Assembly: GCA_022782265.1 (NCBI GenBank)
Contig: JALFOM010000022.1
Coordinates: 1-64,000, forward strand
DNA length: 64,000 nt
Direction of reading: 5' to 3'
Source of the DNA: Clostridiales bacterium
Lineage (GTDB): Bacteria > Bacillota > Clostridia > Oscillospirales > Oscillospiraceae
Shown here: positions 1 through 64,000 of the stretch, piece after piece
How positions within the stretch are numbered: the first letter of the stretch is position 1
Layout: each line of letters starts with the position of its first letter
Program-made: the position numbers and the translations under genes
Notes under the pieces: generated by a model
The model's input: the letters and a program-made list of their open reading frames with translations, nothing else
Databases searched by the model: none
Told to the model about the DNA's origin: nothing

Positions 1-1
1 A

Positions 2-88
2 ACACTGGATAGCAAACTGGCCACTGTGGATTCTGCAAAGTACGACCGCATTATGCGTGTGGTTGATATTATGCTGGAAGAAACCTGA
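2..88 (+). CDS. C-terminal end of a CDS that starts before the window; product unknown
   Basis: Open frame ...TLDSKLATVDSAKYDRIMRVVDIMLEET* ending in TGA 86-88, followed at once by a terminator hairpin. Confidence 0.55.
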   Translation, partial: TLDSKLATVDSAKYDRIMRVVDIMLEET

Positions 89-131
89 CAGCCTGGACTG
101 GGAAAAATGTTCCTGGTTCCAGGCTGTTTTT
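88..131 (+). terminator. Rho-independent terminator
   Basis: acagcctgga ... tccaggctgt followed by ttttta. Confidence 0.7.
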
Positions 132-337
132 ATAGCATGTGATTAGATGGTCCGTTTCTTACTGCCCCGCTCGGACAGCATTGCCTGATAAGCTCCAACC
201 ATTGGCGTCTCAGTGCAGAATAACTTTCGTGTTGCGCTTGCTTGCGCTCTGTCAGCTTCGCTGTTGAGTGACCGCTCGCTTGAATGTCAGCCAATCGTAT
301 TGAATCTTGTCCAAAATCTTTGAGCAATAACCAAAAT

Positions 338-362
338 GGCCAGAGGCAATCCGCCTCTGGCC
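338..362 (-). terminator. Hairpin downstream of the glycosyltransferase gene
   Basis: ggccagaggc-aatcc-gcctctggcc, 10-bp perfect stem just after the minus-strand stop. Confidence 0.55.
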
Positions 363-370
363 TTATCATA

Positions 371-1498
371 TTAGGGACTATCCGGGCAATGGACATAGAG
401 CCGGTTATTTGTTTGTTTGAACAGCGCCGACATTGTTTTCTCGACGACCAGGTGCTTGTCAAATTCCTGCAGCATTTTCTCGTGCGCGGCCAGACCCATG
501 GCCTGCCGTTCGGCGGGAGAGGTCTCCGCCATCCGGGCCATCTGTTCATACAGGCTGGCGCAATCCCGCGCTTTACAGAGAAGGCCGGTTTTCCCATCCT
601 CCACCGCCTCACGGCAGCCGGGGATATCGCTGGTGATCACCGGTCTGCCTGTGGCGGCAGCTTCCAGCAGCACATTGCTCATGCCCTCGTGGTAGCTGGG
701 CAGCACCACGCAGTCTGCGGCGGCGTAATAGGGCGCGGGGTCGCTCTGAAAGCCGTGATACTCGGCAATCCCCTCCGCCACCAGCTGATCCACCTGGGCC
801 TTATAGCCCTCGTCGTCAAAGAAACCGACAATATCAAGAACCATGCCTGCACCGAACTTTTCGCGGAGCCTCCGCATGGCGGCAAACAGCTCGTCCATGC
901 CTTTCTCTTTCATGATCCGGCCCAGATACAGAAAGTGTATCGCTTTGTTTTCGGGGTAAGGGACGTAGGAATAACGCTCCAGATTGATGCCGGCTCCAGG
1001 GAGGACGGTTTCTTTTTCTGCGGAAAGTATTCCCCGGCGGCAAAATTCTTCCGCGTTTTCCCTGTTTTCAAAAAAGACCGTCCGGGCTTTTCCCAAAGCC
1101 AGTTTATACAGAACCGTCACGAACCGCGCAAGGCCCTTCCGCTGGAAGGCAGTCCCCAGACCCTGCACATTGGCGCAATACGGGACGCCGGCTATTCTGC
1201 AGGCCAGGCCGCCGTAAATATTCGGCTTGATGGAATAGGTGATCACCAGGTCCGGCTTTTCTTCTTTCAGCAGCCGCAGATAGGTGTGAAACAGCCTCAG
1301 GTCCGTGGCCGGATTGATGCCGCGGCGGTCTATATCCGTCTCAATACAGCGAAGCCCCAGGGCCTGAAAATCCTCCTCATGCCCTACGAAGGGCATACTG
1401 AGTACCACTTCATGGCTTTTCATCAGCGCCTGTATCAGCTCCAGCCGGAAGCGGTAGAGCATGTAGGAGTGGTTGGTCAGGATCAGAATTTTGCTCAT
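371..1498 (-). CDS. Glycosyltransferase family 4 (capsule/exopolysaccharide type)
   Basis: GT4-like LPSYHEGMSNVLLEAAATGRPVITSDIPGCREAVEDGKTG; GRIMKEKGMDELFAA. Confidence 0.9.
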   Translation of the reverse strand: MSKILILTNHSYMLYRFRLELIQALMKSHEVVLSMPFVGHEEDFQALGLRCIETDIDRRGINPATDLRLFHTYLRLLKEEKPDLVITYSIKPNIYGGLACRIAGVPYCANVQGLGTAFQRKGLARFVTVLYKLALGKARTVFFENRENAEEFCRRGILSAEKETVLPGAGINLERYSYVPYPENKAIHFLYLGRIMKEKGMDELFAAMRRLREKFGAGMVLDIVGFFDDEGYKAQVDQLVAEGIAEYHGFQSDPAPYYAAADCVVLPSYHEGMSNVLLEAAATGRPVITSDIPGCREAVEDGKTGLLCKARDCASLYEQMARMAETSPAERQAMGLAAHEKMLQEFDKHLVVEKTMSALFKQTNNRLYVHCPDSP

Positions 1499-2118
1499 TT
1501 CAGCGCAGGCTCCTTTTCCTCATGGAGCGTCCCGGTGCCGCCCTCGACCACGCCGTCATGCCTCAGCACTTTGAAAATGGTGCCGAAGAAGCAGCGGCAG
1601 TCGAACAGAAAGCTGAGATTCTGGACATATTCGCCGTCCAGACGGGCCTTTACCGGGATTTCCAGCTCGTCCCGTCCGTTGATCTGGGCCCAGCCGGTCA
1701 GACCGGGGCGCACGTCGTTTGCGCCGTACTTGTCCCGCTCCTCAATCAGGTCGTCCTGGTTCCACAGCGCGGGCCGGGGCCCGATAATGCTCATCTTCCC
1801 GGTGAATATGCAGAGGATCTGCGGCAGCTCGTCAATGGACAGCTTCCGGAACCAGGCGCCGGAGCGGGTGATCCACTTCTGCGGGTCGGAGAGGAGATGG
1901 GTGGGCATGTTGGCCGGCGTGTCGGTGTACATGGTCCGGAACTTGGGCATCATAAAGGTCTTCTTGTGGATGCCTACACGCTTTTGCCAGAACAGAACCG
2001 GCCCGGGAGAGTCCAGCTTAACGATCAGCGCGAATACCAGCATGGGTATCGCCAGAACAATAAGCCCCACAAGAGACAGCACGATGTCAAAAATTCTTTT
2101 AACGCATCTTTGGTACAT
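1495..2118 (-). CDS. Bacterial sugar transferase (undecaprenyl-phosphate phosphosugar transferase)
   Basis: KRIFDIVLSLVGLIVLAIPM, PGPVLFWQKRVG, KFRTMYTD, SIDELPQ, GPRPALWNQDDLIEERDKYGANDVRPGLTGWAQINGR; overlaps GT4 gene by 4 bp. Confidence 0.92.
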   Translation of the reverse strand: MYQRCVKRIFDIVLSLVGLIVLAIPMLVFALIVKLDSPGPVLFWQKRVGIHKKTFMMPKFRTMYTDTPANMPTHLLSDPQKWITRSGAWFRKLSIDELPQILCIFTGKMSIIGPRPALWNQDDLIEERDKYGANDVRPGLTGWAQINGRDELEIPVKARLDGEYVQNLSFLFDCRCFFGTIFKVLRHDGVVEGGTGTLHEEKEPALK

Positions 2119-2931
2119 ATATTTAATCCTCCATAACAGAAATTTTCTGCTATGTATTTCTTTTACGCAACAACTGACATGAAATTTTACCATATTTTTG
2201 GAGGAAAATCAACGTTTTGCAAATAATTTAACAGAATTTGCTTTAGCAGAATTTGCTCTGGAAAAGCCTCCGAAACCATTTCTGATTTGGTGACGCTGTA
2301 GTCTTAAGAAATTCAATAATTAAGTCAACAGGACAAGAAGATGTATTCATCTTATCCAGCAAAATTATCTCTTGATTAATTACGAACACCCCTGCCGTAA
2401 ACGATATGTAGTAGGGGGAATATACCCTCTGCTGCACCTTGAAAAATGAACAGACGGTACTCCAGAACATACCTTTGCAAGGAGCCGAAAGAGCTATCGC
2501 CGTGACCGGGACGCAGTTCTCACAGCGAAAGCATAGCGGATTGAAGGGAACCAGACCAGTTCCTGAGCCACGATCTGCAGAGGGTACAATGATACTTCCG
2601 TTAATCTGAGGACGGCGGATTCGCACACCGAGCCGGATGGCTATGATCTCTCTGGTCAAGAGATTTGGAGTATGCCCCAGAGCCGATCCCGGGCCATTAG
2701 AATATAGGGGTTGGCAGCCTGGTCTGTTTGGTAAGAGGCATCAAATATAGGTACCAGCCCGTATGGAAATAATAAGGACAAAACTGCTGTTTTACGCTGC
2801 TGCAAGCGAACAGATACCCTGAAAAGAGTTGAAAAAAGGGCATCCAGAACCAGGATGCCGCTGTCTGCAATTATTTTTTTGTTTCTTACTTGACAATGGG
2901 CTATCCCTGTGCAGTAAAAGCAAAAAAATCT

Positions 2932-3039
2932 GCCGTTAAAAATACCGGGAGTGAGGATGACTCTGCGGCTTAGCGGGCTTTACCTGCTGAAGTGCGGCCA
3001 TCGGCCGGAGAAACTCCTTCTCCCGGTATTTTTAACGGC
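2932..3039. repeat. 108-bp element bounded by 20-bp perfect inverted repeats (MITE-like or structured RNA)
   Basis: gccgttaaaaataccgggag (2932-2951) and its exact reverse complement ctcccggtatttttaacggc (3020-3039); further hairpins inside. Confidence 0.7.
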
Positions 3040-3117
3040 AAATCCATGCAGCAAACGAAAGATTATACCTTTACAAGATACAAATAATGGTATAAAATTA
3101 AATCACCTTAAAGATAA

Positions 3118-3312
3118 TATCATTTATTTTCGTGTTTTTCTGATACTCTGCATAATTTGCAGCTTTTGCGGCATAATTTGCACACTGCGGCCGCGGGAAA
3201 GCGGATGCTGCAAGAGCTTACGGAAGAATACGGCGGAAGCCTGAACCAGGAGGATAAAGACGGGCGGTTCCATGCGAAATTGATTTTAAGATGTGGGGCG
3301 GATAGTCAATGA
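3118..3312 (+). pseudogene. C-terminal relic of a GHKL-type sensor histidine kinase
   Basis: Frame ends ...GKRMLQELTEEYGGSLNQEDKDGRFHAKLILRCGADSQ*, resembling the terminal part of a GHKL ATPase domain; TGA overlaps the ATG of the next response regulator; upstream frame closed by stops at 3085, 3109 and 3115. Confidence 0.55.
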
Positions 3313-4028
3313 TACATATCGCCATATGTGATGACGACGGCGTACAGATAAAAAAGACCGAAAAGCTTATCCGGCAAAAGGCAGCGCGGTTCTCCCCGGA
3401 GACAGATCTGTTTTCCGATGGCGCCGGGTTGATCAAAGCCGTTAAAAATGGGGGCTATACGCCTGACTTGGCCGTTCTGGACATCCATATGCCCGGGAAC
3501 AGCGGGATAGATGTGGCAAAAACGCTGAACCTGCTTACTCCGGAATGCAGGATCATCTTTCTCACCAGCTTTCTGGGCTACGCTACGGAGGTGTATGAGA
3601 CCCGCCACAGCTATTTCATCTTAAAATCCGAGCTGCCCGACAGAATAGACGCTGCCCTGACAAAGGCGCTGGAGGACAGGGCGCAGGAACCGCGTCTGCG
3701 CTTCCGCGAGGGGCGGACCATACAGACAGCGGCGGTATCTGAGTTTCTGTATCTGGAACGGATTCTGAAAAAGACGGCCGTCGTCCTTTGCAACGGCAGT
3801 AAACATTTTACGGCAGCGAAAGCAGAGGAAGTGCTGAAGGACGTGCCGCCGGGCTGCTTTGTCCGCTGCCACCAGAGCTTTTGGGTAAATACAGAAAAGA
3901 TCGCAAGTATGAAATCGGAGAGCTTCGTCCTGCTCAACGGGGAGGAGATTCCCATAAGCCGCAGCCGGAAAAAGGAGGCAAAGGAAGCCTTCTTTGCCCA
4001 GCTTGAACGGCAGGCGGAGGCCAGATAA
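3309..4028 (+). CDS. LytTR-family response regulator
   Basis: REC domain MIHIAICDDD, AVLDIHMPGNSGIDVA, FLTSF; C-terminal LytTR FLYLERILKKTAVVL...FVRCHQSFWVNTEKI. Confidence 0.92.
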   Translation: MIHIAICDDDGVQIKKTEKLIRQKAARFSPETDLFSDGAGLIKAVKNGGYTPDLAVLDIHMPGNSGIDVAKTLNLLTPECRIIFLTSFLGYATEVYETRHSYFILKSELPDRIDAALTKALEDRAQEPRLRFREGRTIQTAAVSEFLYLERILKKTAVVLCNGSKHFTAAKAEEVLKDVPPGCFVRCHQSFWVNTEKIASMKSESFVLLNGEEIPISRSRKKEAKEAFFAQLERQAEAR

Positions 4029-4066
4029 AAAAGTCACTCTGAGTTTACCCTCAGAGTGACTTTTTT
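4027..4066. terminator. Bidirectional Rho-independent terminator
   Basis: aaaaaagtcactctgag-tttacc-ctcagagtgactttttt. Confidence 0.9.
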
Positions 4067-4089
4067 AATGCACATTGAACCTGCCGGCG

Positions 4090-4992
4090 TCACAAAGCCA
4101 GCTGTATTCTCCGGCGGAGATAGCCCTCCCGGACACCGTAACGGCTGACCGCAATATCGGATACCCGGTAGCGTTCAACCAGATACCTCAGGAGCATCAG
4201 ACCGGGGATCAGCGTGTGGATGCGCTCCGGCTCATAGCGCAAAATCAGATCGGCGGCGTCCTTATCCGCTTTGCAGAGCCGCTCCGTCAGCTGCTCCAGC
4301 TGCTCACGGGTGAAGCTGCGGCTGCTTTCCGGCAGACCGAAAAGACTTTTGCTCAGCCGCAGGGCCGCCCGGGCTGTGCCGCCCACACAGACCAGATGGT
4401 CCATGGCCGGGATGTCTTTCAGCTCGTCACCCGCAAAGGCGGCCCGGATCGCGTCCGTTATCCGCTGCTGGGAGCCTTTTCCCGGCAGAATATTTTTTAC
4501 GCAGTCTCGGTACAGCTTCAGTGAGCCTACAGGCACGCTCCCGGCCTTTTGCAGCTGTCCGCCGGTGAGCAGGGCCAGCTCCGTGCTGGCGCCGCCGATG
4601 TCCCCGAACAGCCCCTCAGCCAGTTCCGTGTCGCAGACAGCGCCGTAAAAGCCGCATTCGGCCTCGGCCTCGCCGGAGAGAACCTCCACCTCCACGCCGG
4701 TCTCCTGCCGGATCTGCTCCACGGCCTGGCTGGTGTTGGAGATGTTCCGCAGGGAGGCGGTGGCAAATACCGCCAGATGCCCGATATGGAGAAGCTCCAG
4801 GGTGGTCTGAAATTCCCGCAGGCTGCGGCAGGCGCAGTCGATACCGTCCTGGGTCAGCCGACCATGCTCCACATAGCCCGCCAGTCCTGCCATGATCTTT
4901 TCCTTGAACAGGATCTTGAAGCCGCTTTTATCCAGGTCATAGACCGTAAGGCGGATGCTGTTGGACCCCATGTCGATCAATGCGTATTTCAT
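4090..4992 (-). CDS. ppx: Ppx/GppA phosphatase family (exopolyphosphatase)
   Basis: MKYALIDMGSNSIRLTVYDL, FATASLRNISN, GDIGGASTELAL. Confidence 0.9.
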   Translation of the reverse strand: MKYALIDMGSNSIRLTVYDLDKSGFKILFKEKIMAGLAGYVEHGRLTQDGIDCACRSLREFQTTLELLHIGHLAVFATASLRNISNTSQAVEQIRQETGVEVEVLSGEAEAECGFYGAVCDTELAEGLFGDIGGASTELALLTGGQLQKAGSVPVGSLKLYRDCVKNILPGKGSQQRITDAIRAAFAGDELKDIPAMDHLVCVGGTARAALRLSKSLFGLPESSRSFTREQLEQLTERLCKADKDAADLILRYEPERIHTLIPGLMLLRYLVERYRVSDIAVSRYGVREGYLRRRIQLAL

Positions 4993-5013
4993 GTGTGTCG
5001 CTCCATTGAAAAG

Positions 5014-7149
5014 TTACTTTTTCCCCTTCCGGAAGGCCGAAAGCAGCCAGCTTCGCAGCTGCCGGGGCTTTTCCGGAGAGACCGGAACCGCCGGTGCGGC
5101 TTCCACCGGCTCCGCTGCCTGCTGATAGGCCTGCCGGTAGAAAAACTCCTGGCAATTCAGCGGCGTGGCGTCATTTCGCACGTGAATATACTCCCCGGTA
5201 TTTTTCAGCTCCCGGGCCTGCTGGTTATCCTGCAGCATGGTCCGGAACATCTCCGTTAGCCGCCGGCGCAGTCCGGCGTCCAGAATGGGGGCGGCAACCT
5301 CCACCCGCCGCAGGGTGTTGCGGGTCATAAAGTCGGCGGAGGCGATATAGACGCTCTGCCGGCCCTCTGTGCCGAAGATATAGATGCGGGAGTGTTCCAG
5401 AAAGCGGCCCACGATGCTGATGACCCGGATGTTTTCCGTCTCTCCCGGCACGCCGGGCAGCAGGCAGCAGATGCCGCGGACCACCAGGTCGATCTTCACG
5501 CCCTCCTGAGAGGCCAGAATCAGCCGGTCGATGATGGTCTTGTCGGTAAGAGAGTTGATTTTTATGCCGATATAGGCCGGCTCGCCCTTTCGGGCACAGG
5601 CGATCTCCCGGTCGATCAGCGCCAGTACCCGGTTCTGCAGACATTTGGGCGCCACCAGCAACTGCTGGGAGTCCTCCACGGTCTCGCCCATGGCCAGGGC
5701 CTGAAATACTGCGGCGGCCTCCATTCCGATAGCCGGGTCCGCCGTCATCAGGGACAGGTCTGTGTAAAGCCGCGCCGTCTTCTCGTTGTAGTTGCCGGTG
5801 CCGATCTGGGTGTAATACTCGGTCTGCCCATCGGCCCGGCGGGTGACGAGACACAGCTTGCAGTGGACCTTATAGCCGTCCAGCCCGTAGATGACCTGAC
5901 AGCCGGCCTCCTCCAGACGGCGGGACCATTCGATGTTGTTCTCCTCGTCAAAGCGGGCTTTCAGCTCCACCAGCACCAGAACGTTCTTGCCGTATTCCGC
6001 TGCCTCGATCAGGCTTTCCACAATCTTGCTGTGCCTGGCTACCCGGTAAAGGGTCATTTTGATGGACACCACGTTTGGGTCGCTTGCTGCCTCCTGAAGA
6101 AAATCCAGAAAGGGCTTCATGCTCTCAAAGGGATAGGAGAGCAGCTTGTCCCCCTCTTTGATCTGGGGCATCACAGCGCAATGGGGACGAAACTGAGCAG
6201 AGCGCTGAGGAAAGCGTTTTTCATAGAAAAGCGCGGGGTTCTGCCGCAGAGAGTCCTGTATCTGAGACAGGAAGGACAGGTCCAGCGGCGAACGGCAGCG
6301 GAAAACCGCTTCCGGCTTCAGGTCCGTATAGGTGCACAGGGTCTCCACAATATCGCCGTCCAGCTCCCGGGACAGCTCCAGCCGCACCGGCGCCAGACGA
6401 CGGCGCTGTTTTATGAGCTGGGCCATAAACTCCCGGTAATCCAGATCCTCGTCATAGAGAGCATCGGCGTCGATATCGGCGTTTCGCGTTACCCGGATCA
6501 GGGATTTGGAGACAACCCGGTGGCTGCTGAACACCTTGGGCAGGAAATGGAGAATCAGCTCCTCCGAAAGCATCATGGCGCCCGGCTGCCCGGGCACGCG
6601 GATGAGCCGGGGAAAGACCCCGGTGCCGCAGGGGATAATGCCCAGCTTTTCCCCGCCGTTTTTTCCGGCCAGCACGCCTACGGCGTAGATCTCCTTGTTT
6701 TGCAGGAAGGGGAAGGGCTGCCGCTTACTCACCACGGTGGGCGAGAGCAGCGGCGCGATCTCCGCGTCAAAATACCGCTCCAGCTCGCCGCTCTCCCGCT
6801 CTCCGATTTTCTGAAAATTGACCAGGCGGACGCCCTGCTCCTCCAGACGGCTCATCAGCGCGGCATAGACCGCGTCCCGCCTCCGGTTCAGCCGGGAGAC
6901 TTCCTTCAATATGGCGCTGATTTGCTCGGCAGCGGTCATCCGGGTCTTGTTGTCCCGCAGATCTCTGGACACCAGCATCTGGTCCTCCAGTGAGCCCACC
7001 CGCACCATGAAAAACTCGTCCAGATTGCTCTGAAAAATGGAGGCAAAGCCAAGCCGCTCGCACAGGGGCACGCTCTCGCTTTCTGCCTCCTCAAGGACCC
7101 GTTCGTTGAATTTCAGCCAGGACAGCTCCCGGTTTATATATGTGTTCAT
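5014..7149 (-). CDS. ppk1: Polyphosphate kinase 1
   Basis: NRELSWLKFNERVLEEA, FMVRVGSLEDQ, MTLYRVARHSKIVESLIEAAEYGKNVLVLVELKARFDEENNI, IGTGNYNEKTARLYTDLSL. Confidence 0.97.
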   Translation of the reverse strand: MNTYINRELSWLKFNERVLEEAESESVPLCERLGFASIFQSNLDEFFMVRVGSLEDQMLVSRDLRDNKTRMTAAEQISAILKEVSRLNRRRDAVYAALMSRLEEQGVRLVNFQKIGERESGELERYFDAEIAPLLSPTVVSKRQPFPFLQNKEIYAVGVLAGKNGGEKLGIIPCGTGVFPRLIRVPGQPGAMMLSEELILHFLPKVFSSHRVVSKSLIRVTRNADIDADALYDEDLDYREFMAQLIKQRRRLAPVRLELSRELDGDIVETLCTYTDLKPEAVFRCRSPLDLSFLSQIQDSLRQNPALFYEKRFPQRSAQFRPHCAVMPQIKEGDKLLSYPFESMKPFLDFLQEAASDPNVVSIKMTLYRVARHSKIVESLIEAAEYGKNVLVLVELKARFDEENNIEWSRRLEEAGCQVIYGLDGYKVHCKLCLVTRRADGQTEYYTQIGTGNYNEKTARLYTDLSLMTADPAIGMEAAAVFQALAMGETVEDSQQLLVAPKCLQNRVLALIDREIACARKGEPAYIGIKINSLTDKTIIDRLILASQEGVKIDLVVRGICCLLPGVPGETENIRVISIVGRFLEHSRIYIFGTEGRQSVYIASADFMTRNTLRRVEVAAPILDAGLRRRLTEMFRTMLQDNQQARELKNTGEYIHVRNDATPLNCQEFFYRQAYQQAAEPVEAAPAVPVSPEKPRQLRSWLLSAFRKGKK

Positions 7150-7287
7150 CCCAAGCCCACTCTTTTCCTGTTTATGACCACCAGTATACGAAAAAGCGCA
7201 TTTGCCCGATACCGCCGCCCGGTAAACTCTCTGTCAAATGATCGTAAAATATTTTTCCCGGTTAAGGCAGTAAGAATACGAAAGGCA

Positions 7288-7329
7288 AAAAAATCACCCG
7301 GCCTCTTTCCGGAGAGCGGGTGATTTTTT
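7288..7329 (-). terminator. Rho-independent terminator
   Basis: aaatcacccg...cgggtgattttttg inverted repeat downstream of the serine hydrolase gene. Confidence 0.75.
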
Positions 7330-7338
7330 GTATGGATT

Positions 7339-8097
7339 TTATGCGTTGTACAGGTCCAGCGCCAGCTGACGGAGCGTCCGCTCCGCCTGGGGCACATCGG
7401 GGCCGTTGTAAGCAAAGCAGAGCACGAAAGGCTCCTTGGCAAAGACGATGCCCACGTCATTGGTGATACCGTCGTCCTCGCCGGTCTTGTGGGCCACAGG
7501 CGTGCCCTCCGGCAGATAGCCGGGGATCTTGTGGTTGATCTGCTGCGCTAAAAGCAGCTTTTCCATCTCTGCGCTGACCGTTTCGGAGACAAAGTGCCGC
7601 TGGGCGATCTGCGCAAGGAGGGCGCCGATCTCCTCCGGGACGATCCTGTTTTCCAGACCCCGGGCCGCGGCCTCGCCGTCAAAGAGCAGGCGCTCCAGAT
7701 GGGTCTTTTCCAGGCCGATCTGCTTGAACTGTTCGTTGAGAAAGTCCAGGCCGAAGCGGCGCAGCAGCAGATTGGTGGCTGCATTGTCGGACAGGGAGAT
7801 CATCAGCCCGCACAGGGTGCGGATATCCACCGTTACCTCTCCGGTGAAGAAATACAGCGCGCCGCAGGGGGGCAGCTTATCTTCCTCCCTGCAGATAAGC
7901 TTTTCCGAGAGGTCAATCTGTCCCTCCGCCGCCAGCTTCATGATCACGGCGTAGACCGGAAGCTTGATAACACTGGCGGCCAGAAACTCTTCCTGCTGAT
8001 GAAGGCCGAAGCTCTCGCCTGTTCGCAGATTCTTATAGAAGAAGCCGACGCGGCCGGGGAGCTGCTCAAGCCGGAATACGATCTCTTTTTTATCCAT
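7339..8097 (-). CDS. Class A beta-lactamase-related serine hydrolase
   Basis: SVIK (SxxK), SLSDNAA (SDN), AHKTGEDDG (KTG). Confidence 0.85.
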   Translation of the reverse strand: MDKKEIVFRLEQLPGRVGFFYKNLRTGESFGLHQQEEFLAASVIKLPVYAVIMKLAAEGQIDLSEKLICREEDKLPPCGALYFFTGEVTVDIRTLCGLMISLSDNAATNLLLRRFGLDFLNEQFKQIGLEKTHLERLLFDGEAAARGLENRIVPEEIGALLAQIAQRHFVSETVSAEMEKLLLAQQINHKIPGYLPEGTPVAHKTGEDDGITNDVGIVFAKEPFVLCFAYNGPDVPQAERTLRQLALDLYNA

Positions 8098-8103
8098 AGC
8101 GGC

Positions 8104-9648
8104 TCAGTTGTCGATCTTGTCCGTGTCGTACTCCACACAGCCGTTGATCTTACGGAAGATGAAATAGAAGGGGACGCAGACCGCGATGATGATCAGCCCC
8201 TTGAGAGAGGGGATGGGGTCAGAGACAAAGTTGTTCACCAGCAAAATGACAAAGAGGATGATGGTGACGATGATGGTGGGGATGCCGCCCCAGACCTTGT
8301 AGGGACGCTCCATATCCGGGTACTTCTTGCGGAAGACCAGCACGGCGATGATACCCAGGAGGTTGATCAATGCGCTGACGGTGATGAGCCAGTCGGTCAG
8401 CTCCTGAAGGCTCTGGAACAGGACCAGCACGACAGCCAGGGCAGAGGAGGCCAGAATGGCGTTGGCAGGCACGCCATTGTCGTTGACCTTGCCCATGGAC
8501 TTGAAGAAGTAGCCGCCCTTGGACATGGCGTAGTAGGTGCGGGGGAAGACCAGGCAGTCGCCGTTGACGGTGCCGATAATGCCGATGAACATGCCGATGA
8601 GCACGATCCACTTGCCCACGTTGCCCACCATAACGCCGGGGTGGCTGTAGGCCAGGTCTACCTCATCCTGCCGCATCACATAGCAGATGGTCATACACGC
8701 CGGAAAATCCCGGCGGGTCTCGTCGAAGATCTCTTTCGTGCAGCGCTGTCCTTTGTACTTCCCCTCGGCCAGCTCCACCGCGTCATAGCCGCATTGGTAG
8801 CGCTCGCGCCAGCCCTCATCATAGGTGGCGGAGCCCAGGTTGGTGGAAAAGGCGGCGTAGGGGTAGCAGTCGCAGCCGATACGGGGCTCCAACAGGCGGT
8901 AGCTGTCGATCAGACCCAGAAACGCCTCCATCTGGCCAAAGCCTGCCATGCTCCCGATATGGGAAACCTCCATGGGCACCCCCAGGCGCAGGCCCGCGTC
9001 CAGAAACTCCCGCGCCGCGTCGAAAACGAAGCCTGCGTCGTCCCGGATATGGGCTGCCACTAATTTGCCGTGTTTTGCCGCGCCTGCCGCCGTTTCCAGC
9101 AGCTCCTGAATGTCCATGCCCGGCACATAGCGGATGCCGTAGGACACGCCGGCACAGCCCCGCTCCAGACTTTTTTCGATCTCCCGGGCCATTTCCGCTT
9201 TCTGCTCTTTCGTGGCGGCGGCGTAATTGTCTGTGCAGCCCGCCTGATGGCGGAAATATTCGTGCCCGGCCAGCATCGCCACGTTTACCGGAACACCGTC
9301 CCGGTCTGCAAGGTCCAGGTAGTCGGCAGGATGGAATTTGTTCTCCCCGCAGTTTCCCGCCACGGCGGTGGTCACGCCCATGCGCAGCATACAGGGGAAA
9401 ATGGAGTGTTCGCTGTATGCGTCGATGGTCCCGTCAGCCGTCACCGGGTCTTCGTGCATGTGGATGTCAATGAAGCCGGGACAGACGACCCTGCCCTCCG
9501 CGTCAATGACCTGCTCCGCACGGCTTTCCGCTTCTCTTGCCGCCGGGCCGACTGCCGCCACGCGCCCATCCTCGACCAGCAGATCCTGCTGGGAGTTCAC
9601 CTTTGCGGCAGGGTCGATCACATGGCCGTTTTTGATCAGAATCCTCAT
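8104..9648 (-). CDS. Chimeric ORF: N-acyl-D-amino-acid deacylase-type amidohydrolase (N-terminal ~340 aa) fused in frame to an APC amino-acid permease C-terminus (~174 aa)
   Basis: N-terminal IKNGHVIDPAAKVNSQQDLLVEDGRV...GFIDIHMHEDP...VSHIGSMAGFGQME...HPGVMVG; C-terminal GKWIVLIGMFIGIIGTVNGDCLVFPRTYYAMSKGGYFFKSMGKVN...FRKKYPDMERPYKVWGG; join at 8612-8630. Confidence 0.85.
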   Translation of the reverse strand: MRILIKNGHVIDPAAKVNSQQDLLVEDGRVAAVGPAAREAESRAEQVIDAEGRVVCPGFIDIHMHEDPVTADGTIDAYSEHSIFPCMLRMGVTTAVAGNCGENKFHPADYLDLADRDGVPVNVAMLAGHEYFRHQAGCTDNYAAATKEQKAEMAREIEKSLERGCAGVSYGIRYVPGMDIQELLETAAGAAKHGKLVAAHIRDDAGFVFDAAREFLDAGLRLGVPMEVSHIGSMAGFGQMEAFLGLIDSYRLLEPRIGCDCYPYAAFSTNLGSATYDEGWRERYQCGYDAVELAEGKYKGQRCTKEIFDETRRDFPACMTICYVMRQDEVDLAYSHPGVMVGNVGKWIVLIGMFIGIIGTVNGDCLVFPRTYYAMSKGGYFFKSMGKVNDNGVPANAILASSALAVVLVLFQSLQELTDWLITVSALINLLGIIAVLVFRKKYPDMERPYKVWGGIPTIIVTIILFVILLVNNFVSDPIPSLKGLIIIAVCVPFYFIFRKINGCVEYDTDKIDN

Positions 9649-9671
9649 TGTGTTTAACCCTCTCCATAAAC

Positions 9672-9699
9672 AAAAAGAACCGCTTTTTTTGAAGCGGTC
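9672..9699 (-). terminator. Terminator of the lysine riboswitch expression platform
   Basis: Minus strand: gaccgcttcaaaaaaagcggttctttttg. Confidence 0.8.
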
Positions 9700-9734
9700 C
9701 TGTACCCGGGAGCATCTCTTACTCCCGGTATATT

Positions 9735-9898
9735 CAGTAGCGCTCCACAAAATGTGACAGTCCTGCAGATATTCTCCGCAGACCCAGCATGGAAAGCACA
9801 GGCATGCTTTCAACACTTCGGCGATGGCCCCTTTCGCTTATTTCGGCTGCCTGACCTGAACAATAAGCTACTGATGGACACCGCGCCTCTACCTCGTG
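9735..9898 (-). promoter_or_regulatory. Lysine riboswitch (L-box) aptamer
   Basis: Minus strand: GAGGTAGAGGCGC...AGTAGCTTATT...GCCGAAATAAGCGAAAGGGGCCATCGCCGAAG...CATGCTGGGTCTGCGG...GACTGTCACATTTTGTGGAGCGCTACTG; matches the ordered conserved segments of the lysine riboswitch. Confidence 0.93.
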
Positions 9899-10049
9899 TG
9901 TGAAATTGGGCATATATTAGCACGCTAAATCATGCTTGCCAATCATAAATTTTTTGTTTCCGGGAAAAATTCGGGAATTTTCGCGGAAAATCCCGCAAAA
10001 AGGCAGAAAAACCGCAGGGCGAAAGGATACACCCCACGGTTTTTCGCCA

Positions 10050-11159
10050 TTATTGGGATAAATTCAGGCACCACACATGGTCTGTGCGGTATTTGCCGTC
10101 GCTGTAGGCCATGGCGCCGGATTCAAACAGGACAAGCACGCTGCCGTCCCGACCTGTGCACAGGGCCTCCGTCATGGGCATGGCGGTGATGGCCTCCCGC
10201 AGAACGCTGCTGTCCAGAATGTAGGCCGGGACCTCGCGGTTCCCCACCGGGACAGAGCCATCCGCCCGGTTCAGATCCAGATCATAGCGCAGCAGCGTGG
10301 AGTTGTTCTTGCGGCCGTAGGACTGGCTCAGCAGTACCGTGCCGTCATCGCAGAAGACCATGCCCTGAATACGGTCCGGGGCCACCAGCACATAGTCCGG
10401 GGCAGGGGCCGTGCCGGTATCGCCGCCCAGGGTGCCGCCGCGCAGATCATAGCCCAGAATATAGCAGCCGTATTCGCCGTCTGCCGTCTCCGTTGTGAAG
10501 TTCATGCCGGCGGACAGGCCGTAGTCTGCGGAGGGGTGATAGAAATTGCCCACCCAGAGGATGTCCTGAGAGTAATTCAGGAAGGAAGGAGAAACCGGCA
10601 GGGACACGGCTTTTTCCACAGTGATGTCGTGGCTGCCCTCTGCGGGAAGGCTTTCAAGAGGAATAACGGCTATGCTGTAGCTGCCGTCGTTATCCAGCTT
10701 CGCAGAGACGTAAAGATTGTCTCCCGCCGCGGCAAGCCCGCCCACATGGCTGGTAAAGGGGCTGCCGTCAGCATTATAAAGCCGGTACTCTGCCACGAGG
10801 GTTCCGCTCGACCCGTCAAGAGCCATAATCACAGAGGGGACGGCGTCTGTTTTGTAGTAGGCGGAGAGATAGACCAGACCGGAGCTTTCGCACCGGCTCA
10901 TGCCCTGGGGGATGGCGGCCTCATTCAGACCGGGGATCAGGTAGCTTTTTTCCGCCCGGGAGAGGAAATCCGCAAACTCATCTCTGCCCAGATATTTTTC
11001 GGAGGAGACGGAGGGCGTCTGGTTGAGGCGAAGGCCGTTTCCGTCACCATTTTCGGCCGGCTGGGTCTCCCCGGCGGGCTGCGCCGCCGTGCCGCCGCAG
11101 CCGCACAGCAGACAGAGGCACAGGAACATGACGCAGATGCGCAGCATTTGTTTTTTCAT
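10050..11159 (-). CDS. Predicted lipoprotein, unknown function
   Basis: Signal/lipobox MKKQMLRICVMFLCLCLLCGCGG; no confidently recognised domain, possible beta-propeller. Confidence 0.65.
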   Translation of the reverse strand: MKKQMLRICVMFLCLCLLCGCGGTAAQPAGETQPAENGDGNGLRLNQTPSVSSEKYLGRDEFADFLSRAEKSYLIPGLNEAAIPQGMSRCESSGLVYLSAYYKTDAVPSVIMALDGSSGTLVAEYRLYNADGSPFTSHVGGLAAAGDNLYVSAKLDNDGSYSIAVIPLESLPAEGSHDITVEKAVSLPVSPSFLNYSQDILWVGNFYHPSADYGLSAGMNFTTETADGEYGCYILGYDLRGGTLGGDTGTAPAPDYVLVAPDRIQGMVFCDDGTVLLSQSYGRKNNSTLLRYDLDLNRADGSVPVGNREVPAYILDSSVLREAITAMPMTEALCTGRDGSVLVLFESGAMAYSDGKYRTDHVWCLNLSQ

Positions 11160-11163
11160 GTTT

Positions 11164-12207
11164 TTACTCTCCTTCCCCGGCACGGCAAACATTCGTCTCT
11201 CCCAGGGGATAAGCGCGGGTGTGCGCCTCTGTGCCGTCGGGACCAAACACGGAAAAATATACATAGGGGGCGCCGTCGGGGATGTTGAACTCCGCCTGAT
11301 CCACGGTTTCGCCGGGACGGGCACAGACGTTCTGCGTGCGCTTGGGGCTCATATGCATGATGATACGCCGGGCATCCGAGCAGCGCAGGGTCACATGCTT
11401 GTCCTCAAAGCGCAGTTCCCGGATCTCCGGCCCGGTGCTGGCGTAAAAGTCACCCCTATCCAGGGCCCGGATGATGGCCGGGTAGCTCAGCTCCGGCGCG
11501 ATAATCATGGTCCAGGCGCCGAAGGAGTCGCAGAGGGGGTCGCCGAAGGGGCGCTTGTTGTGGTTGTCGTCCGCGCCGTGGACATAGGGGAATTTGCCGT
11601 GGCGCAGAAGCCGGTCATACAGACCCAGATTGTTTTCGTGGCCGTTGATCACCATGGAGCCGGTGTTGAAAATCTCCAGGCTGAAAAAGCCGTCGTAGTG
11701 CAAAATCTCCTCCGGCTCCTCCATGGACCAGTTGGGGTGGTTGTAGGTGACCAGGTAGCCGGCTTTGTTTGCCTCCTGGATAAAGCGCCGGATATAATCC
11801 CGGTCATAGCGGCGGGGCCCGATCTTGCCGGCCTGCTCTCTGGATTCAGCCAGCCCATGGGGCATATACTTGCAGAAATTGGGGTCATAGGCCACAAAGC
11901 AGGTGTTGTGGGGCTCCCTGGCCAGCAGATTGAGATGGATCTCCGGCCCGTAGATATCCAGCTGGCAGTTGGATGAGGGGCGGATATAGGCCTCATACCC
12001 GGTGAGCATCAGAAAATCGGGGGTGCCGAGATCGGTATGGTCATAGGGGGCCTCGTGGTCGGTGATGGCCAGGATCGAATAGCCCCGGGCCTTATAGGCC
12101 TTTACCATGTCTTCCGGCGTAAGCCTGCCGTCGGACAGGTTGGAATGGCTGTGAAGATTCGCCTTGAACTGGGGCAGGTCAGGAGAAATGGGAGATTTAC
12201 AGTACAT
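11164..12207 (-). CDS. PHP-domain metal-dependent phosphoesterase
   Basis: FKANLHSHSNLSDGRLTPEDMVKAYKARGYSILAITDHE; YNHPNWSMEEPE; HGADDNHN. Confidence 0.88.
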   Translation of the reverse strand: MYCKSPISPDLPQFKANLHSHSNLSDGRLTPEDMVKAYKARGYSILAITDHEAPYDHTDLGTPDFLMLTGYEAYIRPSSNCQLDIYGPEIHLNLLAREPHNTCFVAYDPNFCKYMPHGLAESREQAGKIGPRRYDRDYIRRFIQEANKAGYLVTYNHPNWSMEEPEEILHYDGFFSLEIFNTGSMVINGHENNLGLYDRLLRHGKFPYVHGADDNHNKRPFGDPLCDSFGAWTMIIAPELSYPAIIRALDRGDFYASTGPEIRELRFEDKHVTLRCSDARRIIMHMSPKRTQNVCARPGETVDQAEFNIPDGAPYVYFSVFGPDGTEAHTRAYPLGETNVCRAGEGE

Positions 12208-12239
12208 AGATCAGGTTCCTTTCCTAACAACGGGGTCGG

Positions 12240-12269
12240 TTGACAAAAATCGGTTGTTGTTGCTATAAT
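12240..12269 (+). promoter_or_regulatory. Putative sigma-70-type promoter for the DeoR-family genes
   Basis: TTGACA, 18-nt spacer, TATAAT. Confidence 0.7.
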
Positions 12270-12294
12270 AAAATTTAATCATTTCCGGGGAGGG

Positions 12295-13044
12295 ATGAAT
12301 GTGCGTGAGCTTCGGTTGCTGGACATATTGGGGACAGTACGAGAAAAAGGCTACATGACAACACAGGAGCTGGCGGAGAAATTCGGCGTCAGCGTATCCA
12401 CCGTGCGGCGCGACCTGTCCGAACTGAATCGCCGGGGCATGGTTTCGGTCAGCAAAAACGGCGTTGTCCCCATATCGGAGACCATTGTGGACACCCCGGT
12501 CAGCTTCCGTTCTACGGTGAATACCCAGGCCAAGGCGCTCATCGCCCAAAACGCCCTGCAGCTGGTGAGCAGTGGAAGCATGATCTTTCTGGATTCATCA
12601 TCCACTGTGCTGCAGATGGTGAGCGGGCTGCGGAGCATGAGAAATATTGTTGTTGTTACCAACAGCCTGCCCGTGGCCACCCGCTTTCAGGGAAGCTCCG
12701 TGCCGGTCCACCTGATCGGCGGGGAGATGTCAGCCCTGTCCAAGGGCTTTTTCGGCCCGGCGGCGGAGGAGACCCTGCGCAGATTCAATTTTGACCTGGC
12801 CTTTTTCTCCCCTGTTGCGGTGACGCCCTTGGGCTTCGCTGCGGAAACCACGGCGAACGCGGCCTCCCTCCGCAGGGCCGCCATGGAACAGACCCAAAAC
12901 GCGGTGCTCCTGTTCGACCGCAGCAAGATCGGCCTGACGCGGCCCTACAACATCGCCCATCTGGACGCGTTCCGCTATCTGATCACTGACGATGAAAAGC
13001 ACCCGCTTGCCTCCAGAGCCGATGTAAGGCGGGTCCAGGCATAA
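12295..13044 (+). CDS. DeoR/GlpR family transcriptional regulator
   Basis: RLLDILGTVREKGYMTTQELAEKFGVSVSTVRRDLSELNRRGMV. Confidence 0.92.
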   Translation: MNVRELRLLDILGTVREKGYMTTQELAEKFGVSVSTVRRDLSELNRRGMVSVSKNGVVPISETIVDTPVSFRSTVNTQAKALIAQNALQLVSSGSMIFLDSSSTVLQMVSGLRSMRNIVVVTNSLPVATRFQGSSVPVHLIGGEMSALSKGFFGPAAEETLRRFNFDLAFFSPVAVTPLGFAAETTANAASLRRAAMEQTQNAVLLFDRSKIGLTRPYNIAHLDAFRYLITDDEKHPLASRADVRRVQA

Positions 13045-13067
13045 ATTCAGCGGGAAAGGGAAAAGCG

Positions 13068-13802
13068 ATGTCGGAAGAACGCCTTCAAAAAATTTTGCGG
13101 CTGATCGAGAGCAACCGCACCATATCCGCAAAGGAGCTGGAGGCCCAGCTTTATGTCAGCTCGGCCACCGTGCGCAGGGATCTGACCGAGCTGTCCCGCC
13201 GGGGGCTGATTGTCAGAAGCCACGGCAAGGCAATGGCAGTGACCCGGATGGCCCACGCCGTGACCCACGGCGGCCCGACTACCCCCGATGACCCCATCGG
13301 CGCTGCCGCTGCCGCGCTGGTCAAGCCCCACAGCATCATTTTTGTTGCTGCGGGCCGCTTCAGCCCGTCACTGGCAAAGGCGGTGAGCCGGGTTTCGGAT
13401 CTGACTGTGGTGACAGACAGCATGACCGTGGCGGACGCACTGTGCGGGCACGCCGCCCGTGTGTACTGCACCGGCGGCAATCAGCAGGCGGGGAGCGACG
13501 CCCTGTCCGGCGCTCAGGCGGCGGAGCTGGCGGGTCAATTTTACTACCACATGGCCTTTTTCAGCGGCGATTCCCTGACGGAAAGCGGGGATATCACGTT
13601 CTACAATTATGACCGCATATCTGTTCTCCGTTCGGTGGCCAGACACGCAGAGAAAAAAGTGCTGCTGTTTTCCCGGGAGCAGATGAACGCCGAGCCTGGC
13701 AGCGGACTGCTGCGTTTGATGGACATGGATTACATCGTCACGGATATCCCCAGCTATTTCAGCTCCGGCTATCACGGGGCGGTGATCAGCACAGGAGAAT
13801 GA
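13068..13802 (+). CDS. DeoR/GlpR family transcriptional regulator (tandem paralogue)
   Basis: ERLQKILRLIESNRTISAKELEAQLYVSSATVRRDLTELSRRGLI. Confidence 0.92.
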   Translation: MSEERLQKILRLIESNRTISAKELEAQLYVSSATVRRDLTELSRRGLIVRSHGKAMAVTRMAHAVTHGGPTTPDDPIGAAAAALVKPHSIIFVAAGRFSPSLAKAVSRVSDLTVVTDSMTVADALCGHAARVYCTGGNQQAGSDALSGAQAAELAGQFYYHMAFFSGDSLTESGDITFYNYDRISVLRSVARHAEKKVLLFSREQMNAEPGSGLLRLMDMDYIVTDIPSYFSSGYHGAVISTGE

Positions 13803-13807
13803 ACAAG

Positions 13808-13840
13808 CAAAGGCGCACCGCTTATGGCAGTGCGCCTTCA
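13808..13840. terminator. Terminator hairpin
   Basis: aaggcgca...tgcgcctt then cattttg. Confidence 0.6.
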
Positions 13841-13857
13841 TTTTGCCATTTGCCGGT

Positions 13858-14715
13858 TTACTTCATCGCCGCCTTGGAATATCCGGTCATCATATATTTC
13901 TGGAAGATCATAAACAGGATAATCAGCGGAAGCACAGCCAGAACGGCGCCGGCCATGATCTCATGGTAGTTGGACACCGCCTGTCCGGCGAAGGTGTTTT
14001 TCAGCTGTGCAAGGCCCACGGTAAGGACCCGGCGCACCTCGTTTTTGGCAATGATCTTAGGCCAGAAGTAGGCGTTCCAGCCGTTGGAGAAGGTCACCAG
14101 GGTGACGGTGAAGATGGTGGCTTTGCTCATGGGGACAAGGACGTTCCAGATAATGCCGAAGCGCCCCAGCCCGTCGATCCGCCCGGCGTCGATATAGCTC
14201 TGGTCGATGGCCATAAAAGAGTTTCGCATCATAAAGATGTAGTAGGCGGAAACAGCTTCCGGCAGGATCAGGCCCAGGAAGGTATCGGCCAGACCCCAGT
14301 TGGCGCACATGATGTAGATGGGGATAAAGGTCACCTGCAGGGGGATCATCAGCGCGCCCAGCACCAGGTAGAACATCACGTTGCGGCCCTTGAAGTTGCC
14401 GCAGGCGAAGCCGTAGGCGGCCAGAGTGCCGGTGCCCACCTGAAGGACCAGAATGCCGGCGGTCATAACGATGGTGTTCCAGTAGTACTTCAGGAAGTTG
14501 GCGCGGGTCAGAACGTTAAGATAGTTCTCCGGGTGGAAGCTGTGCGGGAACAGCGTGGGGATGACCCGCTGTACTTCCTCCGCAGACTTGACGGAGGTGG
14601 CCAGCATCCAGTACAGAGGGAAGAGCATGACGATGGTGATGATCACAGCCACAACCGTCTGGATATGATATCCGGCGCTGTGGTGCTTTTTCCGAATGGC
14701 AGTTTCAGGATTCAT
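13858..14715 (-). CDS. Carbohydrate-type ABC transporter permease (MalG/UgpE-like)
   Basis: FPLYWMLATSVKS; EAA loop YIDAGRIDGLGRFGIIWNVLVPMSKATI. Confidence 0.92.
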   Translation of the reverse strand: MNPETAIRKKHHSAGYHIQTVVAVIITIVMLFPLYWMLATSVKSAEEVQRVIPTLFPHSFHPENYLNVLTRANFLKYYWNTIVMTAGILVLQVGTGTLAAYGFACGNFKGRNVMFYLVLGALMIPLQVTFIPIYIMCANWGLADTFLGLILPEAVSAYYIFMMRNSFMAIDQSYIDAGRIDGLGRFGIIWNVLVPMSKATIFTVTLVTFSNGWNAYFWPKIIAKNEVRRVLTVGLAQLKNTFAGQAVSNYHEIMAGAVLAVLPLIILFMIFQKYMMTGYSKAAMK

Positions 14716-14731
14716 TTTTCTTCCCCCTCCC

Positions 14732-15685
14732 TTATGCGTCGTAGTTGACCGAGTTGTTGGAGTACTTCATGGTCGCCACGGTGATGCACAGCAGGATCAC
14801 AAAGAACATGACGGCGGAAGTGGCGGCACGGTCCATGCGGAAGTCCACCATGGCGTAGCGGTAAATCAGGTAGACAAACACTTCGGTGGAACGGGCGGGG
14901 CCGCCGGAAGTCAGAATATCCACAGACTGGAACACCTTCATGGAGCTGAGGAAGGTGGTGACCAGCAGGAACAGTGTGGTGGGAGAGAGCAGGGGCAGGG
15001 TGATCTTGAAGAACTGCTGCCTGCCGTTTGCGCCGTCCAGAGAGGCCGCCTCATAGTACTGGGGCGAAATGCCCATCATGGCCGACAGGTAGATCATCAT
15101 GCCATAGCCCAGAACACGCCAGCAGGTGGTCATCAGGACAGAGAGCAGAGCGGTGGACTCCTGGTTCAGCCAGTCCACGGGCTGCAGGCCGATGAGCTTG
15201 AGCATGTAGTTGAGCACACCGTAGTCGGTGTTCAGGATCCAGAGGAAGACCACAGCACAGGAGGACATGGCCACATATTTGGGCACAAACAGGATTGCTC
15301 TCATTGCGCTGAAGGAGCGGGTCATGCGCTTGAAGATCAGGGCAAAGATCATGCCGCCCACCATGGTGGCGAAGATCTCACCCAGGGAGTACAGGAAGGT
15401 CACCTTCAGGGAGTTCCAGAGGTACTTGGCGCCGGAGCCGGCAAAGAGCCACTTCCAGTTTTTCAGCCCGACAAAGTTCCATTCGGGCTTGAGCAGGTTC
15501 CAGTCGGTCAAGCTGATCTGGACCAGCTTGGCCACAGGGTAATAGGTAAAGACTGCGAGCAGAACCAGAGCCGGCACCACAAAGAGAAAGTCAACGAACT
15601 TGGCTTTCTGTCTCTGGGTAAGCCTGGGCTTTTTCTGCCCCGCCGGAGCCTGGGCCACGGCGGTTGTTGCGGTGACGTCGGTCAT
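14732..15685 (-). CDS. Carbohydrate-type ABC transporter permease (MalF/UgpA-like)
   Basis: FVVPALVLLAVFTYYPVAKLVQISLTDWNLL; YYEAASLDGANGRQQFFKITLPLLSPTTLF; start set at MTDVTATT. Confidence 0.9.
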   Translation of the reverse strand: MTDVTATTAVAQAPAGQKKPRLTQRQKAKFVDFLFVVPALVLLAVFTYYPVAKLVQISLTDWNLLKPEWNFVGLKNWKWLFAGSGAKYLWNSLKVTFLYSLGEIFATMVGGMIFALIFKRMTRSFSAMRAILFVPKYVAMSSCAVVFLWILNTDYGVLNYMLKLIGLQPVDWLNQESTALLSVLMTTCWRVLGYGMMIYLSAMMGISPQYYEAASLDGANGRQQFFKITLPLLSPTTLFLLVTTFLSSMKVFQSVDILTSGGPARSTEVFVYLIYRYAMVDFRMDRAATSAVMFFVILLCITVATMKYSNNSVNYDA

Positions 15686-15805
15686 AACAGTAAATCCTTT
15701 CTCTCCGATACGGCAGACTGTAGACAAAGCTATCGACAGTGTATAGAAATGCATGGGGAGAGTGCAGAGAGGGGACGGGAGTCCCCTTTCTGCGTTCAAT
15801 CCATG

Positions 15806-15904
15806 CTTATTCAGGAGTATTTTTGAATACTCCTGAATAAGTTTTCAAGGCGTCGAACTTTGTCGACGCCTTGCCTCAAGCCTTGCCGGGAGCAAGGCTT
15901 GAGG
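15806..15904. promoter_or_regulatory. Three tandem stem-loops between SBP and permease genes
   Basis: cttattcaggagtatt-tttg-aatactcctgaataag; caaggcgtcga-actttg-tcgacgccttg; cctcaagccttgc-cggga-gcaaggcttgagg. Confidence 0.85.
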
Positions 15905-15954
15905 TTTTTGTTGGTCTTTATTCGGAGATTGTTCTCTCGTCTCCCCCGAAGGAA

Positions 15955-17292
15955 TCAGGCATGGTCCTCCAAAATCTCGTTGATCTCAACGACCATGTCC
16001 TCAGAAGAGGAGGCAACGTCGCCGCCCTGGTTGATCATCACGTCCATGTAGTTCTTCCAGGTGGTGGCCAGCTCGCTCCAAGCAGCGTTCTGGATACGGG
16101 GATTGATCAGGTTCAGGTTGTCGAAGATGCACTGGAAAGCGGGCTTGGCCTCCAGGAAGGCAACGCCTTCGTCGGTGGTCAGAACGGAGTTACGGGTGGG
16201 CAGGTAGCCGGTGCCTTCGGCCCACTTCATGTTGACGTCTTTGCCGCAGAGGTACTGCAGGAAGAGCCAAGCGGCGTTCTTGGTGGCCTGGTCGTTGCCG
16301 GCGGGGATGCCCAGCACGCAGCCGCCGACTTCGGAGTACATGTCGCCGGTGGAAGCTGCGGGATACCATGCCATGCCGACTTCAAAGTCGCACTTGCTGA
16401 CATAGTTGTTGTACAGGGAAGAGGTGTGCATGACGGAGAAGGTCTCGCCGTCATAGAACTTCTGACGCATGGTTGCGGAAGCGTCGGTGCCGGTGGCCAG
16501 GTAAGCCAGACCGTCATCGCACCAGCCCTTGATCATGTTGGTCACGCCGAGAGCGGTGTCGCTGTCCAGATCGCAGGTGTTGTCGTCGGTGATGATCTCG
16601 ACGCCTTCGTTCAGGTACAGGGTCTCAAAGTACCACTGGTCCCAGCCGGGAACCACGGTGCCGTATCCGCCGCAGGCAGCTGCGCCGGCTTCCAGGAATG
16701 CGCCGAAGTCCTCAATCTTGGTGGGGACGGTGATGTTGTTCTCATCGGCCAGGGTCTTGTTGTAGTAGATCACCTGGGTGGAGTGCAGGAAGGGCAGAGC
16801 GACCTGCTTGCCATCAAACTGGGAGCTGGTGAGAAGACCGGTGGAGAAGTCGTCCACATCGTAGCCTGTGGCGGCAATGTAGGGATCCAGGTTCTCAAAC
16901 ACACCGCCTGCGCCGTAGGAGGCTACATAGTCGGTGTTGGCCACGCAGACTGCGGGCAGACCGGTGCCGGCTGCATGAGCGGCAACCAGAGCCTCGTTCA
17001 CGTCTTTGTAAGCGCCAATATACTGAGCCTCAACGGTGACCAGATCCTGGGAAGCGTTGAAGCCGTCAACGACCTCGTTTACCAGATCGGAGTACTGATC
17101 CTCCAGAGCATGCCACCATACGATGGTGATGGGCTCGGTGACTTCATACATGGATGCATCTGCGGGCTCGGCAGATTCCTCTGCGGGAGCTGCGGATTCA
17201 GCCGGGGCTGCCGTGCTGCCAGTGGAGCCGCCGCATGCGCACAGGGTGAATACCATGCACAGTACAAGAGCCAGTGCCAATAACTTTTTCAT
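15955..17292 (-). CDS. ABC transporter solute-binding lipoprotein (UgpB-like family 1 SBP)
   Basis: MKKLLALALVLCMVFTLCACGGS; ITIVWWHALEDQYSDLVNEVVDGFN. Confidence 0.92.
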   Translation of the reverse strand: MKKLLALALVLCMVFTLCACGGSTGSTAAPAESAAPAEESAEPADASMYEVTEPITIVWWHALEDQYSDLVNEVVDGFNASQDLVTVEAQYIGAYKDVNEALVAAHAAGTGLPAVCVANTDYVASYGAGGVFENLDPYIAATGYDVDDFSTGLLTSSQFDGKQVALPFLHSTQVIYYNKTLADENNITVPTKIEDFGAFLEAGAAACGGYGTVVPGWDQWYFETLYLNEGVEIITDDNTCDLDSDTALGVTNMIKGWCDDGLAYLATGTDASATMRQKFYDGETFSVMHTSSLYNNYVSKCDFEVGMAWYPAASTGDMYSEVGGCVLGIPAGNDQATKNAAWLFLQYLCGKDVNMKWAEGTGYLPTRNSVLTTDEGVAFLEAKPAFQCIFDNLNLINPRIQNAAWSELATTWKNYMDVMINQGGDVASSSEDMVVEINEILEDHA

Positions 17293-17611
17293 TTGCTGTT
17301 CCTCCATTTTGTTCGTATTGGGTTGTTGCTTTACAGCCGAGGGCTGTCTTGTTGGTTAAAGTATACCATTTCAGGGCCGTGTTGACAAGCATTCGCTCAA
17401 ATTTTACGCGGATTTGCACAAAAGTTGATTTTATTTCAGAGTCGCTCAAAAACTTGTACGAAAGAGAAAAAAAGCGCCGCGCAATTTGTTCAGCTTCACC
17501 GAAAGTTTGAAATTTTAAAGCGTCTGATACGGCGGAGATTGAAATCGGAGGAGCAGAATGATATACTGCTATGAGCGAATAAAGTCGTTTTTACGGCGAT
17601 AAGGAGTTAAC

Positions 17612-18337
17612 TTGATGAATACAATCAAATTTAACAAAAAGCAGGCCAAGACCATTGCTCACCGGGGCCTGAGCGGTCTGGAAAAGGAAAACACCTGCGC
17701 GGCCTTTGTGGCGGCAGGCAACCGGGAGAGCTATTACGGCATTGAGACCGACGTGCACCGCACGGCTGACGGTCAGTTTGTGGTCTTTCACGACGACAAC
17801 ACCGCCCGTGTGGGCGTGGACAGCCTCGTTATCGAAAACACCAGCTTTGAGACTCTGCGCAAGCTCCGGCTCACCGACATTGACGGGCAGCGGGGCCGCA
17901 ATGATCTGGGCATCCCCACGCTGGCAGAATATATCAGCATCTGCAAAAAGTATGAAAAACAGTGCATCCTTGAGCTGAAAAACCAGTTCCGGGCTGCTGA
18001 TGTATATAAAGTGGTTGCCGCCATCGACAAGCTGGGTTATCTGGACCATGTCACCTTTATCTCTTTCCAGCTGAAAAATCTGGTGTATCTGCGCCGGCGC
18101 TATCCGAATCAGCCCGCCCAGTACCTGCTGGATAATTGGGATGACGGCTCTCTGGACGTACTGAAAAAATACAATCTGGGCCTGGACATCCGCTATACCA
18201 GTCTGACAAAGGAGATCGTGGATCAGGTCCACGCCGCCGGACTGGAGGTCAACTGCTGGACCGTGAACACCAGGGAAGACGGAGAAGCGCTGGCGGATAT
18301 GGGCGTCGACTACATCACCACCAATATTCTGGAATAA
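17612..18337 (+). CDS. Glycerophosphodiester phosphodiesterase (GDPD)
   Basis: IAHRGLSGLEKENTCAAFVAAGNRESYYGIETDVHRTADGQFVVFHDDN; NCWTVNTREDGEALADMGVDYITTN. Confidence 0.95.
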   Translation: MMNTIKFNKKQAKTIAHRGLSGLEKENTCAAFVAAGNRESYYGIETDVHRTADGQFVVFHDDNTARVGVDSLVIENTSFETLRKLRLTDIDGQRGRNDLGIPTLAEYISICKKYEKQCILELKNQFRAADVYKVVAAIDKLGYLDHVTFISFQLKNLVYLRRRYPNQPAQYLLDNWDDGSLDVLKKYNLGLDIRYTSLTKEIVDQVHAAGLEVNCWTVNTREDGEALADMGVDYITTNILE

Positions 18338-18360
18338 AGCGCCTTTGACGGGAGATATCC

Positions 18361-19014
18361 ATGTACCACCTTTTTAACCCCGAAAATAAGTTCTGGAATT
18401 TTATCGGCAAAATCACCGATGTGGCCTGCATGAGCATCCTGTGGGCCCTGGTGAGCCTTCCGGTTTTCACCATCGGCGCGACAACGACGGCCTTTTACGA
18501 TTTCGCTCTGCACCAGGTGAACGACCGGGAAGGGAAAATTCTGAAAAGCTTTTTCACTTCCTTCAAGGCCCATTTTGGCAGGGCCACCCTCCTCTGGCTC
18601 ATTGAACTGGCGGGTATTGCCTTCTTTGCCCTGGACCTGTGGGCGGCGTGGAATTTCTACCTGGTCAACGGCGGCGTGGCCAGCATCGTCCTGCTGGGCT
18701 TTTGCGCCTGCATCGCGCTGATCTTTCTCTCCTGCCTCATGTATGTCTATCCGCTGCTGGCTGCCTTTGACTTCAGGCTGAAGAAGATCCTCCGCGACAG
18801 CTTTATCATGGCCATGGGCAATCTCCATGTGACCATCACCCTTTTCGTGATGACCGCGCTGGTCTGTGTGCTCATCTTCTATGTCAGCGGGCTGTTTTTC
18901 TTCTGGATCGGACTGTATATCTTCTTTTCCGCCTATTTTATCACCGGCGTTTTCCTGAAATATGTCCGGGACCCGGAGGAGGACGAAACGGGAAAGGAGC
19001 AGCGGGAAGAATGA
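18361..19014 (+). CDS. YesL/DUF624-family membrane protein
   Basis: LFNPENKFWNFIGKITDVACMSILWALVSLPVFTIGATTTAFYDFAL. Confidence 0.88.
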   Translation: MYHLFNPENKFWNFIGKITDVACMSILWALVSLPVFTIGATTTAFYDFALHQVNDREGKILKSFFTSFKAHFGRATLLWLIELAGIAFFALDLWAAWNFYLVNGGVASIVLLGFCACIALIFLSCLMYVYPLLAAFDFRLKKILRDSFIMAMGNLHVTITLFVMTALVCVLIFYVSGLFFFWIGLYIFFSAYFITGVFLKYVRDPEEDETGKEQREE

Positions 19015-19721
19015 TCGGCGGCTACGGACTGACCTTCCGGCAGAAGGTCAAAAAATGGCATGATACGGAGTCGGCCAAGCTGCGCACCATGAAATTCGGC
19101 GAGAAGATCGGGTACATTTTCACCTATTACTGGAAGTGGATGCTGCTATTTATGATTGTCGTCATGTTCTGCGGCTATGTGGGCGACGCAGTGGTGCAGG
19201 CCCATAAGGAGATCGTGCTGGAGGGCTTCTTCACCAACGACGACGATAACCTGTTCCCCGCCGGGGAGCTGGAGAAGGATTTTTCGGCCACGCTGGAGCT
19301 GAGCAAAAAGCAGGCCGTGGTTTTTGACGACAGCCTGTATATCAGCCAGGACGGCGGAGCCACGGAGTACAGCGCCGCAAGCAACGGCAAGATCATCGCC
19401 TATATGGCCACCCAGGAGCTGGATTTTGTGGTCACCACGGAGGCGGTGTACGATTTTTACAAGGAAGACGTACCCATGGCGGATCTGGGAAAGCTGCTGA
19501 CACCGGAGCTTTATGCACAGCTTGAAGCGTATCTGATTGAAGGCGTGGACCCGGACGGAAATCCCTGCTTTACGGGCCTGGACATGAGCCAAAGCCGCTA
19601 TGTGGCCGGAGCGGGCGCGGACAAGGATGAACGCATCACCGGGCGCTATGTCCTGTTTGTCCCTTACAGCGCCCCGCACAGGGAGATGCTGAACGAATAT
19701 CTGGCTTTCTGCTTTTCATAG
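19011..19721 (+). CDS. Hypothetical single-TM protein coupled to YesL
   Basis: 4-bp overlap with YesL gene; TM segment WKWMLLFMIVVMFCGYVGDAVV; no recognised family. Confidence 0.75.
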   Translation: MIGGYGLTFRQKVKKWHDTESAKLRTMKFGEKIGYIFTYYWKWMLLFMIVVMFCGYVGDAVVQAHKEIVLEGFFTNDDDNLFPAGELEKDFSATLELSKKQAVVFDDSLYISQDGGATEYSAASNGKIIAYMATQELDFVVTTEAVYDFYKEDVPMADLGKLLTPELYAQLEAYLIEGVDPDGNPCFTGLDMSQSRYVAGAGADKDERITGRYVLFVPYSAPHREMLNEYLAFCFS

Positions 19722-19841
19722 CGCGTCGGAGTCTGCAGGAGAAGTCTTCCGCGCCATTTGAACAGTGCCTGTGTTTTATCGAAAAATATTGAAATACGCC
19801 GACAGCCGACCCTTGTACAGAGCCGGCTGTCGTAATTTATC

Positions 19842-19872
19842 GTGCTGTCTTACTGCGTTTGTGAGACAGCAC
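19842..19872. terminator. Hairpin/terminator
   Basis: gtgctgtctt...gagacagcac. Confidence 0.6.
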
Positions 19873-19886
19873 ACTTGTTATGCCAT

Positions 19887-20681
19887 TTATTTATACAGGT
19901 CTAAAAATTCCTCCAGGCAGAGACCGTGCTCCATGATGTAGGTGGCGGCCTCCACGCCCACATAGCGGAAGTGCCAGGGCTCGTAGATAATGCCGGTCAC
20001 ATCCTCCTTGCCGTCCGGGTAGCGGACGATAAAGCCGTATTCCTGGCAGTGCTGGCTCATCCACTGGTACATGGCGGTGTTTTCCAGACTGCGGTCCTTG
20101 GACTCGTAATAGCGGTCGGTGATGTCGCAGGCGAGACCGGTCTGGTGCTCGCTGGTGCCCGGGGGCGCAACAATGGTCTTGGCCACTTCCTCGCCGTACT
20201 GGGCCACCTTGCGGTTATACAGATACTGCTGGGTGGCATAGTCCCGGTAGCCGGAGGACAGGTATACGCTCAAGCCTTCCGCTCTGGCAGCGGCAACAAA
20301 TTCCTTCATCGGCTCGATGATGCGGGCGTCCAGAGGCTGGCCCTCCAGCGTCTCGGTGGTGGGCGTATACTCGCCGATGGGATTGTCCAGATTGGCCAGG
20401 ATGTATTCCCAGCTGGTGATGTCGATCTGCGGCAGGTCACTGTTTACCGGCTCGGGGGTCTCTTCCGGCACTTCGCTCTCCACTGGCTCCTGAGAAACGG
20501 CAGGACTCTCCTCCGGGGCGGCGGACGGCGCGGGCGTCTCCACCGGCGCGGCGCTCTCCACCGGGGTCTTGTTCAGCTCCAGGCTCTTGGGGGCCGCTAC
20601 AAAGCTCATATAGGAACAGAAAGCAAAAGCAACAAGCAATATCAGTCCGAAAACAATGCGGACGACACGTTTTCCACTCAT
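19887..20681 (-). CDS. VanY-type D-Ala-D-Ala carboxypeptidase, membrane-anchored (copy 1)
   Basis: VYLSSGYRDYATQQYLYN...APPGTSEHQTGLACDI...YGFIVRYPDGKEDVTGIIYEPWHFRYVG. Confidence 0.93.
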   Translation of the reverse strand: MSGKRVVRIVFGLILLVAFAFCSYMSFVAAPKSLELNKTPVESAAPVETPAPSAAPEESPAVSQEPVESEVPEETPEPVNSDLPQIDITSWEYILANLDNPIGEYTPTTETLEGQPLDARIIEPMKEFVAAARAEGLSVYLSSGYRDYATQQYLYNRKVAQYGEEVAKTIVAPPGTSEHQTGLACDITDRYYESKDRSLENTAMYQWMSQHCQEYGFIVRYPDGKEDVTGIIYEPWHFRYVGVEAATYIMEHGLCLEEFLDLYK

Positions 20682-20817
20682 AATAAACCTCCTGGAAAGT
20701 ACCGGTGTATTTGCGGCATCTCTGAATATAATAGCATTGCCGCCCCCGCCGGTCAACCTCTTTTTCCTCGAAGGCTTAGGGAAGGTTTAACCTATTCTGC
20801 GATAAAACGCTTTAGAA

Positions 20818-20923
20818 TTTTAGCGAGGCAGAATTGTGTCAGACGAGGCGCTTTCCGCAGCGAATAATGGACAACTATTTGCAAGGAAAGCAACGAAGGA
20901 TGGCGCAATTCTGACCGCTAAAA
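20818..20923. repeat. 106-bp imperfect-inverted-repeat element (MITE/ncRNA-like)
   Basis: ttttagcgaggcagaattgtgtca ... tggcgcaattctgaccgctaaaa termini. Confidence 0.5.
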
Positions 20924-20950
20924 AACAAATGGTTTTATTGAAGAATAGTA

Positions 20951-21742
20951 TTAGTTGTACAGCGCCAGAAACTCCTCCAGGCACAGGCCGTTTTCCATGA
21001 TATAGGCGGCAGCCTCCGTGCCCACATAGCGGAAATGCCAGGGCTCATAGATGATTCCGGTCACATCCTCCTTGCCCTTGGGATAGCGCAGGATGAAGCC
21101 GTATTCCTGACAGTGGGCCAGCAGCCATTGGTAGGTCTCCGTGGCCTCGCACTCGTCCTGGGTTTTGGGGTTGCGGTAAATGTCGGTGATGTCACAGCAA
21201 AGCCCGGTCTGGTGCTCGCTGGTACCCGGCGGCGCCACGATCTTTGCGGCGGTCTCATAGCTGCCGGTGGAATTGAGCTTGGCGTTGAAATTTGCCTGCT
21301 GCTCGGAAAAGGAGCGATAACCGGAGGACAGATAAACCGGCAGGCCCTGGTCCCGGGCGCCCTGGGCAAAGGCGGAGAGCGCGTCCGCGATCCGGGCGTC
21401 TACAGAAGCCAGATCGCCTACAAATTGGGTCTCCGGCGCAAAATCCGCGCCGATGGCGTTTTCCGCATTGACCAGAATCAGCTCCCAGCTGTTGATATCC
21501 ACATTGGGAAGTGCAGGCTCCGGGGATTCCTCCGGCAGAGGCGTCTCCTGCGGCTCCGCCTCCTGGGGTTCGGGGGTCTCCGAAACCAGGACCGGCGTAG
21601 GAGAGACAGGCGCGGCCGTGGGCGGCGGGCTGAAGCTGTCCCCGCTTTTCGGCGCGGTGAGGAAATAATGATACAGGGCAAAAGCGAACAGAACCAGCAG
21701 TGCCAGGCCGAAAAGCCTGCGCAGTATACGCTTGATCTTCAT
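20951..21742 (-). CDS. VanY-type D-Ala-D-Ala carboxypeptidase, membrane-anchored (copy 2)
   Basis: VYLSSGYRSFSEQQANFN...VAPPGTSEHQTGLCCDI...YGFILRYPKGKEDVTGIIYEPWHFRYVG. Confidence 0.93.
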   Translation of the reverse strand: MKIKRILRRLFGLALLVLFAFALYHYFLTAPKSGDSFSPPPTAAPVSPTPVLVSETPEPQEAEPQETPLPEESPEPALPNVDINSWELILVNAENAIGADFAPETQFVGDLASVDARIADALSAFAQGARDQGLPVYLSSGYRSFSEQQANFNAKLNSTGSYETAAKIVAPPGTSEHQTGLCCDITDIYRNPKTQDECEATETYQWLLAHCQEYGFILRYPKGKEDVTGIIYEPWHFRYVGTEAAAYIMENGLCLEEFLALYN

Positions 21743-21962
21743 GGCAGCACCTCCATTTACACAGGATATCAAGCGCCGCGGTAATAAGTCAACTTAATTT
21801 TTCTGAAAAAGCCCGCAGGGAGACCGATATGGGGCAAAGGAAAATATCTTTTGCAGCGCGTAAAATTTACAAGTGTTGACAAATTACGACAATATCACTA
21901 TAACAAAACTACCCATTCTCCGTGCAATGAGAAAGGGAAAAGAGAGAAAAGGAGAAATCGTA

Positions 21963-22259
21963 ATGGCATACTGCAAGAACTGCGGAGCAGAGATTCAGGA
22001 TCAGGCGGTTGTCTGTCCTTATTGCGGAGTAGCACAGGAGACGAAGCCTGCAGTGGTTGACAATGGAGGCTTTGGCTGGGGACTTCTCGGCTTCTGCATT
22101 CCTCTGGTAGGTCTCATTCTGTACCTTGTATGGAAAGACGAAAAGCCCAGAACGGCGAAGGCTGCCGGTAAGGGTGCATTGATCTCAGTAATCATTTGCG
22201 TTGCATTTTATGTGCTGATGATGATTATTGGCGTTGGTGCGGCAATGACGGGATATTAA
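21963..22259 (+). CDS. Zinc-ribbon domain membrane protein
   Basis: MAYCKNCGAEIQDQAVVCPYCGVAQ plus two hydrophobic segments. Confidence 0.85.
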   Translation: MAYCKNCGAEIQDQAVVCPYCGVAQETKPAVVDNGGFGWGLLGFCIPLVGLILYLVWKDEKPRTAKAAGKGALISVIICVAFYVLMMIIGVGAAMTGY

Positions 22260-22260
22260 A

Positions 22261-22623
22261 GTGAAACAAAAGCTTTATAAATGGCTGCCCATTATTTTTG
22301 GCTGCCATTGCAGAAGCGATCGTTCATTTTTCTATCATGGGGAACAATTCCCGATTTGCGCAAGATGTACAGGAGAACTGTTGGGGATCATTTTCTCCCT
22401 GTTCTCCTGTTTCTTCTTCCGCTTACCGGTCTGGCTTTCTGTTCTCTTTATGCTGCCGCTGTGTGTGGACGGCTTTGTCCAGCTGAAAACGAGCTATGAA
22501 AGCACCAACATAAAAAGAGTTGTTACCGGTTTTTTCTTTGGCTACGGACTTTTTATGCTCTTTATCGTTTCCGCCATCTTTGCTTATGAGTATGGACACA
22601 GCCTCGGAGAGATGCTGCGCTGA
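22261..22623 (+). CDS. DUF2085-family membrane protein (GTG start)
   Basis: GCHCRSDRSFFYHGEQFPICARCTGELLG. Confidence 0.8.
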   Translation: MKQKLYKWLPIIFGCHCRSDRSFFYHGEQFPICARCTGELLGIIFSLFSCFFFRLPVWLSVLFMLPLCVDGFVQLKTSYESTNIKRVVTGFFFGYGLFMLFIVSAIFAYEYGHSLGEMLR

Positions 22624-22835
22624 AAAACGGAAAAGCAGATAAGCAGATAAGCAGAGCCGGGAAAATCCCGGCTCTGTTCGTATTAAATCGCCGGAAAGGC
22701 CTTTTTGACTTTGCCTGCGATAGAGCTTGCTGCAAACCCAGCTTTTTGACGCCTGCGGCGCACGAAAAATGCGCGGAACGAAGTAAATAGTGTTTTTTCC
22801 GACACACACGCCGGGAAAACAGATCAAATACAGAC

Positions 22836-22862
22836 AGCCCGCCGGTTTCCCGGCGGGCTTGT
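22836..22862 (-). terminator. Terminator of the PFOR gene
   Basis: agcccgccgg-tttc-ccggcgggct inverted repeat. Confidence 0.65.
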
Positions 22863-22883
22863 TGTGCTTATATGGCTTGCGGA

Positions 22884-25800
22884 TTACTCGTAGAGAGCTT
22901 TGAGCTTCATCAGGTGCTCGTAGCGCTCCTTGGCGTTGGCCTCGTTCTTGGCGAACAGGTCGGTTGCCCTCTCGGGGAACTCGCGGGTCAGACGGCTGTA
23001 ACGGGCCTCGTTCATCAGGAACTCCTGGTAACCGCCGGCAGGCTCCTTGCTGTCGAGAGTGAAGGGCTTCTCGGCGTTGGGGTTGAAGCGGAACAGGTTC
23101 CAGTAGCCGCACTTGACAGCCTTGTCCATCTCCAGCTGGCAGTTGGTCATGCCGCCCTTGATGCTGTGCATCTCGCAGGGAGCGTAGGCGATGATGAGGG
23201 AGGGACCCTTGTGGGCCTCAGCCTCGGCGATGGCCTTCATGGTCTGGAGCTGGTTTGCGCCCATGGCGATCTGGGCAACATAGACATAGCCGTAGGTCAT
23301 AGCCATCTCGGCCAGAGCCTTGGACTTGGTCTCCTTACCGGCAGCTGCGAACTGAGCAACCTGGCCGATGTTGGAAGCCTTGGAGGCCTGTCCGCCGGTG
23401 TTGGAGTAAACCTCAGTGTTGAACACGAAGATGTTCACGTCCTCGCCGGAGGCCAGAACATGGTCAACACCGCCATAGCCGATGTCGAATGCCCAGCCGT
23501 CGCCGCCGAAGATCCAGCAGGACTTCTTGTTCAGGAAATCCTTGCCCTTGAGAACCTTCTCAGCGTGCTCGCAGCAGGCGCCGTTGGCCTCCAGCAGAGC
23601 GACCAGACGCTTGCTGGGCTCCTGGTTGGCGTTGCCGTCGTCGTAGGTGGCCAGGTAATCCTCGGCAGCCTTCTTGATGTCGGCGTTGGAGGCGTTGGCG
23701 GCGATGTACTCCACAGAGGGCTTCAGATCGTCGCGGATCTTCTTCTGGCCCAGGAACATGCCGAGGCCGTGCTCTGCGTTATCCTCAAACAGGGAGTTTG
23801 CCCATGCGGGGCCGTGGCCTTCCTTGTTGACGGTGTAGGGAGAGGTGGCAGCAGGTCCGCCCCAGATGGAGGAGCAGCCGGTTGCGTTGGAGATGAGCAT
23901 GTGGTCGCCGAAGAGCTGGGTGACGAGACGGGCATAGCTGGTCTCGGCGCAGCCTGCGCAGGAACCGGAGAACTCCAGGTAGGGCTGAGCAAACTGGCTG
24001 AACTTGGGATTCTCGGCCTTGAAGAGCTCCTTCTTCTCGGCAACGTTGGCGACCATGTAGTCGAAGACTTCCTGCTGATCCAGCTGGCTCTCCATGGGAA
24101 CCATCTCGATGGCGTGGACAGCGCACTGGCCTACGCAGACGCCGCAGCCCATGCAGTCCAGAGCGGAAACGGCCATGCTGAACTTGTAGTCGCAGCCCTT
24201 GATGCCCTTGATGTCGGCAAGCTTGGTCTGTGCGGGAGCGGCAGCGGCTTCCTCAGCGGTGAGAGCGAAGGGACGGATGGTGGCGTGGGGGCAGACAAAT
24301 GCGCACTTGTTGCACTGGATGCACTTCTCGGCGTCCCACTTGGGAACGGAGACAGCGATGCCGCGCTTCTCGTAGGCGGCTGCGCCCAGCTCGAAGGTGC
24401 CGTCGGCGTGATCCACGAAAGCGGAGACAGGCAGAGAGTCGCCGTCCATCTTGTCCACAGGATCAAGGATGCTGGTGACCATCTTGACGGTCTTCTCGCG
24501 GCCGGTCTTGGCCTTGGTCTCAGTGTGGTCAACAGCGTTGGCCCACTCGGCGGGAACTTCCACCTTGACGTATGCGGTGGCGCCGGCGTCGATGGCGGCG
24601 TAGTTCATGTCGACCACGTCCTGGCCCTTCTTCAGGTAGGAGTGGAGGGCGGCGTCCTTCATGTACTGGATGGCCTCTTCCTCAGGCATGACCTTTGCCA
24701 GAGAGAAGAATGCGGACTGAAGGATGGTGTTGGTACGCTTGCCCATGCCGATCTTCTTGGCAAGGTCGATAGCGTTGATCATGTAAAGCTGGATGTTGTT
24801 GTTGGCGATGTAGCGCTTGGAGGCAGCGTCCAGATGATGCTCCAGCTCCTCAAAGCTCCACTGGCAGTTGACCAGGAACACACCGCCGGGCTTGACGTCG
24901 CGGACGATGGGGAAGCCCTTGGTGATGTAGGAGGGCACATGGCAGGCCACAAAGTCGGCCTTGTTGATGTAGTAGGGGCTCTTGATCAGCTTGTCGCCGA
25001 AGCGCAGATGGCTGACGGTTACGCCGCCGGTCTTCTTGGAGTCGTACTGGAAGTAAGCCTGAACGTATTTGTCGGTGTGGTCGCCGATGATCTTGATGGA
25101 GTTCTTGTTTGCGCCGACGGTGCCGTCGCCGCCCAGACCCCAGAACTTGCACTCGATGGTGCCTTCTGCGGCGGTAGCGGGAGCGGGAACCTCCTCAAGG
25201 GACAGGTTGGTGACGTCGTCAACGATACCGATGGTGAACTGACGTTTGGGAGCGGCCTTTGCCAGCTCGTTGTAAACGGCGAACACGGAGGCGGGAGGCG
25301 TATCCTTGGAACCCAGACCGTAGCGGCCGCCGATGACGGTGACGTCGTTCTTGCCGGCGTTGGCCAGAGCGGTGACAACATCCAGATACAGAGGCTCGCC
25401 CTGAGCGCCGGGCTCCTTGGTGCGGTCCAGAACGGCGATCTTCTTGCAGCTTGCGGGGATGGCTGCCAGGAGCTTCTCCGGGCAGAAGGGGCGGAACAGG
25501 CGGACCTTCACAAGGCCGACCTTCTCGCCGTGGGCGTTCATGTAGTCGATGACTTCCTCTGCCACATCGCAGATGGAGCCCATGGCCACGATGACGCGGT
25601 CAGCGTCGGGAGCGCCGTAGTAGTTGAAGAGCTGGTAATCGGTGCCGAGCTTGGCATTGACCTTGCCCATGTACTCCTCGACGATGGCGGGAACGGCGTT
25701 GTAGTAGGTGTTGGAAGCCTCACGGTTCTGGAAGAAGATATCTCCGTTCTCGTGAGAACCGCGCATTACGGGGTGCTGGGAGTTGAGGGCGCGGGCACGG

Positions 25801-26426
25801 AAAGCCTCAACGGCGTCCATGTCGCACATTTCCTTCAGATCCTCGTAATCCCAAACTTCGATCTTCTGCAGCTCGTGGGAGGTACGGAAGCCGTCGAAGA
25901 AGTTCAGGAAGGGAACGCGGCCCTTGATGGCGGCCAGATGCGCCACGGGGGACAGGTCCATGACTTCCTGGACGTTGCTCTCAGCCAGCATGGCAAAGCC
26001 GGTCTGGCGGCAGGCCATAACGTCGCTGTGGTCGCCGAAGATGTTCAGGGTGTGGCTGGCAAGGGTACGTGCGCTGACGTGGAACACGCCGGGCAGCAGC
26101 TCGCCTGCGATCTTGTACATGTTGGGGATCATCAGCAGCAGGCCCTGAGAGGCGGTGTAGGTGGTGGTCAGAGCACCGGCATTCAGAGAGCCGTGAACGG
26201 CACCGGCCGCACCTGCCTCGGACTGCATCTCCTGGACCTTGACGGTAGAACCGAAAATGTTCTTTCTGCCGTTTGCGGACCACTGGTCAACATAGTCGGC
26301 CATGGGGCTGGAGGGAGTGATGGGGTAGATTGCTGCGACTTCGGTGAATGCGTAGGATACATGGGCGGCAGCAGTGTTACCGTCCATGGTTTTGAAGTGT
26401 CTCTGCATTTCTATGTTCATCTCCAT
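22884..26426 (-). CDS. nifJ: Pyruvate:ferredoxin (flavodoxin) oxidoreductase
   Basis: AAIYPITPSSPMADYVDQWSANGRKNIFG; 4Fe-4S CIQCNKCAFVCPH and CMGCGVCVGQC; TPP-binding GDGWAFDIGYGGVDHVLASGEDVNIFVFNTEVYSNTGGQ. Start codon uncertain. Confidence 0.97.
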   Translation of the reverse strand: MEMNIEMQRHFKTMDGNTAAAHVSYAFTEVAAIYPITPSSPMADYVDQWSANGRKNIFGSTVKVQEMQSEAGAAGAVHGSLNAGALTTTYTASQGLLLMIPNMYKIAGELLPGVFHVSARTLASHTLNIFGDHSDVMACRQTGFAMLAESNVQEVMDLSPVAHLAAIKGRVPFLNFFDGFRTSHELQKIEVWDYEDLKEMCDMDAVEAFRARALNSQHPVMRGSHENGDIFFQNREASNTYYNAVPAIVEEYMGKVNAKLGTDYQLFNYYGAPDADRVIVAMGSICDVAEEVIDYMNAHGEKVGLVKVRLFRPFCPEKLLAAIPASCKKIAVLDRTKEPGAQGEPLYLDVVTALANAGKNDVTVIGGRYGLGSKDTPPASVFAVYNELAKAAPKRQFTIGIVDDVTNLSLEEVPAPATAAEGTIECKFWGLGGDGTVGANKNSIKIIGDHTDKYVQAYFQYDSKKTGGVTVSHLRFGDKLIKSPYYINKADFVACHVPSYITKGFPIVRDVKPGGVFLVNCQWSFEELEHHLDAASKRYIANNNIQLYMINAIDLAKKIGMGKRTNTILQSAFFSLAKVMPEEEAIQYMKDAALHSYLKKGQDVVDMNYAAIDAGATAYVKVEVPAEWANAVDHTETKAKTGREKTVKMVTSILDPVDKMDGDSLPVSAFVDHADGTFELGAAAYEKRGIAVSVPKWDAEKCIQCNKCAFVCPHATIRPFALTAEEAAAAPAQTKLADIKGIKGCDYKFSMAVSALDCMGCGVCVGQCAVHAIEMVPMESQLDQQEVFDYMVANVAEKKELFKAENPKFSQFAQPYLEFSGSCAGCAETSYARLVTQLFGDHMLISNATGCSSIWGGPAATSPYTVNKEGHGPAWANSLFEDNAEHGLGMFLGQKKIRDDLKPSVEYIAANASNADIKKAAEDYLATYDDGNANQEPSKRLVALLEANGACCEHAEKVLKGKDFLNKKSCWIFGGDGWAFDIGYGGVDHVLASGEDVNIFVFNTEVYSNTGGQASKASNIGQVAQFAAAGKETKSKALAEMAMTYGYVYVAQIAMGANQLQTMKAIAEAEAHKGPSLIIAYAPCEMHSIKGGMTNCQLEMDKAVKCGYWNLFRFNPNAEKPFTLDSKEPAGGYQEFLMNEARYSRLTREFPERATDLFAKNEANAKERYEHLMKLKALYE

Positions 26427-26683
26427 TGCAAAAAATTGACTGTCGCGGCCCGTCATACGAGCCATTGACAGTTTAACATCAAATCGTCAACTTGTAAACA
26501 TGTAAGCTCAATAAAATTCCTGCAAATAATTCAAATTTTGCCCATTCTATATGACTGAACTGACAAAGTGTCGTTATACGACAAGTAAATTGTGCGTTTT
26601 TTTACTTGTGCTTTTTGAAGTAATGGTTTATAATCTTACAATCGGTCTACATGACCGTGAATGATGAAAGGAGATCGTCAGCT

Positions 26684-27034
26684 ATGGTGAACATCATCAA
26701 CGACTATGGAAAAATAAGCATCACCAGCGAGGTCTTTACCTATCTTGCGGGCGACGCTGCCACCAGCTGCTTCGGCGTCAAGGGCATGGCCGGCCGCAGC
26801 AAGGAAGGCGGGCCGCTGCAGCTGCTGCGCAGAGAATCCATGTCCAAGGGCGTGGAAGTGAAATTCAACGACGACGGCAGTCTGTCCCTTGAACTGCATA
26901 TCGGCGTGGACCACGGCGTGAACATGGCCGCCGTTTCCCGCAGCATTATGAACGAGGTCAGCTACAAGCTGTCCAAATCCACCGGAGTCCCTGTGAAGAA
27001 CGTGGATGTCTATATAGATACAATAATCGGATAA
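26684..27034 (+). CDS. Asp23/Gls24-family protein (YloU-like)
   Basis: GKISITSEVFTYLAGDAATSCFGVKGM...GVPVKNVDVYIDTI. Confidence 0.85.
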   Translation: MVNIINDYGKISITSEVFTYLAGDAATSCFGVKGMAGRSKEGGPLQLLRRESMSKGVEVKFNDDGSLSLELHIGVDHGVNMAAVSRSIMNEVSYKLSKSTGVPVKNVDVYIDTIIG

Positions 27035-27064
27035 GCTTTCGCTGATCCCCGGAGGTGCTTTCAC

Positions 27065-28744
27065 TTGAGAGATTATATTGACGCCGCCGCGTTCAAGGAA
27101 ATGATCCTGTGTGCGGACGCGGCCCTGCACGAAAATATTCAAAAGGTAAACGAACTGAACGTATTCCCCGTGCCCGACGGAGATACCGGCACGAACATGG
27201 GCCTTACGCTCAACAACGCGGCCACCGAGCTGCGCAAGAAAAACTTTGTCTCCCTGGACGCCGCGGCCGACTGCGTGGCCTCCGCTCTGCTGCGGGGCGC
27301 CAGAGGAAATTCCGGCGTTATCCTGTCCCTGCTGTTCCGGGGCATTTCCCGCAGGCTCAAGGGCCTTGAATCTGCCGGAACCGTGGAATTTGCCGGCGCC
27401 ATGTCCGACGGCGTGGACGCGGCTTACAAAGCGGTCATGAAGCCTGCCGAGGGCACCATCCTCACCGTCTCCCGTCTGGCGGCTGCCGCCGCCGTGGAAG
27501 CGGCCAATGCCGGGGCCAGCCTGGAAAACGCGCTGGTCTGCGCCGTCAAGGCCGGCGACGAGGCCCTGGAAAACACCGTGAACATGAACCCTGTGCTGAA
27601 AAAGGCCGGCGTCATCGACGCGGGCGGCATGGGCTACATGATTATCCTCAAAGCCATGCTGGCCTCCCTGAGAGGCGAGGTCACCGCGCCCGAGGAGGGC
27701 GGCGATTTCAGCGCCTTCGCGGAGAGCAGCGCCTTTGATGTGTTCGACACCGAGGACATCACCTTTGCCTTTGACACCGTGTTCATCGTCCGCAAGAAAA
27801 CGCCGGACGTGGACCTGGAGCCTTTGCGCAAGTACCTGTCCAGCATCGGCGATTCCCTGGTTATCGGCGATGACGACGAGGCCTTCAAGGTCCATGTGCA
27901 CACCAATATCCCCGGCAACGCCCTGAACGAGTCTCAGAAGTACGGCACCCTGGAGCTGGCCAAGATCGAGAACATGCGCACCCAGCATGAGGATCTGCTG
28001 GCCGGCAAGAAGGCCCAGAGCACCGACGATCTGGAGCAGATCGAGAAGGAGCTGGAGGAGCAGGAAAATGCCGTGGCCGCACCGGAGAAGGAGTTCGGCG
28101 TGGTGACCGTCTGCGCCGGAGCGGGCATGGAGGCCCTGTTCCGGGAGCTGGGCGCCGACGGTATCGTCACCGGCGGGCAGACCATGAACCCCTCCACCGA
28201 CGATATCCTCAAGGTCATCAACAAGACCCCGGCCTCCACCGTGTTTGTGTTCCCCAACAATAAAAACATCACCATGGCGGCGGAGCAGTGCATCCCCCTG
28301 ACCGAGAAAAAGGTCATTGTCATGCCCACCAAGACCGTGCCCCAGGGCGTGTCTGCCCTGCTGAACTTCAACCCCGACGAGGGGGAGGAGCAGATGGTCG
28401 CCACCATGAAGGAAGCCATCTCCAACGTGCACACTGCCATGATTACCTACGCGGCCCGGGATTCCGATTTTGACGGGCATAACATCCACGCGGGCGAGTA
28501 TCTGGCCCTGCTGGACGGCGCGCTCATCGGCAGCTACACCAACCTCAAGACCCTGTTCAAGGAGCTGAGCTGGGCCTTTGACGAGTTCGACCCGGAGTTC
28601 ATCACCGTGTATTACGGCGAGGACGTGAAGGAGGACGAGGCAAACGACTCCGCCCAGACCATTATCGGCTGCTTCCCCGACGCGGACGTCAGCGTTGTCA
28701 GCGGCGGCCAGCCGGTGTACTATTACATGATCGCCGTGGAATAA
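27065..28744 (+). CDS. DAK2/DegV-type fatty acid kinase (YloV/FakA-like)
   Basis: NVFPVPDGDTGTNMGLTLNNA; LLRGARGNSGVILS; DAGGMGYMIIL; VFPNNKNITMAAEQC. Confidence 0.92.
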   Translation: MRDYIDAAAFKEMILCADAALHENIQKVNELNVFPVPDGDTGTNMGLTLNNAATELRKKNFVSLDAAADCVASALLRGARGNSGVILSLLFRGISRRLKGLESAGTVEFAGAMSDGVDAAYKAVMKPAEGTILTVSRLAAAAAVEAANAGASLENALVCAVKAGDEALENTVNMNPVLKKAGVIDAGGMGYMIILKAMLASLRGEVTAPEEGGDFSAFAESSAFDVFDTEDITFAFDTVFIVRKKTPDVDLEPLRKYLSSIGDSLVIGDDDEAFKVHVHTNIPGNALNESQKYGTLELAKIENMRTQHEDLLAGKKAQSTDDLEQIEKELEEQENAVAAPEKEFGVVTVCAGAGMEALFRELGADGIVTGGQTMNPSTDDILKVINKTPASTVFVFPNNKNITMAAEQCIPLTEKKVIVMPTKTVPQGVSALLNFNPDEGEEQMVATMKEAISNVHTAMITYAARDSDFDGHNIHAGEYLALLDGALIGSYTNLKTLFKELSWAFDEFDPEFITVYYGEDVKEDEANDSAQTIIGCFPDADVSVVSGGQPVYYYMIAVE

Positions 28745-28757
28745 TCAATAATAATGC

Positions 28758-28808
28758 AAAAAAGCCCCCGTATACGGACATGTGTTGTCCGCTATGCGGG
28801 AGCTTTTT
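28758..28808. terminator. Terminator between converging genes
   Basis: aaaagcccccgtatacggaca-tgtgt-tgtccgctatgcgggagctttttgc. Confidence 0.75.
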
Positions 28809-28813
28809 GCGTT

Positions 28814-29020
28814 TCAGGATCCCTTTTTCGGCAATTTGTGCTTTTTCCCGTCAGGGGTCTGGATATAGGTGTTTTCCAGTACAGCAATGGTGCTTCTGCG
28901 CCAGTCCTCAATATACTCTTTTCGTAAAATGTCGCGCTCAGCCAGCTCCTCTGCCGTCAGCTCACGCTGTTTGGCCAGGCGGGCCAGCTCGTTGATCCGG
29001 TCAATTTTTCTCTGTTCCAT
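28814..29020 (-). CDS. DUF896 family protein (YnzC-like)
   Basis: RKIDRINELARLAKQRELTAEELAERDILRKEYI. Confidence 0.9.
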   Translation of the reverse strand: MEQRKIDRINELARLAKQRELTAEELAERDILRKEYIEDWRRSTIAVLENTYIQTPDGKKHKLPKKGS

Positions 29021-29023
29021 GTT

Positions 29024-29617
29024 TTACTCCTCTATGGTCCCCAGCTCGTCCAGCGTCAGCTCAAAGGCGGGGATAAAATGCTCCAGGAAATACTGCACCT
29101 CCGGCAGGGGGCTCGCCTCTAAAATGGCCCTGGTCTGCCTCTCCGCGGAGAGGAACTCATCGTTGCCGGTCTTGCGCTCTTCTATACATTTAATATAAGC
29201 GGAGAGCTTGTCCGCCGCCTTGACCAGGTCGTGGAGCCGCGCCTGGGTCTCCCCGGTGAGCAGCGGCGCATAGGCGCCCCGGATCTCTTCGGGCAGGGTG
29301 GCCAGCAGCTTTTGACAAGCCAGCTCCTCCACCTGCTTGTAGGCCCCCATGATCTCCGGGCTGTGATATTTGATGGGGGTGGGCAGGTCGCCGGTCAGAA
29401 TCTCCGGGCAGTCGTGGTACAAGGCCACGGCGGCGCACTCGTTGGGGTCACAGGGGATGTGGTACACGTCCCGGCGGATGACGCCCAGGGCGTGGGCGAT
29501 CACCGCCGCCATGTGGCTGTGCTCCTGGATATTCTCCGGCAGGGCGTTTCGCATCAGGCTCCAGCGGCCGATATAGCGCATACGGGATATATAGGCAAAG
29601 AAATTGTCGCTCATCAT
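29024..29617 (-). CDS. HD-domain 5'-deoxynucleotidase (YfbR-like)
   Basis: NIQEHSHMAAVIAHALGVI...ALYHDCPEILTGDLPTPIKYHSP. Confidence 0.9.
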   Translation of the reverse strand: MMSDNFFAYISRMRYIGRWSLMRNALPENIQEHSHMAAVIAHALGVIRRDVYHIPCDPNECAAVALYHDCPEILTGDLPTPIKYHSPEIMGAYKQVEELACQKLLATLPEEIRGAYAPLLTGETQARLHDLVKAADKLSAYIKCIEERKTGNDEFLSAERQTRAILEASPLPEVQYFLEHFIPAFELTLDELGTIEE

Positions 29618-29790
29618 TTTCTCCCAACAATTTATTTTTCTTAGCGATTGTAACACGAACCGGAAAACATTGCAATAATCAGGAAAAATGATGTTAAGGT
29701 GTTGCAATTTGCGGCAGAGGGTGTTAAAATCCAATTTTGTGTTGAAAATAAAGAGAAACAGATATTTTTTACTCAGGGAGCTGCAATATT

Positions 29791-31611
29791 ATGGATAAAC
29801 TCAGAAACGTTGCCATTATCGCCCACGTTGACCACGGCAAGACCACCCTGGTGGATGAGATGCTCAAGCAGTCCGGTGTGTACCGGGAAAATCAGGAAGT
29901 GGTGGAGCGCGTGATGGACTCCAACGACCTGGAGCGTGAGCGCGGCATCACCATCATGGCCAAGAACACCGCCGTATGGTACGGCGACACCAAGATCAAT
30001 ATCGTAGACACCCCGGGCCACGCCGACTTCGGCGGCGAGGTGGAGCGCATTCTGAAGATGGTCAACGGCGTTATCCTTCTGGTGGACGCCGCCGAGGGCC
30101 CCATGCCCCAGACCCGTTTCGTTCTCAGCCGGGCGTTGGAGATGGGCCACCGGGTCATCGTGGTAGTCAACAAGATCGACCGCCCCGACCAGCGCATCCA
30201 CGAGGTCATCGACGAGGTGCTGGAGCTGCTGATGGACCTGGACGCCACCGACGAGCAGCTGGATTCCCCCATGCTCTTCTGCTCCGGCCGTCAGGGTACG
30301 GCCAGCTATTCCCCCGACGTTGTGGGCACCGACTTAAAGCCCCTGTTCGAGACCATTCTGGAGTACATTCCCGCCCCGGAGATGAACGAGGACGCCCCCT
30401 TCCAGATGCTGGTCAGCAGCATTGATTATAATGAATATGTGGGCCGCATCGCCATCGGCCGCATTGAGCGGGGCGTGATAAAGCAGAACCAGGAGATCGA
30501 GGTCTGCAACTACCACGATCCGGACGCCGCCCCCGCGCGGGCGAAGGCTGTCTCCCTGTACCAGTTTGACGGGCTGAACCGGGTTCCCGTCACCGAGGCG
30601 GGCGCGGGCAATATCATCGCCATGAGCGGCATCGGCGAGATCACCATCGGCGACACCATCTGCGCCAAGGGCTTTGCGGAGCCCCTGGCCTTTGTGAAGA
30701 TCGGCGCGCCTACCCTGGAGATGACCTTCTCCGTAAACGACAGTCCCTTTGCCGGCCGTGAGGGCAAGTTCGTCACCTCCCGCCAGATCCGCGACCGCCT
30801 GATGCGGGAGACCCTGAAGGACGTTTCCCTGAGAGTCACCGACGTGCCCGACAGCACCGACAGCTTCAACGTGGCGGGCCGGGGCGAGATGAGCCTGTCC
30901 ATCCTGATCGAGACCATGCGCCGCGAGGGCTATGAGTTCCAGGTGTCTCCTCCCCGGGTGCTGTACCAGGAGATCGACGGCAAGACCTGCGAGCCTGTGG
31001 AGAGGGTGGTTGTGGACGTGCCCCAGGACTACATGGGCTCCGTTATGGAGAAGCTGGGCGCGCGCAAGGGCGAATTTGTGGAGATGACCCCTGTTGGCAA
31101 CCGGATGAAGATGGAATTTCTTGTCCCCTCCCGGGGCCTCTTCGGCTACCGCAACGAGTTTTTGACCGACACCAAGGGCGAGGGCATCCTGGCCTCTGTG
31201 TTCGAGCGCTATGAGCCCTACAAGGGCGACATTGCCCGCCGCAGCACCGGCTCCCTCATCGCCTTCGAGACCGGCGAGGCCGTGGCCTATGGCCTGTGGA
31301 ACGCCCAGGATCGCGGCGCGCTGTTCATCACCCCGGGCACCAAGGTCTACGCCGGGATGATCGTAGGCGTCTGCCCCAAGAGCGACGATGTGCCCGTCAA
31401 CGTCTGCCGCACCAAGCACCTGACCAACACACGCGCCTCCGGCTCCGATGAGGCCCTGCGCCTGATCCCGCCCCGCCAGCTCAGTCTGGAGCAGTGCCTG
31501 GAATTTCTGGCCGACGACGAGCTGCTTGAGGTGACGCCCAAGAACCTGCGCCTGCGCAAGAGCATCCTGGATCACAGCCTGCGCATGAAGACCCTGATGC
31601 GCAACAGATAA
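29791..31611 (+). CDS. typA: GTP-binding protein TypA/BipA
   Basis: [64 protein letters not shown]. Confidence 0.97.
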
Positions 31612-31623
31612 AACAAACCGTTT

Positions 31624-31658
31624 CCAACCCGTGCGGAGTCTTTCCGCACGGGTTTTTA
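31624..31658 (+). terminator. Rho-independent terminator
   Basis: aacccgtgcgga-gtct-ttccgcacgggttttta. Confidence 0.85.
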
Positions 31659-31826
31659 TTTGAAAAACATGCCATAATAATGGTTGACTTCCCAGCAAAA
31701 CAGTGGTAATATACCTGAGAATGCGCCCGTATGCTCAGCTTCGGGGCCATGCCGCCGCTGCGGTAGCCTTTCCGCCCGATGCTTGGCTGCAGGGTATAGC
31801 TTGAATCAAGAAAGGGGATAATCAAG

Positions 31827-32093
31827 ATGATTACCAAAGAAAAGAAGACCGAAGTTATCAACAGCAACGCCACCCATGAGGGCGACACCGGTTCTCCCGA
31901 GGTCCAGATCGCCATTCTGTCCCAGCGTATCCTGGAGCTGACTGAGCATCTGAAGAAGCACCCCAACGACGACCACAGCCGTCTGGGCATGTACAAGATG
32001 GTCGGTAAGCGCCGCCGCCTGCTGGACTACCTGGCCAAGAAGGACATCGAGCGTTACCGCGCGATCATCGCAAAGCTGAACATCCGCAAGTAA
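31827..32093 (+). CDS. rpsO: 30S ribosomal protein S15
   Basis: [53 protein letters not shown]. Confidence 0.98.
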
Positions 32094-32133
32094 TTTCCAG
32101 TTCAGCTCTTTACTGAGGGTTATGAAGGTTTTT

Positions 32134-32164
32134 ATGGGGACAATATAATACTATATTGTCCCCA
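32134..32164. promoter_or_regulatory. Perfect 14-bp stem-loop in the rpsO-pnp intergenic region
   Basis: atggggacaatata-atac-tatattgtccccat, no T-tract after it. Confidence 0.75.
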
Positions 32165-32310
32165 TGCTTTATCCCCCGGTTCCCCGGAAGACAAAACCAG
32201 GGAGCTTCCGACGGATTAGTATTTGAAGCAGTACCGGAGATTATCCGATCCCGCTTCAAGTGCTATGACGCCGGCAGCTCCGCAGAAACAAAGAAGGAGA
32301 AGCAAAAGGC

Positions 32311-34431
32311 ATGATCATTACCAACAAGCAGTTTCCCAATTACAGAAAGTATGAAATGATGTATGAAGGCCGCCCTCTGTCCATGGAAGTGGGCAAGATG
32401 GCCGAGCTGTGCAACGCGGCTGTCCTGGTGAAGTACGGTGAGACCACCGTGCTGGTCACCTGCACCGCCTCTGCCCGTCCCAAGGACGGTATCGACTACT
32501 TCCCCCTTGCCGTGGACTTCAATGAGAAGCTCTACGCTGTGGGCCGCATCCCCGGCAGCTTCATGCGCCGCGAGGGCAAGCCCAGCCTGCCCGCGGTTCT
32601 GGCCTCCCGCCTGATTGACCGCCCCATGCGCCCCCTCTTCCCCAGCGACCTGCGCAACGACGTGGTCATCGCCTGCGAAGTGCTGTCCGTTGACCGGGAC
32701 TGCTCCCCGGAGATCACCGCCATGATCGGCGCCTCCGCCGCAGTTTCCATCTCTGACGTGCCCTTCAACGGCCCCATCGCCGGCATCGTTCTGGGCTGGG
32801 ACGGCGAGAAGTACCTCTTCAACCCCACCCAGGAAGAGCGCAAGACCAACCGCATGACCACCACCATTGCCGCCACCCACAAGAAAATCGTCATGATCGA
32901 GTCTGAGGCCGACCAGGTCCCCGACAACGTGATGTACGAGGGCATCGTTCAGGCTCACGAGCATCTCCAGCCCGTCCTTGACCTGATCGACAAGATGGTG
33001 GCTGAGATCGGCAAGCCCAAGTTCGAGTATGAGCACGCCTCCTTCGATGAGGAGCTGTTCCAGAAGCTGGTGGAAAACGAGTTTGAATCCATGGAATACT
33101 GCATGGACACCGACGACAAGAACGTCCGCGAGGCCCGCGTAAACGACTGGATCAGCATGGTCGAGGAGAAGTACGGCGAGGAGCACCCCGACCTGATGCA
33201 GTACATGGACGAGATCCTGTACAAGCTGCAGAAGAAGGTCGTCAAGAAATGGCTGCTGGCCGGCAAGCGTGTGGATGGACGCCAGATGAACGAAATCCGT
33301 CCCCTGGCTGCCGAAGTGGGCGTCATCCCCGTTGTTCACGGCTCCGCTCTGTTCACCCGCGGACAGACGCAGGTGCTGTCCATTGCCACGCTTGCCACCC
33401 TCAGCGAGGCCCAGAAGCTGGACACCATCTGGGAAGAGGAAGAAAAGCGCTTTATGCACCACTACAATATGCCCTCCTACTCCACCGGCGAGGCCCGTGC
33501 CAGCCGCAGCACCGGACGCCGCGAATACGGCCACGGCGCACTGGTAGAGAAGGCTCTGGAGTGCGTTATCCCCGATGTTGAGGACTTCCCCTATGCCATC
33601 CGTGTAGTCTCCGAGGTTCTGTCCTCCAACGGCTCCACCTCTCAGGGCTCCATCTGCGGCACCACCCTTGCCCTGATGGACGCAGGCGTGCCCATCAAGG
33701 CTCCCGTTGCCGGCATCTCCTGCGGCCTGATTCAGGACGGCGACGACTTCACCACCTTCATCGACATTCAGGGTGTTGAGGACTTCCACGGCGAGATGGA
33801 CTTCAAGGTGGCCGGCACCAAGAACGGCATCACCGCCATCCAGATGGATCTGAAGAACGACGGCCTGAAGCACGAGATCATCAAGGAAGCCTTCTCCATC
33901 ACCAAGGAGGCCCGCTTCCAGATCCTGGACGCCATTATGCTCAAGGCCATCCCCGAGCCCCGCAAGGAGCTGGCCAAGTCTGCCCCCAAGATGATCCAGA
34001 TGAAGATCAACCCCGACAAGATCCGCGAGGTCATCGGCTCCGGCGGCAAGGTCATCCAGAAGATCACCGCCGACACCGGCTGCAAGATCGACATCAACGA
34101 CGACGGCACCATCTTCATTGCAAGCGCAGACATCGACGCCTGCCGCGCTGCCCGCAAGACCATCGAGGACATCGTGTTTGAGCCGGAAGTGGGCGCACTG
34201 TATTACGGCGAGGTCAAGCGCGTGATCTCCAACCTGGGCGCTTTCGTGGAGCTGGCCCCCGGCAAGGACGCCATGTGCCACATCAAGGACCTTGAGTTCA
34301 AGCGCACTGAGAAGGTTGAGGATGTGCTCAATGTGGGCGACAAGACCTGGGTCAAGTTCACCGGCATCGACGAGAAGGGCCGCTGGAACATCTCCCGCAA
34401 GGACGCACTCAGAGAGCGCGGCGAGGCCTGA
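32311..34431 (+). CDS. pnp: Polyribonucleotide nucleotidyltransferase
   Basis: RNase PH repeats; GREYGHGALVEKAL; KH domain IREVIGSGGKVIQKI; S1 domain. Confidence 0.98.
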   Translation: MIITNKQFPNYRKYEMMYEGRPLSMEVGKMAELCNAAVLVKYGETTVLVTCTASARPKDGIDYFPLAVDFNEKLYAVGRIPGSFMRREGKPSLPAVLASRLIDRPMRPLFPSDLRNDVVIACEVLSVDRDCSPEITAMIGASAAVSISDVPFNGPIAGIVLGWDGEKYLFNPTQEERKTNRMTTTIAATHKKIVMIESEADQVPDNVMYEGIVQAHEHLQPVLDLIDKMVAEIGKPKFEYEHASFDEELFQKLVENEFESMEYCMDTDDKNVREARVNDWISMVEEKYGEEHPDLMQYMDEILYKLQKKVVKKWLLAGKRVDGRQMNEIRPLAAEVGVIPVVHGSALFTRGQTQVLSIATLATLSEAQKLDTIWEEEEKRFMHHYNMPSYSTGEARASRSTGRREYGHGALVEKALECVIPDVEDFPYAIRVVSEVLSSNGSTSQGSICGTTLALMDAGVPIKAPVAGISCGLIQDGDDFTTFIDIQGVEDFHGEMDFKVAGTKNGITAIQMDLKNDGLKHEIIKEAFSITKEARFQILDAIMLKAIPEPRKELAKSAPKMIQMKINPDKIREVIGSGGKVIQKITADTGCKIDINDDGTIFIASADIDACRAARKTIEDIVFEPEVGALYYGEVKRVISNLGAFVELAPGKDAMCHIKDLEFKRTEKVEDVLNVGDKTWVKFTGIDEKGRWNISRKDALRERGEA

Positions 34432-34460
34432 TCCCTGTCGGAGCCAAAATCGTCATTTTC

Positions 34461-34492
34461 AACGAGGAACGGATTCCCGTTCCTCGTTTTTC
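34461..34492 (+). terminator. Rho-independent terminator after pnp
   Basis: acgaggaacgg-attc-ccgttcctcgtttttc. Confidence 0.85.
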
Positions 34493-34617
34493 TTCGCTTA
34501 AGAAGGATAAATATGCCGGAAAACGAAAAATTTTACTATTATCTGTGATGCTGATACTATGATTATGCGGCAGCTTTTGTACAATATAGTCAAATTGCTT
34601 TTTGGGAGGCTTTTTGC

Positions 34618-35691
34618 ATGGAAAACGCCATATTTCATTTCCCCCTTGCAGGAAGGCCGGTCTCCTGTGAAAAATACGGCTTTGGGCATATCAATTATAC
34701 CTTCCTTGTGGTGACGGATCAGGGGAAGCGCTATATTCTTCAGGGCATCAACGGAAAGGTTTTTCCCGACGTGCGCGGGATGATGGAAAACATCGCCGCT
34801 GTCACCAGCTTCGTGGGGCAGCGGGAGTCTGACCCCAGAGGGACGCTGCACATAATCCCTGCGGAGGACGGAGACATCATGTACACCGACGAAAAGGGCC
34901 AGAGCTGGCGGGTCTATGACTTTGTGGAGGACAGCATCTGCCTTCAGGCGGCGGAGAGCCAGGAGGACTTTTACCAGAGCGCCGTGGCCTTCGGCCGTTT
35001 TCAGGACATGCTGACCCGTTTCCCGGCGGATACACTGCATGAGACCATCCCCAATTTCCATAACACCCCGGAGCGGTACAAAACCTTTCACCGGGTGCTG
35101 GAGGCGGATGTCTGCGGCAGAGCTGCTTCCGCCAGAGAGGAAATTGACTTTGTTCTGTCCCGGGAACAGGCCGGGGGAGAGCTCCAGCGCATGAGAGACA
35201 GCGGCCAGCTGCCTCTGCGCGTCACCCATAACGACACCAAGCTCAACAACGTCATGCTGGACAAAAAAACCAGAAAAGCCCTCTGCGTCATCGACCTGGA
35301 TACGGTCATGCCTGGACTGGCGGCCTACGACTTCGGCGACTCCATCCGCTTCGGCGCCGCCACCGCTGCGGAGGACGAGAAAGATCTGGATAAAATGAGC
35401 ATGGATCTGGCGCTTTACCGGACCTTCGTAAGAGGCTTTATCCGCTCCTGTCCCAGCCTGACCGAAAAGGAGCGGGAGACGCTGCCCCTGGGCGCAAAGA
35501 CCATGACCCTGGAGTGCGGCCTGCGCTTTCTTACGGACTATCTGGATGGGGACCACTACTTCGCCATCCACCGGCCTGAGCACAATCTGGACCGGGCCCG
35601 TACCCAGTTCAAGCTGGTCAGGGATATGGAGGCCAAATGGGAGGACATGTGCCGCATTATCCGGGAGGAAACACCGGAAGACAAGGGGTGA
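34618..35691 (+). CDS. APH-superfamily kinase, N-acetylhexosamine 1-kinase (NahK)-like
   Basis: GFGHINYTFLVVTDQGKRYILQGINGKVF...; LPLRVTHNDTKLNNVMLD; CVIDLDTVMPGLAAYDFGDSIRFGA. Confidence 0.78.
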   Translation: MENAIFHFPLAGRPVSCEKYGFGHINYTFLVVTDQGKRYILQGINGKVFPDVRGMMENIAAVTSFVGQRESDPRGTLHIIPAEDGDIMYTDEKGQSWRVYDFVEDSICLQAAESQEDFYQSAVAFGRFQDMLTRFPADTLHETIPNFHNTPERYKTFHRVLEADVCGRAASAREEIDFVLSREQAGGELQRMRDSGQLPLRVTHNDTKLNNVMLDKKTRKALCVIDLDTVMPGLAAYDFGDSIRFGAATAAEDEKDLDKMSMDLALYRTFVRGFIRSCPSLTEKERETLPLGAKTMTLECGLRFLTDYLDGDHYFAIHRPEHNLDRARTQFKLVRDMEAKWEDMCRIIREETPEDKG

Positions 35692-35753
35692 CAAATCCCG
35701 GAAACCGTGATACAATACGGACAATAGAAAAATCTGACGGGTGGGACAGCGCA

Positions 35754-36605
35754 ATGAATGTGCTTTTCAATAATGAACGGCTTCTCAGACTGATAAGCAA
35801 CCTGCACACGCTGACGGGCATCTGGGCCAATATCTTTGACGTCAACGGCAAGGACATACAGATCATCGGCTCACAAAATCCCTTCTGCCAGCGCATCAAT
35901 GCCACCCCCGAGGGCCATGCCCGCTGCGAAGCCTGTGACGCCGCAGCGGTGAAAAAGTGTTCTTCTCTGCGGGGGATCAATGTCTACCGCTGCCATGCGG
36001 GCATCTGCGAAGTGGTTCTGCCCATAGCGGAAAGCGGCATCCCCATCGCTTATCTGGTTTTCGGCCAGCTGCTGGATGATTCGCCCATAGACAAGCAGTG
36101 GGAAGTTACCCGGAGCACACTGGACTGGTACAAAGGGGATATGGAAGCGCTGCACGACAGCTTTCTGTCCATGAACCAGTATACCCGGGAGGAGATCGAG
36201 GCTTACGCCGAGCTGCTGGAAGCGCTGACCTCATATATCCAGCTTGAGGGCATCATCCACTCGGCGGAATATACGGACGTGCAGCGGCTGGAAATGTACC
36301 TGGACCAGCACTATATGGAGCCGCTGTCCCTGAAAAAGATATCGTCCGACCTGCATATGGGCACTACAAAGCTCTGTGCTCTGGCAAAAAGGCTCTCCGG
36401 CGGCAGCACCCTGACCCATGTCATTGCCGAGCGGCGCATCAACGCCGCAAAAAAGCTACTTATCCGAAGCGATGCGCCGGTGTCCGCTGTGGCGGAGGAG
36501 GTGGGCTTCAGCGACTATAACTACTTTACGAAGATCTTCAAATCCCTCACCGGCCTTACTCCCAGCGCCTACCGCAAGAAAAACCGCAGCGGCGATGGGC
36601 AATGA
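35754..36605 (+). CDS. AraC-family regulator with PocR-type sensory domain
   Basis: HTLTGIWANIFDVNGKDIQIIG...CEACD...YRCHAGICEVVLPI; C-terminal HTH AEEVGFSDYNYFTKIFKSLTGLTPSAYRKK. Confidence 0.88.
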   Translation: MNVLFNNERLLRLISNLHTLTGIWANIFDVNGKDIQIIGSQNPFCQRINATPEGHARCEACDAAAVKKCSSLRGINVYRCHAGICEVVLPIAESGIPIAYLVFGQLLDDSPIDKQWEVTRSTLDWYKGDMEALHDSFLSMNQYTREEIEAYAELLEALTSYIQLEGIIHSAEYTDVQRLEMYLDQHYMEPLSLKKISSDLHMGTTKLCALAKRLSGGSTLTHVIAERRINAAKKLLIRSDAPVSAVAEEVGFSDYNYFTKIFKSLTGLTPSAYRKKNRSGDGQ

Positions 36606-36786
36606 CAAAAACGGTCGATTCCCTTGCGTTTTTCCGCACATGTAAAATTTTTCTATAATGCGAAAAATACTTTCTATATTTATCTATTTTCGCTAAGTAT
36701 AATAAACACAGCCCCGGACTTTTTTGGCCAATCTGTTTTGATTGCACAAAAAGCCCGCGCAGTTCAAAAGTTTATCCGGTTCGCGC

Positions 36787-36914
36787 AGCAAGGGGATCCC
36801 CTTGCTCACCTTTTTTTCAAAAAGGTGATAAGCTTTTCCGCCGGAAACTGCGCGGCGGAACCCCCAATCCTTATGTCAGCAAAATTTTTTAATCAAAATC
36901 TTAAGGAGGAAAAC
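36787..36914 (+). promoter_or_regulatory. Structured 5' leader (copy A) of SBP gene
   Basis: AGCAAGGGGATCCCCTTGCT palindrome then TCACCTTTTT-ttc-AAAAAGGTGA hairpin; gtcagcaaaattttttaatcaaaatcttaaggaggaaaac before ATG; shared with 46012-46137. Confidence 0.75.
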
Positions 36915-38231
36915 ATGAAAAAACTTCTTGCACTGCTTCTTGCGCTGACCATGGTCTTTGCGCTCTGCGCCTGCGGCCAGACCGCAGCACCCGCAGAATC
37001 TGCGGCCCCCGCTGAGGAATCCGCAGCACCTGAGGCTCCTGCCGCAGATGAGATCACGCTGGACGTTATCATCTGCCAGTACGGCCCCAACACCCAGGAC
37101 TGGTTCCTCGGAACCGGCATGAACGGCACCAACTTTGTGGACAAGTTTGAAGCCGAGAACCCCGGCATCAAGCTGAACCTGGAGGTTGTCTCCTGGAACG
37201 ACGTCTACACCGTGGTCGATACCCGCATCGCCAGCAACCAGGCTCCCGACATCCTGAACATCGACGTTTTCGCCAACTATGCCAACGAAGGCCTGCTGGA
37301 GCCTGTCTCCCAGTATTGCCCCGAAGAGCTCTACAACGACTTCTTCCCCTCCTTCATTGAGCAGTCTGTGATCGACGGCACCGTTTGGGCAGTTCCCGAC
37401 CTTGCTTCCGCCCGCGCACTGTACTACAATGTGGATATGTTCGAGGAAGTGGGCATTGAAGTTCCCACCACCTGGGCAGAGCTGGAAGACGCCAGCCAGG
37501 CCATCATCGATTATTATGACGGCGAAGTGTACCCCTGGGGTATTGATATGACCACCGACGAAGGCCAGGCCGCTTTCGCCTACTACACCTGGGGCAACGG
37601 CGGCGGCTTTGTTGACGCCGACGGCAACTGGGCCCTGAACAGCCCGGAGAACGTTGAGGCTATCGAGTTCGCTCTCAGCCTGTACAGCAACGGCTACACC
37701 AACCCCCAGCCCGCCACCCAGACCCGTTATGACCTGCAGGATATGTTTGCCGCAGGCAAGCTGGCCATGGTTATCGCCCCCAACTCCCTGCCCACCTACG
37801 CCGCTGACAAGGATTCCACCGTCAACATGGCAACTGCCGCTATCCCCGCAAACGACGGCAAGACCTCTTCCTCCGTCGGCGTTATGGACCGCGTAATGGC
37901 CTTCAAGGACGAGAGCGCTCCCGACCAGGCTGCCCGCGATGAAGCCATCGGCAAGTTCCTCACCTTCTTCTATGATCCCGAGAACTATGTGGGCTGGGTC
38001 AGCATGGAAGGCTTCCTGCCCGCAGTCAACTCCGCCGTTGAGGCTCTGGTTGCAGCGGATCCCAGCTTTGAGGCCTGGCTCGACGTTCTGAGCTCCTGCC
38101 AGTTCTATCCTACCGCAAAGGCAGAGTGGGATGCTGTCAAGCAGGGCGTTATCGCTGCTGAGCAGAACGCACTGGCCGGCGCATCCGTACAGGATGAGCT
38201 GGACGCTCTCCAGGCAGAAATCGCCGGCTGA
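36915..38231 (+). CDS. ABC transporter solute-binding lipoprotein
   Basis: MKKLLALLLALTMVFALCACGQ lipobox; FVDKFEAENPGIKLNLEVVSWNDVYTVVDTRIAS. Confidence 0.93.
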   Translation: MKKLLALLLALTMVFALCACGQTAAPAESAAPAEESAAPEAPAADEITLDVIICQYGPNTQDWFLGTGMNGTNFVDKFEAENPGIKLNLEVVSWNDVYTVVDTRIASNQAPDILNIDVFANYANEGLLEPVSQYCPEELYNDFFPSFIEQSVIDGTVWAVPDLASARALYYNVDMFEEVGIEVPTTWAELEDASQAIIDYYDGEVYPWGIDMTTDEGQAAFAYYTWGNGGGFVDADGNWALNSPENVEAIEFALSLYSNGYTNPQPATQTRYDLQDMFAAGKLAMVIAPNSLPTYAADKDSTVNMATAAIPANDGKTSSSVGVMDRVMAFKDESAPDQAARDEAIGKFLTFFYDPENYVGWVSMEGFLPAVNSAVEALVAADPSFEAWLDVLSSCQFYPTAKAEWDAVKQGVIAAEQNALAGASVQDELDALQAEIAG

Positions 38232-38264
38232 TCTTTTGCCGGGATAAACAATTCGTGATCCCTT

Positions 38265-38296
38265 GGGGCCGGAGCGCTCTCCGGCCCCGTTTTTTT
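38265..38296 (+). terminator. Strong GC hairpin plus T-tract between SBP and permease genes
   Basis: ggggccggagcgctctccggcccc then gttttttt. Confidence 0.85.
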
Positions 38297-38361
38297 CAAA
38301 GAATATTGACCTGCGGAAAGTACAATGTTTTTTGAAAAGAATAAACGAGAGAAGGTTGAGG

Positions 38362-39246
38362 ATGAACGAAAGATTAGGAAAACGGGTAGGGCCGTATATC
38401 TGGCTCCTGCCGAGCATACTGCTGATGGCGATCTTTGTCGTGTTCCCTATCGCCATCGTGTTTAAGCTGTCCTTCAGCGAAGTGTCGAAATCCGGCGTGG
38501 TCGGCGGATTTATCGGGTTTAAGAACTTTGCTGATGCGGTTTCTCTGCCGGCCTTCAAAACAGTGATGCTCAATACGCTTGTCTGGGTGATCGCCGTTGT
38601 GGGCTTTTCGACCGTCATCGGCTTCATTGTCGCCATGGTGCTCAACCAGAAATTCAGAGGCAGAAAGATCGCCAGAGCGATCCTGGTGTTCCCCTGGGCC
38701 ACCTCTCTGGTCATTCAGGCCTCCGTCTGGAACTACATCATCAAGTATGAATACGGCAACCTGAATAACATCCTGCTGAACCTGGGCATCATCAAGCAGG
38801 CCATCAACTGGCGCGCCACTTACCAGATCGAGTTTTTGTGGGAGTGCGGCGTAGGTATCTTTGTGACCATACCCTTCGTCACCTTCTGCGTTCTCTCCGG
38901 CCTCCAGACCATCGACGGCGCCCTCTATGAGGCGGCGGACATTGACGGCGCCAGCTTCTGGGATAAGCTTTTCAATATCACGATCCCGCTGGTAAAGCCG
39001 TCTCTGACGGTCAGCACGGTCCTGAATATCATCTATGTATTCAACTCCTTCCCCATCATCTATACCATGACGAAAGGCGCACCGGCAAACAAGACGGATA
39101 CGCTGATAACCTATCTGTACATGCTCAGCTTCTATGACAGAAAGAAAGGCCCGGCAACGGCCCTGTCGGTCATTGGCTTTTTGATCCTGTGTATTTGCGC
39201 CGGGGTGTACATGCTGAGCGTGATGAGAAAGGAGGATGAGCAGTGA
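38362..39246 (+). CDS. Carbohydrate-type ABC transporter permease (MalF-like)
   Basis: PSILLMAIFVVFPIAIVFKLSFSEV; YEAADIDGASFWDKLFNITIPLVKPSLT. Confidence 0.92.
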   Translation: MNERLGKRVGPYIWLLPSILLMAIFVVFPIAIVFKLSFSEVSKSGVVGGFIGFKNFADAVSLPAFKTVMLNTLVWVIAVVGFSTVIGFIVAMVLNQKFRGRKIARAILVFPWATSLVIQASVWNYIIKYEYGNLNNILLNLGIIKQAINWRATYQIEFLWECGVGIFVTIPFVTFCVLSGLQTIDGALYEAADIDGASFWDKLFNITIPLVKPSLTVSTVLNIIYVFNSFPIIYTMTKGAPANKTDTLITYLYMLSFYDRKKGPATALSVIGFLILCICAGVYMLSVMRKEDEQ

Positions 39247-40835
39247 ACTCTTCTTCCTCCGTAAAGAAAAACCGCCTCGCCTTGGCGCTGATGCTGGTTG
39301 TCGTGGCGGCGGTGGCTATCCTGCTCAGTCTGCCGGCCTTCCGCTTCAATTCCTGCGTTTATACCAAGAAATCCCCCAATACCTTCGTGGGTGACGAGAC
39401 CTATCAGGCGGTTTCCGCCGAGGTGGAGCAAGTTGCCGGGGAGCTTCGCGCCGACGGAATTGAGGTGACCGTCAATGAGACGGTGACAGAGCGCACCAAC
39501 TCCAAGGGAGAAACCACCTCACTGGTGACCTTCACCATCAACGAGGAATTTACGAAGAACGGCTGGGCCTTCCTGGGGGCGGGGCTAACCTCTTCCTGGG
39601 TACTTATGGGGATCCTTGCCTGCCTTGTGCTCTCGGTAGTCTGCGCACTGCTGGGAACGCTGCCCGGCATGGACACATCGTACAGGGCGCTGGACAGCCG
39701 GGCCCGGCTGCTGAGAAGCGCATCATACTGGCTGGCGCTGGTTGCGTTTTTGCTGGTTCCCGTGTTCTTCATGACCAATACCTACACGCTCTCCCGCCGC
39801 GTTGCGCTGTACAGCGGCGGCATAGCGACCGAAGGCAAGGAGGCACTGTTCGCCAAGCTGAACGGCTTCCTGTTCGGCGGCGCGGCAGGAGAAAATATCG
39901 ACGCGGCGCTGAAGGATCTGAGCTTCTCCAACCTGTACACGCTGTGGGCGCTCCTGCCCTGCATGCTTGTGGCGGTCATTGCCGGTATCCAGCTCCGTTT
40001 CGGCGCCATAAAGCATACATTGCTCCGCGGCCTGCTGTATGGCTTTGTGATCGTTCTGTGCCTGCTTATCCTCTACCCCTATTATGTGATGCTCATCACG
40101 GCCTTCCGCTCCAACGCGGAGACCACGGATATGTACTTCCAGCATATCTTCCCCACAGAGTGGAAGTTTGAGAACCTGAAGCACATTATCAACCAGGGCG
40201 TGCCCCGCTATCTGCTCAACTCCGCCCTTATCGCCGGCGGCGCCACGGCCATAGCCCTGATCTGCGGCATCCCCGCGGCCTACGCCATGGCCCGCATGAA
40301 GTTCAAGGGCAAGAAGATCTTCCTGGGCTTTGTGATCATGAGCCAGATGTTCTCCCCGGTGGTCCTGCTCATCGGCATTTCCCAGCTTATGGGCACGCTG
40401 GGGCTGAATGATTCCATCCTGGGCCTGATGCTGATCAACGCGGCCTTCAACCAGGCCTTTGCCATCTGGCTGCTGCGCGGTACCTTTGTGGCCATCTCCC
40501 CGGAAATGGAGCAGGCTGCCCGCATCGACGGCTGTACGGTGTTCGGCTCTCTGTGGCATATCCTGCTGCCTATGGCAGCCCCCGGCATTGTCACCACGCT
40601 GATCTTTGTGTTTATCAATGCCTGGAATGAATACACGATCTCCACGGTGCTGATCTCCACGGCGGCGAACCGCCCCATCACTGTAGGTATCACCCAGTTC
40701 TCCTCCTTCAACATGATCGAGTGGCAGTACCTTTTTGCGGCGTCCCTGCTGGCAACCATCCCTGTGGTCATTCTCTTCATGTTCATCGAGAAGCACCTGA
40801 CTGCCGGCCTGACTTCCGGCGGCGTCAAGGGATAA
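39243..40835 (+). CDS. Carbohydrate-type ABC transporter permease (MalG-like) with a ~260-aa N-terminal extension
   Basis: MalG-like core from LLYPYYVMLITAFRSNAET; EAA loop MEQAARIDGCTVFGSLWHILLPMAAPGIV; N-terminal part has extra TM segments and an extracytoplasmic region. Confidence 0.9.
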   Translation: MNSSSSVKKNRLALALMLVVVAAVAILLSLPAFRFNSCVYTKKSPNTFVGDETYQAVSAEVEQVAGELRADGIEVTVNETVTERTNSKGETTSLVTFTINEEFTKNGWAFLGAGLTSSWVLMGILACLVLSVVCALLGTLPGMDTSYRALDSRARLLRSASYWLALVAFLLVPVFFMTNTYTLSRRVALYSGGIATEGKEALFAKLNGFLFGGAAGENIDAALKDLSFSNLYTLWALLPCMLVAVIAGIQLRFGAIKHTLLRGLLYGFVIVLCLLILYPYYVMLITAFRSNAETTDMYFQHIFPTEWKFENLKHIINQGVPRYLLNSALIAGGATAIALICGIPAAYAMARMKFKGKKIFLGFVIMSQMFSPVVLLIGISQLMGTLGLNDSILGLMLINAAFNQAFAIWLLRGTFVAISPEMEQAARIDGCTVFGSLWHILLPMAAPGIVTTLIFVFINAWNEYTISTVLISTAANRPITVGITQFSSFNMIEWQYLFAASLLATIPVVILFMFIEKHLTAGLTSGGVKG

Positions 40836-40854
40836 AAATAACTGAATAAAACAA

Positions 40855-40888
40855 AAACGATCCCCCGGACTGGTCCGGGGGATCGTTT
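40855..40888. terminator. Bidirectional terminator
   Basis: aaacgatcccccgga-ctgg-tccgggggatcgttt. Confidence 0.85.
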
Positions 40889-40901
40889 ACATTATATAGA
40901 A

Positions 40902-41528
40902 TCAATTCTCTTTATTGTCCTGCCCGGGCATGTATTTTTTGAATACCCGCTCAGTGAACAGGGACCAGAACAGTATCAGCAGCGCCGGAAGGACAAAGAC
41001 CGGCACCAGATAGCGGACACAGACCCCGATACAGAACCAAAGGGAGACGGACATCAGCAGCGTGGAAGGGAGATGGGCGATCGAAAGCTTCAGCGCCGTC
41101 AGGTTCAGCCCTACAAAGCCAAAGGTAAAGCGGGAGAGAACGGGGAATACCCAGCAGCCGATGCCCGAAATGACGGTCAGCAGCACCAGACCGGCCATAG
41201 CCGCCACAACGGAGAGGTCCGCCCCGCCCGCTGTGCCTATAAAGCGCCTGAGCAGCCAGTAGCAGCCGCCCACCACCAGCAGCCACAGCAGTGTTGAGGG
41301 GATAGAGCCCAAAAACTCCGTCTTGAAGGTGCGGAAAAAGCGGCCGTATACCTGCTTTTCCCCGTAACGGAAGCCGTGGGCCACGGAATCGTACAGCGCG
41401 GTGGTGGCAGCGCCCAGGGTGATGACCGGCAGAGAGCAGAGCAGCCATAACATGCTCAGGATCAGAACGTCGGCAAAGTAGCCGAAGGGCTTCCAGATGA
41501 AGCTCTCCGCGTTGAAAAAGCCGCCCAT
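40902..41528 (-). CDS. YesL/DUF624-family membrane protein
   Basis: FNAESFIWKPFGYFADVLILSMLWLLCSLPVITLGAATTALYDSV. Confidence 0.85.
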   Translation of the reverse strand: MGGFFNAESFIWKPFGYFADVLILSMLWLLCSLPVITLGAATTALYDSVAHGFRYGEKQVYGRFFRTFKTEFLGSIPSTLLWLLVVGGCYWLLRRFIGTAGGADLSVVAAMAGLVLLTVISGIGCWVFPVLSRFTFGFVGLNLTALKLSIAHLPSTLLMSVSLWFCIGVCVRYLVPVFVLPALLILFWSLFTERVFKKYMPGQDNKEN

Positions 41529-42184
41529 TACTTCACCAGCTTCGGTACCAAAGCGGAAAGAGCCTCCGCAAGCTGCCTGTGGCCACGGCCTGTCAGGTGC
41601 ATGCAGTCCAGCTTGTTAAACTCCGCAAGGCCTTCCGCGTCCAGAAAGGCGCAGCCCAGCCGGTCGGCCAGCTCACGATAACGGGGCGCAAGCCCCCGGG
41701 ACTTCTCCGTGCAGCCCAGACCCATAGCGGCACCGAAAGGATGATCCAGCAGGCCCTCGCCGATGTGGGGCGGGCAGATCAAAAGAATGTTGGGCTTTCC
41801 GCCGCGCCAGGCCTCCACGGTTTTGGCCTTGGCCACCAGGCGCTCCATGCCGATGCCGATGCAGGCCGCGTTGGCGCCCAGACGCTCCTTGGTGTCGTTG
41901 GTACCCAGCATGATAATCAGCAGGTCCACTGGCTCGTGGCTCATCAGACAGGAATAAATCACGTCCAGCCCGGACATGGACTCGTGCAGGGGGTCCGGGA
42001 ACACGGTGGTGCGCCCGGAAAGCCCCTCTTCAATTACCAGATACTCTTCACCCAGAGCCTTCTGCAGCAGACAGGTCCAGCGCTCGTCCTCGTTGAAGCG
42101 GTCGCCCCCGTCGGCGCAGTCGGCCGGGTCGGCGCAGTAGCCGTGGGTGTTGGAATCGCCGAAACAGACAATGTGCTTTTTCAT
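41528..42184 (-). CDS. SGNH/GDSL-family esterase
   Basis: IVCFGDSNTHGY, LIIMLGTNDTKERLG, DCMHLTGRGHRQLAEAL. Confidence 0.88.
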   Translation of the reverse strand: MKKHIVCFGDSNTHGYCADPADCADGGDRFNEDERWTCLLQKALGEEYLVIEEGLSGRTTVFPDPLHESMSGLDVIYSCLMSHEPVDLLIIMLGTNDTKERLGANAACIGIGMERLVAKAKTVEAWRGGKPNILLICPPHIGEGLLDHPFGAAMGLGCTEKSRGLAPRYRELADRLGCAFLDAEGLAEFNKLDCMHLTGRGHRQLAEALSALVPKLVK

Positions 42185-42186
42185 CT

Positions 42187-43566
42187 TTATCGAATCTCCG
42201 GCAGGGACGCGGCGGCGGCGGACTGGCCCACACGGCGGAAACGCTCGTCGGGCAGGGCGATGTTGATCTTGCCGCAGACTTCGGGGTACTCACTTGCCAG
42301 CACCTTGCGGCAGGTCTCCAGCAGGGTGTCGCCGCCCTTGCCGGACATGACACGGCCCAGGAGCAGCACGCTGCGGAAGCCGTAGAGATCGTGGTAAAAA
42401 ACCAGGGTGTGGGCCAGATAGGTGCCGATGCTGCGGTAAATGGCGGCGGCCCGGTCATCGCCCTCCTCCATCAGCTTCTGGACCACTTTCAGCTTCTCGG
42501 CGGGGGACAGGGCGGCGTCCAGCTCGATACCGGCGGCAGGGGCCAGCTTGATCACGCTGTCCTGAGAGAAGTATTTCACGCCGCAGCCGATGTCGTGAGA
42601 CCACTCGTCCTCCATGGCGGCAGGATTAGCGTCTACGGGGACAAAGGCCAGCTCGTTGAGCCAGCCGGTGATCCGGCCCTGCTCGTCCACATAGCCCACC
42701 GCCTCGCTGGTGCCCATGGCAATGCCCAGAATGTTGGTATCCTCAAGGCTGATGGCACCGGCCAGAGCGGACACATCACCGTCGTTCACCACGCTGTAGG
42801 GGATGGGACCGAAGGTGTCGGTAATGGCGCGGATATAGATGTCCTTCACCTTGGCGTCAAACAGGTCTTTGGGTACCTGCAGGAACAGGGATGCCGCCAT
42901 GGTGCGGTTGTTGATAAAAACGCCTGCGGAGGAGACGCCGACCGCGTCCACTCTGGGCATATGGGAAGCGGCGGACTTCAGCGCGGCCACAATGCCCTCA
43001 TAGTGATAGTCCGGGTCACTGTTGATTTTGGGGAACCAGACCACCTCTTCGGAGTAGACCGTCTCCCCGTCGATCACGGCGGAGACCTTGCGGTCGCTTC
43101 CGCCGGCGTCAAAGCCGATACGGCAGCCCTCCATATGGCCGCCCATGGGCTTGGGGGCGTCCTTGGCCTCCGGCAGTTCGTCCACCAGCACCACCTCAAA
43201 GGGGTGCTCGAACACGCCGGCCATGTAGTCCCAGTCAAACTCCTGCTCGCCGCCGGCGCTGTAGGCGGCGGAGAGATACGCATAGGTGTCCTGATCGCCG
43301 CTGACGTAGATTTTGAAGCCGCCTTTCATCCACAGGATGGTCTTTACCAGGCGGTTGATGTAGTAGTGGTCTGCTTTGCGCATTTCTTCCGTGCCGTGGA
43401 TGAAGGTGTGGCATACCGCCATCTCACCGTCGGCCCGCTCCACGGCGATGCCCACAGGCTTGCGGGCGCCGGCGAGAAACGCCTGGTTAAATTTATAAAG
43501 GGGGATGAATTCCGGATCCAGTTCGGGTTTGTTCTCAACATACAGGTTAATTCCGAGATATTCCAT
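42187..43566 (-). CDS. ROK/ASKHA-type sugar kinase with a ~145-aa N-terminal extension
   Basis: RIGFDAGGSDRKVSAVIDGE; DAVGVSSAGVFINNR; VVNDGDVSALAGA; LGIAMGTSEAVGYV. Confidence 0.75.
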   Translation of the reverse strand: MEYLGINLYVENKPELDPEFIPLYKFNQAFLAGARKPVGIAVERADGEMAVCHTFIHGTEEMRKADHYYINRLVKTILWMKGGFKIYVSGDQDTYAYLSAAYSAGGEQEFDWDYMAGVFEHPFEVVLVDELPEAKDAPKPMGGHMEGCRIGFDAGGSDRKVSAVIDGETVYSEEVVWFPKINSDPDYHYEGIVAALKSAASHMPRVDAVGVSSAGVFINNRTMAASLFLQVPKDLFDAKVKDIYIRAITDTFGPIPYSVVNDGDVSALAGAISLEDTNILGIAMGTSEAVGYVDEQGRITGWLNELAFVPVDANPAAMEDEWSHDIGCGVKYFSQDSVIKLAPAAGIELDAALSPAEKLKVVQKLMEEGDDRAAAIYRSIGTYLAHTLVFYHDLYGFRSVLLLGRVMSGKGGDTLLETCRKVLASEYPEVCGKINIALPDERFRRVGQSAAAASLPEIR

Positions 43567-43746
43567 AACAGCCTCCTTGAAAGAAAAATGGTATCTGTTT
43601 TTCTATTATAGCATGGTACAGCGCTTATGTCATCAGGATACTGGCAAAAAATTTCAGGAAATATTTCTGTTGAAAATATCTTTCCGCAATGGTACTATTG
43701 TTTCGCGGAAAAAACGAAAAGTTTTCATAGAGGAGGAAACGTAAAA

Positions 43747-44955
43747 ATGGACAGAACGAAACTGAGTGAGGCTCGCCGCTGGATACGGTATCAGCTTGAC
43801 TGTTCGGCGAATTTCTGGCTGGATCACGGCATAGACAAGGTAAACGGCGGGGTGTACACCTGCCTTGACAGAAAAGGTGAGGTATTCTCCACCGACAAGA
43901 GTGTGTGGATGCAGGGCCGCTGCGGCTGGATCTACGCCTGGCTTTGCCATCTGTACGGGCCCCGGCCCGAATGGCTGGAAGCGGCGAAGAGCTGCCTGGA
44001 CTTTATGGAAAAATACTGCATCAACCCCCAGGCTGACGGCCGCATGTACTTCACCGTCACCGCCGAAGGGCAGCCGCTGAGACAGCGCAGATACTGCTTT
44101 TCCGAGGCCTTTTACGCCATGGCCAACGCCGAGTATTACGGCATCACCGGCGACAGGGACTGCCTTGAGCGCGCCCGCCGGGCCTATGACCTGTACTGGA
44201 ATCTGAACCACGGCATGCCCGACCCCACCGGCCTGGGCCCCAAGACCATTCCTGAGACCCGTACCGGAAGAGCCTTCGGCATCCCCATGATCTATCTGAA
44301 CGTCACCTCCGTCATGCAGCGGGTGGACCCGGAACGTGCGGAGCTGTACGCCCAGCGGGCCGACTCCTGCGTGGAGGATATCTTCCGCTACCATGTGCAC
44401 CCGGAGCTGAAATGCGTCCTGGAAAACGTGGCGGAGGACGGCCAGGCCCGCCTGAACTATACCGAGGGCCGCGTGGTGAACCCGGGCCACGACATTGAGG
44501 GCGTGTGGTTCCTGCTGGAGTACGCCAAGCGTACCGGCAAGACCGAGTATATTGCCAAAGCCGCCCAGATTTTCGACTGGGCCATCGAGGCCGGCTGGGA
44601 CAAGGAGTACGGCGGCCTGCTGTACTTTGTGGACGCCCTGGGAAGACCGCCTGAGGCCTATGAGCACGATATGAAGCTCTGGTGGCCCCATAATGAGATC
44701 CTCATTTCCTCTGTCATGCTCTACCGCGACACGGGGGACGAGAAATATCTGGACTGGTTCTACAAGACCCTGGACTACTGCAAGACCTACTTTGCCGACA
44801 GCGAGTACGGCGAGTGGTACGGCTACCTCCGCCGGGACGGCAAGCCCACAGAGCCTGCCTGCAAGGGTTCCACCTTCAAGGGTCCCTTCCATCTGCCCAG
44901 AATGCTGAGCATCACGGATCAGGTGATCGGGGAGATCCTGGACGCCCAAGGCTGA
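43747..44955 (+). CDS. N-acylglucosamine 2-epimerase (AGE/RnBP) family
   Basis: WMQGRCGWIYAWLCHLYG; NPGHDIEGVWFLLEYAKRTG; EHDMKLWWPHNEILISSVMLYRDTGDEKYLDWF. Confidence 0.93.
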   Translation: MDRTKLSEARRWIRYQLDCSANFWLDHGIDKVNGGVYTCLDRKGEVFSTDKSVWMQGRCGWIYAWLCHLYGPRPEWLEAAKSCLDFMEKYCINPQADGRMYFTVTAEGQPLRQRRYCFSEAFYAMANAEYYGITGDRDCLERARRAYDLYWNLNHGMPDPTGLGPKTIPETRTGRAFGIPMIYLNVTSVMQRVDPERAELYAQRADSCVEDIFRYHVHPELKCVLENVAEDGQARLNYTEGRVVNPGHDIEGVWFLLEYAKRTGKTEYIAKAAQIFDWAIEAGWDKEYGGLLYFVDALGRPPEAYEHDMKLWWPHNEILISSVMLYRDTGDEKYLDWFYKTLDYCKTYFADSEYGEWYGYLRRDGKPTEPACKGSTFKGPFHLPRMLSITDQVIGEILDAQG

Positions 44956-44965
44956 GGGACTGCCT

Positions 44966-45829
44966 ATGGCCTATAACCAGAGCGTATCTGAACGAATAAG
45001 CGCGGATTACTATAACCTGACTTCATCGGAGAAAAAGGCCGCGGACTATGTGATGGCCCACCAGATGGAGGCGCAGATCATGTCCATCACTGAGCTGGCC
45101 GAGGCCAGCAAGGTGGCGGAGGCCACGGTCTCCCGCTTCTGCCGCCGCTTGGGCTACAAGGGCTATAACGCCTTCAAGCTGGCCCTGGCCCAGTCCACCG
45201 CGGGACAGAGAAGCAGCGCCGCCAACCCCCTCTCCGGGGAGGTGCAGGACACCGACAGCCTCACCGACCTGTGCCGCAAGCTGTACCAGGCGGACGTCAG
45301 TGCCATGACCCACACTATGGAGCTGATTAAGCCCGAGAACATTGTGGCTGCCGCCGACCTGCTGGAAAAGGCGGGAAAGGTGCTGTGCATGGGCCAGGGC
45401 GGCTCCATGATTATCGCCCAGGAGGCTGCCCACCTGTTCTCCACCGCCAGCGGCAAGTTCTTTGCCGTCAGCGACTCTCATATGCAGGTAATCGCCGCTA
45501 CAACCATGGACCCGGGGGACGTACTGCTGTTCTTCTCCTATTCAGGGGCAACCAAGGACATGATGGAGACCCTGAGCCTTGCCCGGGAGCGGGGAGGCAA
45601 AGTGATCCTCATCACCCGCTTTCCCCAGTCGCCGGGAGCGGCCCTTGCCGATGTGGTGCTCCAGTGCGGCGCCAACGAGAGCCCCCTGCAGCTGGGCTCC
45701 GTCCCGGCCAGGATCGCCCAGATGTATCTGCTGGACGTGCTCTTCTCCGAGCTGTGCCGCCGGAACATGGACAGCTGCCGGGAGAGTCGCAGCCGCATTG
45801 CGGACGCCCTGGCGGATAAGCATTTATGA
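44966..45829 (+). CDS. MurR/RpiR-family regulator (HTH + SIS)
   Basis: LTSSEKKAADYVMAH...ITELAEASKVAEATVSRFCRRLGYKGYNAFKLAL; SIS LLFFSYSGATKDMMETLSLARERGGKVILITRF. Confidence 0.95.
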   Translation: MAYNQSVSERISADYYNLTSSEKKAADYVMAHQMEAQIMSITELAEASKVAEATVSRFCRRLGYKGYNAFKLALAQSTAGQRSSAANPLSGEVQDTDSLTDLCRKLYQADVSAMTHTMELIKPENIVAAADLLEKAGKVLCMGQGGSMIIAQEAAHLFSTASGKFFAVSDSHMQVIAATTMDPGDVLLFFSYSGATKDMMETLSLARERGGKVILITRFPQSPGAALADVVLQCGANESPLQLGSVPARIAQMYLLDVLFSELCRRNMDSCRESRSRIADALADKHL

Positions 45830-45830
45830 C

Positions 45831-45868
45831 AAATCAGCACCCGGCGAATTGTGCAGGGTGCTGATTTT
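45831..45868. terminator. Rho-independent terminator
   Basis: aaatcagcaccc...gggtgctgattttttg. Confidence 0.8.
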
Positions 45869-45921
45869 TTGCAAATTCACCCCGAAATTGTGCGAAACAG
45901 AAAATTTTTTTCAAAATTTTA

Positions 45922-45950
45922 TTGACAATACGCATAGTTTTGGCTAATAT
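45922..45950 (+). promoter_or_regulatory. Putative sigma-70-type promoter of the second SBP operon
   Basis: TTGACA, 17-nt spacer, TAATAT. Confidence 0.75.
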
Positions 45951-46011
45951 TTACTTGTGTTTCGGCAACTTTGCCCTGACCGCGAGGCCCGGGCGGAAAC
46001 GAAAATACGTC

Positions 46012-46137
46012 AGCAAGGGGATCCCCCTTGCTCACCTTTTTGAAAAAAGGTGATACGGTTTTACATACCGGGGCGCTTTTCTCTGCCCCCACAAACGTGT
46101 TAGCAAAAATTTTTAATAAAAATTTTAGGAGGAAATT
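46012..46137 (+). promoter_or_regulatory. Structured 5' leader (copy B) of SBP gene
   Basis: AGCAAGGGG-atc-CCCCTTGCT then TCACCTTTTT-ga-AAAAAGGTGA; gttagcaaaaatttttaataaaaattttaggaggaaatt before ATG. Confidence 0.75.
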
Positions 46138-47448
46138 ATGAAGAAACTGCTTGTACTGCTTCTGGCTCTGACAATGGTGTTCGCACTGGCCGCCTGCGGC
46201 GGACAGGCTGCACCCGCTGAGAGCGCAGCACCCGCACCCACCGAGAGCGCAGAACCCGCACCCGCTGAAGGTGTGACCATCACCCTGTGGACTTACCCCA
46301 TCGGCAAGTGGACCGATGAGGCCACCGTTAAAGATCTGATTGCAGACTTTAACGCCGTTTATCCTGACATCACTGTTCAGGTCGAGTATCTCGACTACAC
46401 CAACGGCGACGACAAGGTCAACACCGCTATCGAAGGCGGCCAGGCTCCCGACATCGTTATGGAAGGACCTGAGCGTCTGATCGCCAACTGTGGCGCCAAG
46501 GGCCTGATGGTCGACCTGGCCGACATCGTCCCCGCCGGCACCTATGACTCCATTATCGGCTCCTGCACCAGCGCCAACGGCGAGGTCTACGAGCTGCCCG
46601 TCTGCATGATCGCCCACTGCATGGCCATCAACCGCGACGTATTTGAGGCGGCTGACGCTCTCCAGTACCTGAATGAGGAGACCCACACCTGGAACTCTGT
46701 CGATGACTTCTTCAAGGCTGTTCAGGCTGTCTATGACGCCGGCTATCCCTATGTCGGCACCATCTACTGCGGCGGCCAGGGCGGCGACCAGGGCACCCGC
46801 GCTCTGATCACCAACATCAGCGGCGGCACCTATGCCAACGCCGAGCACACCGAGTACACCTACGCTTCTCAGGAGAACGCGGAGGGCCTGGCCAGACTGT
46901 ACGCTCAGGACGGCATCAACTTTGACACCGCTATCGTCGCTTCCGACGAGATCCAGAACTTTGTCAACGGCACCTTCCAGATGGCCTTCTGCTGGAACAT
47001 CAGCCAGGAAGTCAACAATGCCGACGCGCTTGGCTTCGACGTTCTGCCCATGGCCTTCCCCTCTGACACCACTCCCTCCCTGCAGGGCGGTATCTGGGGC
47101 TTCGGCGTGTTCAACAACGGCGATGACGCCCGCATTGAGGCTGCCAAGACCTTCATCCAGTTCATGACCAGCGAGGAAGAGTATGCCAAGGCTGTTGAGG
47201 CCACCACCTTCGCTCCTGTCCGTGACGTGGACGGCATCTATGCCGACAACGCGCTGTTCCCCGAATACTCCCTGCTCAGCCCCCTGATGGGTGACTACTA
47301 CCAGATCACCAAGGGCTGGACCGAGGCTCGTACCGAGTGGTGGAACATGCTCCAGCGTGTGAACGACAGCGATGGCTCCGTGGAGAGCATCCTTGCTGAG
47401 ATGCAGGCTGCTCAGGACACCGCCAACGCAGCAGCTGCTGCCGGCTGA
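46138..47448 (+). CDS. ABC transporter solute-binding lipoprotein
   Basis: MKKLLVLLLALTMVFALAACGGQ; ITLWTYPIGKWTDEATVKDLIADFNAVYPDITVQVEYLDY. Confidence 0.93.
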   Translation: MKKLLVLLLALTMVFALAACGGQAAPAESAAPAPTESAEPAPAEGVTITLWTYPIGKWTDEATVKDLIADFNAVYPDITVQVEYLDYTNGDDKVNTAIEGGQAPDIVMEGPERLIANCGAKGLMVDLADIVPAGTYDSIIGSCTSANGEVYELPVCMIAHCMAINRDVFEAADALQYLNEETHTWNSVDDFFKAVQAVYDAGYPYVGTIYCGGQGGDQGTRALITNISGGTYANAEHTEYTYASQENAEGLARLYAQDGINFDTAIVASDEIQNFVNGTFQMAFCWNISQEVNNADALGFDVLPMAFPSDTTPSLQGGIWGFGVFNNGDDARIEAAKTFIQFMTSEEEYAKAVEATTFAPVRDVDGIYADNALFPEYSLLSPLMGDYYQITKGWTEARTEWWNMLQRVNDSDGSVESILAEMQAAQDTANAAAAAG

Positions 47449-47480
47449 TCCTTCGGCTGACGGTTTTTCGTAAATAAAAA

Positions 47481-47522
47481 AAGCGCCCCTTCCCTCTGTT
47501 TGGGCGAGGGAAGGGGCGTTAT
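47481..47522 (+). promoter_or_regulatory. Strong intercistronic hairpin between SBP and permease genes
   Basis: cgccccttccctc-tgtttgggc-gagggaaggggcg, 13-bp stem. Confidence 0.8.
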
Positions 47523-47679
47523 TCAGTGACAGCCATATTGGTACCAGAGACGCGATGCTCCGCCTCCGGAGAGAAGCGTCTGCTCCTTTTTGCGCTGCTG
47601 ACTTAAACTATACACCCATAAAAAGCGGACAAAGTATGTTTTTTATCGGGAAATAGTTTTAAAAGAGAGGGGGATATCC

Positions 47680-48588
47680 TTGGCGAATAAAAAAATTACC
47701 GTGAGCCCGATGTCACGCCGCCTGGTAATGCGTGAAAATGTTGCCGCTTACCTGTTTATGCTGCCTTTCCTTCTGTTCTTTGTGGCCTTTGTCCTCTATC
47801 CCATGTTCATGTGCATCTTTACCAGCTTCTTTGATGCCACAATGGGACGGGATGACATCTTTATCGGTTTCCAGAACTATAAGGAATTGTTCAACGACCC
47901 GATTTTCTGGAAGGCGCTCAAGAACACTCTGGTCATTGTTCTGGTCTCCGTGCCCGTCACCTGCGTTTTCTCTCTGTGGGTGGCTTCGGTCATCAGCAGG
48001 ATGCCCATGGCCGGGACCTCTGCCTTCCGCTGCATCTTTTACCTGCCTGTGGTCACCGGCTCCGTGGCCGTCACCATGGTCTGGAAGTGGATGTTCAACA
48101 ACTACTACGGCATTTTCAATTACCTGGGCCAGAATATGGGCCTGCTCGACAAGCCCATCAACTGGCTGGGTGATCCCAAATACGCTCTGGGCTGCATCAT
48201 TCTGATCCTGCTCACCACCTCCGTGGGTCAGCCCATCGTCCTGTACGTCTCCGCACTGGACAACGTGGACAAGTCTCTGGTGGAGGCGGCCGAAGTGGAC
48301 GGCGCAACCCAGATGCAGGCTTTCTGGAAGATCAAGTGGCCCCAGATGATGCCTACCACCCTTTACATTCTGGTCATCACCACCATCAACTCCTTCCAGT
48401 GCTTCGCGCTGATCCAGCTGCTGACCTCCGGCGGCCCCAGCAACTCCACCATGACCATCATGTACTACATCTATTACAACGCTTTCAAGCTGTACCGCTA
48501 CGGCTACGGCAATGCCATGGGCGTTATCCTGGCGATCATCATCGCCATCCTGTCCGCCATCCAGTTCAAGGCCGGACAGGAAAAGTAA
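47680..48588 (+). CDS. Carbohydrate-type ABC transporter permease (TTG start)
   Basis: YLFMLPFLLFFVAFVLYPMFMCIFTSF; LVEAAEVDGATQMQAFWKIKWPQMMPTTLY. Confidence 0.93.
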   Translation: MANKKITVSPMSRRLVMRENVAAYLFMLPFLLFFVAFVLYPMFMCIFTSFFDATMGRDDIFIGFQNYKELFNDPIFWKALKNTLVIVLVSVPVTCVFSLWVASVISRMPMAGTSAFRCIFYLPVVTGSVAVTMVWKWMFNNYYGIFNYLGQNMGLLDKPINWLGDPKYALGCIILILLTTSVGQPIVLYVSALDNVDKSLVEAAEVDGATQMQAFWKIKWPQMMPTTLYILVITTINSFQCFALIQLLTSGGPSNSTMTIMYYIYYNAFKLYRYGYGNAMGVILAIIIAILSAIQFKAGQEK

Positions 48589-48601
48589 GGAGGTGCGTAC
48601 A

Positions 48602-49516
48602 ATGAAGAAACAGAATCGTCTTGATATCAACCGGACGAAGACCAAAGTCTACTATGTCATCTCGTTTATCCTCGTTGCTCTCATTGCGTTTACCTTCCTG
48701 TTCCCGCTGTACTGGATCATCACCGGTTCTTTCAAGGTCAAGTCCGAGATCCTGTCCGCCACCCCGGTGTGGGTGCCGACAGAGTGGGTCATGACCAACT
48801 ACGAAAATCTGATGAGCAAGCGCACCGCGCCGCTGTTCGATTTGACCCTGGGCTCTCTCGTGATCACCGGACCCACAGTTCCCGGCGCTTTCCGCTGGCT
48901 GCTGAACACGGTGTTCATGTCCACCATGTCCATGCTGCTGACCTGTCTGACCGCTGCCATGGCGGGCTACGCGCTGGCAAAGAAGCGCTTCTACGGCCGG
49001 GGCATCCTGTTCAGTCTGATCGTATGCGCCATGGCGCTGCCCAAGCAGGTCATCCTGATCCCGCTGCTGCGCGAAATGTCCGCTCTGGGCCTGTATGACA
49101 CCATCTGGGCAGTCATTGTGCCCATCGTGGGCTGGCCCTTCGGCGTGTTCCTGATTAAGCAGTTTGCCGAGGGCATCCCCACAGAAATGGTGGAAGCCTG
49201 CCGCATCGACGGCGCCAGCGAGTGGAGAACCTTTACGGACGTCATGTTCCCCATGATCAAGCCCGGTGTGGGCGCCTGCGCCATCTTCACCTTCATCAAC
49301 TCCTGGAACGACTACTTCATGCAGTTGATTATGCTGATGAGCACCAAGGAGCTGACCATCTCTCTGGGTATTGCCACCATGCAGGGCGAGAACTCCACGG
49401 ACTTCGGTCTGCTGATGGCAGGCTCCGCCCTGGCTTCCGTACCCATTATCATCGTGTTTCTGATTTTCCAGAAGTACTTCACCAAGGGCATCACCATGGG
49501 CGCCGTGAAAGGATAA
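48602..49516 (+). CDS. Carbohydrate-type ABC transporter permease
   Basis: FLFPLYWIITGSFKV; EMVEACRIDGASEWRTFTDVMFPMIKPGVG. Confidence 0.93.
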   Translation: MKKQNRLDINRTKTKVYYVISFILVALIAFTFLFPLYWIITGSFKVKSEILSATPVWVPTEWVMTNYENLMSKRTAPLFDLTLGSLVITGPTVPGAFRWLLNTVFMSTMSMLLTCLTAAMAGYALAKKRFYGRGILFSLIVCAMALPKQVILIPLLREMSALGLYDTIWAVIVPIVGWPFGVFLIKQFAEGIPTEMVEACRIDGASEWRTFTDVMFPMIKPGVGACAIFTFINSWNDYFMQLIMLMSTKELTISLGIATMQGENSTDFGLLMAGSALASVPIIIVFLIFQKYFTKGITMGAVKG

Positions 49517-49521
49517 GTATC

Positions 49522-49971
49522 TTGATTTTTGCAAAATTAAAGGATGCCGCAGACTATTGCGGCATCCATCCCCGGCTTGACCGGGTGATCGATTGTCTCA
49601 ATGAGGAGTTTCTGAACAAGGTAGGCACACAGACCCAGAAGCTGGAGGGTGATCTTCTGTATGTCACCCGCTTCGACTATGTGACCAGCCCCCTTGAGGA
49701 GACTTTCTTTGAGGCCCATAAAAAGTACCTTGACGTACATCTGATGATGAGCGGCGCGGAGAGAGTGGATATCTCCCACCCGGAGGCGCTGTCGCTTTTT
49801 GACCATAAGGATGATTTTTACGCCTACCGGGGCGAGGCGGAACAGACGCTGCTCCTCACGCCCGGCAGCTTCCTTGTGGTCTTCCCCGGCGATGCGCACC
49901 GCATCAAAGTGCAGGTCAAGGGTCCTGAAAATGTATCCAAGGTCGTTTTCAAGCTGCTTGTAAACGACTGA
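49522..49971 (+). CDS. YhcH/YjgK/YiaL family protein (TTG start)
   Basis: FEAHKKYLDVHLMMSGAERVDI...LLTPGSFLVVFPGDAHRIKVQV. Confidence 0.9.
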   Translation: MIFAKLKDAADYCGIHPRLDRVIDCLNEEFLNKVGTQTQKLEGDLLYVTRFDYVTSPLEETFFEAHKKYLDVHLMMSGAERVDISHPEALSLFDHKDDFYAYRGEAEQTLLLTPGSFLVVFPGDAHRIKVQVKGPENVSKVVFKLLVND

Positions 49972-49991
49972 GATGGGAAAGAAGGAAAAAC

Positions 49992-50906
49992 ATGAATCAG
50001 AAGTTTGAAAAGTACAAGGGCATATTCCCCGCTTTCTACGCCTGCTACGATGAAAACGGCGCAATCAGCCCTGAAAGAGTGCGGGAATTTACCGAGTATA
50101 TGATCGGCAAGGGCGTTACCGGATTGTATGTGGGCGGCTCCTCCGGCGAGTGCATCTACCAGTCCGTGGCGGAGCGCAAGCTGGTGCTGGAGAATGTGAT
50201 GGAAGCTGCCCGGGGCCGGATCGTTGTCATCGCCCATGTGGCCTGCAACAACACCGCCGACAGCATGGAGCTTGCCGCTCACGCGGAGAGCTTGGGCGTG
50301 GACGCCATTGCCGCCATCCCGCCCATCTACTTCCATCTGCCGCCCCACGGCATTGCCCGGTATTGGAACGACATCTCCTCTGCGGCACCCAATACCGATT
50401 TCATCATCTACAATATCCCCCAGCTTGCCGGCGTAGGACTTAACGGTGCCCTGCTGCGGGAGATGCTGAAGAACCCCAGAGTGATCGGCGTGAAAAACTC
50501 CTCCATGCCCGTTCAGGACATCGAGATGTGGCGCGACGAAGGGGCCATCGTATTCAACGGCCCGGACGAGCAGCTTCTGTCTGGCCTGGTGGCAGGCGCC
50601 ATCGGCGGTATTGGCGGCACCTATGCCGTGATGCCTGAGCTGTATCTGCGCATTTTCAAGCTGGTATCTGAGGGCCGTATCGCCGAAGCCCGGGAGATCC
50701 AGGACGAGTGCTGCCATATCATCTATGAGCTGTGCTCCTGCCATGGCAATATGTACGCCGTGATCAAGGCGGTACTCCGGGAGCTGGGCGGGCCCGACAT
50801 CGGCGGCGTGCGCCGTCCTCTCAGCGACATTGTGCCCGAGGATATGCCCACTGTCCGTAAATGCGCGGAGCATATCCGCACGGCCTGCGAAAAGTTCGTG
50901 AAGTAA
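49992..50906 (+). CDS. nanA: DHDPS/NAL-superfamily lyase, probable N-acetylneuraminate lyase
   Basis: GIFPAFYACYDENGAISPERVREFTEYMIGKGVTGLYVGGSSGECIYQSVAERK; FIIYNIPQLAG; VIGVKNSSMP. Confidence 0.88.
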   Translation: MNQKFEKYKGIFPAFYACYDENGAISPERVREFTEYMIGKGVTGLYVGGSSGECIYQSVAERKLVLENVMEAARGRIVVIAHVACNNTADSMELAAHAESLGVDAIAAIPPIYFHLPPHGIARYWNDISSAAPNTDFIIYNIPQLAGVGLNGALLREMLKNPRVIGVKNSSMPVQDIEMWRDEGAIVFNGPDEQLLSGLVAGAIGGIGGTYAVMPELYLRIFKLVSEGRIAEAREIQDECCHIIYELCSCHGNMYAVIKAVLRELGGPDIGGVRRPLSDIVPEDMPTVRKCAEHIRTACEKFVK

Positions 50907-50919
50907 GCGAGAGTAAAAC

Positions 50920-50955
50920 GAAAGCCCGAAGGAATCAACCTTCGGGCTTCAATTT
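50920..50955. terminator. Terminator hairpin
   Basis: aagcccgaagg-aatcaa-ccttcgggctt then caattttt. Confidence 0.8.
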
Positions 50956-50960
50956 TTGCC

Positions 50961-51710
50961 TTATTTCCCTCTGGGCTGGCGGCCGTCGACGGTCTCCCAG
51001 CCGGGGAGGGGGAGCCGCTGCATGGCGCCGAAGATCTTGGATTTCATGTCCGGGTACTGGGCGCTCATGGTTTTCAGAAGCTGCTTGATCTCATAGCGCT
51101 TGCTGCCCTTGTCCTGGGGGCAGGGGTTTTCCACCACCGGCAGCTGAAGCTCCTGGGCCAGATTGCTGATTTTCAGTTCCCCGGCGTAGATCATGGGCCG
51201 GATCTGGGTGACGCCGGAGCGGTCCAGATAGGTGACGGGCCGAAAGCAGCTGAGCCGCCCCTCAAAGAGCAGCGACAGCATGAAGGTCTCCACCGCGTCG
51301 TCAAAATGGTGGCCCAGGGCCAGCTTGTTTATGCCCCGCTGCCGGATGGCGTCGTTCAGCGCGCCCCGGCGCATCTTGGCGCAGAGAGAGCAGGGGTTAT
51401 CCTCCTTGCGCACGTCGAAAACAACCTCCTTGATATCCGTTTTCAGACAGGTATAGGGGATATCAAGCTCCCGGCAGAGCTCCGCCACCGGGGTAAAGTC
51501 CATGCCCTCAAAGCCCAGCTCAATGGTGATGGCCTCCAGATCAAAGTGTTTGGGATAGTAGCCTTGCAGGTGGTGGAGAGCCAGCAGCAGCAAAAGACTA
51601 TCCTTCCCGCCGGAGACGCCCACGGCGATGTTGTCGCCCTCTTCGATCATGTTATAGTCGTCCACCGCACGGCGGATCACACCGGTAAATTCGTTTAAGA
51701 TTTTGTCCAT
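50961..51710 (-). CDS. TtcA/TilS-like PP-loop tRNA thiolation ATPase
   Basis: NIAVGVSGGKDSLLLLLAL; CSLCAKMRRGALNDAIRQRGINKLALGHHFDDAVETFMLSL. Confidence 0.9.
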   Translation of the reverse strand: MDKILNEFTGVIRRAVDDYNMIEEGDNIAVGVSGGKDSLLLLLALHHLQGYYPKHFDLEAITIELGFEGMDFTPVAELCRELDIPYTCLKTDIKEVVFDVRKEDNPCSLCAKMRRGALNDAIRQRGINKLALGHHFDDAVETFMLSLLFEGRLSCFRPVTYLDRSGVTQIRPMIYAGELKISNLAQELQLPVVENPCPQDKGSKRYEIKQLLKTMSAQYPDMKSKIFGAMQRLPLPGWETVDGRQPRGK

Positions 51711-51814
51711 GTCCTACCCTCAGAGAAAAAATAAAAATGGAAATAAGTTTTCGATAGAATTTACGAGATTTCGAGAGAAATCAAGAGATTTGGAAATCAG
51801 AATTAAAATTGCTG

Positions 51815-51843
51815 TTGACACGCCGGGAAAGCTGTGGTATAAA
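51815..51843 (+). promoter_or_regulatory. Sigma-70-type promoter of rplM-rpsI
   Basis: TTGACA, 17-nt spacer, TATAAA. Confidence 0.8.
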
Positions 51844-51923
51844 AATAAAGCGCGCTTGGCGTTTATTGTAAACTCCTGCGCCTGAATTGTCAAAACATTT
51901 AATTCTATATGGAGGCACAAAAT

Positions 51924-52352
51924 ATGTCTACGACCATGGTAACCAAGGAGACCGTTACCCGCAAATGGTACGTCCTTGACGCAGCCGGCAAGCCCCTGGG
52001 CAAGACCGCTGCTCTCGCCGCTGACCTGCTGCGCGGCAAGCTCAAAACCGATTATACCCCCCACGTTGACTGCGGCGATTATGTCATCATCATCAACGCG
52101 AAGGACGCAGTTCTCACCGGCAAGAAGCTGGAGCAGAAGTACTACCGTACCCACTCCGGTTATCCCGGCGGACTGAAAGAGACCCAGTACAAGACCCTGA
52201 TGAAGACCAAGCCCGAGCTGGCTATGCGTCTGGCTGTCCGCGGCATGCTGCAGAAGAACACCATCGCTCAGTGGCAGCTCAAGCGCCTGAGAGTTTTCGC
52301 CGGCGCAGAGCACACCCACGCAGCCCAGAAGCCCGAAGTTTGGGATCGCTAA
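51924..52352 (+). CDS. rplM: 50S ribosomal protein L13
   Basis: [46 protein letters not shown]. Confidence 0.98.
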
Positions 52353-52368
52353 GAGGAGGTAAAGAAAT

Positions 52369-52779
52369 ATGGCAACCTATAAGTGCAAGAAGCCCTATAT
52401 GTACGGCACCGGACGCAGAAAGTCCTCCGTCGCACGTGTTCACCTCATCCCCAACGGCACCGGTGTGATCACCATCAACGGCCGTGATATCGACGACTAC
52501 TTCGGTCTGGACACCCTGAAGCTCATCGTGCGTCAGCCCCTGGTCACCACCGGCACTGTCGGCAAGGTTGACATTGAGGCTACCGTCGCCGGCGGCGGCG
52601 TTTCCGGTCAGGCCGGCGCTATCCGCCACGGCATCGCCCGCGCTCTCCTGGTTGTGGACGAGAGCTACCGCGCTTCCCTGAAGGCCGCAGGCTTCCTGAC
52701 CCGCGACCCGAGAATGAAAGAGCGTAAGAAGTACGGTCTCAAAGCCGCCCGCCGCGCTCCGCAGTTCAGCAAGCGTTAA
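52369..52779 (+). CDS. rpsI: 30S ribosomal protein S9
   Basis: [32 protein letters not shown]...[24 protein letters not shown]. Confidence 0.98.
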
Positions 52780-52795
52780 TCGAATACCGCTTATT

Positions 52796-52829
52796 ACAGC
52801 GCCGCGATTATTTTGCGGCGCTGTTTTTT
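52796..52829 (+). terminator. Rho-independent terminator
   Basis: cagcgccgc-gattatttt-gcggcgctg-tttttt. Confidence 0.85.
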
Positions 52830-52843
52830 CCGAGGAGAATATT

Positions 52844-53467
52844 ATGGACGTGAAAACCGCACTGATCGTTATCGACATGCAAAAGGGCTTTATCAACGGG
52901 GCCTCCGCCCAGTGCATCCGGGGTGCGAAGGCCACGGTGCCCGCCTGCGCCGCGGTTATCAGCCACTGCCGGGAGCGGGATATCCCTGTGTTTTTTGTCA
53001 CCCGCCGTTACCGGGCGGACGGCAGCGACGTGGAGCACACCCGATTTGAACGCTGGCGCGAGGGCGGCAGGGCCATGTCGCCGGGCTGTCCGGAGGAGTT
53101 CTCCGCCGACATGCCGGAGGAGTTTGGCCTCTGCGCCAGGGATTACCGGATTATCAAGCCCCGCTACTCCGCCTTTTTCCACACAGAGCTGGACCTGATA
53201 TTGCGCCGCCTGGGCGTGAACACCATCGTTCTGGCAGGCACAACCACCCCCAACTGCATCCGCACCACCTGCTATGACGGCATATCCCTGGAGTACAATG
53301 TGGCCGTGCTCAGCGACTGCACTTCCTCCAATACGGAGGAAATCCAGCAGAGCAACCTGCGGGATATGGCCAATGTAGGCGCCCAGATCATGACAAGTGA
53401 GGACTTCATCTCCGGCAGGGAGATACGGGACACCGTAAGCCTTGCCCGGGAGAATGTGGAAAGATAA
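52844..53467 (+). CDS. Isochorismatase-family cysteine hydrolase
   Basis: ALIVIDMQKGFING...RRLGVNTIVLAGTTTPNCIRTTCYDGISLEYNVAVLSDCTSS. Confidence 0.93.
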   Translation: MDVKTALIVIDMQKGFINGASAQCIRGAKATVPACAAVISHCRERDIPVFFVTRRYRADGSDVEHTRFERWREGGRAMSPGCPEEFSADMPEEFGLCARDYRIIKPRYSAFFHTELDLILRRLGVNTIVLAGTTTPNCIRTTCYDGISLEYNVAVLSDCTSSNTEEIQQSNLRDMANVGAQIMTSEDFISGREIRDTVSLARENVER

Positions 53468-53508
53468 AACATCAGCGCCGCTTTTTTTGAAGCGGCGCTG
53501 ATGTTTTA
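53466..53508. terminator. Bidirectional terminator
   Basis: aaaacatcagcgccgct-ttttttga-agcggcgctgatgtttt. Confidence 0.85.
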
Positions 53509-54798
53509 GCGATCCTTCTTCCGCCAGATCAGCGGCTCATACGCTTTTTTCAGAAACTTCACCACATCGTCCCCGGCAGAGGCGTGGACAAAGACGTCGT
53601 AATTTTCCGGGATGCTGCCGAAGGTCATGCACTTTTCGTAACCGGTCACTTCCTTCAGCTTTTCCAGCATGTTCAGCTTCTCCGCGTCCTTGTTATACAC
53701 CCGCAGCAGGGCCATGCCGGGCAATCCGTCAGCCCCACAGCAGACGACCTTGTAATGTTCCGTTACGCCCCGGGCCTGCAGAGCGTCAAAAGCGGCGTTG
53801 ATCTTTTCCGTCTCGTCAATGGCCGTCAGGTAGACCGCGCCCATACCCTCAGGCAGAGGGCGGTGCAGGTAGTTGCGGTAGGGCGACTTCCGCCGCTTTT
53901 CGTACAGAAGCCGGGTGCCCTCGTGGGACAGGCTCTCATAAAAGGTCAGGAATGAGTCGTCAATCACCGCGTGCTGGAATACCTCAAGGTCCAAATCGCG
54001 GAGCGTGTCGGTCAGGCGGCAGGCTTCCCCGTAATCCAGCTCACATTTGGCTATGTAGCTGTTTTCCACAGGATCGTAGAGCACCGCTCCATCCATCAGG
54101 ATCAGAGGCAGCTTCACATGCACATCCCCGGCGGCCTCCCAGAAAGAGGCGGTGCTGCGTCGGGTCATGATGGACAGAGGCACACCCTCGTCGATCAGCC
54201 GGTTCAGTTCCACCTTGCTGTAAACGGAGAGCCGGGCATTTTCGGAGATCAGTACATCATCCAGGGCGGTGACAAACAGCAGATCCTTCCTTTTGCGCCG
54301 GGGCAGGTGGAAGGCGTTTACCACCATACCCACGATCACGCCGATCAGCGTTTCCACCACGCGATTGAGCACGAAGAGATAGGGGTTTTCGTCCCCGATG
54401 TGCACCATGGTAATGCAGAGAAAGACCACGGACGAAAAGTAGGCCGCATCCTGAATGTTCAGCACCACCGCCGTGTACAGTGAGGCCACAACCCCCAGCA
54501 TCACAACGGCGCAGTACAGGGTGTAGTGAATATTATGGGGCACCAGGACAAAGCACTGGAGCACAATGACGATCAGTCCGTAAAAGGCGCCGATAAAGGT
54601 GCCGTTCATCCTGCGCAGAGCCATGGCGCGGGAATTTTTGTGGTAGCTCTGCATGCATTGTAGCGCGGCAATGGCCGAATAAAAGGGGATGCCGTGGCTT
54701 CCGCGCAGGTAATCAATCAGAAAACATATGCCTACCGACACGGCGGATTTGACAATGCGCATCCCGATGCGGGGAAAGCGGCTTGCGTGCTTGAACAT
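53506..54798 (-). CDS. FUSC/aromatic-acid-exporter-type membrane domain fused to a degenerate Cof-type HAD domain
   Basis: IVKSAVSVGICFLIDYLRGSHGIPFYSAIAALQCMQ...RRMNGTFIGAFYGLIV; C-terminal LLFVTALDDVLIS...VPLSIMTRRS...LILMDGAVLYDP. Confidence 0.78.
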   Translation of the reverse strand: MFKHASRFPRIGMRIVKSAVSVGICFLIDYLRGSHGIPFYSAIAALQCMQSYHKNSRAMALRRMNGTFIGAFYGLIVIVLQCFVLVPHNIHYTLYCAVVMLGVVASLYTAVVLNIQDAAYFSSVVFLCITMVHIGDENPYLFVLNRVVETLIGVIVGMVVNAFHLPRRKRKDLLFVTALDDVLISENARLSVYSKVELNRLIDEGVPLSIMTRRSTASFWEAAGDVHVKLPLILMDGAVLYDPVENSYIAKCELDYGEACRLTDTLRDLDLEVFQHAVIDDSFLTFYESLSHEGTRLLYEKRRKSPYRNYLHRPLPEGMGAVYLTAIDETEKINAAFDALQARGVTEHYKVVCCGADGLPGMALLRVYNKDAEKLNMLEKLKEVTGYEKCMTFGSIPENYDVFVHASAGDDVVKFLKKAYEPLIWRKKDR

Positions 54799-54865
54799 AG
54801 GTCAATTCTCCATGAAAAAGGCAGCGGAAATCAACCGCTGCCCTTATTCTTTCGTCGCTTGTGCT

Positions 54866-56059
54866 TCAGTGGGTCTCGTTGTATTTCCGGATAGCCACGG
54901 CCAGAATGTCCATAGCCCGTTCGATATCCTCTTTGTTGATCACATAGGCCATGCGGACCTCGTTCAGGCCCTTGCCGGGGGTGGCGTAGAAGGGCTCGCC
55001 GCAGGAGAACATCACGGTCTCGCCATGGTCCTCAAACTCGTTGAGCAGCCAGAGCTGGAATTTGTCCGCGTCGTCCACAGGCAAGGCCGCCATCACATAG
55101 AACGCGCCCTTGGGCTCCTTGCAGATCACGCCGGGGATCTGGGAAAGCTTACTCATCAGCGTATCCCGGCGGAGCTTGTATTCCTCGCGCACGGAGGCGA
55201 AGTAATCTTTATCCACGGAATAGAGCGCCGCTGCGGCTACCTGATCGGTGGTGGAGGCGCAGAGCCGGCACTGACACCACTTCATGGCCTGCTGCATAAA
55301 TTCCTTGTTCTTGGAGATCAGCAGACCGATACGGGCGCCGCAGGCGGAGAAGCGCTTGGAGACGGAGTCGATAACGATCACGTTGTCCTCATAGCCGGGG
55401 TACTGGAGCGCGCTGGTGAGGGACTCGCCGCCGTAGGTGAACTCGCGGTAAACCTCGTCGCAGATGATGAACAGCTCGTGCTCTTTGGCAATGTCCAGCA
55501 TCAGCTTGAGCTCGTCAGGGCTCAGCACAGCGCCGGTGGGGTTGCCGGGGTTGGTAATCATAATGGCCCGGGTATGTTCGTTGATGAGGGGTTCGATACG
55601 CTCTCTCACAGCGTAGCGGTAGCCCTCCTCCGGGTAGGTGGTCAGGGGCCGGATGGTGGCGCCCGCCAGGGTGACAGAGGTGTGATAGTTGGGATAGAAG
55701 GGCTCGGGAATGATGATCTCGTCACCGTCGTCCAGAATGGTGGCCATGGTCATTTGCAAAGCCTCGCTGCCGCCGGTGGTGACAAGAATGTTCTCGTCTG
55801 TCAGGTCAACGCCGATGTTGCCGTAGTAGCCGCGCACCGCGTCAAGCAGCACAGGGAGGCCCCGGGAAGGGGCATAGGCCAGAACAGGCTCGGAAAATTC
55901 GCGCATGGCCTGAAAATAGGCGTCGGGCGTAATGATATCGGGCTGGCCGATGTTCAGGTGGTATATTTTGATGCCGCGTTTTACCGCCTCCGCCGCGTAG
56001 CCGTTGAATTTACGCATGGGGGACAGACCGCATTTTTCCATTTTTGAAGAAATTTTCAC
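54866..56059 (-). CDS. Pyridoxal-phosphate-dependent aminotransferase, class I/II
   Basis: IYHLNIGQPDIITPDAY; ITNPGNPTGAVLSPDEL; ICDEVYREF; SVSKRFSACGARIG. Confidence 0.96.
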   Translation of the reverse strand: MKISSKMEKCGLSPMRKFNGYAAEAVKRGIKIYHLNIGQPDIITPDAYFQAMREFSEPVLAYAPSRGLPVLLDAVRGYYGNIGVDLTDENILVTTGGSEALQMTMATILDDGDEIIIPEPFYPNYHTSVTLAGATIRPLTTYPEEGYRYAVRERIEPLINEHTRAIMITNPGNPTGAVLSPDELKLMLDIAKEHELFIICDEVYREFTYGGESLTSALQYPGYEDNVIVIDSVSKRFSACGARIGLLISKNKEFMQQAMKWCQCRLCASTTDQVAAAALYSVDKDYFASVREEYKLRRDTLMSKLSQIPGVICKEPKGAFYVMAALPVDDADKFQLWLLNEFEDHGETVMFSCGEPFYATPGKGLNEVRMAYVINKEDIERAMDILAVAIRKYNETH

Positions 56060-56206
56060 GCCAAATCACATCCTTAAAAAACATAAATTATTTTATATCA
56101 CATTTTTTCGCTTTATTCAAGTACTGTGCGAAAATAAACAAGGCGGCTTGTAAGCCGGGGCCGGATTTGATAAAATGGGTAAAAAGAAATGCTTCGGAGG
56201 ACAGAT

Positions 56207-59200
56207 ATGCTCAGACTTTTCACCGGCAAGGCGGGCACCGGCAAAACCGCCGCCGTCATATCGGAGATCGACGCCTTTGTGCGGCGGGGCAGGGGCGGCA
56301 GTATGCTCATTGTGCCCGAGCAGTACAGCCATGAGGCAGAGCGGGAGCTGTGCCGGCGCTGCGGCGACAGCCTGTCGCTGTACGCGGAGGTGTTCAGCTT
56401 TACCGGGCTTGCCCGGCGGATCATGTCCCGCCAGGGGGGCGCGGCAGCCAGCATGCTGGATAAGGGCGGCCGGATGCTGTGCATGGCTCTGGCGCTGGAT
56501 CAGGTCTTCTCCCGGCTGAAGGTCTACAGCGCGGCCCGCCGCAAGGCGGAATTGCAGGGTATGCTGCTCTCCGCGGTGGACGAGCTGAAATCCGCCGGGG
56601 TGAGCGCGGAGGCCCTGCTCTCCGCCGGGGAGCGCTGCGGCGGCGCTTTGGGCGACAAGCTCTGCGACATGGCCCTGGTGCTGGAGGCCTATGGCGCCAT
56701 CGTGGCCAACGGACATGCCGACCCGGCGGACCGGCTGGATGTGCTGGCCGCCCAGATTGCGGGCAGCGACATCGGGCCGGAAAACCATATTTATATCGAC
56801 GGCTTTATTGATTTCACCCATCAGGAGCTGAATGTCATCCGCGCGCTGATGAAAAAGGGCGCGGAGCTTACGGTCTGCCTGACGGTGGACGAGCTGAAGG
56901 GGGATAACGAGATTTTTGAACTGTCCCGCCGTGCGGGGCGGATACTCTCATCTTATGCCGGGGAACTGGGCATAGAATGTGTGCAGGAACATTTTGCCGC
57001 GCCCTCCGGCAAAGCGCCGGCCCTGGGCTTTTTTGCCGACAACATGTTCAGCTATTCCTCGGCCCGGTTCCAGGAGAAAAGCGAAGCGGTGGAGCTTTAT
57101 TCGGCGGAGAGCCTGACCGCCGAGTGCGAATTTGCCGCCGCCAAAGCCATTGCGCTGGTCAGGGACGGGGGCTGCCGCTGGCGGGATATCGCCGTGGCGG
57201 TCCGGGGCTTTGAGGATTACCGCACCGCCCTGGAGAGCATTTTCCGGCACTATGAGGTGCCTCTGTTTGTGACGAAAAAGAGCGAGCTGCTGTCAAAGCC
57301 CCTGCCGGCGCTGATCAGCGGGGCCTATGAGATCCTCCAGGGCGGCTGGGACGTGGACGATGTGCTCAGCTACATGGGCACCGGCCTTTCCGGCCTGAAC
57401 AGGGAGGAATGTGACCTTCTGGGCGACTATGTCTTTAAATGGCAGCTCCGGGCCGGGGCCTGGAAGCGCAGTGGAGACTGGCGGCAGCACCCGGACGGCT
57501 ACGGGGGAGACTACGATGAGGAGGCCCTTGCCCGGCTGGAGACCATCAACGCCCTGCGCCGCCGTCTGGCAGAGCCGCTGCTGAAGCTGGAGAAAAGCGG
57601 AGAGCTGGCGGAGGCTGCCGCCGGTCAGGCCGCGGCGCTGGCGGAATATCTCCGGGAGCTGAAGCTGCCGGAGCAGCTTTCACACCGGAGTGCGGAGCTG
57701 GAGCGGAGCGGCCGGGAGAGCCTGGCCCAGGAGTATGCCCAGCTCTGGGATATTATCGTCTCCGCCCTGGAGCAGAGCGCGGAGATCTTAGGGGACATGG
57801 AGATGGACATGACGGCCTTCAGCAGGCTGTTTATCACCATGCTCTCCCAATATGACGTGGGCAGCATCCCGGTGTCTCTGGACCGGGTCTCCGCCGGGGA
57901 TTTTGACCGTATGCGCCGCAGGAACATCAAGCATCTGATCGTCCTGGGGGCGACGGACCAGCGTCTGCCCCGGTCCGAGGAGGACGGGGGCATCTTCTCC
58001 GACGAGGAGCGCAGACGGCTTTTGGAGCTGGATATCGACATCGGCGGCGCGGGAGAGGGCGAGCTGTGGCGGGAATTTTCCCTGATCTACAACTGCCTGA
58101 GCCTGCCGTCGGAGAGTCTGAGCATGTGCTATCCCCTTTTTGACGCCGACGGGGCGGCCCTCCGTCCGGCCTTTGTGTTCAACCGGGCCAAGGCCCTTTT
58201 TGATCTGCCTGTGCGCCACGCGGATATCGGCGAGGGCCGCATGTCTGCCCCGGCCCCGGCGCTGAGCCTGGCGGCCCACGCCCTGAACGGCGGCAGTCCC
58301 CGGGAGAAGGCGGCGGCGGAGGTCTTCCGGGACAGGGAGCCGGAGCGCTTTGCCCGGCTCAGTGCCGCCGCGCAGATGAGCCGGGGCAAGCTGTCCCCCG
58401 CCGCGGTGGAGGCGCTGTACGGGAAAAAGCTCCGGCTGAGCGCCTCCCGGATTGATCGCTTTTCCACCTGCAAGTTCGCCTATTTCTGCCAGTTCGGCCT
58501 GAAGGCCAAGCCCTATGAGCCGGCAGGCTTCAAGCCGCCGGAGATCGGCACCTTCATGCACTTTGTGCTGGAGGGCACGGCCCGGGACGCAGCGGAGCGG
58601 GGCGGCTTTGCCCGGGTGTCGGATGAGGAGCTGAAACAGATCACCCAGCGCCATGTGGAGGAATATGTCCACACGGAGCTGAACGATTTTCAGGAGAAAT
58701 CCCAGCGCTTCATCTATCTGTTCAAGCGTCTTACCGCAGACGTGTACCAGGTGGTGCGCGAGATGGCGGCGGAGCTGAGAAAGTCGGACTTTGTCCCCCT
58801 GGACTTTGAGCTGGACTTCTCCAAGGCGGCGGATATCCCGCCCGTGGAGCTGAGCGGCGGTGAAGGGGCCCTGACCCTGACCGGCGTGGCCGACCGTGTG
58901 GACGGCTGGCTGCATGCGGGGAAGCTGTACCTGCGCGTGGTGGACTACAAGACCGGCCGGAAAAAATTCTCCCTGTCCGACGTCTGGTACGGTATGGGCC
59001 TGCAGATGCTGCTCTACCTCTTTGCCCTGGAAAGGGACGGGGAGAGCCGCTATGGCAGGGAGATTGTCCCTGCCGGGGTGATGTATGTGCCGGCAAGGAA
59101 CGTGATGCTCTCCGCCTCCCGGGACGAAGCGGATGAAGAGCTGGAGACAAAGCGGGTGGAGGAGGCCCGGCGCAGCGGCATCGTTCTGGACGATCCGGCG

Positions 59201-59539
59201 GTGACCGAGGCCTGGGAGCACGGGGAGGATAAACGCTATATTCCCATCCGTTTCCGCTACGGCAAGCCCACGGCGGACAGCATAGCCTCCGCCGAAAGAC
59301 TGGGTCTGCTGGGAAAGCATATCCGAAAGAAGCTCACGGAGATGGCAGCCCAGCTCCGGCAGGGGAGTATCTCCGCCGACCCTTATTACCGCAGCCAGCA
59401 GGAGAACGCCTGCCTCAACTGCGACTTTTTCGACGCCTGCCATTTTACCGACGGGCAAAACGGCGAGCGCTGCCGCTATATGCCCAAGCTGGGCGCGGAC
59501 CAGGTCTGGGATATGCTTGAGGAGGAGCAGAGGCGATGA
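56207..59539 (+). CDS. addB: ATP-dependent helicase/nuclease subunit B
   Basis: LRLFTGKAGTGKTAAVISEI; C-terminal nuclease VVDYKTG; Fe-S cysteines C...ACLNCDFFDAC. Confidence 0.95.
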   Translation: MLRLFTGKAGTGKTAAVISEIDAFVRRGRGGSMLIVPEQYSHEAERELCRRCGDSLSLYAEVFSFTGLARRIMSRQGGAAASMLDKGGRMLCMALALDQVFSRLKVYSAARRKAELQGMLLSAVDELKSAGVSAEALLSAGERCGGALGDKLCDMALVLEAYGAIVANGHADPADRLDVLAAQIAGSDIGPENHIYIDGFIDFTHQELNVIRALMKKGAELTVCLTVDELKGDNEIFELSRRAGRILSSYAGELGIECVQEHFAAPSGKAPALGFFADNMFSYSSARFQEKSEAVELYSAESLTAECEFAAAKAIALVRDGGCRWRDIAVAVRGFEDYRTALESIFRHYEVPLFVTKKSELLSKPLPALISGAYEILQGGWDVDDVLSYMGTGLSGLNREECDLLGDYVFKWQLRAGAWKRSGDWRQHPDGYGGDYDEEALARLETINALRRRLAEPLLKLEKSGELAEAAAGQAAALAEYLRELKLPEQLSHRSAELERSGRESLAQEYAQLWDIIVSALEQSAEILGDMEMDMTAFSRLFITMLSQYDVGSIPVSLDRVSAGDFDRMRRRNIKHLIVLGATDQRLPRSEEDGGIFSDEERRRLLELDIDIGGAGEGELWREFSLIYNCLSLPSESLSMCYPLFDADGAALRPAFVFNRAKALFDLPVRHADIGEGRMSAPAPALSLAAHALNGGSPREKAAAEVFRDREPERFARLSAAAQMSRGKLSPAAVEALYGKKLRLSASRIDRFSTCKFAYFCQFGLKAKPYEPAGFKPPEIGTFMHFVLEGTARDAAERGGFARVSDEELKQITQRHVEEYVHTELNDFQEKSQRFIYLFKRLTADVYQVVREMAAELRKSDFVPLDFELDFSKAADIPPVELSGGEGALTLTGVADRVDGWLHAGKLYLRVVDYKTGRKKFSLSDVWYGMGLQMLLYLFALERDGESRYGREIVPAGVMYVPARNVMLSASRDEADEELETKRVEEARRSGIVLDDPAVTEAWEHGEDKRYIPIRFRYGKPTADSIASAERLGLLGKHIRKKLTEMAAQLRQGSISADPYYRSQQENACLNCDFFDACHFTDGQNGERCRYMPKLGADQVWDMLEEEQRR

Positions 59540-62500
59540 GTGAATTTAAACCCACGGCGGCCCAATACGCCGCCATCCATACAAGGGGCAGCGCCGTGCT
59601 GGTGTCCGCCGGAGCGGGCAGCGGCAAGACCAGAGTGCTCACCGAACGGCTCATGTCCTATATTACCGATCCCGAGAATCCGGCGGATATCGACAGCTTC
59701 CTGATTATCACCTTCACCCGGGCCGCCGCCGGGGAACTGCGAGGCAGGATCATGGAGGAGCTGGCTCAGGCTCTGGCCAGGGACCCGGGCGGCCGCCGTC
59801 TGCGGCGGCAGAGCGCCCTGTGCCAGAAGGCCCAGATCGGCACCATACACAGCTTCTGTGCCAGGGTGCTCCGGGAATACAGCCACGTTCTGGGCCTTGC
59901 CCCGGACTTCAAAATCGCGGACGAGGACGGGGCTGCCGCCATGAAGCGCGCCGCCCTGGAGCGGGTGCTGGACGCCTGCTACGAAAAACCGGAGGCGCAC
60001 CCCGGCTTCACGCTTCTGGCGGACACGGTGGGCGCGGGCAGGGACGACAGCCGCCTTGCCGAGCTGGTGCTGACCTTGCACAGCAAAATGCAGAGCCACG
60101 CCCGCCCGGAAAAATGGGCGCGGGAACAGGTGGAGCTGCTCCACGCCGGCGCGTCTGACGCGGCGGAGACCCCCTGGGGGGCCGAGGTGCTGAATGCGGC
60201 AAAGCGCTCCGCCGCCTATTGGAGCGGGGAGCTGGACCGGCTCATGGCCCTGATGCAGGGGGAGGAGAAGATCTGCAAGGCCTATCTGCCCGCCCTGTCT
60301 GAGGCGGGGGACACCATCCGGGAGCTGCAGCGCCGCCTGAACATGGGCTGGGACAAGGCCAGAGAAATTCTGCCCATCATCTTCCCCCGGCTGGGGATAC
60401 TGAGAAATCCCCCTGATCCGGAGCTTGCGGCGCTGGTGAAATCCCGCTGGGACGCCTGTAAAAAGGACATGAAGGCCCTGGGCGACAGCCTGTACTCCGA
60501 CTCAGAAAAGCTCCTGCGGGAGATGGCGTACACCGCGCCGGCCATGGAGGCCCTGCTGGAGCTGACATTGGATTTTGACCGGGAGTTTTCCAAAGAAAAG
60601 CGCCGCGCCGCCCTGGTGGACTACGCGGATCTGGAGCACATGACCGCCCGGCTCCTCACGGAGGAGGACGGCAGCCCCAGCGCGCTGGCCGTGCAGCTCT
60701 CCCAGCGCTATACGGAGATCATGGTGGACGAATACCAGGACGTGAGCCGGGTGCAGGACGCCATCTTCCACGCCATCTCCCGGGAGGGGAAAAATCTTTT
60801 CCTGGTGGGGGACGTGAAGCAGTCCATTTACCGCTTCCGTCTGGCGGATCCGGAGATCTTCACCGAAAAATATCTGCGCTACGCGGATGATGAGACCGCC
60901 GCAGCCGGAGAGCCCAGGCGCATTATCCTCAGCGAGAACTTCCGTTCCCGCCGGGAGGTGCTGGAGGCGGCAAACGGGGTGTTTGGCTGCTGCATGTCCA
61001 GAGGGCTGGGCGACATCGACTATGATGACAAGGCAAGGCTCATCCCCGGCGCCCAATATCCGGGCAGCGTGCCCCCGCCGGAGCTGATGCTGCTGGAGCT
61101 GAGCGGCGCGGCGGAGGACGAGGAGTCCCCGGACAAGACCGCCCTGGAGGCCGCCATGGTGGCGGAAAAGATAAAGGAGCTGGTGGATTCCGGCGAGACG
61201 GTAACGGACCACGGCGTACAGCGGCCCGTCGAATACGGCGACATCGCCATTCTGCTCCGCTCGGTAAACAACGTGGGCGGGGTGTACCGCCGTACCCTTG
61301 CCCAGTATGGCATCCCCGTGGGCTCCGGCCAGGGCGGAGGCTTTTTCAGCTCGGTGGAGATCTCCGCCATGATGTCCATGCTGGCGGTTATCGACAATCC
61401 CCACCAGGACATCCCGTTGATCGCGGTTCTGCGCTCCCCCTGCTTCGGCTTCAGCGCCGATGAGCTGTCCGCCATACGGACAGAGGACCGGGAACAGGAC
61501 TTCTATACCGCCCTCTGCGCCGCGGCGGAGCACAACGAAAAATGCCGCAGCTTTGGGGAAAAACTGAGCGAGCTTCGCAATATGGCGGCGGACATGTCCG
61601 CCGGTGAGCTGGTGTGGCGGCTGCTGGACGAGCTGGATATGCTGGCCCTTTGCAGCGCCATGCCCGACGGGGAGCAGCGCCGGGCAAACCTGATGGAGCT
61701 GATTGAGCTGGCCCAGCGCTTTGAGAGCAGCGGCTATCGGGGGCTGCACCGCTTTGTGCTGTGGCTTCGCCGCCAGGCGGAAAAGGGACTGGAGCCCTCC
61801 ACCGGCGGCGCGGAGGAGAGCGCGGTGCAGATCATGTCCATCCACAAGTCCAAGGGCATGGAATTTCCTGTGGTGTTCCTCTGCGATACGGCCCGGCGCT
61901 TTAACAAGCAGGACAGCCGGGACACCGTGCTGGTCCACCCGGAGCTGGGGCTTGGCCCCAAGGTCACGGATCTGGAGCGGCGGGTGGAATATCCCAGTCT
62001 GGCCAGAAACGCCATTAAGCTCCGCCTGGAGCGGGAGATGCTGTCGGAGGAGATGCGGCTTTTGTATGTGGCCCTGACCCGGGCCAAGGAGCGGCTTTTC
62101 CTGACGGCGGCGGTGAAAAACGCGGAGCAGCTTGTGGAAAAGACCGGAGCCGCCGTGAGTCTGCCCATGTCGCCGGAGCTGCTGGCCTCGGCCTCTTCTC
62201 CCCTTGTCTGGCTTCTCAACGCCCAGTGCATCTGCGGCGACAGGCTGAAGCTGTGCATCCGAAACCCGGGAAGGAAGGAATCTGCGGCAGCGGAGAAAAG
62301 AGCGGAGGAAAACAGGGCCGACGAAGAGAGCCGGAAAGAGCTGGAGCGCAGGCTGTCCTTCAGCTACCCCCACCGGGAGGCGGAGGCCCTGCCCTCCAAG
62401 GTCACGGCCACCGGCCTGAAAGGACACCGGCAGCCGGACGAGGACGCGGAGGATATCTCCCCCAAGGGAGAGCGGAGCTTCCGTATGCCGGACTTTACGC

Positions 62501-63039
62501 GAAAGGACAAGCCTGTCACCGGCGCGGAGCGGGGCACCGCCACCCACCTGGTGCTGCAATACATGGACTTTGCCAGAACAGGCAGTCTGGAAGAGATCAG
62601 GGGAGAGATCGAACGGCTGCGCGCTGCCCGCTTCCTCTCGGACCGGGAGGCTGCCGCCGTGGACGCCGGGGCCATATGCAAGCTGTTTGCTTCCGAATTG
62701 GGAAAACGGATGCTGGGGGCCGACAGCATACAAAGAGAGTTCAAGTTCTCCCTGCTCTGCGATGCGGGGCAGATCTTCGGCAGCGCCGCCGGGGAGCAGC
62801 TGCTGCTCCAGGGCGTTGTGGACTGCTGCATTGAGGAAAAGGGCCAGCTCACCGTGATCGACTACAAGACCGACAGGGTGAAAACCCCGGAAGAGATCGC
62901 TCAGCGCGCCCGGCATTACACCATTCAGCTTCAAAGCTATGCCACCGCCATGGAGCGAATCTGCGGAAAGCCGGTAAAGGAATGTGTGCTGTATTTCCTG
63001 AATGCGGGTAAAGCCGTAAGCCTGCTGCCGGAAAAATAA
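59536..63039 (+). CDS. addA: ATP-dependent helicase/nuclease subunit A
   Basis: FKPTAAQYAAIHTRGSAVLVSAGAGSGKTRVLTERL; IMVDEYQDVSRVQ; LVGDVKQSIYRFRLADPEIF; nuclease VIDYKTD. Confidence 0.97.
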   Translation: MSEFKPTAAQYAAIHTRGSAVLVSAGAGSGKTRVLTERLMSYITDPENPADIDSFLIITFTRAAAGELRGRIMEELAQALARDPGGRRLRRQSALCQKAQIGTIHSFCARVLREYSHVLGLAPDFKIADEDGAAAMKRAALERVLDACYEKPEAHPGFTLLADTVGAGRDDSRLAELVLTLHSKMQSHARPEKWAREQVELLHAGASDAAETPWGAEVLNAAKRSAAYWSGELDRLMALMQGEEKICKAYLPALSEAGDTIRELQRRLNMGWDKAREILPIIFPRLGILRNPPDPELAALVKSRWDACKKDMKALGDSLYSDSEKLLREMAYTAPAMEALLELTLDFDREFSKEKRRAALVDYADLEHMTARLLTEEDGSPSALAVQLSQRYTEIMVDEYQDVSRVQDAIFHAISREGKNLFLVGDVKQSIYRFRLADPEIFTEKYLRYADDETAAAGEPRRIILSENFRSRREVLEAANGVFGCCMSRGLGDIDYDDKARLIPGAQYPGSVPPPELMLLELSGAAEDEESPDKTALEAAMVAEKIKELVDSGETVTDHGVQRPVEYGDIAILLRSVNNVGGVYRRTLAQYGIPVGSGQGGGFFSSVEISAMMSMLAVIDNPHQDIPLIAVLRSPCFGFSADELSAIRTEDREQDFYTALCAAAEHNEKCRSFGEKLSELRNMAADMSAGELVWRLLDELDMLALCSAMPDGEQRRANLMELIELAQRFESSGYRGLHRFVLWLRRQAEKGLEPSTGGAEESAVQIMSIHKSKGMEFPVVFLCDTARRFNKQDSRDTVLVHPELGLGPKVTDLERRVEYPSLARNAIKLRLEREMLSEEMRLLYVALTRAKERLFLTAAVKNAEQLVEKTGAAVSLPMSPELLASASSPLVWLLNAQCICGDRLKLCIRNPGRKESAAAEKRAEENRADEESRKELERRLSFSYPHREAEALPSKVTATGLKGHRQPDEDAEDISPKGERSFRMPDFTRKDKPVTGAERGTATHLVLQYMDFARTGSLEEIRGEIERLRAARFLSDREAAAVDAGAICKLFASELGKRMLGADSIQREFKFSLLCDAGQIFGSAAGEQLLLQGVVDCCIEEKGQLTVIDYKTDRVKTPEEIAQRARHYTIQLQSYATAMERICGKPVKECVLYFLNAGKAVSLLPEK

Positions 63040-63163
63040 AACAGCCGGAAAAGCAAGAAAATCCTTGCATTAACGGCTGTGCTGTGTTACAATTCACCTT
63101 GCGCCATGTAACTATGCGTCTGCGCACAATCATGGCAGCACATGATGTGAGGAGTTTTTACCA

Positions 63164-63364
63164 ATGAAGGAAGGAATCCATCCCAAGTATCAGCAGACCA
63201 CCATCAGATGCGCCTGCGGCGCCGTCATCGAGACCGGCTCCACCAAGCAGAACATCACCGTTGAAATCTGCTCCAACTGCCACCCCTTCTACACCGGCAA
63301 GCAGAAGCTGGTCGACACCAGCGGCCGTGTTGATAAGTTCAACAAGAAGTACGGCATCAAGTAA
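63164..63364 (+). CDS. rpmE: 50S ribosomal protein L31
   Basis: [59 protein letters not shown]. Confidence 0.98.
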
Positions 63365-63372
63365 TTTTGCTT

Positions 63373-63410
63373 ATGACAAAGCCTGCGTCTTTGACGCAGG
63401 CTTTTGTCAT
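63373..63410. terminator. Bidirectional terminator
   Basis: atgacaaagcctgcgtc-ttt-gacgcaggcttttgtcat. Confidence 0.85.
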
Positions 63411-63427
63411 TTTTCTTTTATTTTTGC

Positions 63428-64000
63428 TCAGGACAGGTTTCCGGTGGCGTACATCAGCGCGGAGACGGCGACCACCGGCGCGGTTTCGCAGCGGAGGATG
63501 CGCTCGCCCATGGAGCAGATGTGCAGTCCCACAATGCGGGCCAGGTCCGCCTCAAAGGGGGCAAAGCCGCCCTCCGGCCCGGTGACGATGGCGGCGGTCT
63601 TTACATCGGAATTGGCTTCCAGCACCGCGTTCAGCGCTTCCCGCTCCCCGGTCTCATACATGAAAAGGCCCAGCTCCTTCTGATTTGCCACGTTCAGCGC
63701 GTCGGCGTATTCCCCGGCCCAGCTCACCTGGGGGATGATGCCCCGGCCGGACTGCTTGGCGGCCTCCTCGGCAATGCGCTGCCAGCGCTCCAGCTTCTTT
63801 TCCGGCTTGTCCGGCTTTGCCACGCAGCGGTCGGACTGGAAGAACATGATCTCCGAAGCCCCGGCCTCCACGCATTTTTGAATGATATAGTCGGTTCTGT
63901 CTCCCTTGGGAAGACCGCAGAGCACCGTCACCTGTACGCTTGGCTCCGCCGGGCAGGGGACGATCTCGATTACTTCGGCCTCAACCTGCTCCTTGTCTGC
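63428..64000 (-). CDS. rsmE: 16S rRNA (uracil1498-N3)-methyltransferase, N-terminus cut off by the window edge
   Basis: LCGLPKGDRTDYIIQKCVEAGASEIMFFQSDRCV...AAIVTGPEGGFAPFEADLA...LRCETAPVVAVSALMY; frame stays open to base 64000. Confidence 0.95.
   Translation of the reverse strand, partial: ADKEQVEAEVIEIVPCPAEPSVQVTVLCGLPKGDRTDYIIQKCVEAGASEIMFFQSDRCVAKPDKPEKKLERWQRIAEEAAKQSGRGIIPQVSWAGEYADALNVANQKELGLFMYETGEREALNAVLEANSDVKTAAIVTGPEGGFAPFEADLARIVGLHICSMGERILRCETAPVVAVSALMYATGNLS

Follow-up and report, generated by a model that had tools for sequence, protein, structure and literature searches.

In the window (the whole 64,000-nucleotide stretch of DNA that was analysed), a single open frame on the minus strand encodes a protein of 514 aa, of which residues 1–342 belong to a D-aminoacylase-type amidohydrolase and residues 343–514 to the C-terminus of an APC permease. 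The frame runs from an ATG at 9648 to a stop at 8104–8106 without interruption, and contains neither a stop nor a frameshift. The switch falls exactly between GVMVG and NVGKW. The preliminary description had the frame and its architecture right, leaving only the strand unstated; it also placed the switch at NVGKW, with a permease end of about 174 aa that measures 172 aa. The features of the locus are listed in Table 1.

Table 1 Features of the fused gene and its surroundings (window coordinates)
Feature	Coordinates	Strand	Evidence
Fused ORF, amidohydrolase N-terminal part and permease C-terminal part in frame	8104..9648	-	ORF call, Pfam
Amidohydrolase remnant, codons 1-342 of about 457 in G012; keeps HMHED, NCG, HIRDD, SHIG	8623..9648	-	Alignment
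Permease remnant, residues 294-465 of the intact 465-aa G012 permease; approximately the last five TM segments	8107..8622	-	Alignment, hydropathy
Deletion junction, TGGGCA microhomology	8622..8627	-	Comparison with G012 and tandem species
Downstream neighbour, beta-lactamase-family (Beta-lactamase2), intact, with a syntenic counterpart in G012; marks the edge of the altered region	7339..8097	-	Pfam, locus comparison
Hairpin with T tail, like an intrinsic terminator; lies between riboswitch and start codon	9676..9701	-	Hairpin scan
Lysine riboswitch aptamer RF00168, directly upstream of the fused gene	9730..9899	-	Rfam, 113.1 bits, full length

Pfam assigns Amidohydro_3/Amidohydro_1 to residues 46–232 of the fused protein and AA_permease/AA_permease_2 to residues 340–491. 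Searches against the PDB give a match to each part: N-acyl-D-glutamate deacylase (PDB 3gip) matches up to residue 345, and an amino-acid transporter (PDB 6f2g) matches residues 342–504. The N-terminal part resembles the D-aminoacylase/N-acyl-D-glutamate deacylase branch of the amidohydrolase superfamily (PDB 1m7j, 1rjq, and 3gip; NF006560). Residues 340–504 align to the C-terminal part of the APC superfamily permeases (PF13520; 6f2g; NCBIfam L-type and FrlA).

Intact pair in relatives and the deletion junction

In a search of 60 relatives, both halves are found on one contig of a genome of the same genus, G012, with 91% identity for the hydrolase and 93% for the permease. The syntenic locus of G012 carries an intact amidohydrolase of 460 aa and, 35 nt further on the same strand, an intact permease of 465 aa. 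The gene order around the pair is the same in the two genomes, with ppk-like and beta-lactamase-family genes on one side and unassigned and PHP-domain genes on the other. BLAST alignment of the window with the G012 locus shows synteny across 2921–15710. Two of the blocks overlap at window positions 8619–8630, and the remains of the two genes are 1262 bp further apart in G012. The window differs from G012 by a single clean deletion of 1262 bp. This deletion would have taken the 3′ end of the hydrolase gene together with the short spacer between the genes and 63% of the permease gene, counted from its 5′ end.

Across the junction, the fused gene reads ATG GTG GGC AAC GTG GGC AAG. At the matching sites, the G012 hydrolase reads ATG GTC GGC AGC and the G012 permease reads ATG GGC AAT GTG GGC AAG. 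The microhomology lies between GTnGGCAGC of the hydrolase and ATGGGCAAY of the permease, and its length depends on the ancestral Val codon: GTG would give 6 bp (TGGGCA), and GTC, the codon of G012, 1 bp. The hydrolases of five of the seven species with the tandem pair have CTGGGCAG at the breakpoint site, indicating that TGGGCA is common there. The deletion probably arose by slippage or end-joining at this short microhomology. An 8-bp direct repeat at 8612–8628 (GTGGGCAA c GTGGGCAA) had been put forward as the deletion endpoint. The copy at 8612–8619, within VGK, is native permease sequence, and the copy at 8621–8628 straddles the join. Because one copy was created by the join itself, the repeat did not guide the deletion, and it is rejected as a recombination site. 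The exact 27-base junction was also sought in viral contigs, with no match.

The preliminary description had suggested aligning each half to homologues and looking for an intact pair in sister genomes. Such a tandem is present in G012 and in other relatives. Among 80 related GTDB loci, an intact permease directly follows the hydrolase in 7, the permeases being 76–100% identical to that of G012, and the fusion occurs in none. The hydrolase is found in 21 of 102 genomes of the genus. It lies close to the permease, as a separate match, in 7 of the 101 genomes other than the source, and the two are joined only in the source genome (fusion in 0 of 101). All 75 homologues checked end within 10 codons of the point where their alignment to the normal C-terminus runs out. 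No second, intact copy was found elsewhere in the source genome. The occurrence of an intact syntenic tandem, together with the absence of the fused form elsewhere in the search, supports the earlier proposal of a recent in-frame deletion between operon partners. It had also been considered that many homologues might share the full-length architecture, as expected of an established hydrolase–permease fusion family. That architecture is absent from all 80 GTDB loci and from all 101 other genomes of the genus, and a fusion family is rejected.

Losses in each half and the age of the fusion

The hydrolase part keeps the N-terminal metal-site motifs of the family, which comprise HxH, the Cys of GNCG, and two further His residues, as HMHED (at 63), NCG (at 99), HIRDD (at 200), and SHIG (at 229), as does the G012 hydrolase, and the motifs HxH, GNCG, HIRDD, and SHIG of the D-aminoacylase branch are all present in the fused frame. 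Unlike members of that branch, the fused frame has neither the invariant SDG Asp nor any of the C-terminal part. The segment of 3gip that matches MVGNVG is MVGSDG; the fused frame departs from the hydrolase right at the conserved Asp. In accordance with the claim that the hydrolase ends just before a conserved Asp-Gly segment, this residue (Asp344 in G012 numbering) is present in every one of 75 relatives (100%) but deleted here, along with 27 further hydrolase positions that are conserved at ≥95% in the same set. In view of the alignment with 3gip and the general features of the D-aminoacylase family, we take the Asp of SDG to be catalytic; a literature search on Asp366 of D-aminoacylase returned nothing.

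The permease part has been described as lacking its first TM helices, and the comparison with G012 agrees: residues 1–293 of 465 are lost, only residues 294–465 are left, and the hydropathy of what remains corresponds to approximately the last five membrane segments. In contrast to APC superfamily permeases, the fused gene does not encode a complete 12-helix transporter of about 450–470 aa. Helices 1 and 6, which bind substrate in the APC fold, fall in the missing part. The chimera would thus combine a hydrolase part without its catalytic Asp and C-terminal remainder with a transporter part without its first seven or so helices. Given the loss of the invariant Asp, of the 27 near-invariant residues, and of the first 293 residues of the permease, and from knowledge of these folds, both hydrolase and transport activities are most likely lost, which would make the chimera a null allele.

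The two remnants have dN/dS values like those of their neighbours: relative to G012, the hydrolase part has a value of 0.081 and the permease part one of 0.107, compared with 0.104 for ppk and 0.084 for bla2. Relative rates were counted at positions where the fused gene and G012 differ and one of them agrees with the consensus of relatives. In the hydrolase, the deviating residue belongs to the fused gene at 8 positions and to G012 at 8; in the permease, the counts are 5 and 3, respectively. Neither remnant has an excess of replacements, and both an old pseudogene and relaxed selection are rejected. Remnants without decay would mean that the deletion is recent relative to the split from G012, or limited to some strains and so polymorphic, or not real, in which case the chimera would lie in the assembly. 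Separately, the dS of the permease remnant relative to G012 (8107–8622, minus strand) is 0.29, lower than the 0.54–0.65 of the neighbouring genes, which could come from codon bias or local recombination.

The open frame, the low dN/dS, and the intact riboswitch and terminator are also what would be seen if the chimera were a functional novel protein that is expressed and retained, serving for instance as a membrane-tethered domain for metal binding or scavenging. However, each half is missing segments that are either invariant among its relatives or required by the fold, and a low dN/dS is expected regardless, since most of the divergence from G012 may predate the deletion. The fusion was found in no other species searched, and nothing speaks positively for a tolerated novel membrane protein. 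A functional protein is therefore very improbable. Slighter still is the chance of the fuller version, namely a membrane protein that truly exists, is expressed under the control of the lysine riboswitch, and has its own function, its gene having been born by a single microhomology deletion.

An assembly or library artefact deserves more weight, although we consider it unlikely. The organism would then have the intact pair, and the contig would join two strain variants or hold a chimeric read. A chimeric or strain-mixed contig is possible in a draft assembly of 157 contigs that is 82% complete and 4.3% contaminated, the fusion is known from one genome only, and the absence of relaxed selection in the remnants fits an artefact as well as a recent event. 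On the other hand, the longest exact word common to the hydrolase and permease genes of G012 is no more than 11 bp, and near the breakpoints there are only short words. A k-mer collapse (de Bruijn, usual k) is thus unlikely, the join had to exist in the reads, and we reject a repeat-driven collapse of the assembly. Besides, a strain variant might have left the missing piece in another part of the assembly, and none was found there.

We are fairly confident that the deletion is real. The complete reading, which we likewise regard as likely, is that a recent deletion of about 1.26 kb fused the remains of the hydrolase and the permease into one chimera that is most likely a null allele. We regard the fusion as a recent break confined to this genome, not as a novel type of protein. 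As a class, the event is ordinary: adjacent genes are fused by a deletion, most likely with loss of function in both.

Lysine riboswitch and the ancestral operon

The leader of the fused gene contains two elements that the preliminary description had missed, a lysine riboswitch and a terminator-like hairpin. The RF00168 match is on the same strand as the gene, covers model positions 1–182 of 182, and scores 113.1 bits against a gathering cut-off of 30. The G012 leader has the same arrangement of lysine riboswitch and terminator hairpin. In having a full-length aptamer followed by a terminator hairpin, the locus resembles lysine-riboswitch operons, and the deletion would have left an in-frame chimera behind an intact riboswitch. 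On the far side of the riboswitch, a strong terminator-like hairpin of 16 pairs (10006–10045, minus strand) lies just after the gene at 10050–11159 and separates that gene from the riboswitch operon.

Among the 14 loci scanned, a lysine riboswitch is also found upstream at L071, where the hydrolase occurs without this permease, the next genes encoding a peptidase S58 and a solute-binding protein. Of the seven GTDB tandem loci, only that of G012 has a lysine riboswitch; none was found at the other six. The source genome has one other lysine riboswitch, which precedes genes for a solute-binding protein and an ABC transporter. The intact G012 permease scores over its whole length against the NCBIfam models of L-type and FrlA (fructoselysine) transporters, below their cut-offs.

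For Thermotogales, amidohydrolase genes are listed within lysine-riboswitch operons of lysine biosynthesis (PMC5584792). Unlike those operons, the one described here has a deacylase-type amidohydrolase as its first gene, followed by a permease, and has no lysine biosynthesis genes. This composition suggests that the ancestral operon, under control of the lysine riboswitch, was a salvage operon repressed by lysine. A reasonable reading, as far as gene content can tell, is that it would take up and hydrolyse acylated or otherwise modified lysine and be shut off by lysine. Under lysine scarcity, the operon would probably have taken in a lysine-containing compound and hydrolysed it.

If the deletion is real, the locus is a clean case of gene loss in progress, with remnants as yet undecayed and with a readable ancestral pair, deletion, and junction. 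The regulatory context is more useful than the chimera itself: the combination of a deacylase-type amidohydrolase and a permease downstream of a lysine riboswitch suggests a lysine-repressed salvage operon.
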